Notes under the pieces: generated by a model
Told to the model about the DNA's origin: nothing
Databases searched by the model: none
What the model saw: the letters and a program-made list of their open reading frames with translations, nothing else
Shown: piece after piece, positions 1 to 64,000 of the stretch
Layout of the letters: each line of letters starts with the position of its first letter
Numbering within the stretch: the stretch's first letter is position 1
Translations under genes and position numbers: made by a program
Source of the DNA: Aureococcus anophagefferens
Lineage: Eukaryota > Sar > Pelagophyceae > Pelagomonadales > Pelagomonadaceae
Length of the DNA stretch: 64,000 bases
Assembly: GCF_000186865.1 (NCBI RefSeq)
Contig: NW_008705579.1
Location: forward strand, 135,931-199,930
Reading direction: 5' to 3'

Positions 1-201
1 GCGTCGCCGAACCCCGGGAGCTGCCTCGAGGAGGGCAGCGCCGTGACGGCCTGCGGCGACGGGCTCATCGCGAAGCTGAAGAGCTCGTGCTCGCCGGAGT
101 TCGAGGCCTTCCGCGCGTGCCTCGCGGACACGAACAACGCCTTCGACAAATGCAAGGCGCAAAAGGAGGCGCTCTACGCGGCGTTCAATTTCAAACCATG
201 A
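1..201 (+). CDS. Twin-CX9C (CHCH) protein, probably complex I subunit NDUFA8-like; 5' end outside window
   Basis: Reading frame 1 is open from the window edge to a TGA at 199-201 and gives the last 66 residues of a protein. Cysteines are spaced C-X9-C (visible residues 8 and 18), then C-X9-C (30 and 40), with a further Cys at 51. This is the twin CX9C pattern of small proteins imported into the mitochondrial intermembrane space. The context around the second pair (EFEAFRACL, then NNAFDKC) resembles the complex I accessory subunit NDUFA8, which carries two CHCH motifs. The start is missing, so length cannot be compared, and another CHCH protein such as a Cox assembly factor is possible. The following 180 bases, up to the next gene's stop, are a GC-rich low-complexity spacer in which I see nothing else. 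Confidence 0.6.
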   Translation, partial: ASPNPGSCLEEGSAVTACGDGLIAKLKSSCSPEFEAFRACLADTNNAFDKCKAQKEALYAAFNFKP

Positions 202-381
202 TGCGGCGCCGCGGCGCCGCCCGCTCCGCGGGGCGGCCGCGTCCTCGACCCGCGGCCGCCCCGGCGCGGCGCCGCCCGCGGCGGCCGCGGGCGGCGCGCC
301 GTCGCTGCGCGCGGCGGGCGCGAGCCGCGTCGACGGCGCGCGCGCGCGCGCGGCGCCCGCGCGCCGCTCTCGTAAAAAAAC

Positions 382-2825
382 CTAGGTCTTAGTCGTCGTC
401 CTCGAGTCGCGCGCGACGACCTCGCCGCGGTTCGTCGCGGCCCAGGTCCGCGCCGTGACGCGGGCGAGCGTCGCGAGGCTCGCGTCGCCGTCGGCGGCGA
501 CGTCGCCGGCGACGAGGCAGCGCGCGAGGTCGAGCTCGCCGCCTTCCGCCGCCTGGGCAGCAAAAGGGTGATTCAACGTCGCTTCAACGTGAGTGTTCCG
601 CGCGCGCGCGTTCCGGGAAAAGCATCCACGCTTCGAGGCCGTTCCGAGAGATGATCGCTCGTCCAAAAATCAGCCAAAACGAGTGGAAAACGGCCGAGAT
701 ATGAGCCTTTGAAGTTGGGAATTTCGCACCCTTTTGCTGCCCTGTCGGCCGCCGCGCAGGCGCCGTCGACGCGGCAGTCCGCCGCGGCGCAGGCGCCGTG
801 GTCGCTCGCGCGGAGCGCGCCCCGGGGCGCGCGGGCGACGTGGACGCCCGCGAGCGTCAGGGTGCCGTGCGCCGTCGCTGTAGCCGCGTGGCCGCCGAAC
901 TTCGCGTGGCCGCCGCAGCCGGCGAGGACGCAGCGCGTCGCGGAGACGGCGCCGCCGCGGCGCGCGTCGAGCGCGGCGCCGGGCGTCTCGGAGATGGCCG
1001 TGTCCTCGAGGACCGCGGACGCCTTGCCGACGGCGAGGAGGCCCGCGCCGCCGCCGCCCGTCAAATCGCACCCCCGGAGCGACAGTCGCGAGCCGTCGGA
1101 CGCGACGACGAGCGCGCGCCGCGCGCCGGCGGCCGCCGAGACGCGGCAGCGCTCGAGGGCGCAGGCCGCGCCGCCCTCGACCTTGACGGCCGAGCCCTGG
1201 CTCGCCACGAGCTCCAGTCCCGCGACCGCGACGTCCGCGCGTCGACCGCGGACGGCGAGCGTGTCCGCGGGGTCCCCGCGCCGCGAGGCGTCGCCGCGGA
1301 GCCGCAGCGTCGCGCCGGCGCCGCCCAGGATCGCGAGGCGCAGGTCCTCGACGACGAAGCGGTCCGCCTCGTGCGAGCCGGACGGGACGACGACGACGTC
1401 GCCGTCCTTGGCGTCCGCGAGGGCCCGCTCGAGCGACGGCGCGGCGGCGAGCCGCGGCGCGCGGGCGTCGTCGTCGCCGCCGCCGCCGTCGCCGTCGCCG
1501 CCGCCGGCCTCGAAGCGCGCGTGGCGGTCGCTCGCGGCGCGCGGCGCGGCGTGTCGCAGCGCGCCGACGACGACGACGCGCTCCGCGGCGAAGGCCGGCA
1601 GCGCCGCCGCGACGGCCGCGCGCACGCCCGCGGCGTCGTCCGGGAGCCGACGCTGCGGGGGCGCGGAGACGCGCCCGTCCGCGGGCGGGAGCCGCGCGGC
1701 GTCGCAGCCGGCGCCGCCGGCGCCGCCGGCGCCGGCCGGCGCCGCGCGCGCCGCGGGCGCCTCGGCGCGCGCGGCCCGCACCCCGTCGGCGAGCGCAGCC
1801 CCGCGGTCCCGCGCGTCGCGGAGGAGCGCGGCCGCGCGGCGCGTCGTCGACCGCGCCGGGTCGAGGCGCGCGGCGACGGCCGCGGCGAACGCTCCGTCGT
1901 AGAGCGCGCCGGCGTAGAGCGGGCCGCACCGGGTCCCGCCCCGCGCGTCGGGCGCGGTGTCCCCGACGGTCCACGCCACGCGCGCCCCGTCGGCGTCGCC
2001 GACGGCGTGCGGGACCGCAGACGCGCCGTCGTCGACGCGGAAGTAGCACCGGCGGAAGAAGTCGACGTTGACGCAGAGCAGCGGCGTCGCCGTCCGCCCC
2101 GCGTCGCGCGCGGCCCGGCAGACGCGGCCCGCCAGGAGCCGCAGCGCGACCTCGCCCGCGGCGCCCTTGCCCAGCGCCTTGCCGGCCTTTTCCGAAAAGG
2201 CGAAACCGCCGTACCTGGCGAAGCACGCGGACCTGCCGTCGCCGCCGCGGTCGCGGGGCCCGGAGCCGACGACGTCCTCCGTCGACGCCACGCAGAGCAA
2301 GCCGCCGCTCCGCACGGACCGCACGCCCGCGTCGACGAAGGGCGCCGCGGACCCGCAGGGGTCGAGGTCGACGGCGTCGAACGAGTCGCGGCGCATGCGC
2401 GCGTTCGCGTCGCCGACCACGGCCGCGTACGCCGCGCCGAGCCCGTTCGCGGCGGCCGTCGCGTTCGCGGCGGCGACGGCGGCCTCGGACGTGTCCGTCG
2501 CCAGGACCGCGCCGACCTCGGCGACCTCGAGCGCGTAGCGGACGCCGCGGACGCCGCCGCCGCACATCGCGTCGAGGACCGTGGCGCCCGTGCGCCCGGC
2601 GAGCGCCGCGCCGAGGGCGGCGACGGTGAGGTCGCGCTGGAGCGTCTGCAGCGGGTTGAAGAAGACGTGCGCCGACGGGCGGAACACGGCCGAGCCCTCG
2701 CGGATCTCCTCCGCCGGCGGCGGCTCGCGGCGCGGCTGCTTCGTCCGGTCACCGCTGCTCGCGCCAGAGCCGAAGGCGTCTTCGAACTTTGCAGACACTT
2801 TCTGCTTCTTCTTCTTGCGCTCCAT
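382..2825 (-). CDS. Trm1-like tRNA (guanine-N2) methyltransferase fused to a C-terminal beta-helix domain; two exons
   Basis: Exon 1 is 2825-753 and exon 2 is 552-382. Both are whole numbers of codons and together encode 747 residues. Residues about 40-330 match the Trm1 family, which dimethylates G26 of tRNA: HVFFNPLQTLQRDLTV, then the SAM-binding VLDAMCGGGVRGVRYA, DLDPCG (usually DLDPYG), LLCVASTEDV, and CVNVDFFRRCYFRV. A low-complexity Ala/Gly/Arg linker (about 340-440) leads into repeats of short strands with regular Gly, Cys and Leu residues (about 465-700). These resemble a right-handed parallel beta-helix, as in FBXO11/pectate-lyase-like proteins. The intron is an introner (553-752) in the beta-helix part; without its removal the frame ends in an element-encoded tail. 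The N-terminus is Lys-rich and could be a nuclear signal. The methyltransferase call is strong. The function of the beta-helix is unknown. Confidence 0.8.
553..744 (-). mobile_element. Introner element copy 1 (192 bp), spliced as an intron of the Trm1-like gene
   Basis: The 192-bp element has imperfect terminal inverted repeats (GGGCAGCAAAAGGGTG inward from both ends). It is flanked by 8-bp repeats that read, in gene sense, GCGGCCGA (745-752) and GCGGCGGA (545-552); they match at 7 of 8 positions and are taken as a slightly diverged target duplication. The predicted intron is 553-752 (200 bp). Its donor is the GC that begins the upstream duplication, and its acceptor is the CAG at the element's end, preceded by a pyrimidine-rich terminal repeat. 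Splicing in phase 0 joins GACA to AAEGGELDL in frame. The interior differs from copy 2 at three positions and from copy 3 at about seventeen. There is no coding capacity for a transposase, so it is non-autonomous. Splicing itself is inferred, not shown. Confidence 0.9.
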
Positions 2826-3270
2826 ATCGCTGGTCTTTCGAGCTATGCGCCTCCATCCATCGCGAAATGCTGGTGCAAGCTGCCTTCAACAATGGCGTCT
2901 GGGACGACGCCGATCGCACCTCCGCGATGAAGGCCGACCTATCCCTCCCCGCGCGGCCAAAATCCCGGAACGAATCCCGCCGCGTGTCGTCGATCCATAG
3001 GGTCGCGAAAACGAATTAGCGCGCCGCGAAGCGCCGCGCTTCGGAGACGGCGCGCCGACGTCGAAGAAGCACGGGCGGCCCCGGGGGAGCGATGCTTTCA
3101 CCGCGGACGCGCGGACGTGGATCCGCGCCGCGGCATCGTCGTCGTCGGCGGCCGCCGCGCGCCGCCGCCGCCGCCGCCGGGGAGCCCCGGCGGGCCGGCG
3201 GCGCGCGCGCGCGCGGCCGTCGATTCCGTCGGCTCGACGCACATATAGCCTGCGCCGCCCTCGCGGGCGC
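2826..3270. other. Intergenic stretch without a recognisable gene
   Basis: These 445 bases lie upstream of the Trm1-like gene (minus strand) and downstream of the RIIa gene's stop. The part next to the Trm1-like start is less GC-rich and probably holds that gene's promoter. The rest is GC-rich, with runs of CGC/GCC triplets at about 3120-3200. Arg- or Ala-rich open frames occur on both strands but look like composition artefacts. I see no RNA gene or repeat. Confidence 0.5.
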
Positions 3271-3471
3271 CTAGGCCTCTTCGTTCTTTTCGGCGCTTCC
3301 CGGCACCGGGTCGCCCTCGATGCCCGCCTTCTGTCGGAAGTACTCCGCGGAGAAGGCGTCGATGTTTTTGGGGTTCGCTCGGATCAGCGCCTTCGAGTAG
3401 TCCTTCAGGATGATCGGCAGGTCGGGATGGACGACGATCTGCTCCGCGGAGAAAATCCGGTTCGTCTCCAT
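3271..3471 (-). CDS. Small RIIa-domain (dimerisation/docking) protein
   Basis: This 66-residue protein consists almost entirely of an RIIa-type helical bundle: PDLPIILKDYSKALIRANP followed by AFSAEYFRQKA. The domain dimerises regulatory subunit II of protein kinase A and, in stand-alone form, occurs in flagellar proteins such as ropporin and radial-spoke protein 11. The frame is open upstream to 3540, but the first ATG is at 3471, which gives a clean start just before the domain. The hydrolase gene on the other strand starts at 3566, so the two share a promoter region of about 95 bp. The domain call is firm. Whether the protein works in a flagellum or in kinase anchoring cannot be told from sequence. 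Confidence 0.8.
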   Translation of the reverse strand: METNRIFSAEQIVVHPDLPIILKDYSKALIRANPKNIDAFSAEYFRQKAGIEGDPVPGSAEKNEEA

Positions 3472-3565
3472 CGCGGCGAACGGTGTGTGGACGCTGCCAA
3501 CGCGCGCAACTGGTTTATGATACAAAGGCAAATGTGGCACAACTTGAAGCGATTTCTGACACGCG

Positions 3566-4660
3566 ATGGGCAGCCCCTCCGAGGACGACTCGGATGACGA
3601 GCTCTGGGATCAATTCCACACCTGGGACGACTTCAAGAATATGGGAACCGATGCCGCTCCCCGAACTGTGATGTCCACCATCGAGGAACCCGACGTCGCT
3701 CTCCGAGGAATGAAAGCCGCAGGGATCGCAGGAAAAAACCTGGCCATCATGGCTGGATGGCACCCCCGCATCCGAGGCGTGCGCCATGAGGTAAAATGCC
3801 CCTCGGGCCGGCGCATCGAGTACCAGATGTTCGGCCGCTGCTCCAAGGAGGACCCGGTGGTGCTGATGTTCCCGGGCATGTTCAACGCGAACGCGTCGCG
3901 GGCGCTGGCGCACTGCTGCGGGCGCTACGAGCTGCCCGAAGAACCGGACGGCTTCCCGCAGAGCGCGGCGCTCCTCTTCAATCGCTTAACGGACGGCGAC
4001 GACCCCCGCGCGGAGTTTGACAGCTTACCGCTAACGTTCGCCTGCGTCGCGCGGCCTGGCTACGGCAAGTCCACGCTGGACGTCTTCCCCTGGAATTTTA
4101 CGTACGAGATGTTCGCGGCGGACATGGCCGCCGTCGCGGACTGGTTGGGCGCCCCGCGCTTCGCCGTCATGGGCGCGTCGTCGGGCGGGCCCTGCGCTCT
4201 AGCCGTCGCGCACGCGTTCCCGCGGCGCGTGACGGCGTGCTTGGTGAACTGCGGCGACTCGAACTACCGGCGCGGCTACCCCCGAAACGCGCACTGGTTC
4301 CACGGCGAAGCCACGCCGGCGACGGGCTACCGCGCGGGCATCGAGTGGACCGCGAAGATCTGGCTCGGCGTGACGTGCGGGTATAGGACGCTCACCCCGG
4401 GCTGGGTCGCGGACATGTGGATGGAGGGGCTTCCCGCCGCGTGGCACGACGGCCTCGAGTCCATCGCGTGTCCCGTGTTGTTGTACCACGGCGAGCGGGA
4501 CGCGCTCACGGACCCGAACTGCAGCCGCTACCACGCGGCCCGGCTACGAAACGCGCACCTCCGCGTCGTCCGCGGCGCGGGCCACACGGAGTTCCCCGCG
4601 GCGACCTTCGACGCCATGGTCCTCGACCTCCGCGCGCGGGCTTTGAGTAACGGCGCTTAG
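3566..4660 (+). CDS. Alpha/beta-hydrolase fold protein
   Basis: The 364-residue protein has an acidic N-terminal extension of about 70 residues, then an alpha/beta-hydrolase fold. The nucleophile elbow is GASSGG (about residue 213), the acid is in GERDALT (about 312) and the histidine is in GAGHTEF (about 338). These are in the right order and spacing for a Ser-Asp-His triad. An oxyanion-loop segment, VVLMFPGMF, lies near residue 95. No signal peptide or membrane segment is visible, so a soluble hydrolase is likely. The substrate cannot be assigned. Its TAG stop overlaps the stop codon of the kinase gene on the opposite strand by two bases, so the transcripts of the pair must overlap at their 3' ends. 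Confidence 0.8.
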   Translation: MGSPSEDDSDDELWDQFHTWDDFKNMGTDAAPRTVMSTIEEPDVALRGMKAAGIAGKNLAIMAGWHPRIRGVRHEVKCPSGRRIEYQMFGRCSKEDPVVLMFPGMFNANASRALAHCCGRYELPEEPDGFPQSAALLFNRLTDGDDPRAEFDSLPLTFACVARPGYGKSTLDVFPWNFTYEMFAADMAAVADWLGAPRFAVMGASSGGPCALAVAHAFPRRVTACLVNCGDSNYRRGYPRNAHWFHGEATPATGYRAGIEWTAKIWLGVTCGYRTLTPGWVADMWMEGLPAAWHDGLESIACPVLLYHGERDALTDPNCSRYHAARLRNAHLRVVRGAGHTEFPAATFDAMVLDLRARALSNGA

Positions 4661-6483
4661 CGCCGCGCGCGGGCCTGCGCCTGCATGTCGTAGACCGCGT
4701 CGGCCGCGTCGCCGCAGCCCGCGGCGCAGCAGCCGAAGACGGCGTCGCCGATGGTGTGCTGGCGCGCGCCGCGGTTCGCGGACTCGAAGTCGCCGCGAAA
4801 GATGAGGTTGACCTCGACCTCGTCGGGGATGTCGCGGACCAGCAGGTCCGCGCGCTTCCGGAGCCGCTCCGCCTCGATGACGTCGTGGACGTGGACGCCC
4901 CGGAGGTGCGCGTGGCCCGTGTCCTGGACGTGGTCGTGGCTCACGGACAGCGTGTCGTGGACGTCGTGGAGCTTGTTGTACTCGAGGACCGTGTCGTCCA
5001 TGGCGAACCACGCGCAGTCGAGCGCGGCCGCGGCGGAGAGCCGCCGCGCCGGGTCGCGCCGCAGGAGGCCCGCGATCAACTCCTTGGCCTCGGGCGACGC
5101 GGTGTCCCAGTAGCCCGCGTGGAACTCGACGTCCTGGGCCCGGATGTTCGCGGCCATCTTCTCCTCGTCGCGCGCGGACCACGGCAGGTAGCCCCCGAGC
5201 AGGCAGAAGATGAGCGCGCCGCAGGACCAGCAGTCCGACGCGACGCCGTAGCCCGCGACGTCGTAGAAGTCGCGCGCGTCGTAGACCTCGGGCGCCGCGT
5301 AGCCCGGCGTGCCCGCGAAGTCGTTGAGCGCCGGCCGCTCGTCCGTGAGGATCGCCGCGAGGCCAAAGTCGGCGATCTTGAAGTCGTGGTCGTTGGCGTC
5401 GTCGGCCAGGAGTAAATTCTCCGGCTTGAGGTCGCGGTGGACGACGCCGTGGTCCGACAGAAAGGCCACGGCGTTGAGCAAAACGTAGGCCGCCTTGCGC
5501 GCCTCGTTCTCCGTGTAGTGGTGGTTCGGCTTGCCAACAATTCTATCGAAGAGCTCGCCGCCCTTCATGAGCTGGAGGACGACGAAGCACTGCTCCGGCC
5601 GCACGACGACGTCGTAGCAGTGGATGACCGTGTCGTGGCAGAGGCTCCGCAGGATCTTCGCCTCGTCCGCGAGCATGTCCGCGTCGTCCGGGTCCCGGTT
5701 CGGGTCGTGGCCCGGCTTGTGCGGCGCCTCCTTGACGGCGAAGGTCGCCGACGTCACCCGATTCGTCGCGAGGCGCACGACGGCGAAGCCCCCCTCGCCG
5801 AGCTTCTCGCCGATGTCCAAATCTTCGAAAGTCGTGTAGCCGTGCTTCTCCTTCAAATCCCAGGCGTGGAGCGCGCCCTTGCGGGGCACGGGCGACGACG
5901 CGACGGCGACCTCCTCCTTCTCCGCGGCGTCGTGGACGTGGCGGCCGAAGCCCGACGTGCACCGCTCCTCCAGGGAATTGACCTGATCTAGCGACTGCGC
6001 GAAGTTCACGTGGCAGCGGTAGAGCGTGTTCCGGCCGAGGTCGTTGCTGTCCATCTCGAACCACTTGGCGCCCAACGCCTTGGCCAATTTCGTGCGCCGG
6101 TAGGGGTCCCGGTCGAGGAGCCCGCGCACCAAATCCGTGGCCTCGGGGCTCACCTCCTCCCAGCTCGCGTCCGCGAAGCTCACGGTCTTCGTCCGGAGCT
6201 GCGCCTTGTGCTTCTCCATGTCGCGCGTCGGCCACGGCAGGTAGCCGCCGAGCAGCGCGTAGATGATGGCGCCGCAGGACCAGGCGTCGGCCTCCGCGCC
6301 GTAGCCCGGGTGGTTCGGGTAGTCGCACGCGTCGTAGACTTCGGGCGCGACGTAGCCCGGCGTGCCCGCGTACTCCTTGACGAGCCGCTTGCCCGAAACG
6401 TCGCCCGGCCGCGAAAGGACGACGGCGAGGCCGAAGTCGGCGATCTTGAAGTCGTGGTCGCTGCTGTCGCTCCGCAATAGTAA

Positions 6484-6517
<34 letters not shown>

Positions 6518-7248
6518 TGGGCCGTGAGGTACTCGACGGCGTGGAGGAGCACGTAGGCCGCCTTGCGCGCGCCGGCCTCCGTGTAGTGGTGCGTCGGCTT
6601 GGCGACGATGCGCTCGAAGAGCTCGCCGCCCTCCATGAGCTCGAGGACCATGAGCACCTCCTTGGGGAAGATGGCGATGCCGTAGCAGTGGATCACGGAC
6701 GCGTGGCAGAGCATGTGGAGCACGCGCGCCTCGTCGCAGAGCATGTCCGCGTCGTCCTTGCCCGACGCCGACGTCGGGTCGTGGCCCGGCTTGTGCGGCG
6801 CGGACTTGACCGCGAAGAGCGCGCCCGTCGATCGGTTCGTCGCGACCCTCACGGTCGAGAAGCCGCCGACGCCGAGCTCGCCGCCGAGGTCCAGGTCGTC
6901 GAAGTCCGTGTAGCCGTGGCGCCGGTTGATGTCCGCCTGGGACAGCGGGCCCTTGCCGTCCGCGAGCTTCGACGGCAGCCACTCGGGCGCGAGCTTGCTC
7001 AGCGACTCGCGGACCATGGCCAGGTCGTCGTGGGCCGCCTCCAGCTCCTCCAGGGGCTTTTCCACGCGGCCGTTGCCGCCGGCGGCGTCGCCGTCGCTCA
7101 CGGCGGCGCCGAGCGGCGCGCCGGGGCTCCCGGCCTCGACGCGCGCCTCCGTCGGCGCCGCCGTCGACTTGCCGGCGAAGAGCAACTCGTCGACGCCATG
7201 CTCGTCCGCCAGCGTCTGCAGGAAGGACGACGCGGCCGGCTCCGGCAT
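4657..7248 (-). CDS. Tandem double-domain serine/threonine protein kinase (CaMK-like)
   Basis: The first ATG in the open frame is at 7248 and gives 863 residues. Two complete kinase domains lie at about 119-399 and 478-752. Each has a glycine loop (GELGVGGFSTV; GEKLGEGGFAVV), the VAIK-type lysine in FAVK (K148; K506), HRDLKPEN, DFG, and a GTPGYVAPEV or GTPGYAAPEV activation segment. Each is preceded by a similar HGYTxFxDLDxG lead-in, so the repeat unit is larger than the kinase fold and probably arose by internal duplication. The features fit the CaMK group, but there are no EF hands. A His/Asp-rich tail (about 770-800) and a Cys-containing C-terminus follow. Both domains keep catalytic residues, so both may be active. 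No membrane segment is visible. Confidence 0.9.
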
Positions 7249-7532
7249 GCACCGGGACCGACCGCGATCACGCTGGTGCGACGGCGCGCACGACGACGCA
7301 ACAGGCTGCCGCGACACGAGAAATATGTTGCGAGGGCTGCCCAAACATTGGCTAAATGCGCTCAAGATCAACGCAAACTCGTGCAACAGTTAGTATGCAT
7401 CGTGCAGCCAGTGGTGCCGTCGGCGACTCTGCCACAAGCTCGAGCTAGAGAGCAGCACCACGGCGTCGGCAATCACAACTAGCAACACCCTTAAAAAAAA
7501 CCACACCGCTCGCTCGCACGCTCGAGAACAAC

Positions 7533-8561
7533 ATGCCCGTCGCCAAGGTCATGGCGAGCCGCTTCGGCGGCGGCGGCGAGCCCGAGGAGGACATGGACGG
7601 CGTGCTGCACCTCGACGCCTCGGACCCGCGCGTCGCCGTGTACCAGAACCTCAAGGAGCGGGATGTGGCCGGCCGCGGCGACCTCTTCATCCTCGAGGGC
7701 GAGAACAGCGTGCACAACCTCGTGCAGCACGGCCGCATGCCTCTGGAGAGCGTGTGCGTCAGCGAGCGGCGCGTCGCGCCGATGAAGAGCCTCATCGCCG
7801 CCGTGCGCGCCCGGGGCGTGCCCGTCTACGCCCTCACCCACGAGGACTACAGCGGCCTCGTGGGCTTCAACTTCCACCGCGGCGTCCTCGCGTGCGGCCG
7901 CAAGCTCCCGAGCGTCGCGCCCGGGGAACTCCTCGGCGCGCTGCCGGCGACGGGCCCGTCGACGGTCGTCCTCTGCGAGCGGACGAACAACCTCGACAAC
8001 GTCGGCGCCGTCTTCCGCAACGGCGCGGCCTTCGGCGCGGGCGCCGTCGTCTTCGACGGCCGGAGCGCGGACCCGTACTACCGGAAGTCGATCCGCGTCT
8101 CCGGCGGCCACGCGCTGGCCATCCCCTTCACGCGCCGGGGGTCCATCGCCGACGTCGTACAAGCCGCCAAGGCGAGCGGCCACGTCGTCTGCGCGCTCGT
8201 GACGCCGCCGACGTCCGCGCGGTCGACGGCCGTCGACGACGCCGTCGGCGCGCCCGTGCCCATCAACGAGTGGCGCGCGGACGACCGGCCGGAGCGCGTC
8301 GCCGTGCTCATGGGCGCCGAGGGCCCCGGCCTGACGGACGAGGCGCAGCGCCTCGCGGACGTCCGCCTCACGATCCCCATGGCGAACGCCGTCGACTCCG
8401 TCAACGTCGCGACGGCCTGCTCCATCGCCCTCCACGAGCTCGCCTCGACGCCGCGGCGCCGCGACGCCCAGGCGCGGCGCAGAGCCGCGCGCGTCGCGTC
8501 CCTCGCCGCGGCCTTCGGCGCCGGCGCGCTCCTCGCGCTCGCCGCGGCGCGACGGCGGTAA
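7533..8561 (+). CDS. SpoU/TrmH-family RNA 2'-O-methyltransferase with a C-terminal hydrophobic tail
   Basis: The 342-residue protein has an N-terminal substrate-binding-type domain (ILEGENSVHNLV) and a SPOUT catalytic domain. The three SpoU motifs are present: ERTNNLDNVGAVFRNGAAFG (motif 1), VLMGAEGPGL (motif 2) and IPMANAVDSVNVATACSIAL (motif 3). These form the trefoil knot that binds SAM and methylates ribose in rRNA or tRNA. The last 25 residues are an Ala/Leu-rich hydrophobic stretch ending in four Arg-rich residues, which could be a tail anchor; this is unusual for the family. The ATG at 7533 is the first in frame and follows an A-rich leader. The promoter region of about 280 bp is shared with the divergent double-kinase gene. 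Confidence 0.88.
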   Translation: MPVAKVMASRFGGGGEPEEDMDGVLHLDASDPRVAVYQNLKERDVAGRGDLFILEGENSVHNLVQHGRMPLESVCVSERRVAPMKSLIAAVRARGVPVYALTHEDYSGLVGFNFHRGVLACGRKLPSVAPGELLGALPATGPSTVVLCERTNNLDNVGAVFRNGAAFGAGAVVFDGRSADPYYRKSIRVSGGHALAIPFTRRGSIADVVQAAKASGHVVCALVTPPTSARSTAVDDAVGAPVPINEWRADDRPERVAVLMGAEGPGLTDEAQRLADVRLTIPMANAVDSVNVATACSIALHELASTPRRRDAQARRRAARVASLAAAFGAGALLALAAARRR

Positions 8562-8601
8562 CGCGCGCGACGCGACGATGATGCTTAGGGGGGTCGGCGG
8601 C

Positions 8602-9001
8602 CTAGGCGGCCTCCTGTCGGGCCATGGCCTCGAGCTCCGCGAGGGCCTCCTCGTCGGTCATGCCGTCCGTGTCCTCGTAGGCCTCGAGGATCTCCTCCTC
8701 CGTCGCCTCGTCGGCCTCGGGCGCGGGCGCCTCGGCGTAGGCCTCCTCCTCGACGGCCTCGGCGTAGGTCTCCGCCGCCGCCTCGAGCTCGGGCTCGTCG
8801 GCCGGCTCCTCGGACGCCTCGGCCTCCGCCGGCGCGTCGTCGACGGCGACCGCGGCCGACGACTCGTCGTCCTCCGGCTGCGGCGGCTGCGGCTTGGGCA
8901 GGAAGAGGTGCATCGCCACCGTCAGCGTGCCCATGATGATGAGGCGCTTCAGCGCCGCGACGTCCAGGCCCGTGTCCGCCTCCTCGACGGCGTCCTCGTC
9001 C

Positions 9002-9037
<36 letters not shown>

Positions 9038-9291
9038 CCGTCGTCGCCGTCGTCGCCCGCGGCCTCGTCGTCATCCTCGTCGGCCTCGTCCTCCTCGTCC
9101 TCGTCCTCCCCCTCCTCGAAGGCCTCGTCGTCGTCGTCCTCCTCGTCGTCGTCCTCGCCGCCGCGCAAGATCAGAGCTGTGCGCGCCTTCAGCGACGGCG
9201 GCCGCGCGGCGACCGCGCACCGCGGCGCGACGAGCGCTTGTGTGAGCGTGAGCACGCACGCCGCAGCGATCGCCGCGAGGAGGCGCAGCAT
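8602..9291 (-). CDS. Highly acidic, probably plastid-targeted single-pass membrane protein
   Basis: The 229-residue protein begins with a signal peptide (LLAAIAAACVLTLTQA) followed by LVAPRCAVAARPP, a basic, hydroxylated stretch. Together these resemble the bipartite plastid targeting signal of stramenopile algae. Residues about 48-105 are an almost unbroken run of Asp/Glu encoded by GAC/GAG repeats. One hydrophobic segment follows (LIIMGTLTVAMHLFL, near 120), and the rest is again Glu/Ala-rich, ending in a short helical motif. No known domain is visible. The acidic tracts could bind metal ions or basic proteins, but this is a guess. The ATG at 9291 is chosen because it starts the signal peptide. 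It is transcribed divergently from the GH30 gene, 162 bp away. Confidence 0.6.
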
Positions 9292-9453
9292 GATGATCCG
9301 CGCCTTGTGCAAGCAGCCGCTCGAGATGCAGCTTGCGGAGCCGGCGGTGATCGCGGCGCGCTCGCTCGCCGAGAACCGCTGTTTCTGCAGCTGCGTTGGG
9401 TCGCGGGCAGCCACCCGCGCCGCGATCGCGTACCCGCTGCAACGACTCGCACC

Positions 9454-11700
9454 ATGAGGCCGAGCATCGTCGCCGCCGCGGTGTTCGTCGTCGCGGCGCT
9501 GTCCTGGACGGCCCTGCGGCTCAACGCGAGCACGCCCGAGTACCTGACGGCGCCGCACGGCTGCGGCCCCGCGCCGGCGAGCGGCGGGCGCACGGTCACG
9601 GTCTTCGAGACGGCCATGAAGAGCGGCGCCGGCGGCGGGCGCACGACGTCGCGGACGTTGGGCCCGCGCGAGTCGTGCGACGCGCGGCCGCGGAAAGGGC
9701 GCGCGGGCGGCTTCCTGTCGTCGCTGCTCACCGGCGACGTCCAGCCGCCGCGCGGGCGCGTGAGCGTCGACACGTCGAAGACCTACCAGAGCATCGACGG
9801 CTTCGGCGGCGCGTTCACGGAGGCGTCCGCGCGGACGTGGGCGCGCATGCCCGCGGACGCGCGGGCGGAGGTCGTGGAGAAGTACTGGGGCGAGGACGGC
9901 ATCGGCTACAGCCTCGGGCGCGTGCACATGAACTCCTGCGACTTCTGCGTCGCGTCCTACGACTTCGCGCCCGTCGACGGCGACTTTTCGCTCGACCACT
10001 TCGACCATAGCGTGACCCACGACCGGGCGGAGATGATCCCGCTCATGGCCGCGGCCAGGGCGGCCACGGAGCGGCGCGGCGGCGACTTCAAGCTCTTCGC
10101 GTCGCCCTGGAGCCCGCCGGCCTGGCTCAAGGCGCCGCGCAAAAAGTTCGAGCCCGACCCGGACCACCCGTCCATCGAGTTCCCCGGGAACCGGTCCATG
10201 CTGAGCAGCGCGCAGCCCGACGGCCTCGCCCACGACGAGCAAGCCCACGCGGCCTGGGCGCTCTACTTCTCCAAGTTCGCGTCGGCCTACGAGGCCCAGG
10301 GCCTGCCGCTCTGGGGCTTCACGGTGCAGAACGAGCCCGAGTTCTCCGCGCCGTGGGAGGCGTGCCGCTACACGGCCAACTCGACGGGCGCCTTCGTGCG
10401 CGACTTCCTCGGCCCGCGCCTGAAGTCGGACCACCCCCACCTCAAGCTCTTCGTCTTCGACCACAACCGGGACCACATGGTCGACTGGGCGCGCGCGGTC
10501 TACGGCGACGCCGAGACGGCCAAATTCGTCGACGGCGTCGCGTTCCACTGGTACGCCGGCGGCCTCGACCGCACGTTGGACGGGGCCGTGGGCCACGCGA
10601 ACGTGGCGCGCGCGCGCGACGCGCTGCCCAAGGGCGCGCGGCTCCTGCCGTCCGAGGGCTGCAACTGCCCGGGCATCGGCGACTCGGACCTATTGCGGTC
10701 CGAGCGCTACGCGCACGACATCCTCAGCGACCTCGCGTTGGGCGCCTGCGGCTGGGTCGACTGGAATTTGCTGTTGGACCACCGGGGCGGGCCGAACCAT
10801 CTGGGCAACGTCTGCGACGCGCCGATGCACGCGACGGACGAGAAATTCTCGGGCGTCAAGATCCAGTCCTACTACGACGTCATCGGCCACTTCTCCAAGC
10901 ACCTCCACCCCGGCTCCGAGCGCGTCGAAATAGCCGTCGACGGCGTCTTCTTCGACGACCGGGCGGCGACGCGCGCGGCGACGCGCGCGGCCGTCGGCTT
11001 CGAGCTGACGCTCCACAAGTGCCAGGGGTCGCCGGACCGGCCGTCGCCGCGCCAGGCCTGGGCCCTCGACGACGTCCACGACTACCTCGAGATGACCGAC
11101 GGGAGCTTCGTCGACAAGTGGGGCGACTTGTGCGCCGCGGACGCGAACACGCCCGGCGTCGGGTCCTTGGCGCTCGTCAACTGCGAGTACGGCAAGGAGC
11201 ACGGCGACGTCGCCGTGGGCAAGTTCCGGCGCGACCCGGACAGCCACGCCATCGCGGAGCTCAAGGGCGGCCTCTGCCTGGGCCCCTCGCGGGACCGGCC
11301 GGGAGCGGAAGGGGCGCAGCTCGAGCTCCAACCCTGCGACGGCGCGAACCGCCACCAGCGCTTCACGCACCTGCCCTCGGGCGCCCTCGTGAGCGACGCC
11401 GACGGCCGCTGCGTCACGGCGGGCTGGCCCTTCGTCCAGGCCGTCGCCTTCGCGCGGCCGACCGGCGACGTCGCCGTCGTCGCGCTCAACGAGGCGTCCC
11501 ACGCCGCGGACTTCGACCTCGACATCGACGGCGACGTGGTCCGCGCGTCCCTCGGGCCCCACACGATCCAGACCTACGTCGTCTCCCCGCGGCCCGCGGC
11601 CGCGGCGCCCGCGCCGGGCGACGACGACGGCGCCGTGAAACTGACGGACGACATCGCCGACGACATCAAGCAGCTCAAGGCGAAGCTCGGGCCCGTCTAA
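9454..11700 (+). CDS. GH30 glucosylceramidase-like glycoside hydrolase with inserted beta-trefoil lectin-like region
   Basis: The 748-residue protein starts with a signal peptide or signal anchor (IVAAAVFVVAALSWTAL). Residues about 110-500 form the GH30 barrel seen in lysosomal glucocerebrosidase: YQSIDGFGGAFTEAS, the acid/base glutamate E294 in TVQNEPE, and the nucleophile glutamate E401 in LLPSEGCN. The family's beta-sandwich normally closes the fold directly. Here about 140 residues (about 515-655), with Cys pairs and CLGPSRDRPG...QLELQPCDG repeats like a ricin-type beta-trefoil, are inserted before the last strands (VAVVALNE...HTIQTYVV). The likely substrate is a glucosylated lipid or beta-glycan in the secretory/vacuolar system. 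The ATG at 9454 directly precedes the signal. The open frame continues upstream without meaning. Confidence 0.88.
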   Translation: MRPSIVAAAVFVVAALSWTALRLNASTPEYLTAPHGCGPAPASGGRTVTVFETAMKSGAGGGRTTSRTLGPRESCDARPRKGRAGGFLSSLLTGDVQPPRGRVSVDTSKTYQSIDGFGGAFTEASARTWARMPADARAEVVEKYWGEDGIGYSLGRVHMNSCDFCVASYDFAPVDGDFSLDHFDHSVTHDRAEMIPLMAAARAATERRGGDFKLFASPWSPPAWLKAPRKKFEPDPDHPSIEFPGNRSMLSSAQPDGLAHDEQAHAAWALYFSKFASAYEAQGLPLWGFTVQNEPEFSAPWEACRYTANSTGAFVRDFLGPRLKSDHPHLKLFVFDHNRDHMVDWARAVYGDAETAKFVDGVAFHWYAGGLDRTLDGAVGHANVARARDALPKGARLLPSEGCNCPGIGDSDLLRSERYAHDILSDLALGACGWVDWNLLLDHRGGPNHLGNVCDAPMHATDEKFSGVKIQSYYDVIGHFSKHLHPGSERVEIAVDGVFFDDRAATRAATRAAVGFELTLHKCQGSPDRPSPRQAWALDDVHDYLEMTDGSFVDKWGDLCAADANTPGVGSLALVNCEYGKEHGDVAVGKFRRDPDSHAIAELKGGLCLGPSRDRPGAEGAQLELQPCDGANRHQRFTHLPSGALVSDADGRCVTAGWPFVQAVAFARPTGDVAVVALNEASHAADFDLDIDGDVVRASLGPHTIQTYVVSPRPAAAAPAPGDDDGAVKLTDDIADDIKQLKAKLGPV

Positions 11701-11905
11701 GACTCTAAAGTAAGTTCTAAAGACTTTTCTAAAGTTAGGAGTTTGGCCGGGTCTTTTGGCCAAATCCAGTGGCAGTGGCAGCGCTCGCTGTTTTAACAAA
11801 TTTCACCACGGACGCATGTGGCAAGTGTCCCCAGCGTCCTAGGTTCCACACTCGAGTCGCGAAGGAATACACGAGCAGTCCGAGTACCGCCCTTTTGACG
11901 CCTCC

Positions 11906-12850
11906 TTAGTCCGCGTGGAACCAGGCGAACTCGACGACGGGCGTCGCGGACGCGTTCGCGCCGCGCGCCGCGGCGTCGCCCGCGCGCCTCGACGCCGCGA
12001 GCGCCGCCGCGTTGACGAAGCGCGCGTGGGGCGCGAGGGCGTGGAGCGCCCAGGCGAACTCGCCCGCGCGGTGCGCGTCGTGGACGAGCACGTCCGTCGC
12101 CCTCCCGGGCCGCGCGGCGCGCTGCGCCGCGAGGAGCCGCGCGGCCGCGGCGATGGGCGCGGCGCGCCCCGTCGACGACTTGTGCATGCCGTCGGGCGCG
12201 TCGACGACGACGAGGTCCCAGAAGTCCGCCGACGCGAGGACCTCGGCCGCGCCGTCGATTTTGAGCCGGGGATCGGCCGGGTCCAGCACGTCGACGTCGA
12301 GCCAGTCCCGCTGCACCGTGTGGTACGCGACGCGCGCCGCCTCCAGGCCCGCCGCGAGCGCCTTGTCCAGCTTGGGCGCGTTGTCCTCGAGGAAGACCGT
12401 GCGGCCCTCGCCGTTCGTCTCGGCCCAGAAGGGTCCGTCGGGCGGCGTTCCGAAGACTAAGACGTTCTTCGGCGCCTCGCCGAGCACGGCGAGGGCGAGC
12501 CGGCGGTCCTGCGACGAGAACTGGCCGCCGTTCCGCGGCTTCGCGCGGCCGCGGTCGTCGTAGGTCTGCGCCGCGAGGTAGTCGCGCGCGCGCCGCGACA
12601 GGTGGCGGCCGTAGTCCGCGCCGCCGCGCGCGAAGGCGTCGACGTCGAGGTGCCGCGGCGCGACGGACGCGCCGTCGCTCGCGTCGACGGACTGCCACCA
12701 GGAGAGGCTCGACCCGAGCACGACGATGCCGACGACGGCGAGGCACAGCGCCGGCCGCGCGGCGACCTTGCCGCCGCTCCGCCGCCGGTCGAAGGCCGAG
12801 CCGCCCTTGGGCCGGTAGGTGCCGCCGGTGGCGAGCGCCACGTTCGACAT
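11906..12850 (-). CDS. Glucuronoxylan 4-O-methyltransferase-like (GXM/IRX15, DUF579) type II membrane protein
   Basis: The 314-residue protein has a short cytosolic N-terminus, one membrane anchor (LCLAVVGIVVLGSSLSWW, about 35-52) and a lumenal domain. The domain shows the DUF579 pattern: NVLVFGTPPDGPFW (SAM loop position), GRTVFLEDN (acidic ribose-binding position), DLVVVDAPDG, and an APIAAAARLLA helix. In plants this family methylates glucuronic acid side chains of xylan in the Golgi (GXM) or influences xylan synthesis (IRX15). The substrate here is inferred to be a uronic-acid-containing polysaccharide. Length and topology fit the family. The stop lies 205 bp from the convergent GH30 gene. 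Confidence 0.75.
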   Translation of the reverse strand: MSNVALATGGTYRPKGGSAFDRRRSGGKVAARPALCLAVVGIVVLGSSLSWWQSVDASDGASVAPRHLDVDAFARGGADYGRHLSRRARDYLAAQTYDDRGRAKPRNGGQFSSQDRRLALAVLGEAPKNVLVFGTPPDGPFWAETNGEGRTVFLEDNAPKLDKALAAGLEAARVAYHTVQRDWLDVDVLDPADPRLKIDGAAEVLASADFWDLVVVDAPDGMHKSSTGRAAPIAAAARLLAAQRAARPGRATDVLVHDAHRAGEFAWALHALAPHARFVNAAALAASRRAGDAAARGANASATPVVEFAWFHAD

Positions 12851-12966
12851 TGGAGAGAGTTGGTGCCTAGCTAGCAGAGCGGGCAGCCCATGCTAAAAAA
12901 ATTCGAGCTCGCTCTGGTTCAAATGTTCAAGGTGTGGTTCAAGTTTGCGGTTTCAAGCGTCGCAGC

Positions 12967-14235
12967 ATGGCAGCCCACTCGGACACGAAGGAGGCCCGGT
13001 GCTTCGAGTGCCCGTCGAGCCGCGACTACGACAAGGAGGCCGGGTCGCGGCTCGTCGACGCCGTGCGCGGCGACCGCGTCTCCGTGGCCATGAGCCTGCG
13101 CCTCGAGGAGTTCGAGGACGACATCGCCGGGCGGCTCATGGAGAACTGCGAGATCCGCCTCGCCGTGCCGGCGCTCGCGGAGCAGCGGCGGGCCGACGGC
13201 CAGGACTCGGTCTACGTCGGCGAGCCGGGCGTCGCCTTCTACCTCGGCCGCCGCGGCGACGCGGCGACGGCGCGCGCGCTCGTCGACTTCCACACGAGGA
13301 ACGGCGACGCGCCGCCGACGGCGCTGGACTGCAGCCTCCTCTGCGGGGCGACGGGCCTCGACGTCGTCGCCGCGACTTTGGCGCCGGACGACGAGACGTT
13401 CCGCTTCCGCGCGAAGCGCGTGCTCTCTCGCGCGCAGCTCGCGCGCGGCGACAAGCTCGCGGCGGACGAGTGGCTCTACGGCAAGGCGGGCTTCCTGCGG
13501 GCCCTGTTGGGCCTGCGGCGCCTGGCGAAGCGGCGGCGCCTCGCAGCCCTCGAGGACGCGCTCGCCGTCGCGGCGACGCGCGTCGCGGCCGCGCTCCTCG
13601 ACGACGGCCGGTCCGAGCTCGACGAGATTCTGCGCTACTCCTGGCACGGCACGCCCTACGTCGGCGCGGCCCACGGCACGGGCGGCATCTGCTATCTCCT
13701 CCTATGCGCGGCGCGCGACGACGCGCAGCTCGCGGCCAAGGCCTACCCGTACGTCCGCGCGACGCTGAAGGCGCTCGCGGCGCTCGCGGTCGACGGCAAC
13801 TGGCCCGCGGTCGCCGGCGAGGCGCGCGCGCCCCTGGTCCACTTCTGCCACGGCGCGCCGGGCATGGTCTTCGCCTTCTTCGAGGGCGCGAAGGTCTTCA
13901 AGGACGCGGCGCTGAAGACCGCGGCGCTCGACGCGGCCTACACGACGTGGAAGTACGGCCTCCTCTTCAAGGGGCCGGGCCTCTGCCACGGCATCGCGGG
14001 CAACGGCTACGCGCTCCTCGCCGCCTTCCGCGCGACGGGCGACGTCAAGTGGCTCCACCGCGCGTGCGTCTTCGCGGAGACGGGCGTCGCCGAGGACACG
14101 ATCGCGATGAGCCACACGCCGGACCACCCCCTCTCCCTCTTCGAGGGGCTCGCGGGCTGCGCCTGCTTCCTGCGGGACCTGCGCCAGCACCCCAAGGACG
14201 CGGAGCTGCCCTTCTTCGAGTTCCACGGGCTGTAA
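12967..14235 (+). CDS. LanC-like (LANCL) protein
   Basis: The 422-residue protein has the alpha/alpha-barrel repeats of lanthionine cyclase-like proteins. The zinc ligands of the family are present: C294 in HFCHGAPGM and the Cys-His pair C340-H341 in GLCHGIAGNGYALL. The last GxxG-type repeat is SLFEGLAGCACFL. Earlier repeats include YVGEPGVAFYLG, WLYGKAGFLRALLGL and YVGAAHGTGGICYLLL. Eukaryotic LANCL proteins bind glutathione and add it to dehydroamino-acid-containing peptides. The ATG at 12967 is the first in frame. The gene converges on ZPR1 with six bases between the stop codons. There is no signal peptide, so a cytosolic location is likely. Confidence 0.9.
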   Translation: MAAHSDTKEARCFECPSSRDYDKEAGSRLVDAVRGDRVSVAMSLRLEEFEDDIAGRLMENCEIRLAVPALAEQRRADGQDSVYVGEPGVAFYLGRRGDAATARALVDFHTRNGDAPPTALDCSLLCGATGLDVVAATLAPDDETFRFRAKRVLSRAQLARGDKLAADEWLYGKAGFLRALLGLRRLAKRRRLAALEDALAVAATRVAAALLDDGRSELDEILRYSWHGTPYVGAAHGTGGICYLLLCAARDDAQLAAKAYPYVRATLKALAALAVDGNWPAVAGEARAPLVHFCHGAPGMVFAFFEGAKVFKDAALKTAALDAAYTTWKYGLLFKGPGLCHGIAGNGYALLAAFRATGDVKWLHRACVFAETGVAEDTIAMSHTPDHPLSLFEGLAGCACFLRDLRQHPKDAELPFFEFHGL

Positions 14236-14241
14236 GATGTA

Positions 14242-15960
14242 CTATTGGGCCGCCGGGGCCCCGTCGTCGCAGCCCCGGGCGAACGTCGGGTTCGGGTGGT
14301 CCACGGTGCGCCGGGGCTTGGGCTTCACGTGGAAGTCCGTGCCGAGGTTCGACGGCACGGCGACGGTGTCGACGTCGTCGACGTCCGGCAGGTCGTCGTC
14401 GCCGCCCTCCTCGGGGATCGCGCCGAGGCCGCCGCCGCCGTCGCCCGTGTCGATGTCGTGCAACCCCAGCTCCTCGTCCTCGTCCCAGGAGCGCGCGTAG
14501 TCGGCGACGACGAGCTGCGGGTCCTCGGGCAGCGCACCGTCGCCGACGGCGTCGAGCGGGCCGTGGTTCGCCGCGGCGTCGCGCCGCGGGCCGACGAAGG
14601 AATTCGCGAGCGGGTCGCGCATGACGATGGTGAAGGGGAAGGTTTTTCCGTCCTTCAAAGCGATGATCTTGTCGATGAAGGCGTCGAAGTGCGCCTTCTT
14701 CGCGCCGTCCGCGGAGTCGCCGCCCTGGAACGGGTTTCCCCGGCGGAGCGACGCGACGATCTTCTCCAAACAGCCCTCGACCGTCGTGTACACGGAGCCC
14801 AGCGAGCCGTGGGCGAGCTCCAGGTCGAGCTCGGGGATGGCGACGTAGGCCGTGTCGCTCTTGAGGATGTCGCGGCTCAGGTCGCCCGCGTCGACGCACG
14901 TCAGCGTCGCCGCGCAGCCGAGCTTCGGCACGGCGCCGCCGCCCTTGACCTCGGAGTTGCGGTAGCCGCATTTCTCGCAGGTGAAGGACATGATGACGCA
15001 CTCCTTGAAGTAGGGGATTTTGGTCACGCACATGTGCTCCTCGCCCTCGGCGCCGCAGTGGGGGCAGGGCACGGAGAAGTTCATGACTTCCCCCCCCGCG
15101 AGCATGCCCTCGACGCCGTCGATGGTCTTCGGCGCGGGCGCGCCCCGGGCGCCGGCGTCGACGTCGCCCGCGACGGGCGCCGCGCCGCCCTCGCGGAAGC
15201 CCAGCGCGACCATGTCCGCGTCGGAGCGGTCGTAGTGGCTCGTTTTCAGTTGCTCGTCCTTCTCCCGCAAAGGCTGCACGAAGGAGTTGCCCGCGGGGTC
15301 CTCGACGATCAACGAAAAGGGCAGCGCCTCGCCGGCGGCGTAGTCCATGAGGTCGTCGATGACGCGCTGCACCTTCAGGCCCACGTCGACGTCCGCGGCC
15401 AGCCGCTGCGGCTGGAGCGCCATCAGTTCCGACGCCGCGCGGCTCAACACGCCCTCGACGGTCGTCACGACGCCGCGCAGCGTCGCCGCGGGGATCTCGA
15501 GCTCCAGCGCCGGAACGACGATGCGCGCGCTCTCGGACTTGACGACCTGCCGGTCCAGGTCCGCGCGGCTCGACACCTCGAGCTCGTAGCGGCACCCCTT
15601 TTCCTGCGTCTCGCCGCCGAACTGGACCTCCGTGTTCCGCTCGCCGCAGTCGTCGCAGTGGAAGCTGCTCAGGATGATCTCGCGGAAGAGGGGGATCTTC
15701 GTCAGCATGAGCCGCGTCTCGCCGGAGCCGCCGCAGGCCATGCAGAGGCTGTCCTTGATGATGTTCATGCTGTCCAGCGCGAGGTCGATCTCCGCGCTCT
15801 CCGTCGCGCCGTCCGCCGCGTCGACGGTCGCCGCGGCGGCGCCGATGTCCACGGCCGAGAAGCCGAAGCTCGCCATCTTCTCCGCCTGGGTTTTATCCTC
15901 CACTAGAGCGGCCATCGTGTCGTCGGCCTTTGATCGCCCAAGTGGATGTTCCATCAACAT
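14242..15960 (-). CDS. ZPR1: Zinc finger protein ZPR1
   Basis: The 572-residue protein holds the duplicated ZPR1 architecture, each half a C4 zinc finger followed by an A/B beta domain. Finger 1 is CMACGGSGETR...FHCDDCGERN and finger 2 is CPHCGAEGEEH...FTCEKCGYRN. Each is followed by a TKIP-F(Y)-F(K)E-type segment within the finger and by VTTVEG/YTTVEG helices. In other eukaryotes ZPR1 acts as a folding factor for eEF1A and binds receptor kinases and SMN complexes. Length matches the family with an extended acidic C-terminus. The start at 15960 is the first ATG; a second at residue 3 and one at residue 16 are alternatives. It abuts the LanC-like gene tail to tail. Confidence 0.93.
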   Translation of the reverse strand: MLMEHPLGRSKADDTMAALVEDKTQAEKMASFGFSAVDIGAAAATVDAADGATESAEIDLALDSMNIIKDSLCMACGGSGETRLMLTKIPLFREIILSSFHCDDCGERNTEVQFGGETQEKGCRYELEVSSRADLDRQVVKSESARIVVPALELEIPAATLRGVVTTVEGVLSRAASELMALQPQRLAADVDVGLKVQRVIDDLMDYAAGEALPFSLIVEDPAGNSFVQPLREKDEQLKTSHYDRSDADMVALGFREGGAAPVAGDVDAGARGAPAPKTIDGVEGMLAGGEVMNFSVPCPHCGAEGEEHMCVTKIPYFKECVIMSFTCEKCGYRNSEVKGGGAVPKLGCAATLTCVDAGDLSRDILKSDTAYVAIPELDLELAHGSLGSVYTTVEGCLEKIVASLRRGNPFQGGDSADGAKKAHFDAFIDKIIALKDGKTFPFTIVMRDPLANSFVGPRRDAAANHGPLDAVGDGALPEDPQLVVADYARSWDEDEELGLHDIDTGDGGGGLGAIPEEGGDDDLPDVDDVDTVAVPSNLGTDFHVKPKPRRTVDHPNPTFARGCDDGAPAAQ

Positions 15961-16090
15961 TGAATGTTGAGCTTTAAAACGAGGCTGCCCGCCGGCGCCG
16001 CCGAGCTTCTCTTCGAGAAGCCATCGTACGTCAAGCGCGACCCGGTGGGCGCGGCAGGACGCGCGCGACCTTCGCTAGGCCACGCCGTGG

Positions 16091-16163
16091 GTGTGGGAGG
16101 CGGCCCAGACGCACGCAACACGACCAGCCGTGGGAGGCAGCCCTAGGTGTGGGAGGCGGCCCA
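16091..16163 (+). repeat. Three tandem copies of a GTGGGAGGCRGCCC motif in a gene leader
   Basis: A 17-bp sequence beginning GTGTGGGAGGCGGCCCA occurs perfectly at 16091-16107 and 16147-16163. A related copy, CGTGGGAGGCAGCCCTA, lies between them at 16129-16145. The last copy ends seven bases before the ATG of the downstream membrane-protein gene, so the array lies in its promoter or 5' leader. Both a chance local duplication and a protein-binding array fit. Confidence 0.6.
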
Positions 16164-16169
16164 AACGAC

Positions 16170-16835
16170 ATGCGCGCCGGCGACCTGCCGCTGAGCGCCT
16201 GGTGGGGCGTCGCCGCGCTGACGAAGCGCGACGTGCTGGAGTTGCAACTGATCTCCGCGGGCTCCGTCGCCGGCCTCGTCGTCGGCCCCTGGCTGCTCTA
16301 CCACGGTCGCAGGGTCGACCCGCTCTACAAGTACCCCTGCAGCCTCTCCCACACGATCCGGGGCCCGGACGTCGTCGTGCGGGGCACCTACGCGGCGTCC
16401 TACGCGGCCTACCTCGTCGCGCTGCGCGCGCTCGCGGCGCGGCGATGCTCGCCGGGCATGCGGACGACGTGGTGGCTCTGCGCCGTCGGCGCGCTGCACG
16501 CCGTCGTGTCCATCCCGGACGAAGCCGACGCGAAGCGGCGCCCGCGGCTCGGCGCCGCGCGGACCGTCGTGCACTACGGCTCCGCGCTGTCGTGCGTCCT
16601 GGGCCTCGGCTACGGCTTCGCGCAGCCGCGAAGCACGCACGCGGCGCTCAAGCTGCACTACTGCGCGTCGGCGCTCGCGCTGGCCCTCGCTTTGGGCGTC
16701 TGCAACGCGTCGAGCGCCGGCGGGGGCGAGGACGCGGGCGGGCCCTACTGGAGCCGCGTGCTCTTCATGGCGTCGGAGTACAGCGTCTTCCTCGCGGGCG
16801 CCGTCGCCATCGGCCGGCCGCTCGTGGCTCCCTAA
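16170..16835 (+). CDS. Multi-pass membrane protein of unknown function
   Basis: The 221-residue protein has about five or six hydrophobic segments: LISAGSVAGLVVGPWLL, a segment around TYAASYAAYLVALRAL, WWLCAVGALHAVVS, YGSALSCVLGLGYG, a segment around YCASALALALALGVC, and VFLAGAVAIGRPL at the end. A conserved-looking PCSLSHTIRGPD precedes the second segment. The spacing is weakly like the Frag1/DRAM/Sfk1 family, but I cannot support a named family. The ATG at 16170 is chosen as the first in frame; it follows the GTGGGAGG repeats. The stop is one base away from the stop of the convergent esterase gene. Confidence 0.6.
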   Translation: MRAGDLPLSAWWGVAALTKRDVLELQLISAGSVAGLVVGPWLLYHGRRVDPLYKYPCSLSHTIRGPDVVVRGTYAASYAAYLVALRALAARRCSPGMRTTWWLCAVGALHAVVSIPDEADAKRRPRLGAARTVVHYGSALSCVLGLGYGFAQPRSTHAALKLHYCASALALALALGVCNASSAGGGEDAGGPYWSRVLFMASEYSVFLAGAVAIGRPLVAP

Positions 16836-16836
16836 T

Positions 16837-17649
16837 TTAGGCGACCCGGCGGTGCGACAGGAGCCACGCGTACAGCGGCGGCGGCGACCCGTCGGGCGGG
16901 TAGTAGGCGACCTCGCACATGCCGCCGTGGCCCGGCATGTCGGGGATGCCCGCGGCGCCCCAGCTCGGGTCGCGGCCCGGCGCCTCGGGCACGCGCGTGT
17001 ACTTGGCGGGCTCGGCCGCGCGCGCGGCGAGCGCGTTGCAGGCCTCGACGGAGCGGTCGGACATGGACACGGGCAGCACGACGTCGTTCGCGCCGTGGAA
17101 GGCCCAGATCGGCGTCGCCGCGAGCGCCGCGGCGCCGGCCTTGGGTCGGCGCAGGCCGCCGGCGACGGGCGCGATGGCGGCGAAGCGGCCCGGGTGTCGC
17201 GCGGCCAAATTCCAGGTGCCGATGCCGCCTTGGGAGATGCCCGTGAGGTAGACGTCGATTAAGCCGTAGCGGCTCACGTATTTGTCGACGAGGCCGAGGA
17301 TCTCGCTCGCGACGTCGTCGTCGAAGAACTCGGACGACCGCGGCTTCTGGGGACTGAGGACCGCGAAGGGCAGCGCCTTCGGGTTCCGGCCCGCCGTCTG
17401 GGGCGGACCCTGCAGCGCGACCATGGGTAAAGGCGCGGGGCTCGACTCGCCCTGGCCGTGGAGGAACACGAGCAAGGGAGCGGCCGACGGCTCGTCGGGC
17501 AAATACAGGAGATGCGGTAGCCGGCTGGACACCGCCACCTGTGTTCCCGGCGTCGGCTCGCCTTCCGTCGGCAGCCACCAGAGCGAATCCCAGTCGTCTC
17601 GCTGTGCGGCGGCCATGGACAGTGCGAGCAGGGCTGCAGATCGCACCAT
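16837..17649 (-). CDS. Secreted esterase / phospholipase-like alpha/beta hydrolase
   Basis: The 270-residue protein begins with a signal peptide (MVRSAALLALSMAAAQ). The alpha/beta-hydrolase core has an oxyanion stretch LLVFLHGQGE, the nucleophile elbow GISQGG, an Asp in HGANDVVLPV and a His in PGHGGMCEV. The order, and the long segment before the elbow (EILGLVDKYVSRYGLIDVYLTG), match poly(3-hydroxybutyrate)-depolymerase-like or LpqC-type secreted esterases. The likely site is outside the cell or in the secretory path. The exact ester substrate is unknown. The start is the first ATG of the frame and coincides with the signal peptide. Confidence 0.78.
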   Translation of the reverse strand: MVRSAALLALSMAAAQRDDWDSLWWLPTEGEPTPGTQVAVSSRLPHLLYLPDEPSAAPLLVFLHGQGESSPAPLPMVALQGPPQTAGRNPKALPFAVLSPQKPRSSEFFDDDVASEILGLVDKYVSRYGLIDVYLTGISQGGIGTWNLAARHPGRFAAIAPVAGGLRRPKAGAAALAATPIWAFHGANDVVLPVSMSDRSVEACNALAARAAEPAKYTRVPEAPGRDPSWGAAGIPDMPGHGGMCEVAYYPPDGSPPPLYAWLLSHRRVA

Positions 17650-17715
17650 ACGCTGTTATTATGACGGTGTAAACTTGCAGATGTTGATGCGTGTTTGAAT
17701 GGGCTGCCGGCGCCG

Positions 17716-18759
17716 ATGTCTCGCGGGATGAATCGACTCGACGCGCCCCTGCGTGGCCTCGTGCTGGATGATCTCCGGTTTCATGAGCTCCTGCGGCTCA
17801 CGGAGACGTGTCGCAGCTGGCGCACAGCAGTCAGCTCAGTGACTGAGATCAATTGTATCACGGTAGAAGAGGGTTTACGCGCCGCACACATGATGAACAA
17901 GATGACGCGCTGTCGGGTCCTATGGGTCGATGCCCGCAGTTTTTTCGAGCTTCGCGACATGATTCTACCATTGGCGATGATGCGCGACCTCCAACGGGTG
18001 ACGATCGAATTTGACGAAGGCGCTGACACGACTTCGTTCGCGCCGTCGTGCGATTTGCTGGTGCGATCGGGCGCTCTGCGGACGGCCCCAAACCTTCGAC
18101 GGTTTATGTTGCTAATGGAAAGTGACCATGGTGGAATACCCCTCGAGGAGGAGCTCCTGAGATCCCACGCTTTCAAGCAGCTGCTCGATCAAATGTCCCC
18201 TGGCTGCGCGCTACGCGCTGCCGTCCGTGGCCGTGTGCCTTCATTGTGGGTCTCCGAAATTCTGTCCAAGGGTGCGGATCCGAATGACAATCCCGATCCA
18301 GCCATTTACGATATCATCATCCACGTGGCATGTCAATATCAAAGCATCGACGTGATTCGACTTCTAGTTGACGCCGGAGCTGATCCTCACTGCCTGACCA
18401 ACTCAAATGAGTCGCTCTTGCATCATTCTGTTTCATGGCGGAAGAGCGGCGAAGTGGCCGAGGCTCTTCGTTACCTGCTCGATCTTGGGGTCAACGCGAG
18501 ACAAGTCGAGCTGCAGAATGGATATACGGTACTTCACTTCCTCCTCTGTAACCAAGAACTTGACCGCGATGAAATGCTTGAATCGGTAGAGCTCCTCTTA
18601 TCTCACGATCCCAGCCTGGCCAGCATACCCGACAAGGACGGCTTCACAGCGCACACCTTGCAGTTGTTTGAAGAATACGACAAGATCGAAGCCGGCCACC
18701 TCGCCGTCCTCCGCGTGCTCGCCAAGGCCGAGGCGGAACAGAGAAGAAAATCGAAATAA
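17716..18759 (+). CDS. F-box-like protein with ankyrin repeats, lower GC than neighbours
   Basis: The 347-residue protein has an F-box-like N-terminus (LRGLVLDDLRFHELLRLTETCRSWRTAV) and a C-terminal ankyrin region (about 170-340). The repeats include IHVACQYQSIDVIRLLVDAGADPH, a diverged unit around LLDLGVNA, and YTVLHFLL...VELLLSHDPSL. Such proteins usually select substrates for an SCF ubiquitin ligase. Codon use is clearly different from the neighbours, with many AT-ending codons, while its flanks return to high GC. That could reflect relaxed selection in an expanding gene family or more recent arrival. The first in-frame ATG is 17716; a second is at residue 5. The stop is 16 bp from that of the convergent gene. 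Confidence 0.72.
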   Translation: MSRGMNRLDAPLRGLVLDDLRFHELLRLTETCRSWRTAVSSVTEINCITVEEGLRAAHMMNKMTRCRVLWVDARSFFELRDMILPLAMMRDLQRVTIEFDEGADTTSFAPSCDLLVRSGALRTAPNLRRFMLLMESDHGGIPLEEELLRSHAFKQLLDQMSPGCALRAAVRGRVPSLWVSEILSKGADPNDNPDPAIYDIIIHVACQYQSIDVIRLLVDAGADPHCLTNSNESLLHHSVSWRKSGEVAEALRYLLDLGVNARQVELQNGYTVLHFLLCNQELDRDEMLESVELLLSHDPSLASIPDKDGFTAHTLQLFEEYDKIEAGHLAVLRVLAKAEAEQRRKSK

Positions 18760-18775
18760 AACTGCGAGATCAAAA

Positions 18776-19784
18776 CTAGGCGACGGGGATCGCGGGGCAG
18801 CCGCCCTTGGCGGCGTCGTCGGAGTTGAAGGGCGCGTCCCAGGCCTCGACGAGGTCGTCGAGCGAGACGCCCGTCGTCGCGAAGTCCGCGCCCGTGGGCA
18901 TCATGCCGTCGGCGCCCAGGATCGTCCGGTAGAAGCAGCCGACCCAGCACGCCGACGAGACGTTGCGCGCCGCGCCCTTGCCGCCGCAGCCGTCGAAGCA
19001 GCCGACGGCGTCGTGGGCCTCGATGTTGGAGAAGACGGAGTCGTCGGAGCACGTCTTGTTGACGACCTTGACGACCTCGGCGACGCGCCACGTGCAGGCG
19101 CCGTCGCCGTCGCCGCACCGCGCGCCCTTGAACGTCGAGTACCACTCGCCGCCCGTCTTCTTCCAGACGTTGCCGGACCAGCAGCCCCAGGGCTCCTCGA
19201 CGTACTTGTCCCACGTGCAGTCGCCGTAGCGGCCGAAGGTCTGCGAGATGTTCTCGCGGCCGACCGCGGGGCCCTCGCAGACCTCGAAGACGGGGCGCCG
19301 GCGGAAGCGGTCGTATTTGGGGCACGCGCAGATGTACTCACCCGTCGCGCAGGGCAGCCGCGACAGCGGGTCCGTGCCGTTGACGCAGATGTTGCACATG
19401 CCGTACTCGCCGAAGCGCGAGTCGACCTCGACGACGAGCTTGGAGATGACGAGGTCGCCGTCGACGACCTCGCCGTTCTCGCAGTCGCCGCTCCAGCCCC
19501 GGCCGGACGCGCACCTACCAAGGGCGACAGCGTCGGAGTGCTTCAAGTTTCGAGGAAAGCATCATCATGGTGTCTGCGGACGCTGGCGCGCACTCGACGG
19601 GCGTCACCGCGCTCTTCAGATCGAAGAAGATGTCGCCGTTGAGGTCGCTCGTGTCCATGTCGCTGGGGATGACGCCCTCGTGGAGCGGGTTCACGTGGTA
19701 CAACGTGAGGTTTTCGGCATACTGCGGATCGATGCCGCGCGCCGAGGCGCCGGCGAGCAGCAGCGCGGCCGTGGCGCGCAACAT
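18776..19784 (-). CDS. Secreted cysteine-rich protein of unknown function; two exons
   Basis: Exon 1 is 19784-19594 and exon 2 is 19514-18776, giving 309 residues. The protein starts with a signal peptide (MLRATAALLLAGASA) and has more than 20 cysteines. Most are in the second exon, in patterns such as CNICVNG, CACPKY and CFDGCGGKG, so a disulfide-bonded extracellular or vacuolar protein is likely. Motifs such as NGEVVDGDLVISKL and DCTWDKYVEEPWGCW suggest a lineage-specific family, but I recognise no named domain. The two parts are in different frames. A 79-bp GT-AG intron (19515-19593) joins them through GA|G (phase 2) and is flanked by a 7-of-8 direct repeat, GTGCGCGC/GTGCGCGT. The stop lies 16 bp from the ankyrin gene's stop. 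Confidence 0.7.
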
Positions 19785-19930
19785 AGCTCTCCGAGGCTGA
19801 CTGTGGAGAAATGGCGAGCACTGCATCCTCGAGGCAACATACGACGTTGAACTTGCGGAGCTCGTACTTCCAGGACTCGAGCGAGTGCAGCACCTTCGCA
19901 GCGAGCTGCCACATTGAGCCGAGTACTTTG

Positions 19931-20686
19931 TTACAGCCGCTCCCAGGCGAGGATGGTGGCGTCGACGTTGATGCTCGCGAAGCCGTCGTCCGTGACGAAG
20001 CTGTCGCCGTCGATGAGCTGCTTCCAGCAGCGGCCGCCGCCGTCGCTCCGGCACTCGCGGAAGGCCCGGTCGATGGGCTCCGTCGCGGGCGCGGAGAGGC
20101 TCAGCACGACGCCCCCGCGGCGCACGGTCCGCGCGAGCTCCGCCGCGCAGAGGCGGAGCTGGTCGTAGGCCAGGGCCTTGTCCCGGCCGCCGGAGAGGAA
20201 GACGGCGTCCAGCGTGCCCTTCTCGAAGACGGCGTCGAAGGCGTCGTCGCCGTAGGGGAGGGACCGCGCGTCCGCGACGCGCAGGTCCACGCGATCCGCG
20301 CGCTCGTCGCCGAGGCGCGCCCGCGCGCGCGCGACGCCCTCGGGCGCGTAGTCCGACGCGGCGACGCTCGTGAAGCCCGCGTCGACGAGGCCCACCGCGG
20401 CGTCGTCGTTGCCCACGCCGGGCACGAGCACGCGCGCGGCGCGGTCGGGCACGAGCTCAAGCCACAGCGGCTCGACGTCGGCCCAGTTGCAGTACCACGA
20501 GAATGCCGCCTCGTCCGCGTAGACGCCGTCCCAATAGCTCTGCCGGCCGAAGCGCGACTCGGCCTCGGACGGCTCCGGCGCGACGACCGGCGACGCGCGC
20601 CGCCGCACGGCTCGTCGACGCTGCGCAGCTGGTCCAAAGGACGCGCAGGGCAAGGAGAGGAGAATGAGGGCCGCTGGTAGCGCCAT
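19931..20686 (-). CDS. SAM-dependent methyltransferase (EEF1A-KMT4/METTL-like), probably plastid-targeted
   Basis: The 251-residue protein begins with a signal peptide (MALPAALILLSLPCASFGPA). The CASF-G-P around the cleavage site and the following Arg/Ala-rich stretch fit the ASAFAP-type bipartite plastid signal of stramenopile algae. The enzyme part has FGRQSYWDGVYADE, the nucleotide-binding VLVPGVGNDDAAVGLVDAG, SDYAPEGV, and VFEKGTLDAVFLSGG. These match the METTL12/13 and EEF1A-KMT4-like family, whose known members methylate lysines of elongation factor 1A. If it is in the plastid the substrate must differ; this is inference. The start chosen is the first ATG before the signal. Confidence 0.78.
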   Translation of the reverse strand: MALPAALILLSLPCASFGPAAQRRRAVRRRASPVVAPEPSEAESRFGRQSYWDGVYADEAAFSWYCNWADVEPLWLELVPDRAARVLVPGVGNDDAAVGLVDAGFTSVAASDYAPEGVARARARLGDERADRVDLRVADARSLPYGDDAFDAVFEKGTLDAVFLSGGRDKALAYDQLRLCAAELARTVRRGGVVLSLSAPATEPIDRAFRECRSDGGGRCWKQLIDGDSFVTDDGFASINVDATILAWERL

Positions 20687-20890
20687 CGTGGGTGCGCGCG
20701 GCTTCAAACGCGTCGAATTAGGGCATGTAAACGCGCTGCAAATGGCTCTCCATACGGAATTGCCACAGCAAAAAAAAATTTCAAGCAAAGGCAGAGCATG
20801 GACGCCAGTCTTATGCTGGCCTAGCTCGCCACGTTTGTCCTCCCGCGGTCCCTCGCCGGCGAGGCCGACGCCTTCGTGCGTTACCTCCTC

Positions 20891-21780
20891 ATGCTCTACC
20901 CCTTCACGCCAGAAACGGCACCCACGCGCCTGCGCGTGCCCAACGACAACTCGTGCCTCTTCTACGCCGTGGCCTACCTCTGCGACGAGTCGCTCGACGA
21001 GACGGCCGCCACGACGGCCGCCAAGGCGGCGGAGCTGCGCGGCGTCTGCCGCGACGCGGCGGCGGCGGACCCGGACCCCGCGACGCGCGCGCTCATCCTC
21101 GGCCAGTCCGTCGAGGACTACGGGCGCTGGATCATGGTCGACCACAACTGGGGCGGCGAGAGCGAGATCCTGGCGCTCGCCGCGCACTACGGGCGCCGCG
21201 TCGCCGTCGTGAGCGCCGACGCGCTGCTCACGTACGGCGACGCCGGGCCGACGTGCTACCTGCTCTACACGGGGACGCACTACGCAGGGCAGCAAAAGGG
21301 TGATTCAACGTCGCTTCAATGTGAGTGTTCCGCGCGCGCGCGTTCCGAAAAAAGCATCCACGCTTCGAGGCCGTTCCGAGAGATGATCGCTCGTCCAAAA
21401 ATCAGCCAAAACGAGTGGAAAACGGCCGAGATATGAGCCTTTGAAGTTGGGAATTTCGCACCCTTTTGCTGCCCAGGCACTACGACTGCCTCCTCGGCGC
21501 GGGCGGCGCGCGGTCCTTCGACGGCGGCGCGCCGCCCGACTTCGAGGCCGCGTGCAGGGCCGTCGCGGAGGCCGCGCGCGCGAAGGCCGCGAAGCGCGAC
21601 GCGTCGGAGGTCATCTACCGCGTCAGGTGCGGCGGCTGCGGCGCCAAGTTCGTCGACGCCGCGGGCTTCCAGGCGCACTGCGCCGAGGTCGAGCACGACG
21701 ACGACTTCTGCTACGAGTGCGACGACATCTTCGAGGCCGTCTACGACGACGACGACGACGACGACGGCGCGGCGTCATAA
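20891..21780 (+). CDS. OTU-family deubiquitinase (OTU1/YOD1 type) with C-terminal zinc finger; two exons split by an introner
   Basis: Exon 1 is 20891-21276 and exon 2 is 21477-21780, giving 229 residues. The catalytic loop is VPNDNSCLF (D19, C22) and the catalytic histidine is H130 in GTHYD. The HYD codons are restored only when the 200-bp intron is removed. A C2H2 finger (CGGCGAKFVDAAGFQAHCAEVEH) at the C-terminus matches OTU1/YOD1, which trims ubiquitin on ER-associated-degradation clients through Cdc48/p97. An Asp-rich tail ends the protein. The first ATG after an in-frame TAG at 20822 is 20891. That start leaves no UBX-like N-terminal domain, which is shorter than YOD1. Confidence 0.88.
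21285..21476 (-). mobile_element. Introner element copy 2 (192 bp), spliced as an intron of the OTU gene
   Basis: The element is flanked by a perfect 8-bp target duplication, GCACTACG, at 21277-21284 and 21477-21484. Terminal inverted repeats are GGGCAGCAAAAGGGTG and its complement. The predicted intron is 21277-21476 (200 bp, phase 2), with a GC donor from the first duplication and a CAG acceptor at the element end. Removing it rebuilds the catalytic GTHYD motif of the OTU protease, which is strong evidence that it is spliced. The element lies in the opposite orientation relative to its gene from copies 1 and 3. Its interior differs from copy 1 at only three positions, so the two are recent relatives. 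Confidence 0.93.
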
Positions 21781-21790
21781 AAAACGCGGG

Positions 21791-23557
21791 TTAGTCGCGC
21801 ATGCGGCGGGCGACGTCGGCGAGCTTGGCCTGGGCCCGCGCGTGGAGCCGCTGGGCGCCGCGGAAGTAGGGGAGCTGGAGGTAGAGGAAGAGGAAGATCT
21901 CGAGGTGGGAGCGGAGCGGGACCCAGGCGTGGATCCGGTGGATCGAGTCGTTGAGCAGGAGCGCGTCCCGGAGGCCCACGGCGGCCCAGAAGGCGAGGTA
22001 GCGGAGCATCTTCGCGTCGCCGAGGGCCGTCGCGCGCGGCGCGCGCACGCAGCGCAGCGTCGCGAGCACGGGGACGCCGAAGCCGACGGCGACGGCGCCC
22101 GCGCGCGCGACGGGCCCGACGGTCATGGCCGCGAAGCAGCCGACGGCCGCCGCGCGCCAGCCGTCGGCGTCGGAGGCGACCTCGGCGACGTGGTCGCGGA
22201 GCCCCGCGTAGCGGTCGCCGAGCGCCGTCTCCAGCAGCGTGCCCGGCGCGAGCGTCGCCGCGCCCGCGCGCGCGAGGTTCGTCGCGCGGCGCCACCACTC
22301 CGCGTCGCCGCCGCGCCGCGCGCTCCGCGGCGACGGCGGCGGCGGCCGGTCGTCCGGCGGCGCCCAGCGGCCCGCGATCGCGGCGAGCGCGGCGAAGGCG
22401 AGCTCGGGCCCGCGGAGCGCGCCGAGGCTCAGCCAGACGAGCGCCGCGCCGCGCGCCTCGGCGCCGGCCGCGGCGACGGACCCGAGCTTCGAGGACCGGA
22501 AGTCCGACGGCGCGAAGGGCAGCGCGTGCGCGGCGCCGCGGCAGAACCAGCACGCGCCGACGACGGCCCAGAACTTGAGCTGCGCCTCGACGGCGCGGCG
22601 CGCGTCGTCGGCCGCGAAGCGCCGCCGCAGCGTCAGCGTCCGCTCCCGCGACGCCGCGACGTCCGCGGCGCCGGCGATGGTCGTGCGCCGCACCTTGGGC
22701 TTGGGCTTGCGCTGCCGCAGCTGCTCGCGCGTCCGGTAGTAGACCGCGGCGGCGCCCTCGGGCTCGTCGCGCGCGGGCGACGCGGGCGGCGACGCGGGCG
22801 GCGACGGCGGCGGCGGCTCCGGGTTGGGCTCGTCGCTCTGCGCCGCGGCCCACTTGCGCAGGGCGGCGTCGGCGCCGTAGAGCCGCGCGACGAGGACCAG
22901 CGACGCGAGCCGCGGCGACCGGAGGACGCCGCCGAACCGTTCCGGGAACGCGCGGCGGCCGCCGAGGACCGCGGCGACGTAGAGCGCGTGGGGCAGCGCC
23001 GAGGCGGCCACGCGCGACTTCTCCGCGAGCTTCTTGAGCGCGCTCGCGTACGCGCGGCGCGCCTCGAGGACTCTGGCGTCGTAGGCCCGTCGCGCGGCGC
23101 CGAGCTTCGCGGCGACGGCCCTGAGCGTCTCGCTCGTGCGCACCCAGCGCCGGAAGCGCCAGAGCGCGTAGAGGAACAGCAGGACGCCGACCTCGGCGAG
23201 CTGCCACTCCTCGGGCTGGCGGCGGAAGAGCGCGACCGCGCGACGGGCCGCGGGCACGACGACGAGGCCCGCGAGCGCCCACAGCGACGCGAGGAACCGC
23301 GCGAGGCTAGCGACGACGTCCTGGCTCGCCGCGGCGACGTCGCGCACGTAGTTCGCCTGCGCCGGGTCGAGCAGCGCCAGGCCGTCGTCGAAGCGCAGCA
23401 CCGCGGCGTCGACGAACAGCAGGTACCGTTCCTGGGCCCAGCCGGCGGCCGCGGCGGCCGCGGGCCCGCATTTCTCGAGCAGCACGGCGTAGAGCGTCGC
23501 GGCGTTGCTCGCCGCGGCTGCGGCCGTCGTCGTTGTGGATGACACGAGCGTGCTCAT
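21791..23557 (-). CDS. Multi-pass membrane protein with a C-terminal REEP/HVA22 (TB2/DP1)-like region
   Basis: The 588-residue protein is Ala- and Arg-rich with several hydrophobic segments (about 85-105, 120-135, 330-345, 365-400 and 465-500). Pro-rich linkers (PEPPPPSPPASPPASPA) separate the halves. The last about 90 residues (RYLAFWAAVGLRDALLLND, then WVPLRSHLEIFLFLYLQLPYFRGAQRL) resemble the hairpin domain of REEP/HVA22 proteins that shape tubular ER. The N-terminal half matches nothing I recognise. The ATG at 23557 is the first in frame. The gene ends ten bases from the OTU gene's stop. ER-membrane location is the most likely; the function is uncertain. Confidence 0.6.
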   Translation of the reverse strand: MSTLVSSTTTTAAAAASNAATLYAVLLEKCGPAAAAAAGWAQERYLLFVDAAVLRFDDGLALLDPAQANYVRDVAAASQDVVASLARFLASLWALAGLVVVPAARRAVALFRRQPEEWQLAEVGVLLFLYALWRFRRWVRTSETLRAVAAKLGAARRAYDARVLEARRAYASALKKLAEKSRVAASALPHALYVAAVLGGRRAFPERFGGVLRSPRLASLVLVARLYGADAALRKWAAAQSDEPNPEPPPPSPPASPPASPARDEPEGAAAVYYRTREQLRQRKPKPKVRRTTIAGAADVAASRERTLTLRRRFAADDARRAVEAQLKFWAVVGACWFCRGAAHALPFAPSDFRSSKLGSVAAAGAEARGAALVWLSLGALRGPELAFAALAAIAGRWAPPDDRPPPPSPRSARRGGDAEWWRRATNLARAGAATLAPGTLLETALGDRYAGLRDHVAEVASDADGWRAAAVGCFAAMTVGPVARAGAVAVGFGVPVLATLRCVRAPRATALGDAKMLRYLAFWAAVGLRDALLLNDSIHRIHAWVPLRSHLEIFLFLYLQLPYFRGAQRLHARAQAKLADVARRMRD

Positions 23558-23718
23558 GCTGCGGATTTGAAGCTACAGTAGTTCATCGCGCGAGCTCTTT
23601 GTGGCAAGACGTTGGAGCTCGTGTTAACGGCGCCATGGGCGCCGAATGGGCGTGGCAGGAGAAGCAGCCCCACCGATCGGTGCCGATAAATTTTGGCATG
23701 GAGGAGGCCTAAGAGCCA

Positions 23719-25251
23719 ATGTGTGTGGCGCGCCGCTCGCCGTGGCTCGTCGCCGCCGCGGCGTGGGCCCTGCGCGGCGTCGACTCCGGCGAGGCGGCCT
23801 GCGGCAAGGTTTTTATTTATGACCTGCCGCCGGCCCTCTACGACCTCCGGTGGCGGCCGTCGCCGACGCCCGGCGCGACGCCGCGCGAGCGCCTGGCGCC
23901 CTTCGCGTCCGTGGAGGAGGTCTTCGGCAGCGAGCACGTCGAGAAGTCGCGGTCCTGCGAGGGCCTCGACGACCACGCCTTCGAGAGCCTCTACGCGACG
24001 GAGCAGTGGGGCGCGGCGGAGCAGCTTTTGTACCGCGCGGCGACGAGCGGCCGGTGCCCGCGGACGCTGGACCCGTCCGAGGCCGACATCTTCCTCGTGC
24101 CCGTGCTCCCGAAGGCGAAGAGCGGCGGCGGCTGGGTCGCCGCCTGCAACGCGACGGGCGCGGATGAGCGAAGTCTGGTAAAGGCGCTGCCGCACCTGAA
24201 CGAGCGCACCGCGCACCGCCACGTCATGGTCGTCGCCAAGGGCCTGGCGAGCGCCAAGACCTGCGACTGGTTCCTCGAGCCCAGGACGCTGCTGAAGCGC
24301 GCCGTGCGGGTGGCCTACAGCGCCAAGGTCATGCTCCCAAAATCGGACTTCGACGCGGCGCGGACGAAGCCGCGCTACGGCCCCGCGCACCTGCCCTACG
24401 TGCCCCGGAGCGCCGTCTACTACGACCGCACGCTCCCCGCCGGCGACGAGCTGCGCGCGGAGCTGTTCGTCGCGCCGAATTTGGTGTCGATCCCCTACGC
24501 CACTTCGGTCCACGGCGCGGCGGCCGCGGGCGACGTCGGCGAGCGCGCGCCCTGGAGCCGGCGCCACCACCGGAACCTGCTCATGTCCTTCCAGGGCAAG
24601 TTGGGGCGCGAGGCCGGGTCGCACCGCGGCGCGACGAACGGCACGTTCATCGTCGACAAGCACTACGGCGCGGCCGTCCGCGCGCGCGTCGTCCAGATCT
24701 GCGAGGCCGCGCCGGAGAACTTCTGCCACGTCGATTTGATCGCTTACCGCGAGCGGTCCAAGTGTTTCCTGGGTCTCGGCACGACGTCCTTCCACCCGGA
24801 GACGATGGAGCTCGCGAAAGCCAAGTCCGTCTTCTGCCTCGAGCCCCTCGGCGACTCGCCCTACCGCAAGTCCATCTGGGACTCGCTGAGCCTCGGCTGC
24901 ATCCCCGTCGTCTTCTCGCTGTACAGCGAGATCACGGCGCCCTGGCACTGGGGGCCCTGGCGCAACGCCTCGCGCGTCTACGTGCCCGAGGCGCGGCTCA
25001 ACGACGACGCCTTCGACCTCGTGGACCACCTGCGGAGCATCCCGGAGGCGGACGTCAAGGCCATGCAGGCGACCATCGCCCACCACGCGCGGTCCATCCA
25101 GATCGCCGTCGACGACGTGCCCCACGACGCGTTCGAGACCCTCGTGCGGCGCCTCGTCGCCGAGGTCGAGGCCCACGAGGCGTCGCCGGGCTTCCCGGCG
25201 CCCTTCGACCCGGGCGAGACGGGCCAGTGGCTCGACGTCGGGACGCACTAA
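23719..25251 (+). CDS. Exostosin-like glycosyltransferase (GT47 family)
   Basis: The 510-residue protein starts with a short hydrophobic N-terminal segment (signal or anchor) and continues with KVFIYDLPPALYD, the hallmark opening of exostosin/GT47 proteins. It then has DIFLVPVLPK and, towards the C-terminus, FCLEPLGDSPYRKSIWDSLSLGCIPVVFS, which is the conserved nucleotide-sugar-binding block of this family. In plants and animals GT47 enzymes build heparan, xyloglucan, pectin or arabinan chains in the Golgi. Which sugar it transfers cannot be told. The promoter is shared with the HVA22-like gene, with 161 bp between the starts. It is the first of four neighbouring secretory-pathway genes. Confidence 0.88.
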   Translation: MCVARRSPWLVAAAAWALRGVDSGEAACGKVFIYDLPPALYDLRWRPSPTPGATPRERLAPFASVEEVFGSEHVEKSRSCEGLDDHAFESLYATEQWGAAEQLLYRAATSGRCPRTLDPSEADIFLVPVLPKAKSGGGWVAACNATGADERSLVKALPHLNERTAHRHVMVVAKGLASAKTCDWFLEPRTLLKRAVRVAYSAKVMLPKSDFDAARTKPRYGPAHLPYVPRSAVYYDRTLPAGDELRAELFVAPNLVSIPYATSVHGAAAAGDVGERAPWSRRHHRNLLMSFQGKLGREAGSHRGATNGTFIVDKHYGAAVRARVVQICEAAPENFCHVDLIAYRERSKCFLGLGTTSFHPETMELAKAKSVFCLEPLGDSPYRKSIWDSLSLGCIPVVFSLYSEITAPWHWGPWRNASRVYVPEARLNDDAFDLVDHLRSIPEADVKAMQATIAHHARSIQIAVDDVPHDAFETLVRRLVAEVEAHEASPGFPAPFDPGETGQWLDVGTH

Positions 25252-25489
25252 CGCGATTTCACGGTCGTCGAAGAAGACGGTGAAGGACTCGTTGAAGCTG
25301 AACTTCAATGAAGGTATTAGTAAAAAGCCAGAAATGTTCATTGCGATCGAGAAGTCGGGCAGCACGTGCGATAGGCAGCCCCAGAGTGCATGATGGGTGC
25401 ATTGTAGCTCTGCGTCGGTGTGCCGGCGGCCTGTGCCTTCTCGGAGGGCACAGACGCACGGCGCGCGACGTCCAACCTTCGCTGCATCG

Positions 25490-26666
25490 ATGCGTTCGGC
25501 GCTGCGGCGCTGCCTCGCCCTCGCGTGCGTCGTCGCCGGCGGCGGCGCCGACGTCGCGCACCTCGAGCGCCTCGAGCGCCTCGAGCGCCTCGACGCGTGG
25601 CTCGCGTCGAACACGTCCGCGGCGCCGCCGGCGCACTGGGCCGTGACGGCGCCGTCGGACGTCCGCGCGGGCTCGGGCTTCGTGCTCGAGAGCGGCCAGA
25701 AGCAGGTCGTCGCGTCGCAGCTCACCGGGGCGAGCGGCGCGCAGGTCATCGTCAAGGCGCTCCGCAAGGCCGCCGGGCCCTTCGCCTTCGGCGACCGCGC
25801 GAGCGACATCGCCTACTTCGAGCTGGTCTACCTCGAGTACCTCCGCGGCGCGCCGGGCGTCCCGCTCCTCCACGGCGGCTGGGAGACGCGGTCCCACGTG
25901 TTCTGGGTGACGAGCCACGACGGCCTGCCCACCGCCACGGGCAAGGGCACGCACGCGCACCCCATGCGCCAACCTGCGCCCCCCGGGGGCCGTCCCGCGT
26001 CGCGCTCGAGGCGCCCGCCCCCCAAAAAGGTACTACCTCGCGGACTACGACCGCCGCGCCACCGAGGAGCCCGTCGCCCTCGCGATTGCCTGGCTGCGCT
26101 GCTTGCGGTCCTTCGGCGAGCGCGGCGGCTTCGTGCTGACGGACTTCAAGCCGGAGCAGTTCACGCTGGACTCGCGCGGCCGCATCTCGCTCGTCGACGG
26201 TCCCGCGCCGAACGCCGGCGACGTCGCGGCGTTCGCGCGGCGCCACTTCGACGGCTGGCGCGGCCCGGCCCCGCCGAGCCACATCGCCGTCGCCGGCGCG
26301 CCGCCCCCGGCGCAGCCGGACCTCGAGCCGGGCGGCCCGCGGCCCTGCGGCGCCGCGGGGCCGACGCTCACCTGCGCGGCGCGGTCGCACCAGAACCACC
26401 ACGGCTGCCGCTACGCCGACTGCGCGAACGCGACGGGCGCGCCCGAGCTCGCGGCCTGCGAGGCGGACGGCGCCTGCGCGCGCTTCGACTGGCGCGCCCA
26501 CGTCTTCGACGCGGCGACGCGGTCCTGGATCTTCCCGCGGATCATCTCCCTCGCGCGCGACCGGGGCGCGGCGAAGCGGCTCAAGAAGCTCCTCGGGCCC
26601 ATGACGGCCCGGGACCCGCGCGACCGGCCACAATTCTCCGCGCTCCTCCGGGACCTCGCGCCCTAG
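25490..26666 (+). CDS. FAM69/DIPK-like secretory-pathway kinase-like protein; one short intron
   Basis: A signal peptide (MRSALRRCLALACVVAGGG) precedes a Leu/Glu heptad-like stretch made of repeated GAGCGCCTC units. The kinase-like core has AQVIVKALRKA (lysine position), GFVLTDFKPEQFTLD (catalytic-loop position, D in place of HRD) and SLVDGP (DFG position). A Cys-rich region (about 8 cysteines in CRYADC...CEADGAC) near the C-terminus resembles FAM69/DIPK proteins of the ER/Golgi. The two halves are in different frames. The acceptor is clear (AAAAAG|G at 26029). The donor is probably a GC at 25951, giving a 79-bp intron and 365 residues, but 25957 also keeps the frame. Catalytic competence is uncertain. 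Confidence 0.6.
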
Positions 26667-26686
26667 TACAACGGTCGAAACACAGG

Positions 26687-28522
26687 TTACTTGCCGAAGA
26701 GGAGGCTGAAGTGGTCGCACAGGTCGCCGACGTCGCTCGCCGCGGCGATTTCCGGCGTGAGGTAGCCCGCGCTGTCGAGGTCCAGCTCGAGGAGCCCGGA
26801 CGTCTCCGCGAAGGCGGCGGACTCGGCCCAGGGCGCGAGGAAGAGGCTCGACTGGCCCGAGGCGACCGCGTTGGCCGTCATGCCCGCGAGGCACCCGTCC
26901 TCGTCCATCGAATCCGCGGGCGCGGCCCGGGGCCGCAACTCGTCGAGCGCCGCCGCCAGGCCGGCCACGAGCGTCGCGGCGAGCTCCGGCTCGGCGTCGA
27001 CGAGGTTCGTCGTCTCCGTCGGGTCCGCCTCGAGGTCGAAGACGTAGGTCCGCTGGCCGTCGCACGCGCACTGGCACATGGCGTCCGTCGTCGCCGCGTC
27101 GCACCAGGGCGCGTTCGTGAGCAGCTTGTAGCGGCCGTCGCGGTAGGCGGCGACGACGGACGTGCCCGCCGAGTCCCAGGACGCGTCCTCGCTAAAGTCC
27201 GCGACCGTCGCCGCGTAGACGAGCCGCTCGCGCGTTTTCGCGTCTTCGTCGCCCGCGAGCACGGCGCCGGAGAGATCTAAGCCGCTCACGGCGTCGTAGC
27301 CCCCAAAGGCCGCGCCGAAGAGCGTCGGCGCGACGTCGGAGACGTGGACGATGCCGCCGTAGGCCGCGCCGGCCGTCGCGCGGAAGCGCGGGAACGACGC
27401 GCCGGCCCAGAAGAACGCGGGCACCCGGACGCCGCCCTCGAAGAGCGTGAGCTTCTCGCCGCGCAGGGGGTAGTTGGACCCGCCGAAGCCCGTGAGCCCG
27501 CCGTTGTCGCTCCCGAAGAAGAGGAGCGTGTCGTCGGTCATGCCCGCGGCGTCGAGCGTTTGGAAGAGCGTCTCGAGGGACCGGTCGACGACGAGCAGGG
27601 CGCCCGCGGCGAGCTGGCGCTGCTCCGTGTAGTCGCCGGCGTCGAGGGGCGCCACGAGCGCCTTGTACTCGTCGTCCTCCTCGAAGTTCTTCGGGAGCGT
27701 GATCGCCGTGTGGATCGCGTTGTACGCTAGATACAGCAAGAGGCCCTTCGCCGCCTCGTGCGCCGCGGCGACGGCGGACGTCGCCGCGGACGTCCAGATG
27801 TCCGTGGCGTACGTGTTCTGGTAGTCGTAGGACGGCGCGTCGCCCTCGAAGAGGTCGTAGACCGGTCCGCTCGACGTGAATTCCGCCATGTGCGTCGAGT
27901 AGTCGGTCATCATGTCGCCGAGCATGCCCGTGAACGTGTCGAAGCCCCGCGCGAGGGGCAGGTAGGCCGCCGTGCTGTGGCCCACGTCCCACTTGCCCAC
28001 GCAGGCCTTGTGGTACGCGCCGGGCCGCGCGTCCTCGATCAACGCGGGAAGCGTCTTCGCGTTCTCGTCGAGGCCCCAGGCGCTGTCCCAGACGACGGTA
28101 CTATAAACGCCGAGCTCCACGGCGTGGCGGCCCGTGAGCAGCGCCGCCCGCGACGGCGTGCAGCTCTGGTCCGCGTAGTAGTTGGACAGCACGACGCCGT
28201 CGGCCGCGAGCCGCCGCGCGAACGGCATGGCCGCGCCGAGGTCCGTGCTCGTCCAGGGCGCGTCGTTGTAGCCCATGTCGTCGAGCAGGGCGATGACGAC
28301 GTGCGGCGCCTTGCTCGCCGCCGGCGTCTCCGCGGCGGCGGCGAGGGACGGCGCGGCGGGCGCCGGCGCGCTCAGCAGGCGCCGCGTCCCGTCGAGGGCC
28401 AGGGCGGCCGTGGCGCCGGCCATGAGCACGCGGCCGAGGCGCGACGACCGCCGCGTCCGCTCGATGAGCGGCGTCGCCTCCGTGTCCGGCGCGGCCGGGG
28501 CGGCGGAGGTCTCCATCAGCAT
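26687..28522 (-). CDS. Arylsulfatase-type sulfatase, type II membrane or secreted
   Basis: The 611-residue protein has a hydrophobic segment near residues 32-50 that can act as a signal anchor. The sulfatase fold starts with HVVIALLDDMGYND (metal-binding aspartates D81, D82). The active-site motif is C121-T-P-S-R followed by AALLTGRH; the cysteine is the residue converted to formylglycine. Later motifs include VGKWDVGH, LYLAYNAIHTAI, FFGSDNGG and YPLRGEKLTLFEGGVRVPAFFW. These match the arylsulfatase B/N-acetylgalactosamine-sulfatase branch. The substrate is probably a sulfated polysaccharide. The start at 28522 is the first ATG; another lies two codons on. It lies tail to tail with the FAM69-like gene, 20 bp apart. 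Confidence 0.92.
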   Translation of the reverse strand: MLMETSAAPAAPDTEATPLIERTRRSSRLGRVLMAGATAALALDGTRRLLSAPAPAAPSLAAAAETPAASKAPHVVIALLDDMGYNDAPWTSTDLGAAMPFARRLAADGVVLSNYYADQSCTPSRAALLTGRHAVELGVYSTVVWDSAWGLDENAKTLPALIEDARPGAYHKACVGKWDVGHSTAAYLPLARGFDTFTGMLGDMMTDYSTHMAEFTSSGPVYDLFEGDAPSYDYQNTYATDIWTSAATSAVAAAHEAAKGLLLYLAYNAIHTAITLPKNFEEDDEYKALVAPLDAGDYTEQRQLAAGALLVVDRSLETLFQTLDAAGMTDDTLLFFGSDNGGLTGFGGSNYPLRGEKLTLFEGGVRVPAFFWAGASFPRFRATAGAAYGGIVHVSDVAPTLFGAAFGGYDAVSGLDLSGAVLAGDEDAKTRERLVYAATVADFSEDASWDSAGTSVVAAYRDGRYKLLTNAPWCDAATTDAMCQCACDGQRTYVFDLEADPTETTNLVDAEPELAATLVAGLAAALDELRPRAAPADSMDEDGCLAGMTANAVASGQSSLFLAPWAESAAFAETSGLLELDLDSAGYLTPEIAAASDVGDLCDHFSLLFGK

Positions 28523-28649
28523 CGGGGCTGCGGAGAGAACCGAACGAATTCGATACATCTTTGGCTTGGAAGCACCCAAGGGTTCAACGAGATGGCGAGT
28601 TTGCGCTGAGGTAAAAGCAGAGCTGCCGCGCGCCGGCGACGTCGTCATT

Positions 28650-30509
28650 ATGGCGCCGTCGCGAGCCAGACCACCGCCGCCGGCCGGCAACAACATCGTC
28701 CTCTGCGCCTTATGCCTCCTGCTGGGCCTCATCGGCGGTTTCACCTTCGGCCACGTGCACGGCCTGCACGGCTGCGCCGCCGCCGAGGCGCCCCTGGCGA
28801 GCCGGCTGCGGGCGGCGGCGGCGCCCTGCGACGGCCCCTTGGCCTGCGGCGGCGTGCTGCGGGAGGCGAACGAGACGCGGCGCGCGTTGGACGCCGCCAT
28901 GGCGCGGCTCGGCGCCGTCGAGGCCAAGGCGGAGGCCGCGGAGGCGCGCCACTCGCTCAAGGCCGGCGGTTGCCCGCCGTGCGAGGGCTCCGCGGAGGAG
29001 CAGATCGCGCACGCCGAGGAGCTCGAGGCGGAGATCGCGGACCTGCACGCCGCGGCGGCGCGGGCCCAGGAGGGCGGCGCGTCGACGATGAGCCTGCAGT
29101 CGACGCAGTGGAAGACGGCGCGCGCCTTCGACCGCAAGGAGCTCTGGGACCGGACGCTCACGGGCTTCCCCTACGTCATGGGCGCGACGCTGAGCCGCGG
29201 GGGGCTGCTCTTCACGAAGAAGAACAACAACGGCAGCCTCGACGGCGCGCTGAAGACCTGCAAGGAGGTCGACGTCGTCGTCGCGTCGAGTTCCCCCGAC
29301 GTGTGCCTCGCGGTCTTCGATTCAAGGCTGCCCATCTACACGATGATGCGCCTCGACAAGGCCGGCGGCACGTTACTGGAGGCGGAGCGCAAGAAGCAAT
29401 CTCCGAAGCTCCACCAGCATCCCGGCGCCGCCGCGTACGCGCCCGAGCGGCTCGCGTCGCGCGCGCTCGTGCTGAGCCAGGCGGACACGCTGCCCAAGAT
29501 GTACAGCATCAAGGAGGCGCTCGCGACGACGGCGGCGTTCGCCGGGAACGTGCCCGGCCTGCTCCAGAAGGTGCGCGGTCTGATCAAATCGCGGAAGATC
29601 GCGGCGAGGCACGACACCGTCGTGGTGATGGCGACGAATTTGGGAACGCTGGACCTCGTGGCGAACTTCGTGTGCTCCGTCGCGTCCGTGCCGGAGCTCG
29701 AGCCGACGCTCGCGTCCGTCCTGGTGTTCGCCTCCGACGGCGGCACGCGCGACGCCGTCGAGAAGCTGGGCATCGCGGCGTTCTCCGACCCGGCGCTCGG
29801 GGACCTGCCGAGCGACGCGGCCAAGGTCTACGGGGACCGGTCCTTCGTGCGCATGATGTGGCTCAAGGTGACGTCCGTCTACCTCGTGCTGAGCCTCCAG
29901 CACAACGTCCTGTTCCAGGACGCGGACGTCGTCTGGTTCCGCGACCCGCTGCCGTACTTTGCCGAGATCGCGGACGACCAGGTCGACACGTTCTGGATGG
30001 ACGACGGCGCTAGGAGCTCGCGCTACACGCCCTGGTACGCCAACAGCGGCTTCTACTTCCTGCGGGCCAACGAGCGCGTCGTCTTCTTCATGCACCGGCT
30101 CCTCATGTCCTACGACGTGATTTTGGCGGTGCGGTCGCACCAGCACGCGCTCATCATGCTCCTGACGGACCTCATGGCGAAGCACGGGCTGACGGCCCAG
30201 CTCCTGCCGAACACGGACTTCCCCCAGGGCCAGGTCTTCCACCACAAGAAGGAGATCATGAAGGACTTCGTCGCGGGGCGGCGGAAGCCCTACGTCTTCC
30301 ACATGTGCTGGACCGCGTCGCGCGTCGACAAGCTCCGCTACCTGAAGAACATCGCCCTCTGGTTCCTCGACCCGAGCTGCCCGGAGGACTCCTGGGCCAA
30401 CGCGTCGCGCCTCGACGGCCACCACGACCGGTCCTGCTGCCTCGCGGGCGCCAAGGCCTGGACCGTGCCGACGCCCTACGCGAACGAAATCAAACTCGCG
30501 TCGAAGTGA
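28650..30509 (+). CDS. Golgi-type nucleotide-diphospho-sugar transferase (GT77-like)
   Basis: The 619-residue type II membrane protein has its anchor at about residues 15-33 (NNIVLCALCLLLGLIGGFTFG), then a coiled, Ala/Glu-rich stem with paired cysteines (about 55-145). The catalytic part has VVVMATNLGTLDLVANFVCS, the metal-binding DADVVWFRDP, and YANSGFYFLRANERVVFFMHR, which is the nucleotide-diphospho-sugar transferase pattern of plant arabinosyl/xylosyl/galactosyl transferases (GT77). The HxCW segment near the end (YVFHMCWTAS) is also typical. The ATG at 28650 is the best start because it precedes the anchor; open sequence continues upstream. It is transcribed divergently from the sulfatase, 127 bp away. 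Confidence 0.83.
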   Translation: MAPSRARPPPPAGNNIVLCALCLLLGLIGGFTFGHVHGLHGCAAAEAPLASRLRAAAAPCDGPLACGGVLREANETRRALDAAMARLGAVEAKAEAAEARHSLKAGGCPPCEGSAEEQIAHAEELEAEIADLHAAAARAQEGGASTMSLQSTQWKTARAFDRKELWDRTLTGFPYVMGATLSRGGLLFTKKNNNGSLDGALKTCKEVDVVVASSSPDVCLAVFDSRLPIYTMMRLDKAGGTLLEAERKKQSPKLHQHPGAAAYAPERLASRALVLSQADTLPKMYSIKEALATTAAFAGNVPGLLQKVRGLIKSRKIAARHDTVVVMATNLGTLDLVANFVCSVASVPELEPTLASVLVFASDGGTRDAVEKLGIAAFSDPALGDLPSDAAKVYGDRSFVRMMWLKVTSVYLVLSLQHNVLFQDADVVWFRDPLPYFAEIADDQVDTFWMDDGARSSRYTPWYANSGFYFLRANERVVFFMHRLLMSYDVILAVRSHQHALIMLLTDLMAKHGLTAQLLPNTDFPQGQVFHHKKEIMKDFVAGRRKPYVFHMCWTASRVDKLRYLKNIALWFLDPSCPEDSWANASRLDGHHDRSCCLAGAKAWTVPTPYANEIKLASK

Positions 30510-30818
30510 TAACTCGTGTCGTTTTTAGTGCTCTCGTGCGCTCGCGAGGGGGCAGGCGATGCGTCCTCTCGATTCGGTGGCCGTTGGAGGCTCGTTGTTG
30601 CCGATGTTTTCCCTCCGGCGATGCAATATATTCACACTGAAACTCCCACCAATCCTGCTTGGCCGCTCGAGCGCCTCCTCAGCGGTCGGTGCCGCGGCGC
30701 CTGAGCCCGCCCTGGTCGCAGCCCGCGGGCGGCGCCGTGCCCCGCGCGAGCGCGGTCGCGAGAAGCAAAAGGGGCCACAACTCCAAAAAGAAAAAAGGGC
30801 TGCCCCGGGGCTCCCGTC
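30510..30818. other. Intergenic spacer between two plus-strand genes
   Basis: These 309 bases run from the glycosyltransferase stop to the RGS protein start. The first half is less GC-rich and contains AATATATTCACAC around 30626-30638, the only clear AT-rich core here. It would suit a promoter for the RGS gene, about 180 bp before its ATG. A run of A-rich sequence (CAAAAAGAAAAAAGGG) lies about 20 bp before the ATG. No gene or RNA is visible. Confidence 0.45.
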
Positions 30819-32770
30819 ATGGGCGCGTCGGCGTCGTCCCCGAAGACGGCGCGGCGCAGCCTCTTCTCCCGCGGCGAGAAGAAGCCGCCGAGCCCGGCGC
30901 CCGCGCCGGCCGCGGAGGACAAGGCCGCGGAGGACAAGGGCGACCGGCGCGGCAGTTTCGACTCGTCGATGCCGAGCCCGTCGCTCCAGCCCAAGGTGCC
31001 CGAGTTCGCGAAGCACCACGAGGCCGTCTGCGACCGGAGCCCCGAGTCGCCGCCGCGGAGTTTGTTGATCGAGTCGCGGGAGGAGGCGACGGAGAAGATG
31101 CTGCAGCTGATCCTGTGCGACCGCCACGAGAGCGCGCTCTTCGAGCACTTCCTCCACGGCCAGTACCGCGTCGAGCTCTATTATTTCTTGCGGGCCTGCG
31201 AGGCCTTCGAGGCCTTCGCGGCCAAGTGCATCTCCATGTCCCCCGACGAGAGCCGCAAGGGCGTCATGGGCCAGACGGACAACCACCACGCCCTCGCCAA
31301 GGGCACGGAGGTCTACGAGACCTACCTGACGCCGTCGTCGGACTACTGCGTCCACCCGGCTCCCGCGCACGCGACGATCGTCGCGCAGCGCCTGGACAAC
31401 GGCGCCGTGCCCGTGACCCTGTTCCAGATCCCCAAGGCCGCCGTCGCGCGGACGTTGGCGACGGAGTACCTGGAGCTCTTCGCGGACTGCAGGGCAGGAA
31501 AAGAGAGCGAAATTCCCAATTTCAAAGGTTCCTATCTCGGCCGCTTTCCACTCGTTTCGGCTGATTTTTGGACGAGCGATCATCTCTCGGAACGTTCTCG
31601 AAGCATGGATGCTTTTTCCGGAACGCGCGCGCGCGGAACACTCATGTTGAAGCGAACTTGAATCACTCTTTTCCTGCCCAGGCGGACTGGATCCAGACGG
31701 ACGAGGCGAAGCAGCTCGCGGACCGGCAGCACGCGCTCGGGTCGCCCGACCGGCGCCAGTCCGACGCGACGGACACGACGGCCTTCGACGAGACCTACGC
31801 CATCGACCGCTTCGGGAACCGCGTGCGGCGCAAGGACTCGACGTACTCGGAGACGGGGCCGCGCGACTCGTTCAAGCGCAAGGACTCGCACGACGGCCGG
31901 CGGCGCTCGTCGGCCTTCCGCGAGTCGTTCCAGAATTTCCGCGACTCCTTCAAGTCGACGACGTCGTCCTACTTCGACCCGGGCGACGACGAGCCCGCGA
32001 AGGAGCGCGGCTTCTTCGGGGCCGCGCGCCGGTCCTACATGGCGGGCCGGAGCCAGAGCCGCGAGGCCCAGCCCAACGAGGCCGCCGTCGTCCGCCACAA
32101 CTCGTCCTTCCGCGCCGACGACGGCCCGCTCCCGCCGCGGTCGAACTCGTCCTTCCGCACCGACGACGGCCGGTCGAACTCGTCGTTCCGGTTGGACCCG
32201 GACACGCGGTCCTCGTCGTTCTCGACGGCGCGCCACTCGTCCTACTCCGACTTCTCCTCCCAGTCGCGCGACAGTTTGTACGATTCGTTGGACTCCTGCG
32301 ACCCGGAGCGCTTCGCCGCGGAGTACAACGACGACGGCGCTTCGCCGACGAAGAGCCGCGGGTCCTTCAAGGGGCCGCCGCGCGGCTCCTTCAAGGCCGG
32401 CGACCGCGGCTCCTTCAAGGGGAAACTGCCGCCCATCGCCGACCCGCCGACGTCCGACGCGCGCAACGGCGGCCTCAAGCCCGTCGACATCCCCCGGCGC
32501 GGCAGCCGCGACGGCCGCCGCTTTTCGGACGCGAAGCCAAATTTGGAAGTATTCCTCGAGGCCAAGGAGGACAGCCACGACTCGCCGCGGCCCTCCCGGG
32601 AAGTCATGCCGCGCCGGGCGTCCGCGGAGATGGTCGCGCGGAAGCGGTCCGAGGAGTCCGACGCGAACGCGCCGGACTCGGACTCGCTCCCGTCGCCGCG
32701 CGCGGACCCGAACGCCGAGTCCGACGAGGGCAAGGCGCCGAGCGAGTGCGTCCGCCGGGCGCCGGAGTAA
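30819..32770 (+). CDS. RGS-domain protein with probable N-myristoylation and Ser-rich repeat tail; two exons split by an introner
   Basis: Exon 1 is 30819-31481 and exon 2 is 31682-32770, both whole codons, giving 583 residues. The N-terminus MGASAS fits an N-myristoylation signal. Residues about 97-232 match an RGS domain, which speeds GTP hydrolysis by G-alpha: LFEHFLHGQYRVELYYFLRACEAFE and, across the splice, EYLELFADWIQTDEAKQLA. The C-terminal 350 residues are disordered, with repeated SSFRxDDG (three) and RGSFK-type (three or four) motifs rich in Ser, Arg and Asp, which look like phosphorylation sites. The introner lies in the last RGS helix; failure to splice would truncate the domain. 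The first ATG is used. Confidence 0.88.
31490..31681 (+). mobile_element. Introner element copy 3 (192 bp), diverged subtype, spliced as an intron of the RGS gene
   Basis: The element is flanked by a perfect 8-bp target duplication, GCGGACTG, at 31482-31489 and 31682-31689. The terminal repeats read GGGCAGGAAAAGAG inward from both ends, differing from copies 1 and 2 in matched positions on both sides. The predicted intron is 31482-31681 (200 bp, phase 0) with a GC donor from the duplication and a CAG acceptor. Joining restores ELF|ADWIQTDEA in the RGS domain. It differs from copy 1 at about 17 of 192 positions but has exactly the same length, and it lies in the same orientation relative to its gene as copy 1. 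Confidence 0.92.
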
Positions 32771-32875
32771 ACCCCTTAGTAGCACGCGCGCGCGCTGCGG
32801 GCGGCCGGTCTTCGGGCTCCCTACGGCTCGTTGACCGGACTTGCAGAGCATCGTTAACCTACGAGCCTGGCGATT

Positions 32876-34462
32876 ATGGCCTCCGAAGAAGCTTGCGAAG
32901 CGCCGATGACGGAGCCCAGCGAAGCATCGATGCCGGCGGATACGAAGCCGCAAAAGGAAAAGGTCGTGCTATTATTCCCCGACGGCGCGCCGCCGGAGAC
33001 CGCGGACGCGACGGCCGCGCGCCTCGACGCGCTCAAGGCGAAGCACATCCAGCCCATCAAGCGCGAGTACCTCGTCGACACGTCCGCCGGCGGCGGCGAC
33101 GCGCGCGAGGAGAAGAGCGGCCGGGGCCAGAACAAGAAGCGGCCCGTGGAGAAGCCGCCCGCGGAGGCGCGGACGGCCGGCGACCCCGCGGGCCTGGCCG
33201 ACGAGACGAGCCGCGTCCCGTTCGACGTCCAGCTCGCGCTGCGCAAGCGCGAGTACAAGTTCCTCACGGCGCGGGGCGCGACGGAGGCGTCGACGGCCAG
33301 CGCGCCGCCCCTGCTCAAGGAGCGCAAGCTCGTGGACTTTTCCGGAAAGGTCTACGTCGCGCCGCTGACGACGGTCGGCAATTTACCGTTCCGGCGCGTG
33401 TTAACCAAATACGGCGCGGACATCACCTGCGGCGAGATGGCGCTGTGCCCCAATCTGAACGACGGCCAGTCGTCGGAGTGGGCGCTGCTGCGGCGCCACA
33501 AGGACGAGAAGTGCTTCGGCGTCCAATTATCGGCCGCGCACGGCGACCAGTTCGGCCGCGCCTGCGAGGTCGTGGACAAGTACGGCGACGTCGACTTCGT
33601 GGACCTGAACATGGGCTGCCCCATCGATTTGGTGTGCTCCAAGGGCGGCGGCGCGGCGCTCATGCGGCGGAACAAGAAGGTCCGGAGCATCTTAGAGATG
33701 GGCCTCGAGCGGCTGTCGGTACCGATGACGCTGAAGATGCGCACGGGCTGGGACGAGGACCCGAAGCTGGCCCACACCATGGCGGGCTACGCCCAGGCCT
33801 GGGCCCACGAGCTCGGCCCGGGCTCCGTCGCCTGCGTCTTCGTCCACGGCCGGAGTCGGACGGCGAGGTACTCGCGGGCCGCGAACTGGGCCTACGTCGA
33901 GACCGTGGCGAGGTGCCAGGACGACGCCATCCCGAAGCTGCCCATCATCGGCAACGGCGACATCATGTCCTACGCCGACTGGGAGGAGAAGCGGAAAACG
34001 GCGCCGTCGACGTGCGACTGCGCGATGCTCGCGCGCGGCGCGCTCATCAAGCCCTGGCTGCCGACGGAGCTCCACGAGAAGCGGGCCTGGGACATCTCGG
34101 CGTCGGAGCGTTTGGACATCCTCCGCGACTTCGCCAAGTTCGGCCTCGACCACTGGGGCGCGGACGACTGCGGCGTCGGCCGCTGCCGCCGCTTCCTCCT
34201 CGAGTGGCTCTCGTTCCTCCACCGCTACACGCCCGTCGGCCTCCTCGAGCGCCTCCCCCAGCGCATGAACGACCGCCCGCCCAAGTTCGTCGGCCGCAAC
34301 GACCTCGAGACCCTCATGGCCTCCGACGACTCCCGGGACTGGGTCACGATCTCCGAGATGCTCCTCGGCAAGGTGCCCGACGACTTCTCCTTCACGCCCA
34401 AGCACAAGGCCAACTCCTACGCGGCCGCGGACACGACGGCCAAGCCCACGGACTGGGGATGA
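32876..34462 (+). CDS. DUS3: tRNA-dihydrouridine(47) synthase, DUS3-like
   Basis: The 528-residue protein has the FMN-binding Dus barrel (about residues 150-440). Visible motifs are VYVAPLTTVGNLPFRRV, ADITCGEMA, FGVQLSAAHGDQ, the catalytic-cysteine segment DLNMGCPIDLVCSKGGGAAL, MTLKMRTGW, FVHGRSRTARYS and LPIIGNGDIMSY. The preceding segment with HIQPIKREYL and RGQNKKRP is typical of the DUS3 subgroup, which reduces U47 in the tRNA variable loop and some mRNA uridines. The CCCH zinc fingers usual at the DUS3 N-terminus are not seen. It lies 12 bp from the convergent ARM-repeat gene. The ATG at 32876 is the first in frame. Confidence 0.93.
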   Translation: MASEEACEAPMTEPSEASMPADTKPQKEKVVLLFPDGAPPETADATAARLDALKAKHIQPIKREYLVDTSAGGGDAREEKSGRGQNKKRPVEKPPAEARTAGDPAGLADETSRVPFDVQLALRKREYKFLTARGATEASTASAPPLLKERKLVDFSGKVYVAPLTTVGNLPFRRVLTKYGADITCGEMALCPNLNDGQSSEWALLRRHKDEKCFGVQLSAAHGDQFGRACEVVDKYGDVDFVDLNMGCPIDLVCSKGGGAALMRRNKKVRSILEMGLERLSVPMTLKMRTGWDEDPKLAHTMAGYAQAWAHELGPGSVACVFVHGRSRTARYSRAANWAYVETVARCQDDAIPKLPIIGNGDIMSYADWEEKRKTAPSTCDCAMLARGALIKPWLPTELHEKRAWDISASERLDILRDFAKFGLDHWGADDCGVGRCRRFLLEWLSFLHRYTPVGLLERLPQRMNDRPPKFVGRNDLETLMASDDSRDWVTISEMLLGKVPDDFSFTPKHKANSYAAADTTAKPTDWG

Positions 34463-34474
34463 GCGTAGTAAATG

Positions 34475-35125
34475 TCACCCGGAATGTAAAAGGAAGCCGA
34501 CGACCGCGCGCTCGACCTCCGCGCGCGCCGCGCGGCCGAGGCACGCGCGGAAGAGCGACCGCAGCGCCCGCGCGGCCCGCCCCCTGATGGCGGCGCCCGC
34601 GTTCCACAGGGCGTCGCGCCGCAGGCGGCCGACGCGGACCCTGCCGTCCCGCGCGAGCTCCGCGAGCGCCTCGACAGAAACGGCGGCCGCGATCGCGACC
34701 CAGTGGGCGTCGTTCCCGTCGGCGAGGTGCTGCAGCGTCCACATCGTGTGCGCGTACGCGGAGCCGTAGGTGCACAGCGTCTGCGACAGCTTCACGAGCC
34801 GCGGAACGCCGCCGGCCGCGACGACGGCGGCCGCGCCCGCGCGCTCCGTCGCGATGAAACGCAGCGTGTATATCAGGTGCCACTTCTCCGCCGCGTCGTC
34901 GTCTTCGAGGAGCGCCACCAGCGGCGCGACGCCACCCGCTCGGATGACCGCGGCCGCGATGCCGTAGTTGTCGTAGTCGGCGAGCCGCATGAGCGCCGCC
35001 GCGGCCCCTCGCTTGGCCTCGTCGTCGCCGGATTTCAGGTGGCGCACGTACTCGACGATCAACGCGTCGCGCCCGCGGACGGCGGCGCCTCTGCGATCAT
35101 CCCGTGCGCGCACGGGTACTCGCAT
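34475..35125 (-). CDS. Armadillo-repeat protein
   Basis: The 216-residue protein is made of ARM-type helical repeats: GAAAALMRLADYDNYGIAAAVIRAGGVAPLVALLEDDD, then an AEKWHLIYTLRFIATE...VVAAGGVPRLVKLSQ unit, then AYAHTMWTLQHLADG. The RAGGVAPLVALL phrase is the conserved end of an ARM repeat. It is much shorter than beta-catenin or importin alpha, so it may be a small adaptor or part of a lineage-specific family. The first ATG is at 35125. The bases upstream include the divergent start region of the EH-domain gene and its duplicated 5' end. Confidence 0.7.
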   Translation of the reverse strand: MRVPVRARDDRRGAAVRGRDALIVEYVRHLKSGDDEAKRGAAAALMRLADYDNYGIAAAVIRAGGVAPLVALLEDDDAAEKWHLIYTLRFIATERAGAAAVVAAGGVPRLVKLSQTLCTYGSAYAHTMWTLQHLADGNDAHWVAIAAAVSVEALAELARDGRVRVGRLRRDALWNAGAAIRGRAARALRSLFRACLGRAARAEVERAVVGFLLHSG

Positions 35126-35269
35126 GAGCAACAGAAGTATACATAAGCCAGAAGTAGACCGCGCTTACGTCCGCGCTTTCGAATACATGAACGGCAACAT
35201 CGGCTTAGGCTGCCCGTGGACGATGGCGGCCGCATTGCTCGCGCCTTGGACCAAGCAGTAATTTCGCCG

Positions 35270-35409
35270 TGGAGGCGAACTGGCAGCGGCAGTGGGCGGA
35301 GCACGACGCCGCGAATCCGCCGAACGAGAAGTAATCACATAGCATCATGGAGGCGAACTGGCAGCGCCAGTGGGCGGAGCACGACGCCGCGAATCCGCCG
35401 AACGAGAAG
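35270..35409 (+). repeat. Tandem 62-bp duplication of the start of the EH-domain gene
   Basis: A 62-bp sequence covering the first 21 codons of the EH-domain gene occurs twice, at 35270-35331 and 35348-35409, with one base difference (CGG for CGC) and a 78-bp period. In the upstream copy the position of the initiating ATG reads GTG and the copy ends directly in a TAA. It is therefore a non-coding leftover in the 5' leader and the downstream copy is the real start. The near identity indicates a recent event. Confidence 0.9.
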
Positions 35410-36210
35410 GACGGGCAGCAGAGCCTGCTCATCCAGAAGCTCATGCGCCTCGCCGTCGAGGTCTTCGAGCACCGCCGCTACCTGGGCACCGTCGAGGTGT
35501 CCTGGATGTTCGGCATCTACCAGGAGTCGGCGACGATCTGGATCGACGAGGCCGGCGCCGGCGGCGGGCCGGACCCCCTGCTCGACGACACGTCGAACGC
35601 GGCGAAGACGCTCCGTCAGCTCATATCGCGCATGGAGGCGCGCGCGAAGCGCTGGGACGACCCCTTCTTCGCGGAGAAGCCGTCCCGCGACACGCGCCTC
35701 GGCGCGACGGGCACCATCGGCTTCAACATTTTCGGCATCGTGGGGTGGCAGGTGTCCGTGACGTGCTCCATCTACGCGAGCACGCTCCGGCGCTACGCGG
35801 CGTCCCGGAGCCGCTGGCCGCTCGTCGAGTCGCTGGAGCGCTACCGGCCCTTCTTCCTGGCCATCGCGGCGGACGGCTACGTCGACGGCGCCGCGCTGCG
35901 GCGCGCGCTCGAGACCGGCGGCGCGCGGCTGCCGCCGCCGCTGGCCGAGGCGCCGCGCGCGACGCTCCGGGACGCGTGGCACCTCGCGGACCACGACAAC
36001 GACGGCAAGCTCGACCTCGAGGAGTACGTCCTCTTCATCCACCTCGTGACCATGGCGCGCGGCGGCCTGCCCCGCGCGCTGCCCGAGAACCTCGTCCCGC
36101 CGCGCGCGCGCGAGGCCCGGGCGCCGCCGACGCCGCCGCGCGAGCCGCCGACGCCGCCGCCCGCGTCCCCGCCCGCCTCCCCGGCGGACGACATCCAGGT
36201 GGAGATCTAA
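35347..36210 (+). CDS. EH-domain (Eps15 homology) protein
   Basis: The 287-residue protein ends its folded part with an EH domain (about 170-255): paired EF-hand-like helices, the calcium-loop sequence DHDNDGKLDLEEYVLFIHLV, and the conserved close LPRALPENLVPP. EH domains bind NPF tripeptides of endocytic proteins. The N-terminal 160 residues are not recognised; they contain hydrophobic segments (GFNIFGIVGWQVSVTCSIY) that might touch a membrane. A Pro-rich tail (PPTPPREPPTPPPASPP) follows and could bind SH3-type domains. An endocytosis role is inferred from the EH domain. The ATG at 35347 is used because the preceding duplicated copy lacks an ATG and stops. Confidence 0.78.
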   Translation: MEANWQRQWAEHDAANPPNEKDGQQSLLIQKLMRLAVEVFEHRRYLGTVEVSWMFGIYQESATIWIDEAGAGGGPDPLLDDTSNAAKTLRQLISRMEARAKRWDDPFFAEKPSRDTRLGATGTIGFNIFGIVGWQVSVTCSIYASTLRRYAASRSRWPLVESLERYRPFFLAIAADGYVDGAALRRALETGGARLPPPLAEAPRATLRDAWHLADHDNDGKLDLEEYVLFIHLVTMARGGLPRALPENLVPPRAREARAPPTPPREPPTPPPASPPASPADDIQVEI

Positions 36211-36214
36211 GAGG

Positions 36215-37258
36215 TTACTGCCACGCCGTCGCGCTGGCCTCGAAGACGAGCTCGTCGTCGTCGCCGCCGTCCCCGCGCGCGGCGACGCTCGCGGCGACGC
36301 GCTCGACTTCGCTCGGCGGTGGCGCGGCGGCGATGACGGGCAAGTCCGGCGAAGGTCCCGCGGGCTTTGGGGCGCCGAGCGCGACGACGACGGGCGACGT
36401 CACGAGCGGGCTCATGTTGACGGGCCGGCCGCGGGGGCCGAAGCGGCCGACGGAGGGCGGAATCCGAACGACCGTGGGAGGGGCGTCGTCGCCGCGCCTC
36501 CACCTCCCTCCCACCCATGCTCTGGAGAGCCCGTGGGCATGGGCCTGCCGGACCGCCAGGACACGGGCGCGCGCGTCCTCGCGGGCCGTCGCGGAAGGCG
36601 ACGGCTCGGAGTCGGCGGCTCCCGGCGCGCGCGACGCTTGTTCCGTCGCTTCGGGCGCCGGGACGACGACGACGGTGCGGCGCGCTTCGCGTTCCGTCGC
36701 GCGCGCGCGGGCGAGCGCCTCGCGGCGCGGCGCGCGAGGCTTGATGCGTGGCGGCGCGGGGCCGTGCTCGTCAGGAAAGTTCAGCCGCACGTCGAGGCCG
36801 AGCGCTCGCACGCGCGCGTCGTATGCCTTGGCCGCGTCGCGCTTATCGTCGAAGGTGCCGATGTACTCTTGGTAGCCGCCGCACTTGATCCGCGCCTGCC
36901 ACCGATCCTTGTTCGCGGATACGCCTCGATAGCTCCGCGGGTCGGGGCCCGCGGACGCGGCGGGCGCCGCGACCGCCGCCAGCGGCGGCGGCGGCGTGGT
37001 GACGGGCTTCGGAAGCGCGACGGGCGGCGGCGGCTCGCCGCTCGCGGCGGCCTCGGCACTCCACGTCCGCAACATCCGACCCATCAACGCGTCGCAGAGC
37101 GCGGCGTCGCTCTGAGTCTCGAGGCGGTGCAGGAAGGAATCGAAGGGAGGGAGGAGGCGGTCGTTCGAAGCGGGTCTGACTATGGTCGGTTGTTTGGGAG
37201 CGGTGGCGCCGCCGTTACTTGTGCGCCGCCGCTTCGCGTGCGAGTCGTGCGAGTCCAT
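36215..37258 (-). CDS. AP2/ERF-domain DNA-binding protein
   Basis: The 347-residue protein has a single AP2 domain at about residues 112-165: YRGVSANKDRWQARIK, then GGYQEYIGTFDDKRDAAKAYDARVRALG, ending LNFPDE. This matches the three-strand DNA-binding sheet and helix of plant AP2/ERF and of stramenopile AP2 proteins. The N-terminus has a basic KRRR motif usable as a nuclear signal. The remainder is Pro/Ala-rich and probably disordered, ending in an acidic DDDELVFE stretch that could activate transcription. A transcription factor is the best call. The start is the first ATG; there are four bases between its stop and that of the convergent EH gene. Confidence 0.85.
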   Translation of the reverse strand: MDSHDSHAKRRRTSNGGATAPKQPTIVRPASNDRLLPPFDSFLHRLETQSDAALCDALMGRMLRTWSAEAAASGEPPPPVALPKPVTTPPPPLAAVAAPAASAGPDPRSYRGVSANKDRWQARIKCGGYQEYIGTFDDKRDAAKAYDARVRALGLDVRLNFPDEHGPAPPRIKPRAPRREALARARATEREARRTVVVVPAPEATEQASRAPGAADSEPSPSATAREDARARVLAVRQAHAHGLSRAWVGGRWRRGDDAPPTVVRIPPSVGRFGPRGRPVNMSPLVTSPVVVALGAPKPAGPSPDLPVIAAAPPPSEVERVAASVAARGDGGDDDELVFEASATAWQ

Positions 37259-37373
37259 GGCGCGATGCGCTTCGAGACTGTCTGACCGCCTCACGCTGTA
37301 ATTTTTGCCTCGCAAAATCGCCACAAGGACATCTCAAAGGGCGGGCGGACTGGCAAGCGCGGCGCGATCGATC

Positions 37374-38408
37374 ATGCCTCAAACGCGCCATCAGCAGAAG
37401 TCACATTCAGCGGCTCGCGCGCGAGAGTTGCTCGGAGCTTGCCTGCGCGTGCAGCTGCCGGCCCTGGCGGAATTCGTGCCATTGATCGAGTTTCTCGCCC
37501 TGGCCGTCACCTCTCGAGAACTGTCAGTCGAGGCGACCTCGACGCCTGTTCTGCGCGCGCTCGCCGCTCGGTGCCCGGTACTGCGGACAACGGCCGTGAC
37601 GACTCGCATCGCGGAGTCGGCCGCGCCGTTGCGCGAGCTTTTGGACATCGCGTTCTTGGACAATGGAGACGGATTCCAGAAGGACCTCCCACCCATGAAG
37701 TATGAGTGCGTCGTAGAGCTCAGCCTTCGCGACGGCACAAAGATCGTCCAGTGCGGGCCGATGTGCAACTGGGACAACAACTTCGCCTGGGGCGCGGCGT
37801 GGACGAAGGTCGACATCGAACTGACGGACCCGAAGAATCGCGTGACTGTCCACGAAGACGCGATCGACCTCTGGAACTACGACGAGGAGATCACAGAATC
37901 AATTGCGAATGCTCATGAGGAACTATTGGCTGCAACATGCCCGATTGGTTACGCGGATATCACCATTGTCCGTGGAGACGGTCGCGTTCTGCGCCTCTTC
38001 GAGGGTGAGATCGACATGATACCGACTGGACTCCGCGTCGAGGATTGGGATGCGGGTTACGGTGAGTCGTATGAAATTTCTCTGCACTCGGAGAGATCGT
38101 GCTCGGTGACTCCAAGTGGCACTCCGAGTAATTTCGAGCGGCAGCTGTCGAGCCGCGCCTCTTTAAAAGCGATCGTCTGCGATCCTCAGGGTGGGCGCGT
38201 CTCCTACGTCGCGTCTTGCGTGCTTCTCGAGTTCGAGAACTGGCTTCGGTGGGACGGCATCAACAACTTCCCCGAACCTCACCGGATCGGCACTCACAGA
38301 GAAAACGTAAACGACCAGGAATCGGGCCCCTCGGACCTGGTGGGCGGCCGTTGCGGCACGACCGACGACATCCTCTACCTGCTCGACTTCATTGGTGATT
38401 GGCGTTAG
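37374..38408 (+). CDS. Orphan protein with possible F-box-like N-terminus
   Basis: The 344-residue protein shows no domain I can name with confidence. The N-terminal 65 residues (VPLIEFLALAVTSRELSVEA, then LRALAARCPVLRT) have the helix-rich look of an F-box. The centre is mixed beta, with Trp and Asp frequent (MCNWDNNFAWGAAWTKVDIEL). Codon use is less GC-biased than most neighbours, like the F-box/ankyrin gene at 17716, and the two could belong to the same class of expanding gene families. The ATG at 37374 is the first in frame after 115 bp of spacer to the divergent AP2 gene. No signal peptide or membrane segment is seen. Confidence 0.55.
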   Translation: MPQTRHQQKSHSAARARELLGACLRVQLPALAEFVPLIEFLALAVTSRELSVEATSTPVLRALAARCPVLRTTAVTTRIAESAAPLRELLDIAFLDNGDGFQKDLPPMKYECVVELSLRDGTKIVQCGPMCNWDNNFAWGAAWTKVDIELTDPKNRVTVHEDAIDLWNYDEEITESIANAHEELLAATCPIGYADITIVRGDGRVLRLFEGEIDMIPTGLRVEDWDAGYGESYEISLHSERSCSVTPSGTPSNFERQLSSRASLKAIVCDPQGGRVSYVASCVLLEFENWLRWDGINNFPEPHRIGTHRENVNDQESGPSDLVGGRCGTTDDILYLLDFIGDWR

Positions 38409-38483
38409 TTATCCCTTGAAGTATGCGCGACGACGAATGCCGCGTTTCGCCTCGCGAGCTCGCGACGTCTGCTCTACACTAAG

Positions 38484-38575
38484 TTACAGCTCGGCCTCCG
38501 TGAGGAGCTTGAGGCGGTACTGCGTGTTGGTCGCGAAGGCGGGGTTCGCCACCAGGGGCGGCGCCCAGTCGTGAG
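38484..38575 (-). pseudogene. Remnant resembling the C-terminus of a calpain-type protease gene
   Basis: On the minus strand about 30 codons read HDWAPPLVANPAFATNTQYR followed by LKLLTEAEL and a stop at 38484-38486. The NPxF/Q-YRL pattern resembles the calpain C2-like domain III. The sequence before it does not continue as an open frame with protease motifs. A second degenerate copy of the GGCGGYGCCCAGTCGTGAG part lies at about 38583-38601. I therefore read this as a broken gene end or transposed fragment in the 249-bp spacer between the orphan gene and the Virilizer-like gene. A terminal exon of an unrecognised gene is an alternative. Confidence 0.35.
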
Positions 38576-38657
38576 ACCATCGACCGGCGGTGCCCAGTCG
38601 TGAGTCACGGCTCCGAGTCCGGCCCGCTCATGGCATTCGCTCGACACCCCCTTTACG

Positions 38658-41600
38658 CTAGCCCGCGCGCCGCCGCTTGCGGGGGTCCGCGGCGCGCCGG
38701 GGGTCCGCGGCCTTCTTCGGCTGCTCCTCGGAGAAGCCGTTGGGCGCGTCGTCCGCGGGCGCGGGCTCGTCCTTGACCACGACGACGGGCTCGTCCTTGA
38801 CGGCCGCGCGGCGCGCGCGCGGGTCCGCGGCGGCCTTGCGCCGCCGCGGGTCGGCCGAGGGCGCGGCCGCCGCCGCCGCCGCCTCGGCCTTGGCCGCGAG
38901 GGCCTTGGCCGCGGCGACCAGCGGCGCGCCCGGCGCGTCGTCCGCGGGCGCCGCGCCGTTTTTCAGCGCGGACTTCGCGGGCCGCGCGTGGCCCAGGCCC
39001 GGCCCCTTCTTCTTCTTCTTGAGCGCGCGGCCGCCCCAGCCGCTGAGGCGGATGGCCTCGTCGGACACGAATTTCGACGCCGCGTCCGCGCCGCGGAGCT
39101 TTTCCAAAGCCGCGCGCAGCGCGGCCAGCGGCCGGTTCGGCGTCGCCGCGGCGGCCAGCGGCAGCGCCGCGTCCTCGCTGTCCCAGTAGAGCGCCTCGGC
39201 CCCGCCGAGCCGCGCGTCGCGCACGCCGCCGACGGCCGCGTGGCGCCCGAGCGCGTGGCGCCGGTCGTGGCCGACGCGCAGCGGCGGCTCGTCGTCGTCG
39301 TGCCACGGCGCGACCGCGAAGCCCGCGGTCGCGTGCCACTGGCGCAGCGTCGCGCCGACGGAGCCGCCGCCCTCGAGCACGGACGAGCTGAAGTCGCGGC
39401 AGCGCTTCGACAGGTCGCCGTCGGCGACGTCCGCGAGCGCGACGTCGTCCGCGTCTTCCGCGTGCGCGTCCTCGTCGAGCGCGGACCCGTCGCGCAAATC
39501 CCGTAAATCGCGCAGCGCCCGCAGCGCCACGCGCGCGTAGTCGCGCGTCGACCCGAAGGCGTCGTCGCCGACGTCGCGGCAGAGACCCTTCCACGCGGCC
39601 GCCTCGGGGTCGTCGTCGTCGGCGGCCGCGTCGTGCAGCCCGTCGAAGAACGCGACGGCCCGCTCTAAAGCTTCAACAGCATCAAAGTCGCCGACGACCT
39701 CGCAGACCTTGCCGTGGCCCACGCGCGCGTCCCAGGCCAGCGACGCGGGGCACCGCGCGACCCACGCCGCGGCGCGGAGCAGCTTCGCCGCGCGCCGGTC
39801 GAGCTCGCGCGCGGCCCTCGACCGGTCCCGGCGCATGGTCTTCTTCAGCGGCGCGACCATGTCGTCCTCCGGCGCCGGCGGCGCCGCCGTGGCGCCCTGC
39901 GCCGCCAGGTTGTCGAGCGCGGCCCGGAGGCCCGCGAGCACGCGCTTCAGGAGCAGGCCGTCCTTGCCGGGCGTCGCGAGCGCGCGCAGCACCTTGGCGC
40001 CGTTGCGCTTCTCCTTGCCCAGCAAGCCCAGACACCGCGCGGCGGCGAAGTGGACGCCGAGGTCGGCCTTGTGGTACTTGGCGAGGATTTTGGCGAGAGC
40101 CCTCGTCGCGGCCGCGAGGAACGTGCCGCTGATCGACGACACGTGGCCCATGGCCCGCCCCTCCGGGGGCGGGAGGCCGCTCAATAAAGCGTCGAGCGCG
40201 GCCTTGGTCTTGCCGTGGTCGTCGCAGGCCGTCCGCTCCTGCATCTCCACGAGCAGCGCCGCGAGCGCGTCGAGCGCGAGCCGTAAGACCTCGGGCTTCG
40301 GCACGGCGAGCGCGTCGAGCAACGCGAAGGGCGCGCCGCAGGCGAAGAGCGCCGTGCGCCCGCCGGGGCCGTGGCACGCCTCGCGCAGCCCGACCAGGAG
40401 CCGCGCCGCGCGCGTCCACGGCGCCACGCCTTCGACGCGGCAGAACGCGGCCGCGCGCCGCAGGTGCGCGTCGTCGCCCGCGCGGTCCATGAGCTCGAGC
40501 GGCTGCTTCGACTTGGCCGCGGCGACGGCGGCCTTCGTTTCTAAGAGCAGGTAGGTCGCGTACGCGGCGCCGCCGCGGGGCCCGGCGTCGACGCACCGCG
40601 ACAGCACGCCGCAGCCGAGCGCCTGCACGTCCGCCGCGCCCGACTCGACGCAGGAGCAGAGCAGGGGCGCCAGGTAGGGCGCCGCGTCCGCGAGGGCGCC
40701 GTCCCAGCGCGCCCGCGCCTCGCGCTCCGCGGCGTCGGCCGCGCGCGCCGCGAGCGCGTGCGCGCCGCGGCGGCCGTCGAGCGCCGCGCGGAGCGCCCAG
40801 TTGCCGGCGGCCCGGGCGGCGCGCGACGCCGTCCTGGGCACGCGGCGGTGTTTCGCGTCCATGATCTCCAGGCCCCGGTCGTCCTCGCCCCCAAAGGGCA
40901 CGGCCGGGAACTCGTCGTCGAATTCGCGGCCGGCGCCGGCGCCGTCCGGCGCGTGCGCCGCGGCGGCGAAGGCGCCCACGGGCGCCGCCGCGGGCACGCA
41001 GGCGTCGAGCGCGGAGACGCCGCCGAGCTTCCGGTCCGGCCGGCCGCAGGAGAAGCGGCCGATCGCCGCGAGGAGCCGCGCGGGCGACCAGCACCGCGCG
41101 GGCGCCGGTTTCGCCTCGTCCATGAAGTCCGACGCCTTGCGCCGCTTCTTCGACGGGGGCTTCGCAGCGACGACGACCTCGTCGCCGTCGCCGGCCTGGC
41201 GCGGCGACCAGTACGTGAGCAGGTCGAGCGCGGCGCGCCGGAGCGCGCGGCCCGCGACGGCGAGGCGCGTCTTCGCCGCGTCGCCGCTGTGGCGCGACCG
41301 CCGCACCGCCGCGTCGAAGTCGTCGTCGTCGCACTCGAGCGGCGGCTTGGCCTCGCCGACGTCCGGGCCGAAGGAGCCGTCGACGGCGTTGACGACGCGG
41401 AGGAGGCACGCGAGCGCCTTCGCCTCGTCGCGCCAGTCCGCCGTCGTCCGCCGGACGACCTTCAGCAGCTCGTCGAGGAGCCCCGCGGCGGCGCAGGCCG
41501 ACTCGAGGGCGCGGAGCAGCGCCGCGAGCGCCGACTCCGTGTCGACGGGCGCGCCGCCCGGGTACGCGGCGTCCTTGGCCGCGTCGTCGACGTCGTCGTC

Positions 41601-43967
41601 GTCGTCGTCGAGGACGTCGCAGCGCCGCGCGAGGCACGCGACCTTGGCCAGGGCGTCCTCGCTCCGGCCCGACGCGGCGAGCTGGCGCGGCAGGTCGCCG
41701 CGCAGGCGGTCGAGGCGGTCCGCGGCCTCGTCGAGCACGCGGAAGAGGCCCCCGGCGTCGTCGGGCGACAGGAGGCGCCGGTCGAGGCTCCGGGCGCGCA
41801 GCGCCGCGGCGCGGGAACCGCCGCGCCGCAGCTCGTCCCGCAGCCGCCGGAGCGCCACGGTCGCCACGGCGTGGGCCTCGCGCGGCGCCGCGGGCTCGCC
41901 GTCCTCGACGAGCCGCCGCTCCGCGTCGCCCAGGCCGCCCGCGCGCGACGCGCCCCACTTCGCCGCCTCGGCCTCGCCGACGTCGACGGCCACGGCCGCC
42001 GCCGCGCCCGCGCAGGCGCGCGGGAGCGCGTCGTCGTCGTTGTCGCCGTCGTCGAGCGGCCCGCCGGCCGCCGTCGCGCGCAGCAGCACGACGAGCCGGC
42101 TCTTCGCGTCCTCGCGCGCGAGCGACGACGCGGCGCGCTGCGCGCCGATCATGAGCACGGCGGCCTCGGAGCCGGCGCCGTCGCCCGCGACGGCGCCGTG
42201 GATCGCCGCGCGGTGGGACGCTAAACCGCGGAGCGCGGCCGCGCACGGCGACGGCGACGCGTGCGCCAACTCCGCGAGGAGCGCGAGCGCGTGCTGCGCG
42301 GCGCCGCCCTCGCCGCCCGCCGCCGCGACGGCGACGAGGCGCGCGACGCAGCCGGGCGTCTCGCCGAGCGCGCGCCGCGCCGCGTCGCCCGCGGAAACGT
42401 CGCCGAACTCGACGACGCGACGCGCCGCGAGCAGCACGTCGTCCAGGCTCGGCGCGCCCGGCACGTCGTCCTCCGGCGCCGTCGCGAGGCTCCGAGCGAG
42501 CGCGAAGGCCCCGGCGTCCAGGCGCACGGCCGTCGCCAGGCCCCCGTCGTCGCACAAGTCGCCGAACGACCGCGACGACTTCGGACATAGAGCCCAGAGC
42601 GCGCCGCCGCCCTCCAGGCCCCGCAGCGTCGCCACGACCTTGCGCAGGGCGCCATCGAGGGGCCGCGTCGCCGCGGCGGCGTCGAGGCGCCCCGCGGCGT
42701 CGCCGTCGCGCGCCGCGGCGCGCGCGGCCGCCGCCGCGCCGGCCAAAGCGGCCGCGGACGCCGCGAGGCGCTCCGCGAGCGCCGCGTCCAGGCACCGCGG
42801 GTCCAGCGCCGCGCCGCCGCCGATGAGCGCCGCGACGGCGTCCAAATCCCGCGCGCCGTCCCGCAGGCGCAGCCAGGACCGCGGCGCTTCCAGAGCGCCG
42901 CGCGCGGACGCGCGGAGCCGCGTTAACCCGTCGACGAGCGCGAGGCGCCGCGCGGCGTCCCCGAGGCTCGCGCGGAGCGCCGCCGACGGCCGCGGCTTCT
43001 CCATGACGAGCCGCGTGACCAACGCCGCGTAGCAGGTCGCGGCGACGGTCTTCGCCGCGGACGGCGACGCCGCGGCGAGCGCGGCGACGGCCGCGGCGGC
43101 CGCCTCGGCGCGCTTCGGCGACGCCGCGGCGTCCCCCAGGATCGCGCCGGCGACGCCCGCCACGGTGCCGACGAGCGCGTCGGCGAGGACCGTCGGGTCC
43201 GCGCTGCGCCCGAGCGCCGCGGCCGCGAGGCGGCAGCCCGCGGCGGCGTCCGCCGGCGCGCCCTCGACGGCCCGCGCGACCGCGGCGACGACGGCGTCCC
43301 AGGGCACGCGCGCGTCCGCCGGTGCGGCCTCCAAAGCATCCAAAGCGCCGGCCGGCGCGCCGGCGCAGGCCGTGATGAGGTCCACGTCGCCGTCGCCGTC
43401 GCCGTCGTCGCCCGAAAGGTCCGGCGCGGCCAGAGCGTCGTCGCCCGCGCGGTCCAGCAGCGCCGCGCTGAGCTCGTGCTCGTCGACGCCCGCGCCGGAC
43501 TCGTCGTAGAGCGACGCCGGCGGATTGCGCAGCTCCGCCGCCGAGGAGCCGCGGGCCTGCGGCGCCTCCTCGACGGCCGCGGCCTCGGGCCTTTCGCCGT
43601 AGACGGCCAGACACGCCTTGGCGTACGTGCCCCGGATGGCCACGCGGTCGGCGACGACGTCGCTCGGCAGGCCCGGCGCGGCGCCGACCACGTAGGTCGC
43701 GCCGCCCTGCACGACGCACCGCGGCGACAGCGCGGCCCACCGGAACGACCCGGACTCCTCGACGCCGTAGAAGACCTCGATCTCGAACTCGCGCGCCTGC
43801 GTCGCGGCGGCGGCGCCGTGCGCGCTCGCGCCGCAGGGCAGCACGCTGAACTTGAGGATGCGGAACTTCTCCTTCCACGCGATCTCGTCCTCCGCGGGGC
43901 GGCCGAAGTGGCCCACGCTCAGCAGGCGCATGCTCGGCGCCGGCGGCTTCTGGTCCCAGCCGCTCAT
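38658..43967 (-). CDS. Virilizer-like (VIRMA) subunit of the m6A mRNA methyltransferase complex
   Basis: The 1769-residue protein is the largest in the window and has no intron. The first 130 residues fit the Virilizer N-terminal domain: MRLLSVGHFGRP, FRILKFSVLPCGASAHG (in place of INEVRVIPPGVRAH), REFEIEVFYG, and VAIRGTYAKACLAVYGERPE (in place of LVLRGWYNCLTLAIYG). The remainder is almost wholly alpha-helical, Ala-rich, with many ARM/HEAT-like units, as in VIRMA, which scaffolds METTL3-METTL14, WTAP and HAKAI. The last 100 residues are basic with repeated DPRRR-type motifs and a probable nuclear signal. Size and arrangement match the family. Sequence similarity outside the N-terminus is low. 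The ATG at 43967 is the first in frame. Confidence 0.7.
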   Translation of the reverse strand: MSGWDQKPPAPSMRLLSVGHFGRPAEDEIAWKEKFRILKFSVLPCGASAHGAAAATQAREFEIEVFYGVEESGSFRWAALSPRCVVQGGATYVVGAAPGLPSDVVADRVAIRGTYAKACLAVYGERPEAAAVEEAPQARGSSAAELRNPPASLYDESGAGVDEHELSAALLDRAGDDALAAPDLSGDDGDGDGDVDLITACAGAPAGALDALEAAPADARVPWDAVVAAVARAVEGAPADAAAGCRLAAAALGRSADPTVLADALVGTVAGVAGAILGDAAASPKRAEAAAAAVAALAAASPSAAKTVAATCYAALVTRLVMEKPRPSAALRASLGDAARRLALVDGLTRLRASARGALEAPRSWLRLRDGARDLDAVAALIGGGAALDPRCLDAALAERLAASAAALAGAAAAARAAARDGDAAGRLDAAAATRPLDGALRKVVATLRGLEGGGALWALCPKSSRSFGDLCDDGGLATAVRLDAGAFALARSLATAPEDDVPGAPSLDDVLLAARRVVEFGDVSAGDAARRALGETPGCVARLVAVAAAGGEGGAAQHALALLAELAHASPSPCAAALRGLASHRAAIHGAVAGDGAGSEAAVLMIGAQRAASSLAREDAKSRLVVLLRATAAGGPLDDGDNDDDALPRACAGAAAAVAVDVGEAEAAKWGASRAGGLGDAERRLVEDGEPAAPREAHAVATVALRRLRDELRRGGSRAAALRARSLDRRLLSPDDAGGLFRVLDEAADRLDRLRGDLPRQLAASGRSEDALAKVACLARRCDVLDDDDDDVDDAAKDAAYPGGAPVDTESALAALLRALESACAAAGLLDELLKVVRRTTADWRDEAKALACLLRVVNAVDGSFGPDVGEAKPPLECDDDDFDAAVRRSRHSGDAAKTRLAVAGRALRRAALDLLTYWSPRQAGDGDEVVVAAKPPSKKRRKASDFMDEAKPAPARCWSPARLLAAIGRFSCGRPDRKLGGVSALDACVPAAAPVGAFAAAAHAPDGAGAGREFDDEFPAVPFGGEDDRGLEIMDAKHRRVPRTASRAARAAGNWALRAALDGRRGAHALAARAADAAEREARARWDGALADAAPYLAPLLCSCVESGAADVQALGCGVLSRCVDAGPRGGAAYATYLLLETKAAVAAAKSKQPLELMDRAGDDAHLRRAAAFCRVEGVAPWTRAARLLVGLREACHGPGGRTALFACGAPFALLDALAVPKPEVLRLALDALAALLVEMQERTACDDHGKTKAALDALLSGLPPPEGRAMGHVSSISGTFLAAATRALAKILAKYHKADLGVHFAAARCLGLLGKEKRNGAKVLRALATPGKDGLLLKRVLAGLRAALDNLAAQGATAAPPAPEDDMVAPLKKTMRRDRSRAARELDRRAAKLLRAAAWVARCPASLAWDARVGHGKVCEVVGDFDAVEALERAVAFFDGLHDAAADDDDPEAAAWKGLCRDVGDDAFGSTRDYARVALRALRDLRDLRDGSALDEDAHAEDADDVALADVADGDLSKRCRDFSSSVLEGGGSVGATLRQWHATAGFAVAPWHDDDEPPLRVGHDRRHALGRHAAVGGVRDARLGGAEALYWDSEDAALPLAAAATPNRPLAALRAALEKLRGADAASKFVSDEAIRLSGWGGRALKKKKKGPGLGHARPAKSALKNGAAPADDAPGAPLVAAAKALAAKAEAAAAAAAPSADPRRRKAAADPRARRAAVKDEPVVVVKDEPAPADDAPNGFSEEQPKKAADPRRAADPRKRRRAG

Positions 43968-44204
43968 CGCTGCAACTCGGTGTTATATAATGTGTTGTTG
44001 CGCGGCGGCGCTCGCACGCCGAGGTTGCGCGGTCGCTCGCGCGCGCGCGGCGTGTTGTTGGCGCGCGCCGCGAGCTGCCTCGAGTTGTCGGCGGCGCCGG
44101 CGATTCAGCCGCCGGGGATCGCGACCGAGGCCTCTCGAGACCGAGGACGCCCTCGGAGGACTCCACGCAGCCCCACCCCGGAACCAACGCGAAATAGCCG
44201 CCAA

Positions 44205-45017
44205 CTATACGTCCTCGGCCTCCTCGTCCTCCGTCTCCTCCTCCTCCTCCGCCGCCGCCTCCTCGTCGGGCGGCCGCGCGGCGTCGACGCGGATCTCCCA
44301 GGACGCGTCCTCCGGCGGCCGCGCGACCGCGGTGGCGACGGCGCGGTCCGCGCCGTCGAGGAGGTCGACGAGGAAGGCGGCGGCGGCGTCGACGCCGGGC
44401 GCGCCGTCCGCGAGCCGCGCGGCGATCTTTTCGCACGCGTCGCCCGCGCCCGCGCCGACGGCCGCCGCGGTCCACGGCGCGCACCAGCCGCTCGGGTCGA
44501 CGCGGTAGAGCTTCGGCACCCCATCGTCGTCGACGCCCGCGAGGAGCACGGAGCAGCCGAAGGGCCGGAGGCCCCCGAGCTGCGTGTGCTCCTGTAAACG
44601 CGCGCCGAGCGCCGCCGCGAGCGCGCCGACGCCCATGGGCGCGCCCCAGGTCCGCGCGTGGGCGACGGCCACGTCCTGGCACTGCGTCACGAGGGCCCGG
44701 AAGTCCGCGGGCAGGCCCGCGTACGTCGCGACGACGGCCTCGGTCACGCGGCAGACGTGCGGCGACTCCGCGCGGCCGAGCCCCTCGTCGCCCTTGCGCA
44801 CGCACTTGGCGAGGACGACGCCGTCGGCGCAGATCACGGCCGCCGCCGGCAGCGCGCGCTCGACGGCCTTGAACGCGAACTCGATCTGCTGCAGCCGGCC
44901 GTCGGGGCTGAAGGTCGACAGGCTGAAGCTGTAGGGGCTATTCGTCGCGGCGCCGGCGGCCGTCGCGAGGAGGAGCGCGCAGCGCACGCGTCGCAGCACT
45001 GCTGCGGGCGCGCGCAT
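44205..45017 (-). CDS. Proteasome alpha-2-like subunit carrying an N-terminal signal-peptide-like extension
   Basis: The 270-residue protein contains the alpha-subunit signature YSFSLSTFSPDGRLQQIEFAFKAV, closest to the alpha-2 (PSMA2) type. It is followed by a diverged Ntn-hydrolase fold with LRPFGCSVLLAGVDDDG and LYRVDPSG. Instead of the usual few residues, about 27 residues precede the signature (RRVRCALLLATAAGAATNSP), which looks like a cleavable secretory signal. The C-terminus ends in a Glu-rich tail. Conserved residues inside the fold are changed, for example VRKGDEGLG where most alpha subunits have a conserved Lys/Glu-rich segment, so this is probably a paralogue rather than the cytosolic core subunit. 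The first ATG at 45017 gives this N-terminus; a missed upstream intron could change it. Confidence 0.72.
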   Translation of the reverse strand: MRAPAAVLRRVRCALLLATAAGAATNSPYSFSLSTFSPDGRLQQIEFAFKAVERALPAAAVICADGVVLAKCVRKGDEGLGRAESPHVCRVTEAVVATYAGLPADFRALVTQCQDVAVAHARTWGAPMGVGALAAALGARLQEHTQLGGLRPFGCSVLLAGVDDDGVPKLYRVDPSGWCAPWTAAAVGAGAGDACEKIAARLADGAPGVDAAAAFLVDLLDGADRAVATAVARPPEDASWEIRVDAARPPDEEAAAEEEEETEDEEAEDV

Positions 45018-45609
45018 CGCGTTGGCGTTCGCTGCCGGTGCGCTGTCGCGTCGCTGCAGCTGCAGGCACACCTCGATGCGAGGCCTCTCCGGACAAAAGA
45101 TGCGCCAAGGCAGCGGCCGCGCGCCACGCGATGCGGACTTCTCCGACGGCAACCTTGGTCGCGTCGCGCCGTCGCCTTCGCACTACGGAGGACGCGTCCT
45201 GGGAGATCCGCCTCGGATCTGGCGCGGCCGCGCGACGACGACGCGCGGAAGGCGAATGTGGGCGTCTAGAGTCGAGCAACGGCCATGTCCAGCCTGCGGC
45301 GGGTTGTCCGGGCGGTCGGTGCGTGCGCCGTGCTTTACAGCGGCGCCGCGACGGGCACGGAGCCCGCGAGCGCCGCGGCATTCCTCAGGCCGACGGTGAA
45401 CTTTTTATTGCATTGAAGCGAGCGACTCCGCATCAGAGTCGACGAGAGTTGACGACGATCTCGCCCGGCGGCCGCGGCAGTCGGCCCACGAAGCGACCCG
45501 CCGCCCTTGAGAGGAGCGTACCGCGCTGCCGGACGTCCTCGGTATCGGCCTCGTTCGTCGGCGGGGCGGCTTTGGCGCTATAACAAAGTCGCCCTCGCGC
45601 CTCGAAGCC
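45018..45609. other. Divergent intergenic region containing an inverted 25-bp copy of the proteasome-like gene's 3' coding part
   Basis: These 592 bases separate the proteasome-like gene (minus strand) from phytoene synthase (plus strand) and must hold both promoters. At 45187-45211 a 25-bp sequence, which begins GGAGGACGCGTCC, is the perfect reverse complement of 44289-44313 inside the proteasome-like gene. In plus-strand reading it encodes the same TEDASWEIR/PEDASWEIR phrase. Similarity continues weakly upstream (GCGCCGTCGCC). No convincing gene is present. The region just before the phytoene synthase ATG contains GCGCTATAACAAAG, a weak AT-rich core. Confidence 0.55.
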
Positions 45610-46728
45610 ATGCGCCTCGTCCTCGCGCTCGCCGCGGTCGCGCGCGTGGGCCTCGCGCTCCAGTCGCACCCGAGACGCGCTCCGCGGCCCTGCCTCGCGA
45701 GAGCCGCCGCCGGCCCGCGACGAGCGGCGCCCCTGAACGTCGCCGCGGGCCTCGAGGCCGAGCCGCCGCTCGAGCAGCCGGCGGCGGACGGCGTCGCGCC
45801 CGCGATCCGGGACCCGGCCAAGTACGGCGCGGAGCTGCGCAACGCCTACCAGCGCTGCGGGGAGATCACGAAGATCTTCAGCAAGACGTTCTACTTCGGC
45901 ACGACCTTCTTCTCCGAGTCGAAGAAGACGGCGGTCTGGGCGATCTACGTCTGGTGCCGGCGGACGGACGACATCGTCGACTCGCCGCTCGCGGCCATGC
46001 TCGGGCCCGAGCGCATGACCGAGGATTTGCGGCTCTGGAAGGAGCGCCTCGACAAGATCTGGGTCGGCGAGCCCACGGACGCGTTGGACCTGGCGCTCGC
46101 GGACGCGAAGCGGCGGTACCCGGACCTGGACATGGCGCCCTACGTGGACATGATCGACGGCATGCTCATGGACACGCCGGGCCACGAGATCTTCCAGGAC
46201 CGCTACGAGACCTGGGAGGAGCTCTACTTGTACTGCTACCGCGTCGCGGGCACGGTGGGGCTGATGGTGCTGCCCGTGCTCGGCTGCGCGGAGGGCTACA
46301 CGCTCGAGGAGTCCATCCCGCCGGGCCTGAGCCTGGGCATCGCCTTCCAGATCACGAACATCCTGCGGGACGTCGGCGAGGACGCGCTGCGGGGCCGCAT
46401 CTACCTCCCCCGGGAAGACATGGCGAAATTCGGCGTCACCGAGAAGCAGATCATGGACGGCATCGTCGACGACAACTACAAGAACTTGATCAAGTTCGAG
46501 ATCGACCGCGCCGAGGCCTACTACGTCGAGGCGCGCACGGGCATCCCCATGCTCGACCCGCAGGCGCGCCTCGCCGTCGAGGTCGCGCTCAACGTCTACC
46601 GCGGCATCCTCCGCAAGCTCGAGGAGAACGACTACGACAACTTCAGGAAGCGGGCCTACGTGTCCAAGCCGGAGAAGTTCCTCATGCTCCCCCAGTCCTG
46701 GATGAACGTCAAGGACATGGCGCCCTAG
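45610..46728 (+). CDS. PSY: Phytoene synthase, plastid-targeted
   Basis: The 372-residue protein joins two geranylgeranyl diphosphates to phytoene, the first committed step of carotenoid synthesis in the plastid. The N-terminus is a signal peptide (RLVLALAAVARVGLALQS) followed by an Arg/Pro-rich transit-like stretch. The enzyme core shows SKTFYFGTTFF, the first Asp-rich motif RRTDDIVD (D120, D121, D124), MLMDTPGHE, YCYRVAGTVGLMVLPV, the second Asp-rich motif NILRDVGED (D254, D258) and RGRIYLPREDMAKFGV. All expected catalytic residues are present and the length is normal. The ATG at 45610 is the first in frame and starts the signal peptide. Confidence 0.95.
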   Translation: MRLVLALAAVARVGLALQSHPRRAPRPCLARAAAGPRRAAPLNVAAGLEAEPPLEQPAADGVAPAIRDPAKYGAELRNAYQRCGEITKIFSKTFYFGTTFFSESKKTAVWAIYVWCRRTDDIVDSPLAAMLGPERMTEDLRLWKERLDKIWVGEPTDALDLALADAKRRYPDLDMAPYVDMIDGMLMDTPGHEIFQDRYETWEELYLYCYRVAGTVGLMVLPVLGCAEGYTLEESIPPGLSLGIAFQITNILRDVGEDALRGRIYLPREDMAKFGVTEKQIMDGIVDDNYKNLIKFEIDRAEAYYVEARTGIPMLDPQARLAVEVALNVYRGILRKLEENDYDNFRKRAYVSKPEKFLMLPQSWMNVKDMAP

Positions 46729-46991
46729 CCGACCGGCCGCCGCGGGACCGCGCCACCTCGATCGACCGCGCCGGCGCGCCCGCCGGCGAGCTAAGGTAAC
46801 ACATAGCACGAGCCTGTGTGTCGCGGCGGGGCGCGGCGCGAAGGCGCTCGGCAGCCGAGTCCGTCGCGCCACTTCACCTTTAATTCAACGCACTACGTCA
46901 CGGTTGCACTTCGTCCGTGGCCGGGGCCCGGGGCTCTACAAAAGTATGGGGCAGCCTTTCGAAAGGTTTCGAAGCCTTGCTCAGTAATGGT

Positions 46992-47876
46992 ATGGCCAAG
47001 TTTGTGCATGCGCTGCTCGCGGCCCTCGCGCGCGCGCGCATCCCGGGGTGCACGCCGCAATTGCCGCTGCCTACCGTGATCCACATCCCGAAAACGGGCG
47101 GCACCCAGGCCGCCGGCGGCGTCCTCAAGTACGACGCGAACCACGGGCACGACGTGGCGTTCCCGCTGCCGCTGCTCCTCGGCGGGCGCACCTGCAATTG
47201 GCACCACATCCCGCCGCGCTACTTCAACGCGAGCGGCGGCGCGGCGACGAACCCCTACCACGGTCGGCGGACCGTGTGCTTCGTCCGCGAGCCGATCTCC
47301 CGTTGGATCTCCCAGTGGGGCTACAAGAGCCAGGTCTCGCGGCAGCACCCGTCGAGCGCCCACGCGCTCAACGCGTACACGCGCCAGTGGCTCGGGGACC
47401 TAGTGATCGAGAGGCGCCGCGACGGCGACTTCTCCGCGGCGCTCGCGCGGCGCGCCGCGGCGTCGTTCGCGCCGTCGGCCTACGCGGGGCCGGAGCGGCC
47501 GCAGAAGTCGGTCATGGACTTCGGCCTGCGCAACCTGGACCCCGGCACGCTCGCCTGGGACCCCCAGTACGACTGCCACCTCATCCCGCAATCGACGTAC
47601 GTCTGGGACGCGGAGGGCCGGCGGACGTGCGACGAGATCCTCCGGACCTCCAACATCACGAACGAGCTCCGCCGGTTCAAGGCCCTCGCCTGCAAGGAGC
47701 CCCCGGCGCCCCACGGACGCCGGCTCCGGTCGCCCCTCGACCCGGTGACGTCGAGCCACCAGCTCACCGCCGACGACCTCAGGCTCGACCCGGAGCTCGT
47801 GGACGCGCTCCGCGTGCTCTACGCCGAGGACTACGCGAAGCTCGGGGCCTACTTCGACGCGCCGCCGCCCGCCTAG
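46992..47876 (+). CDS. Sulfotransferase-family protein
   Basis: The 294-residue protein has a hydrophobic N-terminal segment (FVHALLAALARARI) that could be a weak signal anchor. The PAPS-binding loops of Golgi sulfotransferases are visible: the 5'-phosphosulfate loop VIHIPKTGGTQAAGG and the 3'-phosphate site VCFVREPISRWISQWGY. The C-terminal part includes YAEDYAKLGAYF, a common end of sulfotransferase family 2 and 3 proteins. It probably sulfates a secreted glycan or protein. It may pair with the sulfatase at 26687, but there is no direct link. The ATG at 46992 is the start; an upstream open frame is present without an ATG. Confidence 0.82.
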   Translation: MAKFVHALLAALARARIPGCTPQLPLPTVIHIPKTGGTQAAGGVLKYDANHGHDVAFPLPLLLGGRTCNWHHIPPRYFNASGGAATNPYHGRRTVCFVREPISRWISQWGYKSQVSRQHPSSAHALNAYTRQWLGDLVIERRRDGDFSAALARRAAASFAPSAYAGPERPQKSVMDFGLRNLDPGTLAWDPQYDCHLIPQSTYVWDAEGRRTCDEILRTSNITNELRRFKALACKEPPAPHGRRLRSPLDPVTSSHQLTADDLRLDPELVDALRVLYAEDYAKLGAYFDAPPPA

Positions 47877-48123
47877 ATGGATGGGACCCTCGGGCCGAGG
47901 CCACGTCCTTCGCCTGCGTTAGGCTCTGCGTTCAAGCTATCTGGTTCCACCCAGGCGCCGACGGGCCCTTCTTCACTTTGTCGACGTTGAGCCGTGAAGC
48001 CGCGTGGCTCGTTGCGGCATAAATTTGCGTCGTCGCCGTGCGCTGCCGCCGCGCCGCACTTTTTGCACGGTGTCGAGACCTCTTGCTTCGTGCATGCGCA
48101 GGCGGCCGCAGCACGCGACGACC

Positions 48124-49865
48124 ATGGGCAGCGACCGCTACGACCGCCACGACGGCGAGCGGAGCCCCTTTATGGTGGTGCTGGGCATGGGGTGCCTCGC
48201 GCTCGTCGGCTTCCTCGTCGTCGTCCGCGGCGTCTTCGTCGCGGGGTCCCACGTCGTCGAGGCCGAGGTCGCCTACGAGACGTCGCTGAGCGTGGCGACG
48301 TGGAACGTCGCCGCGATCAACAACAACCCGTTCGAGTACTGGATCACGCACCACGACCCCGCGTACAATTCGCTGATGGAGGACGTGCAGCGCTTCGTCG
48401 ACGAGCCCGGCGACCGCGACGTGCCCGTGTCCGACGTCTTCACGGAGTCCATGTTCGGCGAGCTCAAGGCGTCCATGGAGGCCGCGGGCTGGGCGGGCCT
48501 CGACGTCGTCGAGCGCGCGCGGCGCGGCGTCCCGCGACCGCGACGATTTTCGAGCGATGTTGACCGGGATGTTGGTAGGTATGGCGCGACGACTTCCGGC
48601 ACCGGAAGATCATCTCGGGCTTCGTCAAGGACGGCACGCTCGGCAAGAAGCGCCTCGCGTCCATGCCCGACCGCGTGACGAACACGATCAAGACCTTCGA
48701 CGGCGCCGCGCCGTCCGTCGCGTACCGCCCGACGGTCATCAACTGCTACGGCGGCGGCGACTTGGGCGACGCGCAGACCTGGTGGGCGCGCTGGCGGGCC
48801 TTCGTCTTCGACGCGGACATCGCCAAGGCGCCGGGCGGCGACCGCGTCAAGGTCTACACGCTGTTCAACCCCATCAAGCGGTCCAAGTACCCGGCGCTCA
48901 CGGAGGAGGAGGAGCGCGTGTCGATCCCGCTGCAGACGCTCGCGGGCGCGATCTTCGACGGCGTGCTCGTGCACATGATGAACGTGCTGAGCCCGACGTG
49001 GCAGGCGCTGCGCGCCGACATGTGCGACAAGCTCAACCGCCGCAAGGACGAGCGCACGCTCGACATCCTCGCGACGACCTATAAACGGACGGACGTCCTC
49101 TTCCTCCAGGAGGCCGCGAGCTCCTTCGTCGCCGCGGCGAACGCCAACGACCTCGGCAGGAACTACCACGTCGTCGCGCCGTCGTCCATGGACGGGTCCC
49201 GGGACCAGAACTCGCTCGTGCTGCTGAAGAAGAGCCGCTTCCCGGACCGGAACCGCGTCGCCGAGTTCTCGGACGCGATCGTCCAGCGGCTGCCCAAGGG
49301 CACGGCGGCGCCGGGCGACCTCGTGGCCCTGAGCGCCGTCGACGCCAACGACAAGGCCTACGTCTTCGCGTCCTTCCACGGCGACACGAACGGCATCCAG
49401 ACCATGCCCGTGACGGACGCGGTCCACGCGCACGTCCGCGGCGCCGGCGACTCGGAGCTCCGGGCGCACGCGCTCGTCTTCGGCCTCGACGCGAACACCT
49501 ACAAGGTCGAGCGCGACGGCTACCAGGGCGTCCTGCCCTACCAGGCCGACATCGTCGCCAAGGGCATGGCGTCGCAGCGCGGCGATACGGCGGCCATCGA
49601 CCCGGCGGGCTACACGACGTTCAACGCGCGGACCTACCTCCAGCCCCAGCTCAACAAGGCCGTGTCCTTCGCGGAGCGCTACACGAACCTGAACGTGGAC
49701 CACAACCCCAAGGACTTCATCCTCTTCTACCGGGACCAGCTCGCGCTCGCGTCCACGGCCAAGGACAACACGGGCAAGCGGCGCTACGACGAGGACATCA
49801 TGTTCCCGACGCTCGACTTCCCCTCGGACCACGGCATCTCGTCGGCGGTCCTCACGGTCCTATAG
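48124..49865 (+). CDS. Membrane-anchored endonuclease/exonuclease/phosphatase (EEP)-like protein; one intron
   Basis: A short N-terminus is followed by a membrane segment (FMVVLGMGCLALVGFLVVV) and then SVATWNVAAINNNPFEYW, the metal-binding Asn of an EEP fold. Downstream are DVLFLQEAAS (catalytic Glu), SLVLLKKSRF, YVFASFHGDTNG, VFGLDANTY (Asp/Asn pair) and FPSDHGISSAVLTV (terminal Asp-His). The order matches DNase I/phosphatase-type enzymes. The protein is in two frames. The acceptor is TTGGTAG|G ending at 48578. The best donor is GCGCGG at 48517, giving a 62-bp intron and 559 residues; a GT at 48508 or 48529 also keeps phase. The start at 48124 has a good ACCATGG context; 48094 is an alternative. 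The substrate is unknown. Confidence 0.72.
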
Positions 49866-49875
49866 TAAAAAAAAC

Positions 49876-51162
49876 TCAGACGAGGGGCGACGTCACCTCG
49901 GGGGTCGCGGCGCCGGGCGCCGTCGAGTCGTGGCGCCGGTCGACGACGCGGGCCCACGGCTCGGAGCCGCGGCGGCCGAGCTGCTTCGTCAGCAGGGCGA
50001 TCTGCCGCTCGAGGCGCCCGAGCTGGTCCTCCATGGCGCCGAGGCGCGCGTTCGTCATCACGGGCGTCGCGTACTCGCGGTCCATGGCCCGCAGCGCGCG
50101 CGCGCGGCGGCTCTCGCGGCAGTCGTGGACGGCCTCGTCGCCGCCCGTCCAGACGCCGCCGAAGCGCCAGTGGCGCTGGAGCACGCGCGCGGCGGACGCG
50201 CGCTCGTCCTCGGCCGCGCGCGCGGCCTTGTACCACGCGATCGCGAAGCTCGCCTTGTCGCTGAGCTCGAGGAAGTTCGACAAATTGGAGAAGGCGACGC
50301 CCAGCAATAAAATCCCGAAGATGCAGCAGATGATGGACAGGTAGCGGCCCGGCCCCGTCTCCGGGATCATGTCCCCGTACCCAACCGTCGTCAGCGTCAC
50401 GCCGCAGAACCAGAGCACGTTCGAGAAGCCGTGCCAGTCCGCGTTCGCGCCGTAGACGTGGTGCTCGTTCCGTTCCGCGACCCAGATGAAGTAGCCGAAA
50501 TACACCCAGCCCAGGAAGCAGAGCGCGAAGAGCGTGCCCCAGCCGCCGTCCTTGAATAGCATGCGGATGGCAAGTAGGCCGTCGAAGCGCGGGTGGGGGT
50601 GGGGAGAGACGCCCCGGACGACGCCGCGCCGGTGGCGGTAGATGGCGTTCTCCTCCCGGAGGACGCGGACGACGTGGTAGGGCCGCAGCGTGCACACCGC
50701 GTAGCACAGGAAGTTCTGCCAGTTCGCGCCGCCGTGCGTGTTCGGGAGCTGCGCCGGCAGTCCGGGGTAGGGCGCCAGGAGCGCGACGCACAGCTCGAGC
50801 GCGAGCTGGCGGCCGCTGAAGGGCCGCCGCGGCGCGATGGCCTTGTCCTTGAGGAGCACGACCGCGCGGAGCCGGTGGTACCGCGCGATCGCCGCGACGG
50901 ACAGCGCGTTCGACGCCCACAGCGCGATCATCGCGTACTCCCGCAGCGCGCCCTCGCGGTGGTACGCGAACTCGCAGACGCCGACCGACGCCGCCATGGG
51001 CACGGCGCCGCCGACGACGAGGAGCGCGCGCGACAGGCGCGCCATGCGCCGGTCCAGCGCCGCGGACGCGGCGGCCTCCTCGAAGGGCGTCACCACGGGG
51101 CGGCCGGCGTCGTCCGCGACGAGCGGCTCCTCCAGGTCGCCGCGGCCGCGCAGGTAGCGCAT
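49876..51162 (-). CDS. Potassium channel subunit (SK/two-pore-like selectivity filter)
   Basis: The 428-residue protein has about six hydrophobic segments. The last two flank a pore loop with the K+ filter TTVGYGDM (T259-D264) after FSNVLWFCGVTL. The segment before the pore (TLFALCFLGWVYFGYFIWVAE) and the helix after it (YLSIICCIFGILLLGVAFSN) are typical. No charged S4 is evident. A post-pore helix rich in Lys/Arg/Ala (ASFAIAWYKAARAAEDERASAARVLQRHWRF), with an IQ-like AARVLQRHWR, could bind calmodulin as in small-conductance Ca2+-activated channels. A coiled-coil (LGAMEDQLGRLERQIALLTKQL) probably helps tetramer assembly. Gating by calcium is inference. The ATG at 51162 is the first in frame. 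Confidence 0.88.
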   Translation of the reverse strand: MRYLRGRGDLEEPLVADDAGRPVVTPFEEAAASAALDRRMARLSRALLVVGGAVPMAASVGVCEFAYHREGALREYAMIALWASNALSVAAIARYHRLRAVVLLKDKAIAPRRPFSGRQLALELCVALLAPYPGLPAQLPNTHGGANWQNFLCYAVCTLRPYHVVRVLREENAIYRHRRGVVRGVSPHPHPRFDGLLAIRMLFKDGGWGTLFALCFLGWVYFGYFIWVAERNEHHVYGANADWHGFSNVLWFCGVTLTTVGYGDMIPETGPGRYLSIICCIFGILLLGVAFSNLSNFLELSDKASFAIAWYKAARAAEDERASAARVLQRHWRFGGVWTGGDEAVHDCRESRRARALRAMDREYATPVMTNARLGAMEDQLGRLERQIALLTKQLGRRGSEPWARVVDRRHDSTAPGAATPEVTSPLV

Positions 51163-51309
51163 GGTCGTGCTAGAGACGACCGGGGCTCAAGCAATTCTCG
51201 AGCGCCGAGCGCGCTTCTGATTGGCCGAGACAAAGATTGAACAATAGATTGAGATAAGTTCAACGTTGCCCGGGCAGCCGAAGACGCTCGAATCTGGACT
51301 CGGGAAGAC

Positions 51310-52362
51310 ATGGTCCAGACGCGCTCGCAGCGCGCCAAGCTCGCAGGCGACGGCGACGGACCTGCGACGAGCGGCGCAGAGCCGCCGGGCAACGCGCGTG
51401 CAACGAAGCCCAAACCAGCGGAGCGCATCCCCCAAATCCCCACCGACATGGCACTTCTCCTCGCCGTCCTCATCTTCATCAGCGTGCGCACGTTCCTCGC
51501 GTCCCGCGGCGACGCGAGCGCGGGCGCGATGACCGTCGCGCTCGCGTCGCGCGGCGCCACCGTCGGCTTCGAGGCGCTGGCGGCGGCGCGGTGCGCGTCG
51601 TTCCTCGTCATCGCGCATCGCCTCTACTTGCTCGTCGTCGTGCGGCCGCCCTTCGAGCTCAAGGCCAACTACCTGGCGACGACGCAGTTCCCGCTCCGGC
51701 CCGTGAAGCTCTGGGGCCTGCGCCGGCTCGTCACGTTCACGGTGCAGACCTGGACGCTGCAGGGGATCTACTTTGCGCTGGCGGCGGCCGCGGCCGTCGC
51801 GGGCGCGCGGGGCCTCGAGGCGCCGCCGTGGCTGCCGCTCAAGGCCACGCGCTACCTCTTCGAGGTCGCCTGGGCCGTGAGCCATCTGGTGACGTCCGTG
51901 ACGACCTACGTTTTGGTGCCCGCGGCCTGCGACGCGTTCGACGGCGACGTCCGCGACCTGCCGCTGCTCCAGGCGGACCAGCTCGTGCTCCACAACGTCA
52001 ACTGCATCCTCATGCACGTCGACACGCTGCTGTCGGGCCAGTACCTGGCCTACGACCACGCCGGCGCCGCGCTGCTCTACGCCTGCTACTACGTGTCCTT
52101 CGCGTGGACGCGCGCGCGCTACGTCGCGGGCGGCGTCCCCTACTTCTTCCTCGACTACTCCCTGCCGCGGGCCCTCGCCTTCAAGCTGCACCTGGGCCTC
52201 GCGGGCGTCGTCGTGCTGTTTTTCTACCTCGGCGTCTTCGTGACGACGCAGCTCGGCGAAATCGCGGTGCCCACGCGGTGCCTCGTCCACGTGCTCATCG
52301 TCGGCGCCATCGTCCGCTTCCGACCGCCGCCCAAGTACCGCGCGCGCGCTAAAGCGGACTAG
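51310..52362 (+). CDS. Multi-pass membrane protein, possibly FAR-17a/AIG1-like
   Basis: The 350-residue protein has a hydrophilic N-terminus and about six membrane segments, the first of them MALLLAVLIFISVRTFLA. The sequence TFTVQTWTLQGIYFALAA, TRYLFEVAWAVSHLVTSVTTYVLVP, then HNVNCILMHVDTLLS and AFKLHLGLAGVVVLFFYL, has the spacing of the FAR-17a/AIG1 family. Members of that family (AIG1, ADTRP) are threonine hydrolases of hydroxy-fatty-acid esters using a Thr and a His in membrane helices. Thr and His are present at comparable places, but overall likeness is low. The C-terminal 60 bp, including the stop, is duplicated just downstream. The ATG at 51310 is the first in frame. Confidence 0.55.
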   Translation: MVQTRSQRAKLAGDGDGPATSGAEPPGNARATKPKPAERIPQIPTDMALLLAVLIFISVRTFLASRGDASAGAMTVALASRGATVGFEALAAARCASFLVIAHRLYLLVVVRPPFELKANYLATTQFPLRPVKLWGLRRLVTFTVQTWTLQGIYFALAAAAAVAGARGLEAPPWLPLKATRYLFEVAWAVSHLVTSVTTYVLVPAACDAFDGDVRDLPLLQADQLVLHNVNCILMHVDTLLSGQYLAYDHAGAALLYACYYVSFAWTRARYVAGGVPYFFLDYSLPRALAFKLHLGLAGVVVLFFYLGVFVTTQLGEIAVPTRCLVHVLIVGAIVRFRPPPKYRARAKAD

Positions 52363-52460
52363 CTCCTATCGTTCGAAGTTATCTTGTCCGCAAGTACCGC
52401 GCGCGCGCGAGAGCGGACTAGCTTCTATCATATGATGATCGTTCGAAGTTATCTTGTCCG
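52332..52460 (+). repeat. Tandem duplication of the 3' end of the preceding membrane-protein gene
   Basis: A 59-bp unit starting CAAGTACCGCGCGCGCGC and ending TTATCTTGTCCG occurs at 52332-52390 and, head to tail, at 52391-52460. The second copy has two or three base changes and an extra 11 bp (ATATGATGATC) before GTTCGAAG. The first copy carries the last codons and the TAG stop of the membrane protein. The second is wholly beyond the stop and lies in the 3' region before the convergent TPR gene. It is the counterpart of the 5'-end duplication at 35270. Confidence 0.9.
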
Positions 52461-52482
52461 CGCGCGCGTGGAAAAAACGCGC

Positions 52483-53679
52483 CTAGGGCGCCGGCGGCGG
52501 CGCGTCGGCGCCGGCACCGCCGCCGCCCATGGCGCGGGCCATCTGGCGCATCTGGGACTCGTTCATGTTGGCCATGCCGCCGCCGAGGCCGCCCATGCCG
52601 CCCATGCCGTTCATGGACCCGAACTGCGATGGCGAGAAGATCTGGGGCCCGCCCGCGCCGCCGAGGTTCAGGCCCTTGAGCATGTCCTGCATCTTCTTGT
52701 TCGAGCGCTTCTCCTCGCGGAACTTGTGCATCTGCTCCTGGACGCCGAGCGGCTCGCACGTCTCCAACGCGCACGTCTTCTTGAGCGCCTCCAGCGCCGC
52801 GTTGCCGGGCTCCAACGCCAACCCCGCGTCGCAGGCCGCCTCGGCGTCGACGTAGCGGCCGAGGCCGTAGAGGGCCGTGGCGCGGCGGTTCTGCGCCTTG
52901 GCCCAGCCGGGCTTGAGCGTGAGGCACGCGTCGGCGTCGCGGAGCGCGGAGCGGTACTCGTCGAGCGCCGCGTGGCACGCGGAGCGGTTCGAGTAGAAGA
53001 CGGGGTCCGTCGCGTCGAAGGCCAGGGCCTTCGTGAACGCCGCGGCGGCGGCCTTGTAGTCTTTGGCCGCGAAGCTCGCGGAGCCCGCCTTCTTCGCGGC
53101 GGCGGCCGCGGCCGCGTCGACGAGCGCGGCGTCCTTCGGCTCCAGGGTCGCGTCGAGGGCGTAGTCCGACGCGTCGCGGAGCGTCTGGAGGTTGAGGCGC
53201 AGCGACTCGTTGGCCGCGTCGAGCTCGAGGCCCCGGCGGCACGACTTCTCGCCCTCTTTACGCAATTCCGCGACGCGCGCCGACGCCGTCGCGGACCGCC
53301 GCAGATCCGCCGCCTCGTCGCGCTCGTCGGAGAGGCCCCCGCCGCGCGGGCCCACGACGTAGTCCTCGTTCAGCGACACCTGCGAGGCCTCGCTCTTGAC
53401 CATGAGGTCGCAGAAGGCCGCGAGCCGCTGGTGGCCGCGCGCCCAGGACGCGTCCAACTCGACGCACTTGCGCGCGTCGGCGAGGCCCGCCTCGACCTTC
53501 TTCTTCTTCTCGTCGCCGAAGAGGTTCGCGAGGAGCTTCTCCTGGCAGGCCGCGCGGTTCGAGTAGAGCGCCTTGTTCGACGGGTCGAGGTCGATGGCCT
53601 CGCCGTAGGCGTCGATGGCGTCCGTGAACTTGCGGTCCCGGAACAGGCCGTCGGCCTTCGTCTTGGCTTCGGCGGCCAT
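52483..53679 (-). CDS. TPR co-chaperone-like protein (STIP1/HOP-like)
   Basis: The 398-residue protein has two groups of tetratricopeptide repeats. The first (about 5-100) begins AKTKADGLFRDRKFTDAIDAYGEAIDLDPSNKALYSNRAAC. The second (about 215-320) includes AGSASFAAKDYKAAAAAFTKALAFDATDPVFYSNRSAC and ALRDADACLTLKPGWAKAQNRRATALYGLGRY. The NRAAC/NRSAC and KG-type basic residues are the carboxylate-clamp pattern that binds the EEVD tail of Hsp70 or Hsp90. The C-terminus is Gly/Met-rich (GMGGMGGLGGGM) and ends in a short DP-like helix. It is shorter than STIP1, which has three TPR groups. The ATG at 53679 is the first that starts the first repeat. Confidence 0.85.
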   Translation of the reverse strand: MAAEAKTKADGLFRDRKFTDAIDAYGEAIDLDPSNKALYSNRAACQEKLLANLFGDEKKKKVEAGLADARKCVELDASWARGHQRLAAFCDLMVKSEASQVSLNEDYVVGPRGGGLSDERDEAADLRRSATASARVAELRKEGEKSCRRGLELDAANESLRLNLQTLRDASDYALDATLEPKDAALVDAAAAAAAKKAGSASFAAKDYKAAAAAFTKALAFDATDPVFYSNRSACHAALDEYRSALRDADACLTLKPGWAKAQNRRATALYGLGRYVDAEAACDAGLALEPGNAALEALKKTCALETCEPLGVQEQMHKFREEKRSNKKMQDMLKGLNLGGAGGPQIFSPSQFGSMNGMGGMGGLGGGMANMNESQMRQMARAMGGGGAGADAPPPAP

Positions 53680-53767
53680 GCTGCGACGGCGAGCTCCGTG
53701 GAAAGCTCGTCGACCTTGAACCCTTGGTGCTGACCAAGTTGCAGTGGCCATAAAGGCCGAGTGGCCT

Positions 53768-56113
53768 ATGGAGCCCCTCGACGAGCGCCTGGCGAAGGTG
53801 CTGCCGGCGCACTTCAAGGCCGAGAAGGCCCTGGTAGTGCGCAAGAACATCCACATGACGTCGAACGTCGTCACGGAGGTCGCCGCCGGCGCCGTGGTCA
53901 AGCTCGACAGGGTGCGCAAGCTGCCCGGCGACCCGAAGAAGCTGCGCGGCCGCGTCGTCGTCGCGCCGGCGGCCGGCTGGGTCACGGTGACGAGCAAGAA
54001 CCTGACGCGCGTCGACGCGTCCGCGGCGCCCGCCGACGACCGCGAGGACTGGGAGTACGACCCGAGGGACTCCTACGACCACTACCTCACCAGAGCCGAG
54101 CGCTGCGCGTGGCCCGCGGCGAAGCAGCGCGCCAAGGTCGCCAAGCTGCTGGAAAAGGAGTTCCCCACCGTGAAGCTCCCGGCGGCGGCGCGGACGAGCT
54201 GGTCCGTGAGCCGCATGCGCGCTTTTTTGGAGTCGAAGGGCGCCAAGGGCCGGCCCCACGCGGTCGTCGGCGTCGCGGCCGGCGGCGACCCCTGGGCCGC
54301 GGCGCAGGCCGAGTACCGACTGGCCATGGAGGGCGTCGAGCGCGAGGCCCTGCGCGCCGTGGAGCGGGACAACCGGGAGTGGTGCAAGGCCTGGGACGAG
54401 GACCGCTTCCGCGGCGCGTTCCTCCGGCCCGAGCTCGCGTCGCGCGTCGACGACTGCCGGCGGGCCCTGCGGTTCGCGTCGTCGCCGGGCCTCGAGCGCT
54501 GGCTGCGCGAGGGCGGCAAGCCCAACTGGGACGGGCCGCGCGACTGGCTGCCGCCGAACGGCGGCTGGGGCGACCCGCTGCCGTCGAAGACGGAGAATCT
54601 GCTCGGGCGCCTGAAGAGCGGCACGCGGCGCGTCGAGCGCCTCGACGAGCTGACGGGCACCTGGCACGGCTTCCGCCGGTCCTACCTGCCGGGCGCCAAG
54701 CCCGTGGCGCTGCGGCCCTACGACTTCCGCACGTACCGGCACCTCGCGAGCGAGTGGCGCCGCGACAATCTCTTGAGACGGAGCGGCGCCCTGCCCGTGG
54801 AGCACGTCAAGGCGCCCTACGACGGCCTGCTGCCGCGGCTCCCCGGCGACAAGGACGCGCCGGAGCCCTGGGAGAAGAAGCTCGACGAGCGGTGGACGAC
54901 GCTGCGCGACTTCGCCGACGCCCACCTCCCCGGCCCCGAGGCCGCGACGCCCTACCCGGAGGTCGACGACGCCGCGGCTGAAGCCCTCGCGGGCCGCTGC
55001 CGGCACCGGCCCTGCGTCTGCCAGTGCCTCTCCGCGGACGTCGACGTCGACGACCCCGTCTTCTCCGTCTTCGCGTCGCTCCCCGCGGTGCCGCCCCACT
55101 TCGAGGCGCCGACCCAGCACCTCCCCTACCAGCCGACGAACCGCATGGCGGCCCACCTCGCCAAGTGCAAGCCGCCGATCCTGCTCGCGGCGCACCTCCA
55201 GTCCGACGACGACAAGACGGAATACGAGTCGTCGACGGACGACGGCGAGTGGCAACCCGAGTACGACACGCGCCTCGAGACGCCCGACGCCCTCTACCCC
55301 GGCCGCTTCGAGCTCCACGTTTTACCCGCCCTCGGCGGCGAGCGGTTAAGCCAGCGGGGCGGCGCCGCGTGGCACGTGCTCGTCCACGGCCGCGTCCGAT
55401 GGTGCCTCCTGCCGCCGAACGGCGGCCGCTACGTGAAGCGGCGCTACCACGAGCTCCAGCGGGCGCCGCCGAAGCCTGCGGCGTCCTGCCGGCACCAGGA
55501 CTTTGTGAGCGGCCTCGACTGGTTCCGCTCCGAGTTCGAGACGCTGGCGGACCCGGCCGCGCGCGTGCCGCTCTCGGAGATCGTCCAGGAGGCCGGCGAG
55601 GCGCTCTGGGTCCCCGAGGGCTGGAGCGCCGCGCGGCTGGCGCTGAAGCCCTCCGTGGGTTTCGCGTTGGACGTCGGGAGCCTCAACGCGCCGGGCCCGC
55701 GGGGGAACCCGCCGGGCATCATGGACGACGACAGGCCCGCGCGGCCGTCCATCTTCACGAAGCACACGGACCCGGAGTATCTCGAGAGCGACTACTCCTG
55801 GATCCCCGACGACGCCTTCCTCAAGCAGCTCGAGGGCCTGAACACGAATCTCAAAAAGGCCATGGACGAGGCCGCGGAGAAGGCCGCGGCCAAGTGGGCC
55901 GAGCAGAAGTTCGAGTCCGGCGAGTGGATCCGGCCCGAGAACATCGCCGCGGCGGCCGCGGAGGCCGTGCGCCAGGTCGACGAGCTCCTCCCGCCGCCGC
56001 CGCCGGACTCCATCGCCGCCGCGGAGCCGTCGGAGATGCTCAAGCGGTGGGCCGCGAGCCCCTTCCACCCGGACCAGAACCCGTCCTACCTCCGCCAGCC
56101 CGAGGAGGGCTAG
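53768..56113 (+). CDS. Large protein with a JmjC/cupin-like C-terminal domain
   Basis: The 781-residue protein has a long N-terminal half (1-440) with no domain I recognise, rich in Trp, Arg and Asp, and containing CRHRPCVCQCLSADVDVDD, a possible small metal site. The C-terminal part (about 485-650) looks like a JmjC-type cupin: GGAAWHVLVHGRVRWCLLPP (the ...HxxxxGxKxW... segment), then ALWVPEGWSAARLALKPSVGFALDVG (the strand with ...PxGWxH/A...). In the second motif the usual His is Ala, so iron binding may be lost. The last 120 residues are helical and Pro-rich. Start: the first ATG at 53768. It converges on the phosphatase gene, 22 bp away. Confidence 0.6.
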   Translation: MEPLDERLAKVLPAHFKAEKALVVRKNIHMTSNVVTEVAAGAVVKLDRVRKLPGDPKKLRGRVVVAPAAGWVTVTSKNLTRVDASAAPADDREDWEYDPRDSYDHYLTRAERCAWPAAKQRAKVAKLLEKEFPTVKLPAAARTSWSVSRMRAFLESKGAKGRPHAVVGVAAGGDPWAAAQAEYRLAMEGVEREALRAVERDNREWCKAWDEDRFRGAFLRPELASRVDDCRRALRFASSPGLERWLREGGKPNWDGPRDWLPPNGGWGDPLPSKTENLLGRLKSGTRRVERLDELTGTWHGFRRSYLPGAKPVALRPYDFRTYRHLASEWRRDNLLRRSGALPVEHVKAPYDGLLPRLPGDKDAPEPWEKKLDERWTTLRDFADAHLPGPEAATPYPEVDDAAAEALAGRCRHRPCVCQCLSADVDVDDPVFSVFASLPAVPPHFEAPTQHLPYQPTNRMAAHLAKCKPPILLAAHLQSDDDKTEYESSTDDGEWQPEYDTRLETPDALYPGRFELHVLPALGGERLSQRGGAAWHVLVHGRVRWCLLPPNGGRYVKRRYHELQRAPPKPAASCRHQDFVSGLDWFRSEFETLADPAARVPLSEIVQEAGEALWVPEGWSAARLALKPSVGFALDVGSLNAPGPRGNPPGIMDDDRPARPSIFTKHTDPEYLESDYSWIPDDAFLKQLEGLNTNLKKAMDEAAEKAAAKWAEQKFESGEWIRPENIAAAAAEAVRQVDELLPPPPPDSIAAAEPSEMLKRWAASPFHPDQNPSYLRQPEEG

Positions 56114-56135
56114 GGGCGTCGTCGTCTAATTTCAC

Positions 56136-57081
56136 CTAGAGCCGCAGGAGCACGCACTGCGCGTTCTTCAGGTCGCGGTCGTAGCCGCGGTCGCCCGGCC
56201 CGAGGAGCGCGTCGAGGAGCTCCCGCGCGGGGCCCTGGTGCGTCGTCACCCAGACGAAGCCCTCGGGCCGGTCCCGGAGCCAGGCCGCGAACGCCGCGGC
56301 GTTGGCCTGTAACGTGCCGCGGCAGTTGCCCCCGTCGCCGAAGATGGGGCCCGTGAGCTGCGTCACGTCCTCGGACGGCGTGTTCTCCGGCGCGAGGGAC
56401 GACGCGTCGAGGAGCGGCAGCCACTTGCGCAGCAGCGGCGTGTCGTGGCGCCGGCACGACGCCTCGCGGTACCTGCGCCGTCGCCGTCCGAGGCGCCTTC
56501 GTTTCCGGGGACGCGGCGCCGCGCGGCGTCTCCCGCAGCTCGTCGCGCGCGACCCAGGGCGTGCGGTCGCCCAAGACGCCCGCGCCGTCGAAGCCCGCCG
56601 CGCGCCAGCCGAGCTCCTGCGTCTGCAGCGCTCGACGAAACGGCGACACCGCGCAGGCGTCCGGCGCCGTCCGGCCCCGGCGCCGGCACCAGGCTCGGAG
56701 CTCGCGGCCCGCGGCGAGCGCCTGGCCGACGCCCGTGGCGTCGAGGCAGTCGTCGTACCAGCGCGGCTCGCCGCAGAGCGCGTCCCACTCCGCCATCTTC
56801 GCCGCGATCGCCGCATCGCCGCGGGCCTCGCCGCGTTCGAGCGCGGCGGCGACCTCGCCCTTGAGGCGCGTCTTGTCGGCCTTGAGCACGACGTTCTTCT
56901 CGGCCTGGCCGTGCCGCTGGATGGCGACGAGCTTGCCCGAGGAGGCGCGGAGCGACGGGTCGAGGCGCAGGTAGGTATATTCGGCGTCCTGCGCTCGTCG
57001 GCGCCGCTGCCACCAGACGACGACTGCGGTGGCGGTCGCCGCGGCCAGCGCGAGGCGTTGGGCAGCTTTGGGGCCGTCCAT
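56136..57081 (-). CDS. Membrane-anchored histidine phosphatase-superfamily protein; one intron
   Basis: The protein has a membrane segment at its N-terminus (ALAAATATAVVVWW) followed by a basic cluster. The phosphatase core has KLVAIQRHGQAEKN (RHG motif with nucleophilic His), SPFRRALQTQELGW (second Arg), DELRET and, near the end, VWVTTHQGPARELLDALLG with the second catalytic His. The coding sequence changes frame between the two parts. The acceptor is GCGCAG|G, with exon 2 beginning at 56472. The best donor is GCGCGG at 56524 (52-bp intron, phase 2, giving about 295 residues), with 56527 as an alternative. It is related to phosphoglycerate-mutase-like phosphatases of the yeast YOR283w/plant kind. 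The substrate is unknown. Confidence 0.72.
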
Positions 57082-57286
57082 AGGGGCTGGCTGCGTCGCT
57101 CAGCGGTGGACGGAGGCGGCGCCCATCGGGCTGCCACTCATGCTCGGACGGCCGCCGCCCGCGCGCAAGCTCAGACCAGCCGCGCCGCTGAGTCGCGCGC
57201 CTTCGACGCCGTCGCGTTCGCCCGTCGCCGCCGCAGACCCGCGCCGTCGACTGCCGTCGCGAAGGAGGCTCGCTCCGCCCGCCGAG

Positions 57287-57884
57287 ATGGCAGAGGTCGT
57301 CGCGGCGCAGGGCGTGGCGCAGACGCAGGCGCTGTTCGGCGTCGGTGACCTCTCGGGGAGCATCGAGGCCTCCAAGTGCTACGGGTCCAACGTGTCCCCG
57401 GGCAAGCCCATCGCGAACCTCTTCATGGGCGACGAGCGCGCGGCCGGCGTCGTTCCTTTTTTCCGCGACGCGCGCGCGCGACGGTCCCGGCGCTCGTAGG
57501 CGGCTCGTGTGCCAGTCCGAGGACGACGAGCAGATCATCATCAACATCGTCTTCCGCGAGGCCGTGTGCATCCACAGCATCAACATCGTGGCGCCGCCCG
57601 GCGAGGAGGCGCCCAAGGAGGTGAAGCTCTTCTGCAACCAGCCGTCGCTCGGCTTCCCGGACTGCGAGGACGGGCCCTGCGCGCAGGCCCTGAGCCTCAC
57701 GGCCGAGGACCTCGCGGCGGACCGCGTCAACGAGCTGAAGATGGCGAAGTTCAACTACGTCAACATCCTCACGGTCTTCGTCGGCGAGACGCACGGCGAC
57801 AGCGTCTGCTCGATCAGCTCGATCAAGCTCAACGGCAAGACCCGGGAATCGACGAACATGGCCAACTTCAAGAAGGTCGGCTGA
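57287..57884 (+). CDS. PITH-domain protein (TXNL1 C-terminal type); one intron
   Basis: The 177-residue product is an almost complete PITH domain, found at the C-terminus of thioredoxin-like TXNL1 (where it binds the 26S proteasome) and in stand-alone PITHD1. Exon 1 (57287-57435) ends with FMGDE and exon 2 (57500-57884) continues RLVCQSEDDEQIIINIVF, then IHSINIVAPPGEEAPKEVKLF and FNYVNILTVFVGE. The 64-bp intron has a GCGCGC donor, an internal pyrimidine run (TTCCTTTTTTCC) and a TAG acceptor; it is in phase 2. The two parts read in different frames, so splicing is required. The N-terminal region has no thioredoxin domain. Leu/Ser residues near the start are normal for PITHD1. Confidence 0.88.
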
Positions 57885-58104
57885 GGCTAGAGAAGCGCGC
57901 GCGGCCCCGACGGGCCGCGCGTGCCGCTCTCCCTCGGCAGACACCGCCGGCGGGTCCCGACCTCGAACGAACGAACCATGACGGCCGCCCGGAACTGTTC
58001 CTCCGGAACTCCGGGCGGCCCGACCTCTCCTTCGACGGACCCGCCACCCTCCCCCCCTCGCCCCCAAGCGACCGCGCCGCCGGTTCCAGCCTAAGACGCC
58101 GGGA

Positions 58105-58445
58105 TCAGGCCTTGGCGCGCTTCCGCCGCTGCACGTTCGGGACGCCCTCGTCGTCGAGGTACGCCTTGACGGTGCGCGCGTCGCAGTCGACGCCGCCCGC
58201 GACGCAGGCGCGCGCGAGCTCGGCGACGTCGACCTTCTGGCGGAGGAGGATGGGCTCGTAGAGGTCGCGGCGCGACTTGATGAGCGCGCCGATGGCCGCG
58301 CGCGCGTCGTCCGGGTCGCCGGAACCGGCGCCGCCGCCGTCGCCCGCGGCGCCGTCGTCGCGCTGCGGCGTCGCGCCCTCGTCGCGCGCGCGCCGCCGCG
58401 ACGCGAAGGGCGACGGCGACGCCTGCGTCAGGTCCACGGTGCTCG

Positions 58446-58476
<31 letters not shown>

Positions 58477-58812
58477 GCGCGGCGCCGACTCCGGGACACC
58501 GCGCGGCGCGTCGAGGTCCCGCGGCGCGGCGGTCTCCTGCGTGAGGTCGAAGACGGAGCTCGCGCCGGACTCGGACGACGAGTCGTCGACGACGATCTCG
58601 CCGCCGTCGTCGTCGAGCTTCGCGATGGCGTTGACGACGAGCAGCCGCCGCGCGTCGATGCGCGCGAGCTCCCGGCGGAGCGATGCGACGTCGTTCCAGT
58701 CGATGAGCGGCGTGCGCGAGATCGAGGTCGTCGATGGCGTCGTGTGGGACGTAGGGCGCGGCGTTGCGAGCGGCGCCGGAGGCGCCGGTGCGAGCAGCGC
58801 GAGCTCTGCCAT
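58105..58812 (-). CDS. Acidic, probably nuclear protein with several SUMO-interacting-type motifs
   Basis: The 235-residue protein has a Pro/Thr-rich N-terminus, a basic helix (LRRELARIDARRLLVVNAIAKL), and then three clusters of hydrophobic residues next to acids: GEIVVDDSSSES, SVFDLTQE and STVDLTQA. These are the V/I-x-D-L-T type pattern of SUMO-interacting motifs, followed by Asp runs. The C-terminal 65 residues form a helical block (SRRDLYEPILLRQKVDVAEL, AYLDDEGVPNVQRRKRAKA) ending in a nuclear-localisation-like basic tail. I do not recognise a family. The motif repetition suggests a SUMO-binding regulator or a SUMO-targeted ligase partner; no RING is seen. The ATG at 58812 is the first in frame. 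Confidence 0.62.
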
Positions 58813-58935
58813 CGTTGGCAATTACGAAACACTGCTCTCAGGAGCTTTGCAGGGAACGAGCCGCCACAAGAAACGATGAGGGGAGAAGCATGGAGAGCCT
58901 CTCTTTGCATTTGGCTATCGCGCGGCGTTCGACGG

Positions 58936-59010
58936 GGCCATGGTCACGGGAACATGCGTCTGAATGCCGGGCGCGCCCTCTCTCCAGGAGTGTGCGCCGT
59001 GACCATGGCC
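58936..59010. repeat. 14-bp perfect inverted repeat with a palindromic centre
   Basis: GGCCATGGTCACGG at 58936-58949 and its reverse complement at 58997-59010 enclose 47 bases, which include the palindrome GGGCGCGCCC near 58969. The sequence could fold into a hairpin in RNA or serve as a binding site for a dimeric protein. Nothing about it indicates a known element. Confidence 0.55.
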
Positions 59011-59560
59011 GCGTCGGCGGTCGATTTTTATGTGCTCGCGAACTCGCTACTTTTCGACATGCTCTCTGACCGCCAGAGCAGCACTTTTTGGGCTTCGGGC
59101 AGCATGCTGGCTGGCGCGGAGGCTCGGGGTACACGTCTGGTGCCCTCGGGCTGCTCAGTTGCTGATTTGGCTCGAAGTACGTGCGACACGCGCGCGCGGC
59201 CACGCGGCCGCGCGCGACGCGGTTTCAGCCCGAACATGTCAGATCGACTTCCTCGGCTCCTCTGGGCCAGCCCTTGTGGCAGGGCGCTCGCGGGTCGATG
59301 GCGGACGATCCCTGCTGCTGCGCGGGGCTGCCCGGGCCGCTCACGGGCCGGGGGAGGGGCGTCGCGTCGGTCAAATCGGTCGTCCGAAACCGCTCGCGTT
59401 CTCAGCGAATCGCAATCTAGACGATGCCGCTCCTTCGCCGATGGCAGCCCCCATGTGCGCGCTATGCGCAGTCCCAGCGATCTTGCACGCGGGGGCGCGC
59501 GCGCGGTGGTAGGCGCGCTCGACTAAATTTAATGCCTCCATGCCGTCTCGGGCTGAAATC

Positions 59561-59619
59561 AGCGGAACCAATTACATAGAGCGAGCCGATGAGCGGAACC
59601 AAACACATACAGCGAGCCG
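59561..59619 (+). repeat. Two direct 28-bp repeats upstream of the SMP-protein gene
   Basis: AGCGGAACCAATTACATAGA (continued by GCGAGCCG) at 59561-59588 is followed by AGCGGAACCAAACACATACA with the same end at 59592-59619, a 31-bp period. The copies differ at four positions. A further short repeat, CCGCAACG, follows twice within 30 bases. They lie about 230-290 bp before the ATG at 59849 and could be promoter elements. Confidence 0.6.
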
Positions 59620-59848
59620 CAACGAAATAAACCGCAACGGATAGGCAATCTCAGTGGTGCTTCCCCCCTCCTCAAGAAACGCCGGCGCTGCCCGACGGCA
59701 GGGAGAGCCCCGCAACAGTGCCGCGCGCCGCCGTGGGCGCGCGCCCCGCCGCTCCGCCAGCCTCCGAGTCCATCGCCGGCGGCGCCGCCGCCCAAACATC
59801 GGCGGCGGCACCGGCGACGCGCCGCCGCGCCGTTGAAAAAAGCTTACC

Positions 59849-62800
59849 ATGCACGTCGCCGTGCTCTTCGTCCTCGGCGGCGCCCTCTTCGACGCCGGCG
59901 CGCGGTCCGTGGGCTGCGGCGGGGGCTTCTTCGGCCGCCTCGCGTCCCTCGCCTGGAGCCTGGGCCTCGTCGTCGCGACGGTCTGGGCCGCGGGCGAGTG
60001 GCGGCGGAGTCGAAGAGCCGCGGAGAAGCGCGACTTCGAGAGCTACCGCGTCGGCCACGAGGCGGGCAAGAAGTACGTCGCGTCGTCGGGGAGCGACGAA
60101 TTGAACTGGTTCGACTACGCCATGCAAGTCTTCTACGCGCGGTACTGCAGCGACGAGAAGCTGCTGAGCAACTGGGTCCGCGTGACCGTGGAAGCCGCGC
60201 TCGAGGGCTTGGAGATCGCGGGCCTGCGGGGCATCACGATCCCCTACCTCGTCCTGGGCCAGAAGCGCATCCACGTGCTGAAGACGTCGCCCTGGCGCTA
60301 CGAGCAGCGGCCCGGCGAGCTCTATTTGGACCTCACGCTCAAGTGGTTCTCCGAGTGCCGCATGACGCTGGCGTTCACCCTGGCCTCGCTGACGGGCGGC
60401 TCGGGCACGGTCTTCAGCGCCGATTTGACGAACCTCCAGTTCGAGGGCGTGCTGCGCCTCGGGGTTGTTTTTGTCGACAAGAAGCCCTGGGCCGGGACGC
60501 TGCACTTATCCTTTCGCGAGACGCCGTCGATCGACTTCGACATCAACGTGCTGTCGGGCGTCACGGGCGGCGCGGGCATGACGCTGCCCATCGACCTGAA
60601 GAAGGTCGTCGCCGACGCGCTGAACAACGCGCGGACGCCGCGTTTTTGCGAGCGACGTTTCGACCGGGAACACACGTTTCTCTTTAGGTGATGACGTGGC
60701 CCGAGAAGTTCAGCCTGCCCTTCGACGAGTGGTTCGGCGAGGACCTGCCCCAGGGCCTCGAGGCCCAGGCCGCGGGCACGGGCGACGCCTCGGAGACTAA
60801 GTCGTCGAAGAAGGCGAAGAAGACGCCCATGGCCAAGGGGCTCATATGTATAGAGGTCATCGAGGCGGACGAGCTCATGTCCGCCGGCGCCGCGTCGAGC
60901 CTCGGCGTCGGCAAGGCGGACCCCTACGTGCGCATCGACGTCGACGGCGTCGTCAAGAAGACGGCCATCGCGCGGAAGACGCTGAAGCCGACGTGGTCGA
61001 AGAACAACCGGTTCTACCTTTTGGTGAACGACCTCGACACGCGCGTGCGGCTCCGCGTCGTCGACGACCAGCTGCTGGGCATCAACGACAAGCTCGGCGA
61101 GTTCGAGTTCAGCGTGAGCCACTTGATGGCCGACAAGGTCATGATCCACAAGCAGACGCACAGCCCGCGCGGCCGGCGGCTCAAGCACCTGCCGGGCGCC
61201 GCGGCGGGCGACGTCGGCGGCGCGCCCCCGGACCGGAGCCTGCGCAGCGTCATCCGCGAGCACCACACGGCCCACAAGGCGGGGAAGAAGATGCTCGCCA
61301 TGTTCCGCAAGCGCCAGTCCCAGGGCCTCAAGCGGGGCGAGACGCCCGCGGACATCGCGGAGCGCGCGAACGACTACGGCGACGCGCCCCCCGCGCGCGT
61401 GTCGCCCGAGGATGCCGCGCCGCCGCCGCCGGCGACGAACTCGCCCATGCGGCCGGATTCGCCGCGCAAGTCGCTGTCGTCGCCGGACCTGGGGGGGACG
61501 CGCGGCCGGCCGCCGCCGAAGCGGCAGCCGTCGACGCCGACGGGCGTCGGGCTCGCCGGGCAGCGGCAACCGTCGCAGGCGGCGAAGAAGCCGTCCGTGC
61601 TCCGCTCCGTGAGCGCCAAGCTGCGGCGGCCCCTGGGCAACGTGCCGCCCATCGGCAGCGAGCACTACCTCGAGAAGGTGCACACGCAGACGGCCGTGCG
61701 AGCGGTGGACCTGAGCTTGCTCTTGATCAGCATGAAGAACCAGCGCAACGCCGAGGTCGACGAGCACGGCGAGCACAGCATCTCGGAGAAGGCGACGGCG
61801 ACGAACGAGCCGCTGGACGTCTGGCTCAAGCTCTGGCACGTGTCGCACGGGCGGCTCCGCGTGAAGATCATCTACCGCGACTTCGAGAACACGCTCCTCG
61901 CGAACAATCTGCCCATGGGCGAGGACCTCAAGCGGCGGAGCCCGAGCGCCGAGTCCGCGGAGCAGGCCGGCGCGGCCGCGCTGACGCCCGCGGCCGCCGC
62001 GGAGGAGTCGAAGGGCGCTTTTTCCGACGACGAGCCCGCGCCCTCTCTTTCGCCCTCCAGCGACACGACGGCGACCCTGTTCCTCGCGGCGGTCTACGTC
62101 GAGATCGTCGAGGCCGCGGAGCTCGCGCAGCACGCGAGCCGGCGGGCGCGGAACGCGCAGGTCACGGCGACGGTCGGGCGCGAGAAGTACGCGACGCGCG
62201 CCATGGCGAACGCGAACCACCCGAAATGGGAGGAGGCGGCGAACTTCTACATCGCGGGCCTCGAGGACCCGATCCTGCATTTAACGGTCGTCGACGTCGA
62301 GCAGGGCGGCCTCACGGGCGGCCTGACGACGAAGACGATGAACGCGGTGGGCATGGGCGGCGCGGACACGAAGAAGTTGGGCGAGCTCGTCGTGCCGCTC
62401 AACGAGGCCCACTTCGGCGACTACTGGCTCACGCTGAACAACACGCCCAGCGGCAAGATCCACCTCGTGGTCACGCCGCGCTACCTCGACGCGAGGACGT
62501 TCCCCGTGCCCGGCGTCGACGACCCCGGCGCGGACGACCACGACACGCTGACCTTCTCGTCCGCGGCGCCCAAGTCGAACACGTGGCGCAAGAACGTGCG
62601 CGCGAACCCGACCGCGGCGCTCTGGCAGCCCAAGGAGGACGCCATCGAGTGCATGCGCTGCTCCGAGCTCTTCACGATGCGCCGCTGGAAGCACCACTGC
62701 CGCGCGTGCCTCCGCGTCTACTGCCGCAACTGCGTCCAGAAGCGCACGGACGTGCCGACCTACGGCAACAAGCACGCCATGTACATCTGCCTCAACTGCT

Positions 62801-62850
62801 ACTCCAACGCGCTCGCCGGCGCCCACAAGCTCAAGGACGTCGTCTTCTAG
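59849..62850 (+). CDS. Extended-synaptotagmin-like lipid-transfer protein: membrane anchor, SMP domain, two C2 domains and a FYVE-type finger; one intron
   Basis: Exon 1 is 59849-60628 and exon 2 is 60688-62850, giving 980 residues. A hydrophobic N-terminus (about 5-50) precedes an SMP-like domain (about 78-262: NWVRVTVEAALEGLEIAGLRGI...GAGMTLPIDLKKVVADALNN). The splice restores NN|VMTWPEKFSLPFDEW, the usual end of the domain. C2A (about 310-420) is GLICIEVIEADELMS...GKADPYVRIDV; C2B (about 720-830) begins LAAVYVEIVEAAEL. A FYVE-type C4 zinc finger (about 911-968: CMRCSELF, HHCRACLRVYC, CRNC, CLNC) ends the protein. Such proteins tether ER to other membranes; the FYVE finger suggests endosomal PI3P as partner. 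The 59-bp intron is GC-AG. Confidence 0.85.
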
Positions 62851-63257
62851 AGCCGGGGTAATCGTATCTTAGGGAACGCGCGTCTGGCACGACTCGAGCT
62901 CCGAGTCGGAGTAACCCACCATGGCGAACTTCCCCCAGGCGAGGGACCGGAGACGCCGCAGGGGAGGGGCGTGGTCTACTCAGGTCAGAACCCGCGTCTC
63001 AAAAAGAAGGCGAGTTATGTCATACAGGGGGACGGCGCGCGAGGAGGCTGGTGGAGAAGACGGGGCTGGCCCGGCGGGGGCCGGGACGTGATGATGTGTA
63101 TGTGCAAAAAAAGATTGGACACATGATGATGATGTTGGTGGGCGTGGTCGGTGGGCTCCTCGGGGTCGCGTCGCGGGTCAGGCATGAGGGTAGGCAAATT
63201 TGCGCGGGCCGGCGGCCCGAGCGGGGACGGTTGGGTCCCATACATAGACGGCGCACT
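62851..63257. other. Intergenic stretch between convergent genes, no gene seen
   Basis: These 407 bases lie between the stop of the SMP-C2-FYVE gene and the stop of the last gene, so they contain two 3' ends. The centre is unusually low in GC, with GATGATG/CATGATGATGATG triplets at about 63087-63134 and A-runs (GCAAAAAAAGATTGG at about 63104). Short open frames occur on the minus strand, but none has a domain or good start context. The low-GC sequence fits untranslated 3' ends. Confidence 0.5.
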
Positions 63258-64000
63258 TCAGCAGGCCTTGAGGCTGGAGATGGTCGCGAGGGGCGACGGC
63301 AGCGCCTTGGACGGCGACAGCGACGGCTTCTGCTTCGTGCAGGACGCGCTGAGGCCCAACAGCGAGCTCGCGGCCGCGGAGAACGACGGGCTCCGGGGGA
63401 TCGCGCGGACCGCGTCCGCGGACCGCGGCGACAGCGGGCTCGGCGCCGCGGCGAGGGCCGCGGGCGCGGCCGCGAGGGCCGGCCGCGCCGCGGCGGGCCG
63501 CGGCTTCGCGTCGAGCTCGTCGTCGCCGGCCTCGGACGGCGGCGGCGACACGGGCGTCGTCGGCGACTCCGGCGCGGCCGCGGCGTCCGAGGCGTGGGGC
63601 GTCGGCGAGAGGCGCGCGGGCGGCGCGGCGACGCTGATGCGCGGCGCCTTGGGGCGCTTGGAGGAGGCGACGGGCGAGCCCGTCGCGGCCTCGTCGTCGA
63701 CGGACGCGGTCCGCGCGCGCTTGCCGCCCGGCGGCGCCGCGCCGTCGTCGGGCACGCGCGCCGCGAGGCTCAACAAGACGTCGTCCTCGGCGTCGGAGAC
63801 GACGGGCTTGGACGCGGCCGTGAGGCCGCTGTCCTCGGAGTTCGCGCGCGCGCGCTTCCGGCCGGACATGTCGCTCAGGAGGAGGGCGAGCTCCTCGGTC
63901 GTGTCGGAGCGCGTCATGAGGAGGCGCCGGCCGCCGCCCGGCGGCACGGCGAAGCAGCCCGCGCCGCTCCCGCAGCGGCTCGAGAAGTCGAGGCGGAGCA
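63258..64000 (-). CDS. Ser/Pro-rich, probably nuclear protein; 5' end outside window
   Basis: The frame is open from the stop at 63258 to the window edge, giving about 247 visible residues; an ATG-like start cannot be chosen because the frame continues. The visible part has two basic clusters (SGRKRARANSEDSG and GGKRARTASVDDE) that look like nuclear localisation signals or phosphorylated Ser sites. A long Ala/Pro/Ser-rich region follows, with repeated SP dipeptides (SPTPH, PVSPPPS, PSPLSPRS, RSPSF), typical of proline-directed kinase targets. No folded domain can be recognised. The base use is like that of neighbouring genes. Confidence 0.5.
   Translation of the reverse strand, partial: LRLDFSSRCGSGAGCFAVPPGGGRRLLMTRSDTTEELALLLSDMSGRKRARANSEDSGLTAASKPVVSDAEDDVLLSLAARVPDDGAAPPGGKRARTASVDDEAATGSPVASSKRPKAPRISVAAPPARLSPTPHASDAAAAPESPTTPVSPPPSEAGDDELDAKPRPAAARPALAAAPAALAAAPSPLSPRSADAVRAIPRSPSFSAAASSLLGLSASCTKQKPSLSPSKALPSPLATISSLKAC

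What the first reader, a model, noticed from the sequence alone, without database searches (positions are those of the whole stretch)
21277..21484. Introner family: three 192-bp transposon-like elements, each making an intron in a different gene
Copies at 553-744, 21285-21476 and 31490-31681 are all exactly 192 bp with terminal inverted repeats. They are flanked by 8-bp duplications (GCGGCCGA/GCGGCGGA, GCACTACG twice, GCGGACTG twice). Removing one duplication plus the element (200 bp) restores the frame in all three genes, including the catalytic GTHYD of an OTU protease and the last helix of an RGS domain. The donor is the GC at the start of the target duplication and the acceptor is the CAG at the element end. 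This is the published introner mechanism (one splice site from the element, one from duplicated gene sequence), seen here three times in 64 kb.
Basis: partly seen in the sequence, partly recalled or inferred. Interest (0 to 1): 0.93.

Follow-up and report, generated by a model that had tools for sequence, protein, structure and literature searches.

The report
Mobile DNA that becomes introns
Three similar 192-base mobile DNA pieces sit inside three algal genes, each placed so that it and one copy of the target it duplicated could be spliced out exactly; they belong to a family of over a thousand such pieces in this genome, and the intron-making mechanism is already published.

Summary
The genome holds 1,135 copies with exact CAGGGCAG...CTGCCCAG ends, plus roughly 200-250 with another left second base. 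Of 85 sampled copies with enough flank, 81 lie in coding sequence on the predicted strand with frame restored; swapped flanks agree in 33.8%. Donors are GC or GT in 111 of 113. This is an introner family of TIR-transposon type. The host is a pelagophyte, probably Aureococcus anophagefferens, where such introners are published, so the finding is essentially known. Splicing was not observed. One detail may be new: both ends read CAG in gene sense whichever way the interior lies; the right-end A is nearly fixed, the left-end A is not, and the symmetric CAG...CTG form gave 0 matches. A one-base change in either repeat may have turned an ordinary MITE into an introner.

The parts
553..744 (-). introner copy 1, interior in R orientation relative to its gene
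745..752 (-). target duplication of copy 1, donor side in gene sense (GCGGCCGA)
545..552 (-). target duplication of copy 1, exon side in gene sense (GCGGCGGA, one mismatch)
553..752 (-). predicted 200-bp GC-AG intron, phase 0, in a beta-helix-like gene (about 382-2885, minus strand; gene limits worked out by hand from the open frames)
21277..21284 (+). target duplication of copy 2, donor side (GCACTACG)
21285..21476 (+). introner copy 2, interior in F orientation
21477..21484 (+). target duplication of copy 2, exon side (GCACTACG)
21277..21476 (+). predicted 200-bp GC-AG intron, phase 2, in an OTU-like cysteine protease gene (about 20891-21780; limits worked out by hand)
31482..31489 (+). target duplication of copy 3, donor side (GCGGACTG)
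31490..31681 (+). introner copy 3, interior in R orientation
31682..31689 (+). target duplication of copy 3, exon side (GCGGACTG)
31482..31681 (+). predicted 200-bp GC-AG intron, phase 0, in an RGS-domain gene (about 30819-32770; limits worked out by hand)

Best explanation
These are copies of a non-autonomous, cut-and-paste-type DNA transposon (a MITE) that makes a spliceosomal intron where it lands in sense in a gene. It inserts with an 8-bp target duplication. The element's right end supplies a pyrimidine-rich tract and the acceptor CAG; the first duplication supplies the donor when it starts with GT or GC. Shown here: anatomy, copy number, and, in the sample, coding location, strand, frame restoration, donor enrichment and right-end conservation. 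Inferred: removal by the spliceosome, mobilisation by a transposase encoded elsewhere, and loss of unspliceable insertions by selection.
For: 8-bp duplications (two exact, one with a mismatch) around copies 90-97% identical in three unrelated genes. 1,135 exact-ended copies genome-wide, control 2. Coding strand agrees with the CAG...CAG strand upstream in 84 of 85 copies and downstream in 83 of 85; 81 of 85 restore frame, against 2,192 of 6,480 mismatched flank pairs. Among those 81 the duplication starts GT 34 (9.8-fold over the flanking coding sequence), GC 46 (3.6-fold), GA 1 (0.19), GG 0. The far end of the duplication shows no matching mirror signal (position 8: C 45, G 39, T 16, A 13 of 113), so the signal is directional, as splicing predicts. 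With left A, a right base other than A gives 6 rows of odd lengths against 9 in the control, whereas a left base other than A with right CAG gives 272 rows against 25 in the control. The OTU protein's closest homologue (98%) and nine further relatives are ungapped at the junction. Phases 34/21/26 follow GT/GC availability, 35/16/30 expected.
Against: No RNA evidence was available. Whether P0001 comes from DNA or RNA is not known, so it shows an intronless allele or a spliced transcript without saying which. The RGS protein gave no homologues, and the beta-helix junction was not compared with homologues. No transposase was found with three Pfam models, two of which rang in no control genome. 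4 of 85 copies did not pass the frame test: three have a negative coding score on one side, and one (L053) has an upstream flank that scores clearly, but best on the other strand. The sample is not random and its copies were oriented by their CAG...CAG ends.
Confidence: 0.93

Rival explanations
1. The elements are removed from the DNA by programmed excision, like internal eliminated sequences of ciliates, and not from RNA.
For: Precise removal of element plus one repeat would restore frame equally well.
Against: DNA excision has no reason to depend on gene strand or on GT/GC at the duplication; here 84 of 85 (upstream) and 83 of 85 (downstream) copies follow the gene strand and donors are GT/GC in 111 of 113.
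Confidence: 0.03
2. The introns spread as RNA, by reverse splicing and reverse transcription, and not as a DNA transposon.
For: Copies are near-identical introns in different places.
Against: 8-bp duplications flank the element, the ends are inverted repeats, and the interior occurs in both orientations relative to the gene (70 R and 43 F among 113); reverse splicing of an RNA gives one orientation and no duplication.
Confidence: 0.02
3. These are old, ordinary introns that have been homogenised, not recent gains.
For: Introns in many genes could in principle be converted to one sequence.
Against: Duplications are exact in 103 of 118 parsed rows (the parse allowed at most 2 mismatches), left-A interiors differ from the majority sequence by about 4%, and OTU relatives read across the junction.
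Confidence: 0.02
4. For the left-end base: T is avoided because it would pair with the acceptor A in the stem formed by the inverted repeats and hide the splice site.
For: Left base 2 is A in 1,135 copies and T in only about 7-8; the repeats form a stem in the predicted RNA of all three window copies.
Against: A-to-T changes are also rare elsewhere in the element (8 of 173 changes at A/T sites), so T is not significantly depleted at base 2 (8 of an estimated 233 deviants, p 0.53).
Confidence: 0.1

Closest known systems
Introner elements of Aureococcus anophagefferens (Huff, Zilberman and Roy 2016; paper not held; known here from recall and citing papers)
   Same: Pelagophyte host, intron about 200 bp, TIRs, 8-bp duplications (the 8 bp recalled), one splice site from the element and one from the duplicated target (recalled). 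Citing papers say: characteristic length around 210 bp (PMC9481584, passages); direct repeats and TIRs of constant length (PMC7789003, passages).
   Different: Identity of sequence could not be compared. PMC7789003 calls the splicing motifs of these introners canonical, while also noting raised non-canonical introns in the species; here GC donors outnumber GT (65 to 46 of 113). I do not know whether the base-2 asymmetry of the ends was described.
Introners carrying the 3' splice site and borrowing the 5' site from the duplication, e.g. Symbiodinium microadriaticum (Gozashti et al. 2022, PMC9860276, section 7 read, other passages)
   Same: Same division of labour between element and duplication; TIRs present.
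   Different: 4-bp duplications there, 8-bp here; no sequence relation tested. That paper reports GC donors from 0 to 50.0% per family; here 57.5% of 113 sampled copies, a non-random sample.
Aureococcus sp. TARA MAG introner family 4 (PMC9860276, Fig. 2F legend and methods passage)
   Same: Same genus if the host identification is right, and 8-bp duplication.
   Different: That family carries both splice sites and adds 12 bp to the transcript; this one would leave the transcript unchanged.
hAT MITEs
   Same: 8-bp duplication and a CAGGG left end (hAT traits recalled, from no call).
   Different: The other end reads CTGGG; no hAT domain was found, though the control was silent.

Membership tests
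Introner (intron-generating transposable element) | Many near-identical copies as introns of unrelated genes | tested here: met
   1,135 exact-ended copies, control 2; three different genes in the window
Introner (intron-generating transposable element) | Sense orientation in coding sequence with frame restored by removal | tested here: met
   81 of 85 testable copies; mismatched-flank control 33.8%
Introner (intron-generating transposable element) | Transposon marks: target duplication and terminal inverted repeats | tested here: met
   103 of 118 parsed rows have exact 8-bp duplications; 18-bp TIR with base-2 mismatch. The parse required at most 2 mismatches in the duplication
Introner (intron-generating transposable element) | Splice sites placed so that element and target duplication supply one each | tested here: met
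   GT or GC at duplication start in 111 of 113. The 113 were kept on condition of right end CAG; the scarcity of other right ends was tested apart, for left A only
Introner (intron-generating transposable element) | Splicing observed in RNA | not testable with these tools
   No transcript reads; protein P0001 is only indirect
Aureococcus anophagefferens introner elements | Host is A. anophagefferens | tested here: inconclusive
   Genome 49.05 Mb and window GC 71.4% fit strain CCMP1851 (49.9 Mb, 70.5%, PMC11237714); nearest named phytoene synthases among the 120 listed of 4,972 are pelagophytes at 73-74%
Aureococcus anophagefferens introner elements | Sequence matches the published consensus | not testable with these tools
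   Paper not held
hAT transposon superfamily | 8-bp target duplication | tested here: met
hAT transposon superfamily | CAGGG-type sequence at both 5' ends (recalled) | tested here: not met
   One end CAGGG, the other CTGGG; form with both CAGGG: 0 rows at spacer 162-192
hAT transposon superfamily | Cognate hAT transposase in the genome | tested here: inconclusive
   0 matches to PF05699 and PF14372, but neither rang in any control genome

The most novel reading that the evidence does not exclude
An ordinary MITE with symmetric CAGGGCAG...CTGCCCTG ends became an introner by a single T-to-A change at base 2 of one inverted repeat, which makes the acceptor CAG. Because the repeats also supply the pyrimidine tract, the same change at the opposite end made a second introner lineage that reads the interior from the other strand. 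The parental form is gone (0 matches) because it cannot be spliced out of genes, and rare copies symmetric the other way (CTG...CAG, about 7-8) can serve both strands and bridge the two lineages. If so, the step from transposon to intron factory is one base and happened at least twice in one family.
Probability: 0.35. Interest if true: 0.6.

Novelty: already known. Interest (0 to 1): 0.35.

Why it matters
How genomes gain introns in bulk is a long-standing question, and introners are a leading answer. This family lets the published mechanism be tested base by base inside one genome: the splice-relevant end is nearly fixed while its mirror image varies, and the donor dinucleotide shows graded enrichment (GT over GC over GA and GG). 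If the one-base-switch reading is right, it says how little is needed to turn a transposon into an intron maker.

Tried and rejected
Re-made ends at each insertion: considered because ends read CAG...CAG in gene sense whichever way the interior lies. Not needed: F and R share one interior consensus and nearest neighbours of the opposite class are 17% against 48% shuffled, so each class mostly breeds true. In-situ inversion between the repeats: possible, not excluded. One origin of F: not rejected (p-AU 0.107), although the tree needs 12 changes and supported branches force 4 (9 changes on 63 copies), so several switches or recombination remain open.

T avoidance at left base 2 to keep the acceptor out of a stem: not supported (p 0.53).

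Left base 2 as a purely neutral site: not supported either. About 17% of exact-ended copies deviate there, against 2.3% (173 of 7,440) at interior A/T sites chosen for at least 85% consensus. Sub-lineages with another left base may have spread; not followed.

Left-end deviants as older copies: no clear result. 12 deviants whose first 80 letters one search printed, against 83 left-A copies, gave p 0.30; 12 against 101 gave p 0.062. In both, the left-A set is partly biased towards relatives of copy 2.

Autonomous partner: three Pfam transposase models gave nothing. In the first 100 listed places of each of two end patterns (of 1,169 and 1,437 places) I saw, comparing by eye, no pair of CAGGG ends enclosing a longer element; one converging pair of CTGGG ends 2.1 kb apart was seen and not read.

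Relatives elsewhere: a 25-base interior motif had no exact match in viral contigs or in the prokaryote genome collection, where records very near this genome may be left out. The RGS protein had no homologue at E 0.001. No Rfam or tRNA hit in the window.

Full report
The three elements are real and exactly where stated. Each is 192 bp, flanked by 8-bp duplications (one pair with a mismatch), and the terminal inverted repeat is about 18 bp with a mismatch at base 2. The copies lie in three different genes: a beta-helix-like gene on the minus strand, an OTU-like cysteine protease and an RGS-domain gene. Removing element plus one duplication joins the frame at phase 0, 2 and 0.

The window is part of a 49.05-Mb genome in 86 contigs. 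A first look found 2,043 candidates for copy 2, of which the tool scored 40. With exact eight-base ends and a spacer of 162-192 there are 578 + 557 = 1,135 copies reading CAGGGCAG...CTGCCCAG, against 2 in the reversed-pattern control. Left second base other than A with right CAG gives 272 rows, control 25. Of these, 28 are 14 T-left places seen on both strands (control 12); about half of the 14 are shifted readings in which the duplication happens to end in CTGGG. The other 244 rows are G or C; to judge by match length, roughly a tenth of the first 100 listed rows are shifted readings. Left A with a right base other than A gives 6 rows of odd lengths, control 9; copies with neither end A were not searched for. 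The symmetric CAGGGCAG...CTGCCCTG form gives 0 rows, control 4.

From 105 stretches of DNA (104 loci and one cut from the window), 118 rows were parsed; the parse allowed at most two mismatches in the duplication, and seven loci gave no row. Dropping four wrong-strand readings of symmetric copies and one reading without right CAG left 113 copies. The sample is not random: 30 loci are the nearest relatives of copy 2, 60 are in genome order and 14 were fetched for a T at left base 2. Donors at the duplication start are GC 65, GT 46, GA 2.

A codon model trained on the window was used to ask, for each copy with 240 bp of flank on both sides, which strand and frame are coding. Of 85 copies, the coding strand equals the CAG...CAG strand upstream in 84 and downstream in 83; 82 are sense on both sides, and in 81 of these 82 the frame agrees after removing element plus one duplication. 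With clear signal on both sides (65 copies), 64 are sense on both sides and 64 of those 64 agree. Pairing upstream and downstream flanks of different copies gives agreement in 2,192 of 6,480. Of the four that fail, three have a negative coding score on one side; the fourth, L053, has an upstream flank that scores clearly but best on the other strand, although its joined flanks score best in sense.

Relative to the surrounding coding sequence, duplications starting GT are enriched 9.8-fold and GC 3.6-fold; GA is at 0.19 and GG at 0 (81 copies). Positions 7 and 8 show no matching mirror signal. So the bias is directional and gene-oriented, which fits loss of unspliceable insertions better than a palindromic target choice; a directional target preference is not excluded. 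Intron phases 34/21/26 follow GT/GC availability in codons, 35/16/30 expected.

For the OTU gene, the search gave 44 proteins, of which 14 were aligned. P0001 (98% identical, 55 member sequences, contig of 1,515 bp) and P0002-P0010 have no gap at the junction; P0001 and eight of the nine read GTHYD and P0009 reads GTHDA. The more distant P0018 and P0034 also run through (TGQHYD). P0033 and P0037 leave the family before the junction and look chimeric. This supports the exon boundary. It does not tell whether P0001 is an intronless allele or a transcript.

The interior lies in both orientations relative to the gene: 70 R and 43 F among 113, and 36 R and 25 F among the copies taken from the genome-order loci. 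Yet in the copies with A at both ends they read CAG...CAG in gene sense in both. F and R have the same interior consensus apart from two repeat positions (176 and 178) and base 2 at each end. Nearest neighbours of the opposite class are 17% against 48% shuffled, and no opposite pair differs by fewer than two core bases. A single origin of F is not rejected (p-AU 0.107), though the tree needs 12 changes and supported branches force 4. The simplest account is a symmetric ancestor with one base change at base 2 of either repeat; the change that makes CAG at the right end is the one splicing needs. Whether the ancestor was CAG...CTG or CTG...CAG is not shown; I favour the first because each step then has a reason and because CAGGG resembles hAT ends (recalled). 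Against a simple picture, the left base deviates in about 17% of exact-ended copies, several times more than interior A/T sites, which I do not explain.

Predicted RNA of all three window copies pairs the inverted repeats into a stem; z-scores against shuffles are -2.6, -2.3 and -1.7 for copies 2, 3 and 1. A stem that hides the acceptor would explain rarity of T at left base 2, but T is as rare as expected from the element's own substitution pattern.

I call it a pelagophyte, probably A. anophagefferens. Introners are published there by Huff et al. 2016, which I could not read; passages in PMC9481584 and PMC7789003 cite it. Section 7 of PMC9860276 describes the same splice-site arrangement in other species. 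I saw no title or abstract on the base-2 asymmetry in the listings, but the key paper is not in that library, so this says little.

Verdict: observation confirmed, interpretation supported, novelty low. The quantified end asymmetry and the one-base-switch hypothesis are the parts worth following.

Noticed in passing
4660-7389 (minus strand): Two kinase stretches in one 910-residue frame, matching direct repeats 76-77% identical spaced about 1.05-1.07 kb between 5129 and 6918.
   Followed up: partly
35270-35409: A 78-bp-spaced direct repeat, 62 nt at 98% identity, overlapping the start of an open frame with coding score at 35335-36210.
   Followed up: no
38661-43982 (minus strand): Open frame of 1,774 residues with strong coding score and no Pfam match at 1e-4.
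   Followed up: no
G000 contig C1, 3410698-3410804: A left and a right introner end 107 bp apart, perhaps an internally deleted copy.
   Followed up: no
G000 contig C1, 2465147-2467258: Two right-type (CTGGG) ends facing each other 2.1 kb apart: two copies with altered left ends, or a longer element; not read.
   Followed up: no
12871-14232 (plus strand): LanC-like protein in an algal genome (Pfam LANC_like E 2.1e-48).
   Followed up: no
proteins P0033 and P0037: Database proteins that begin like the OTU protein and then turn into unrelated sequence, probably chimeric contigs.
   Followed up: partly
whole family: GC donors outnumber GT (65 to 46 of 113), above the 50.0% maximum that PMC9860276 gives per family; the genome's U1 RNA was not examined.
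   Followed up: partly
whole family, left base 2: The left second base deviates from A in about 17% of exact-ended copies, far more than interior A/T sites (2.3%); unexplained.
   Followed up: partly
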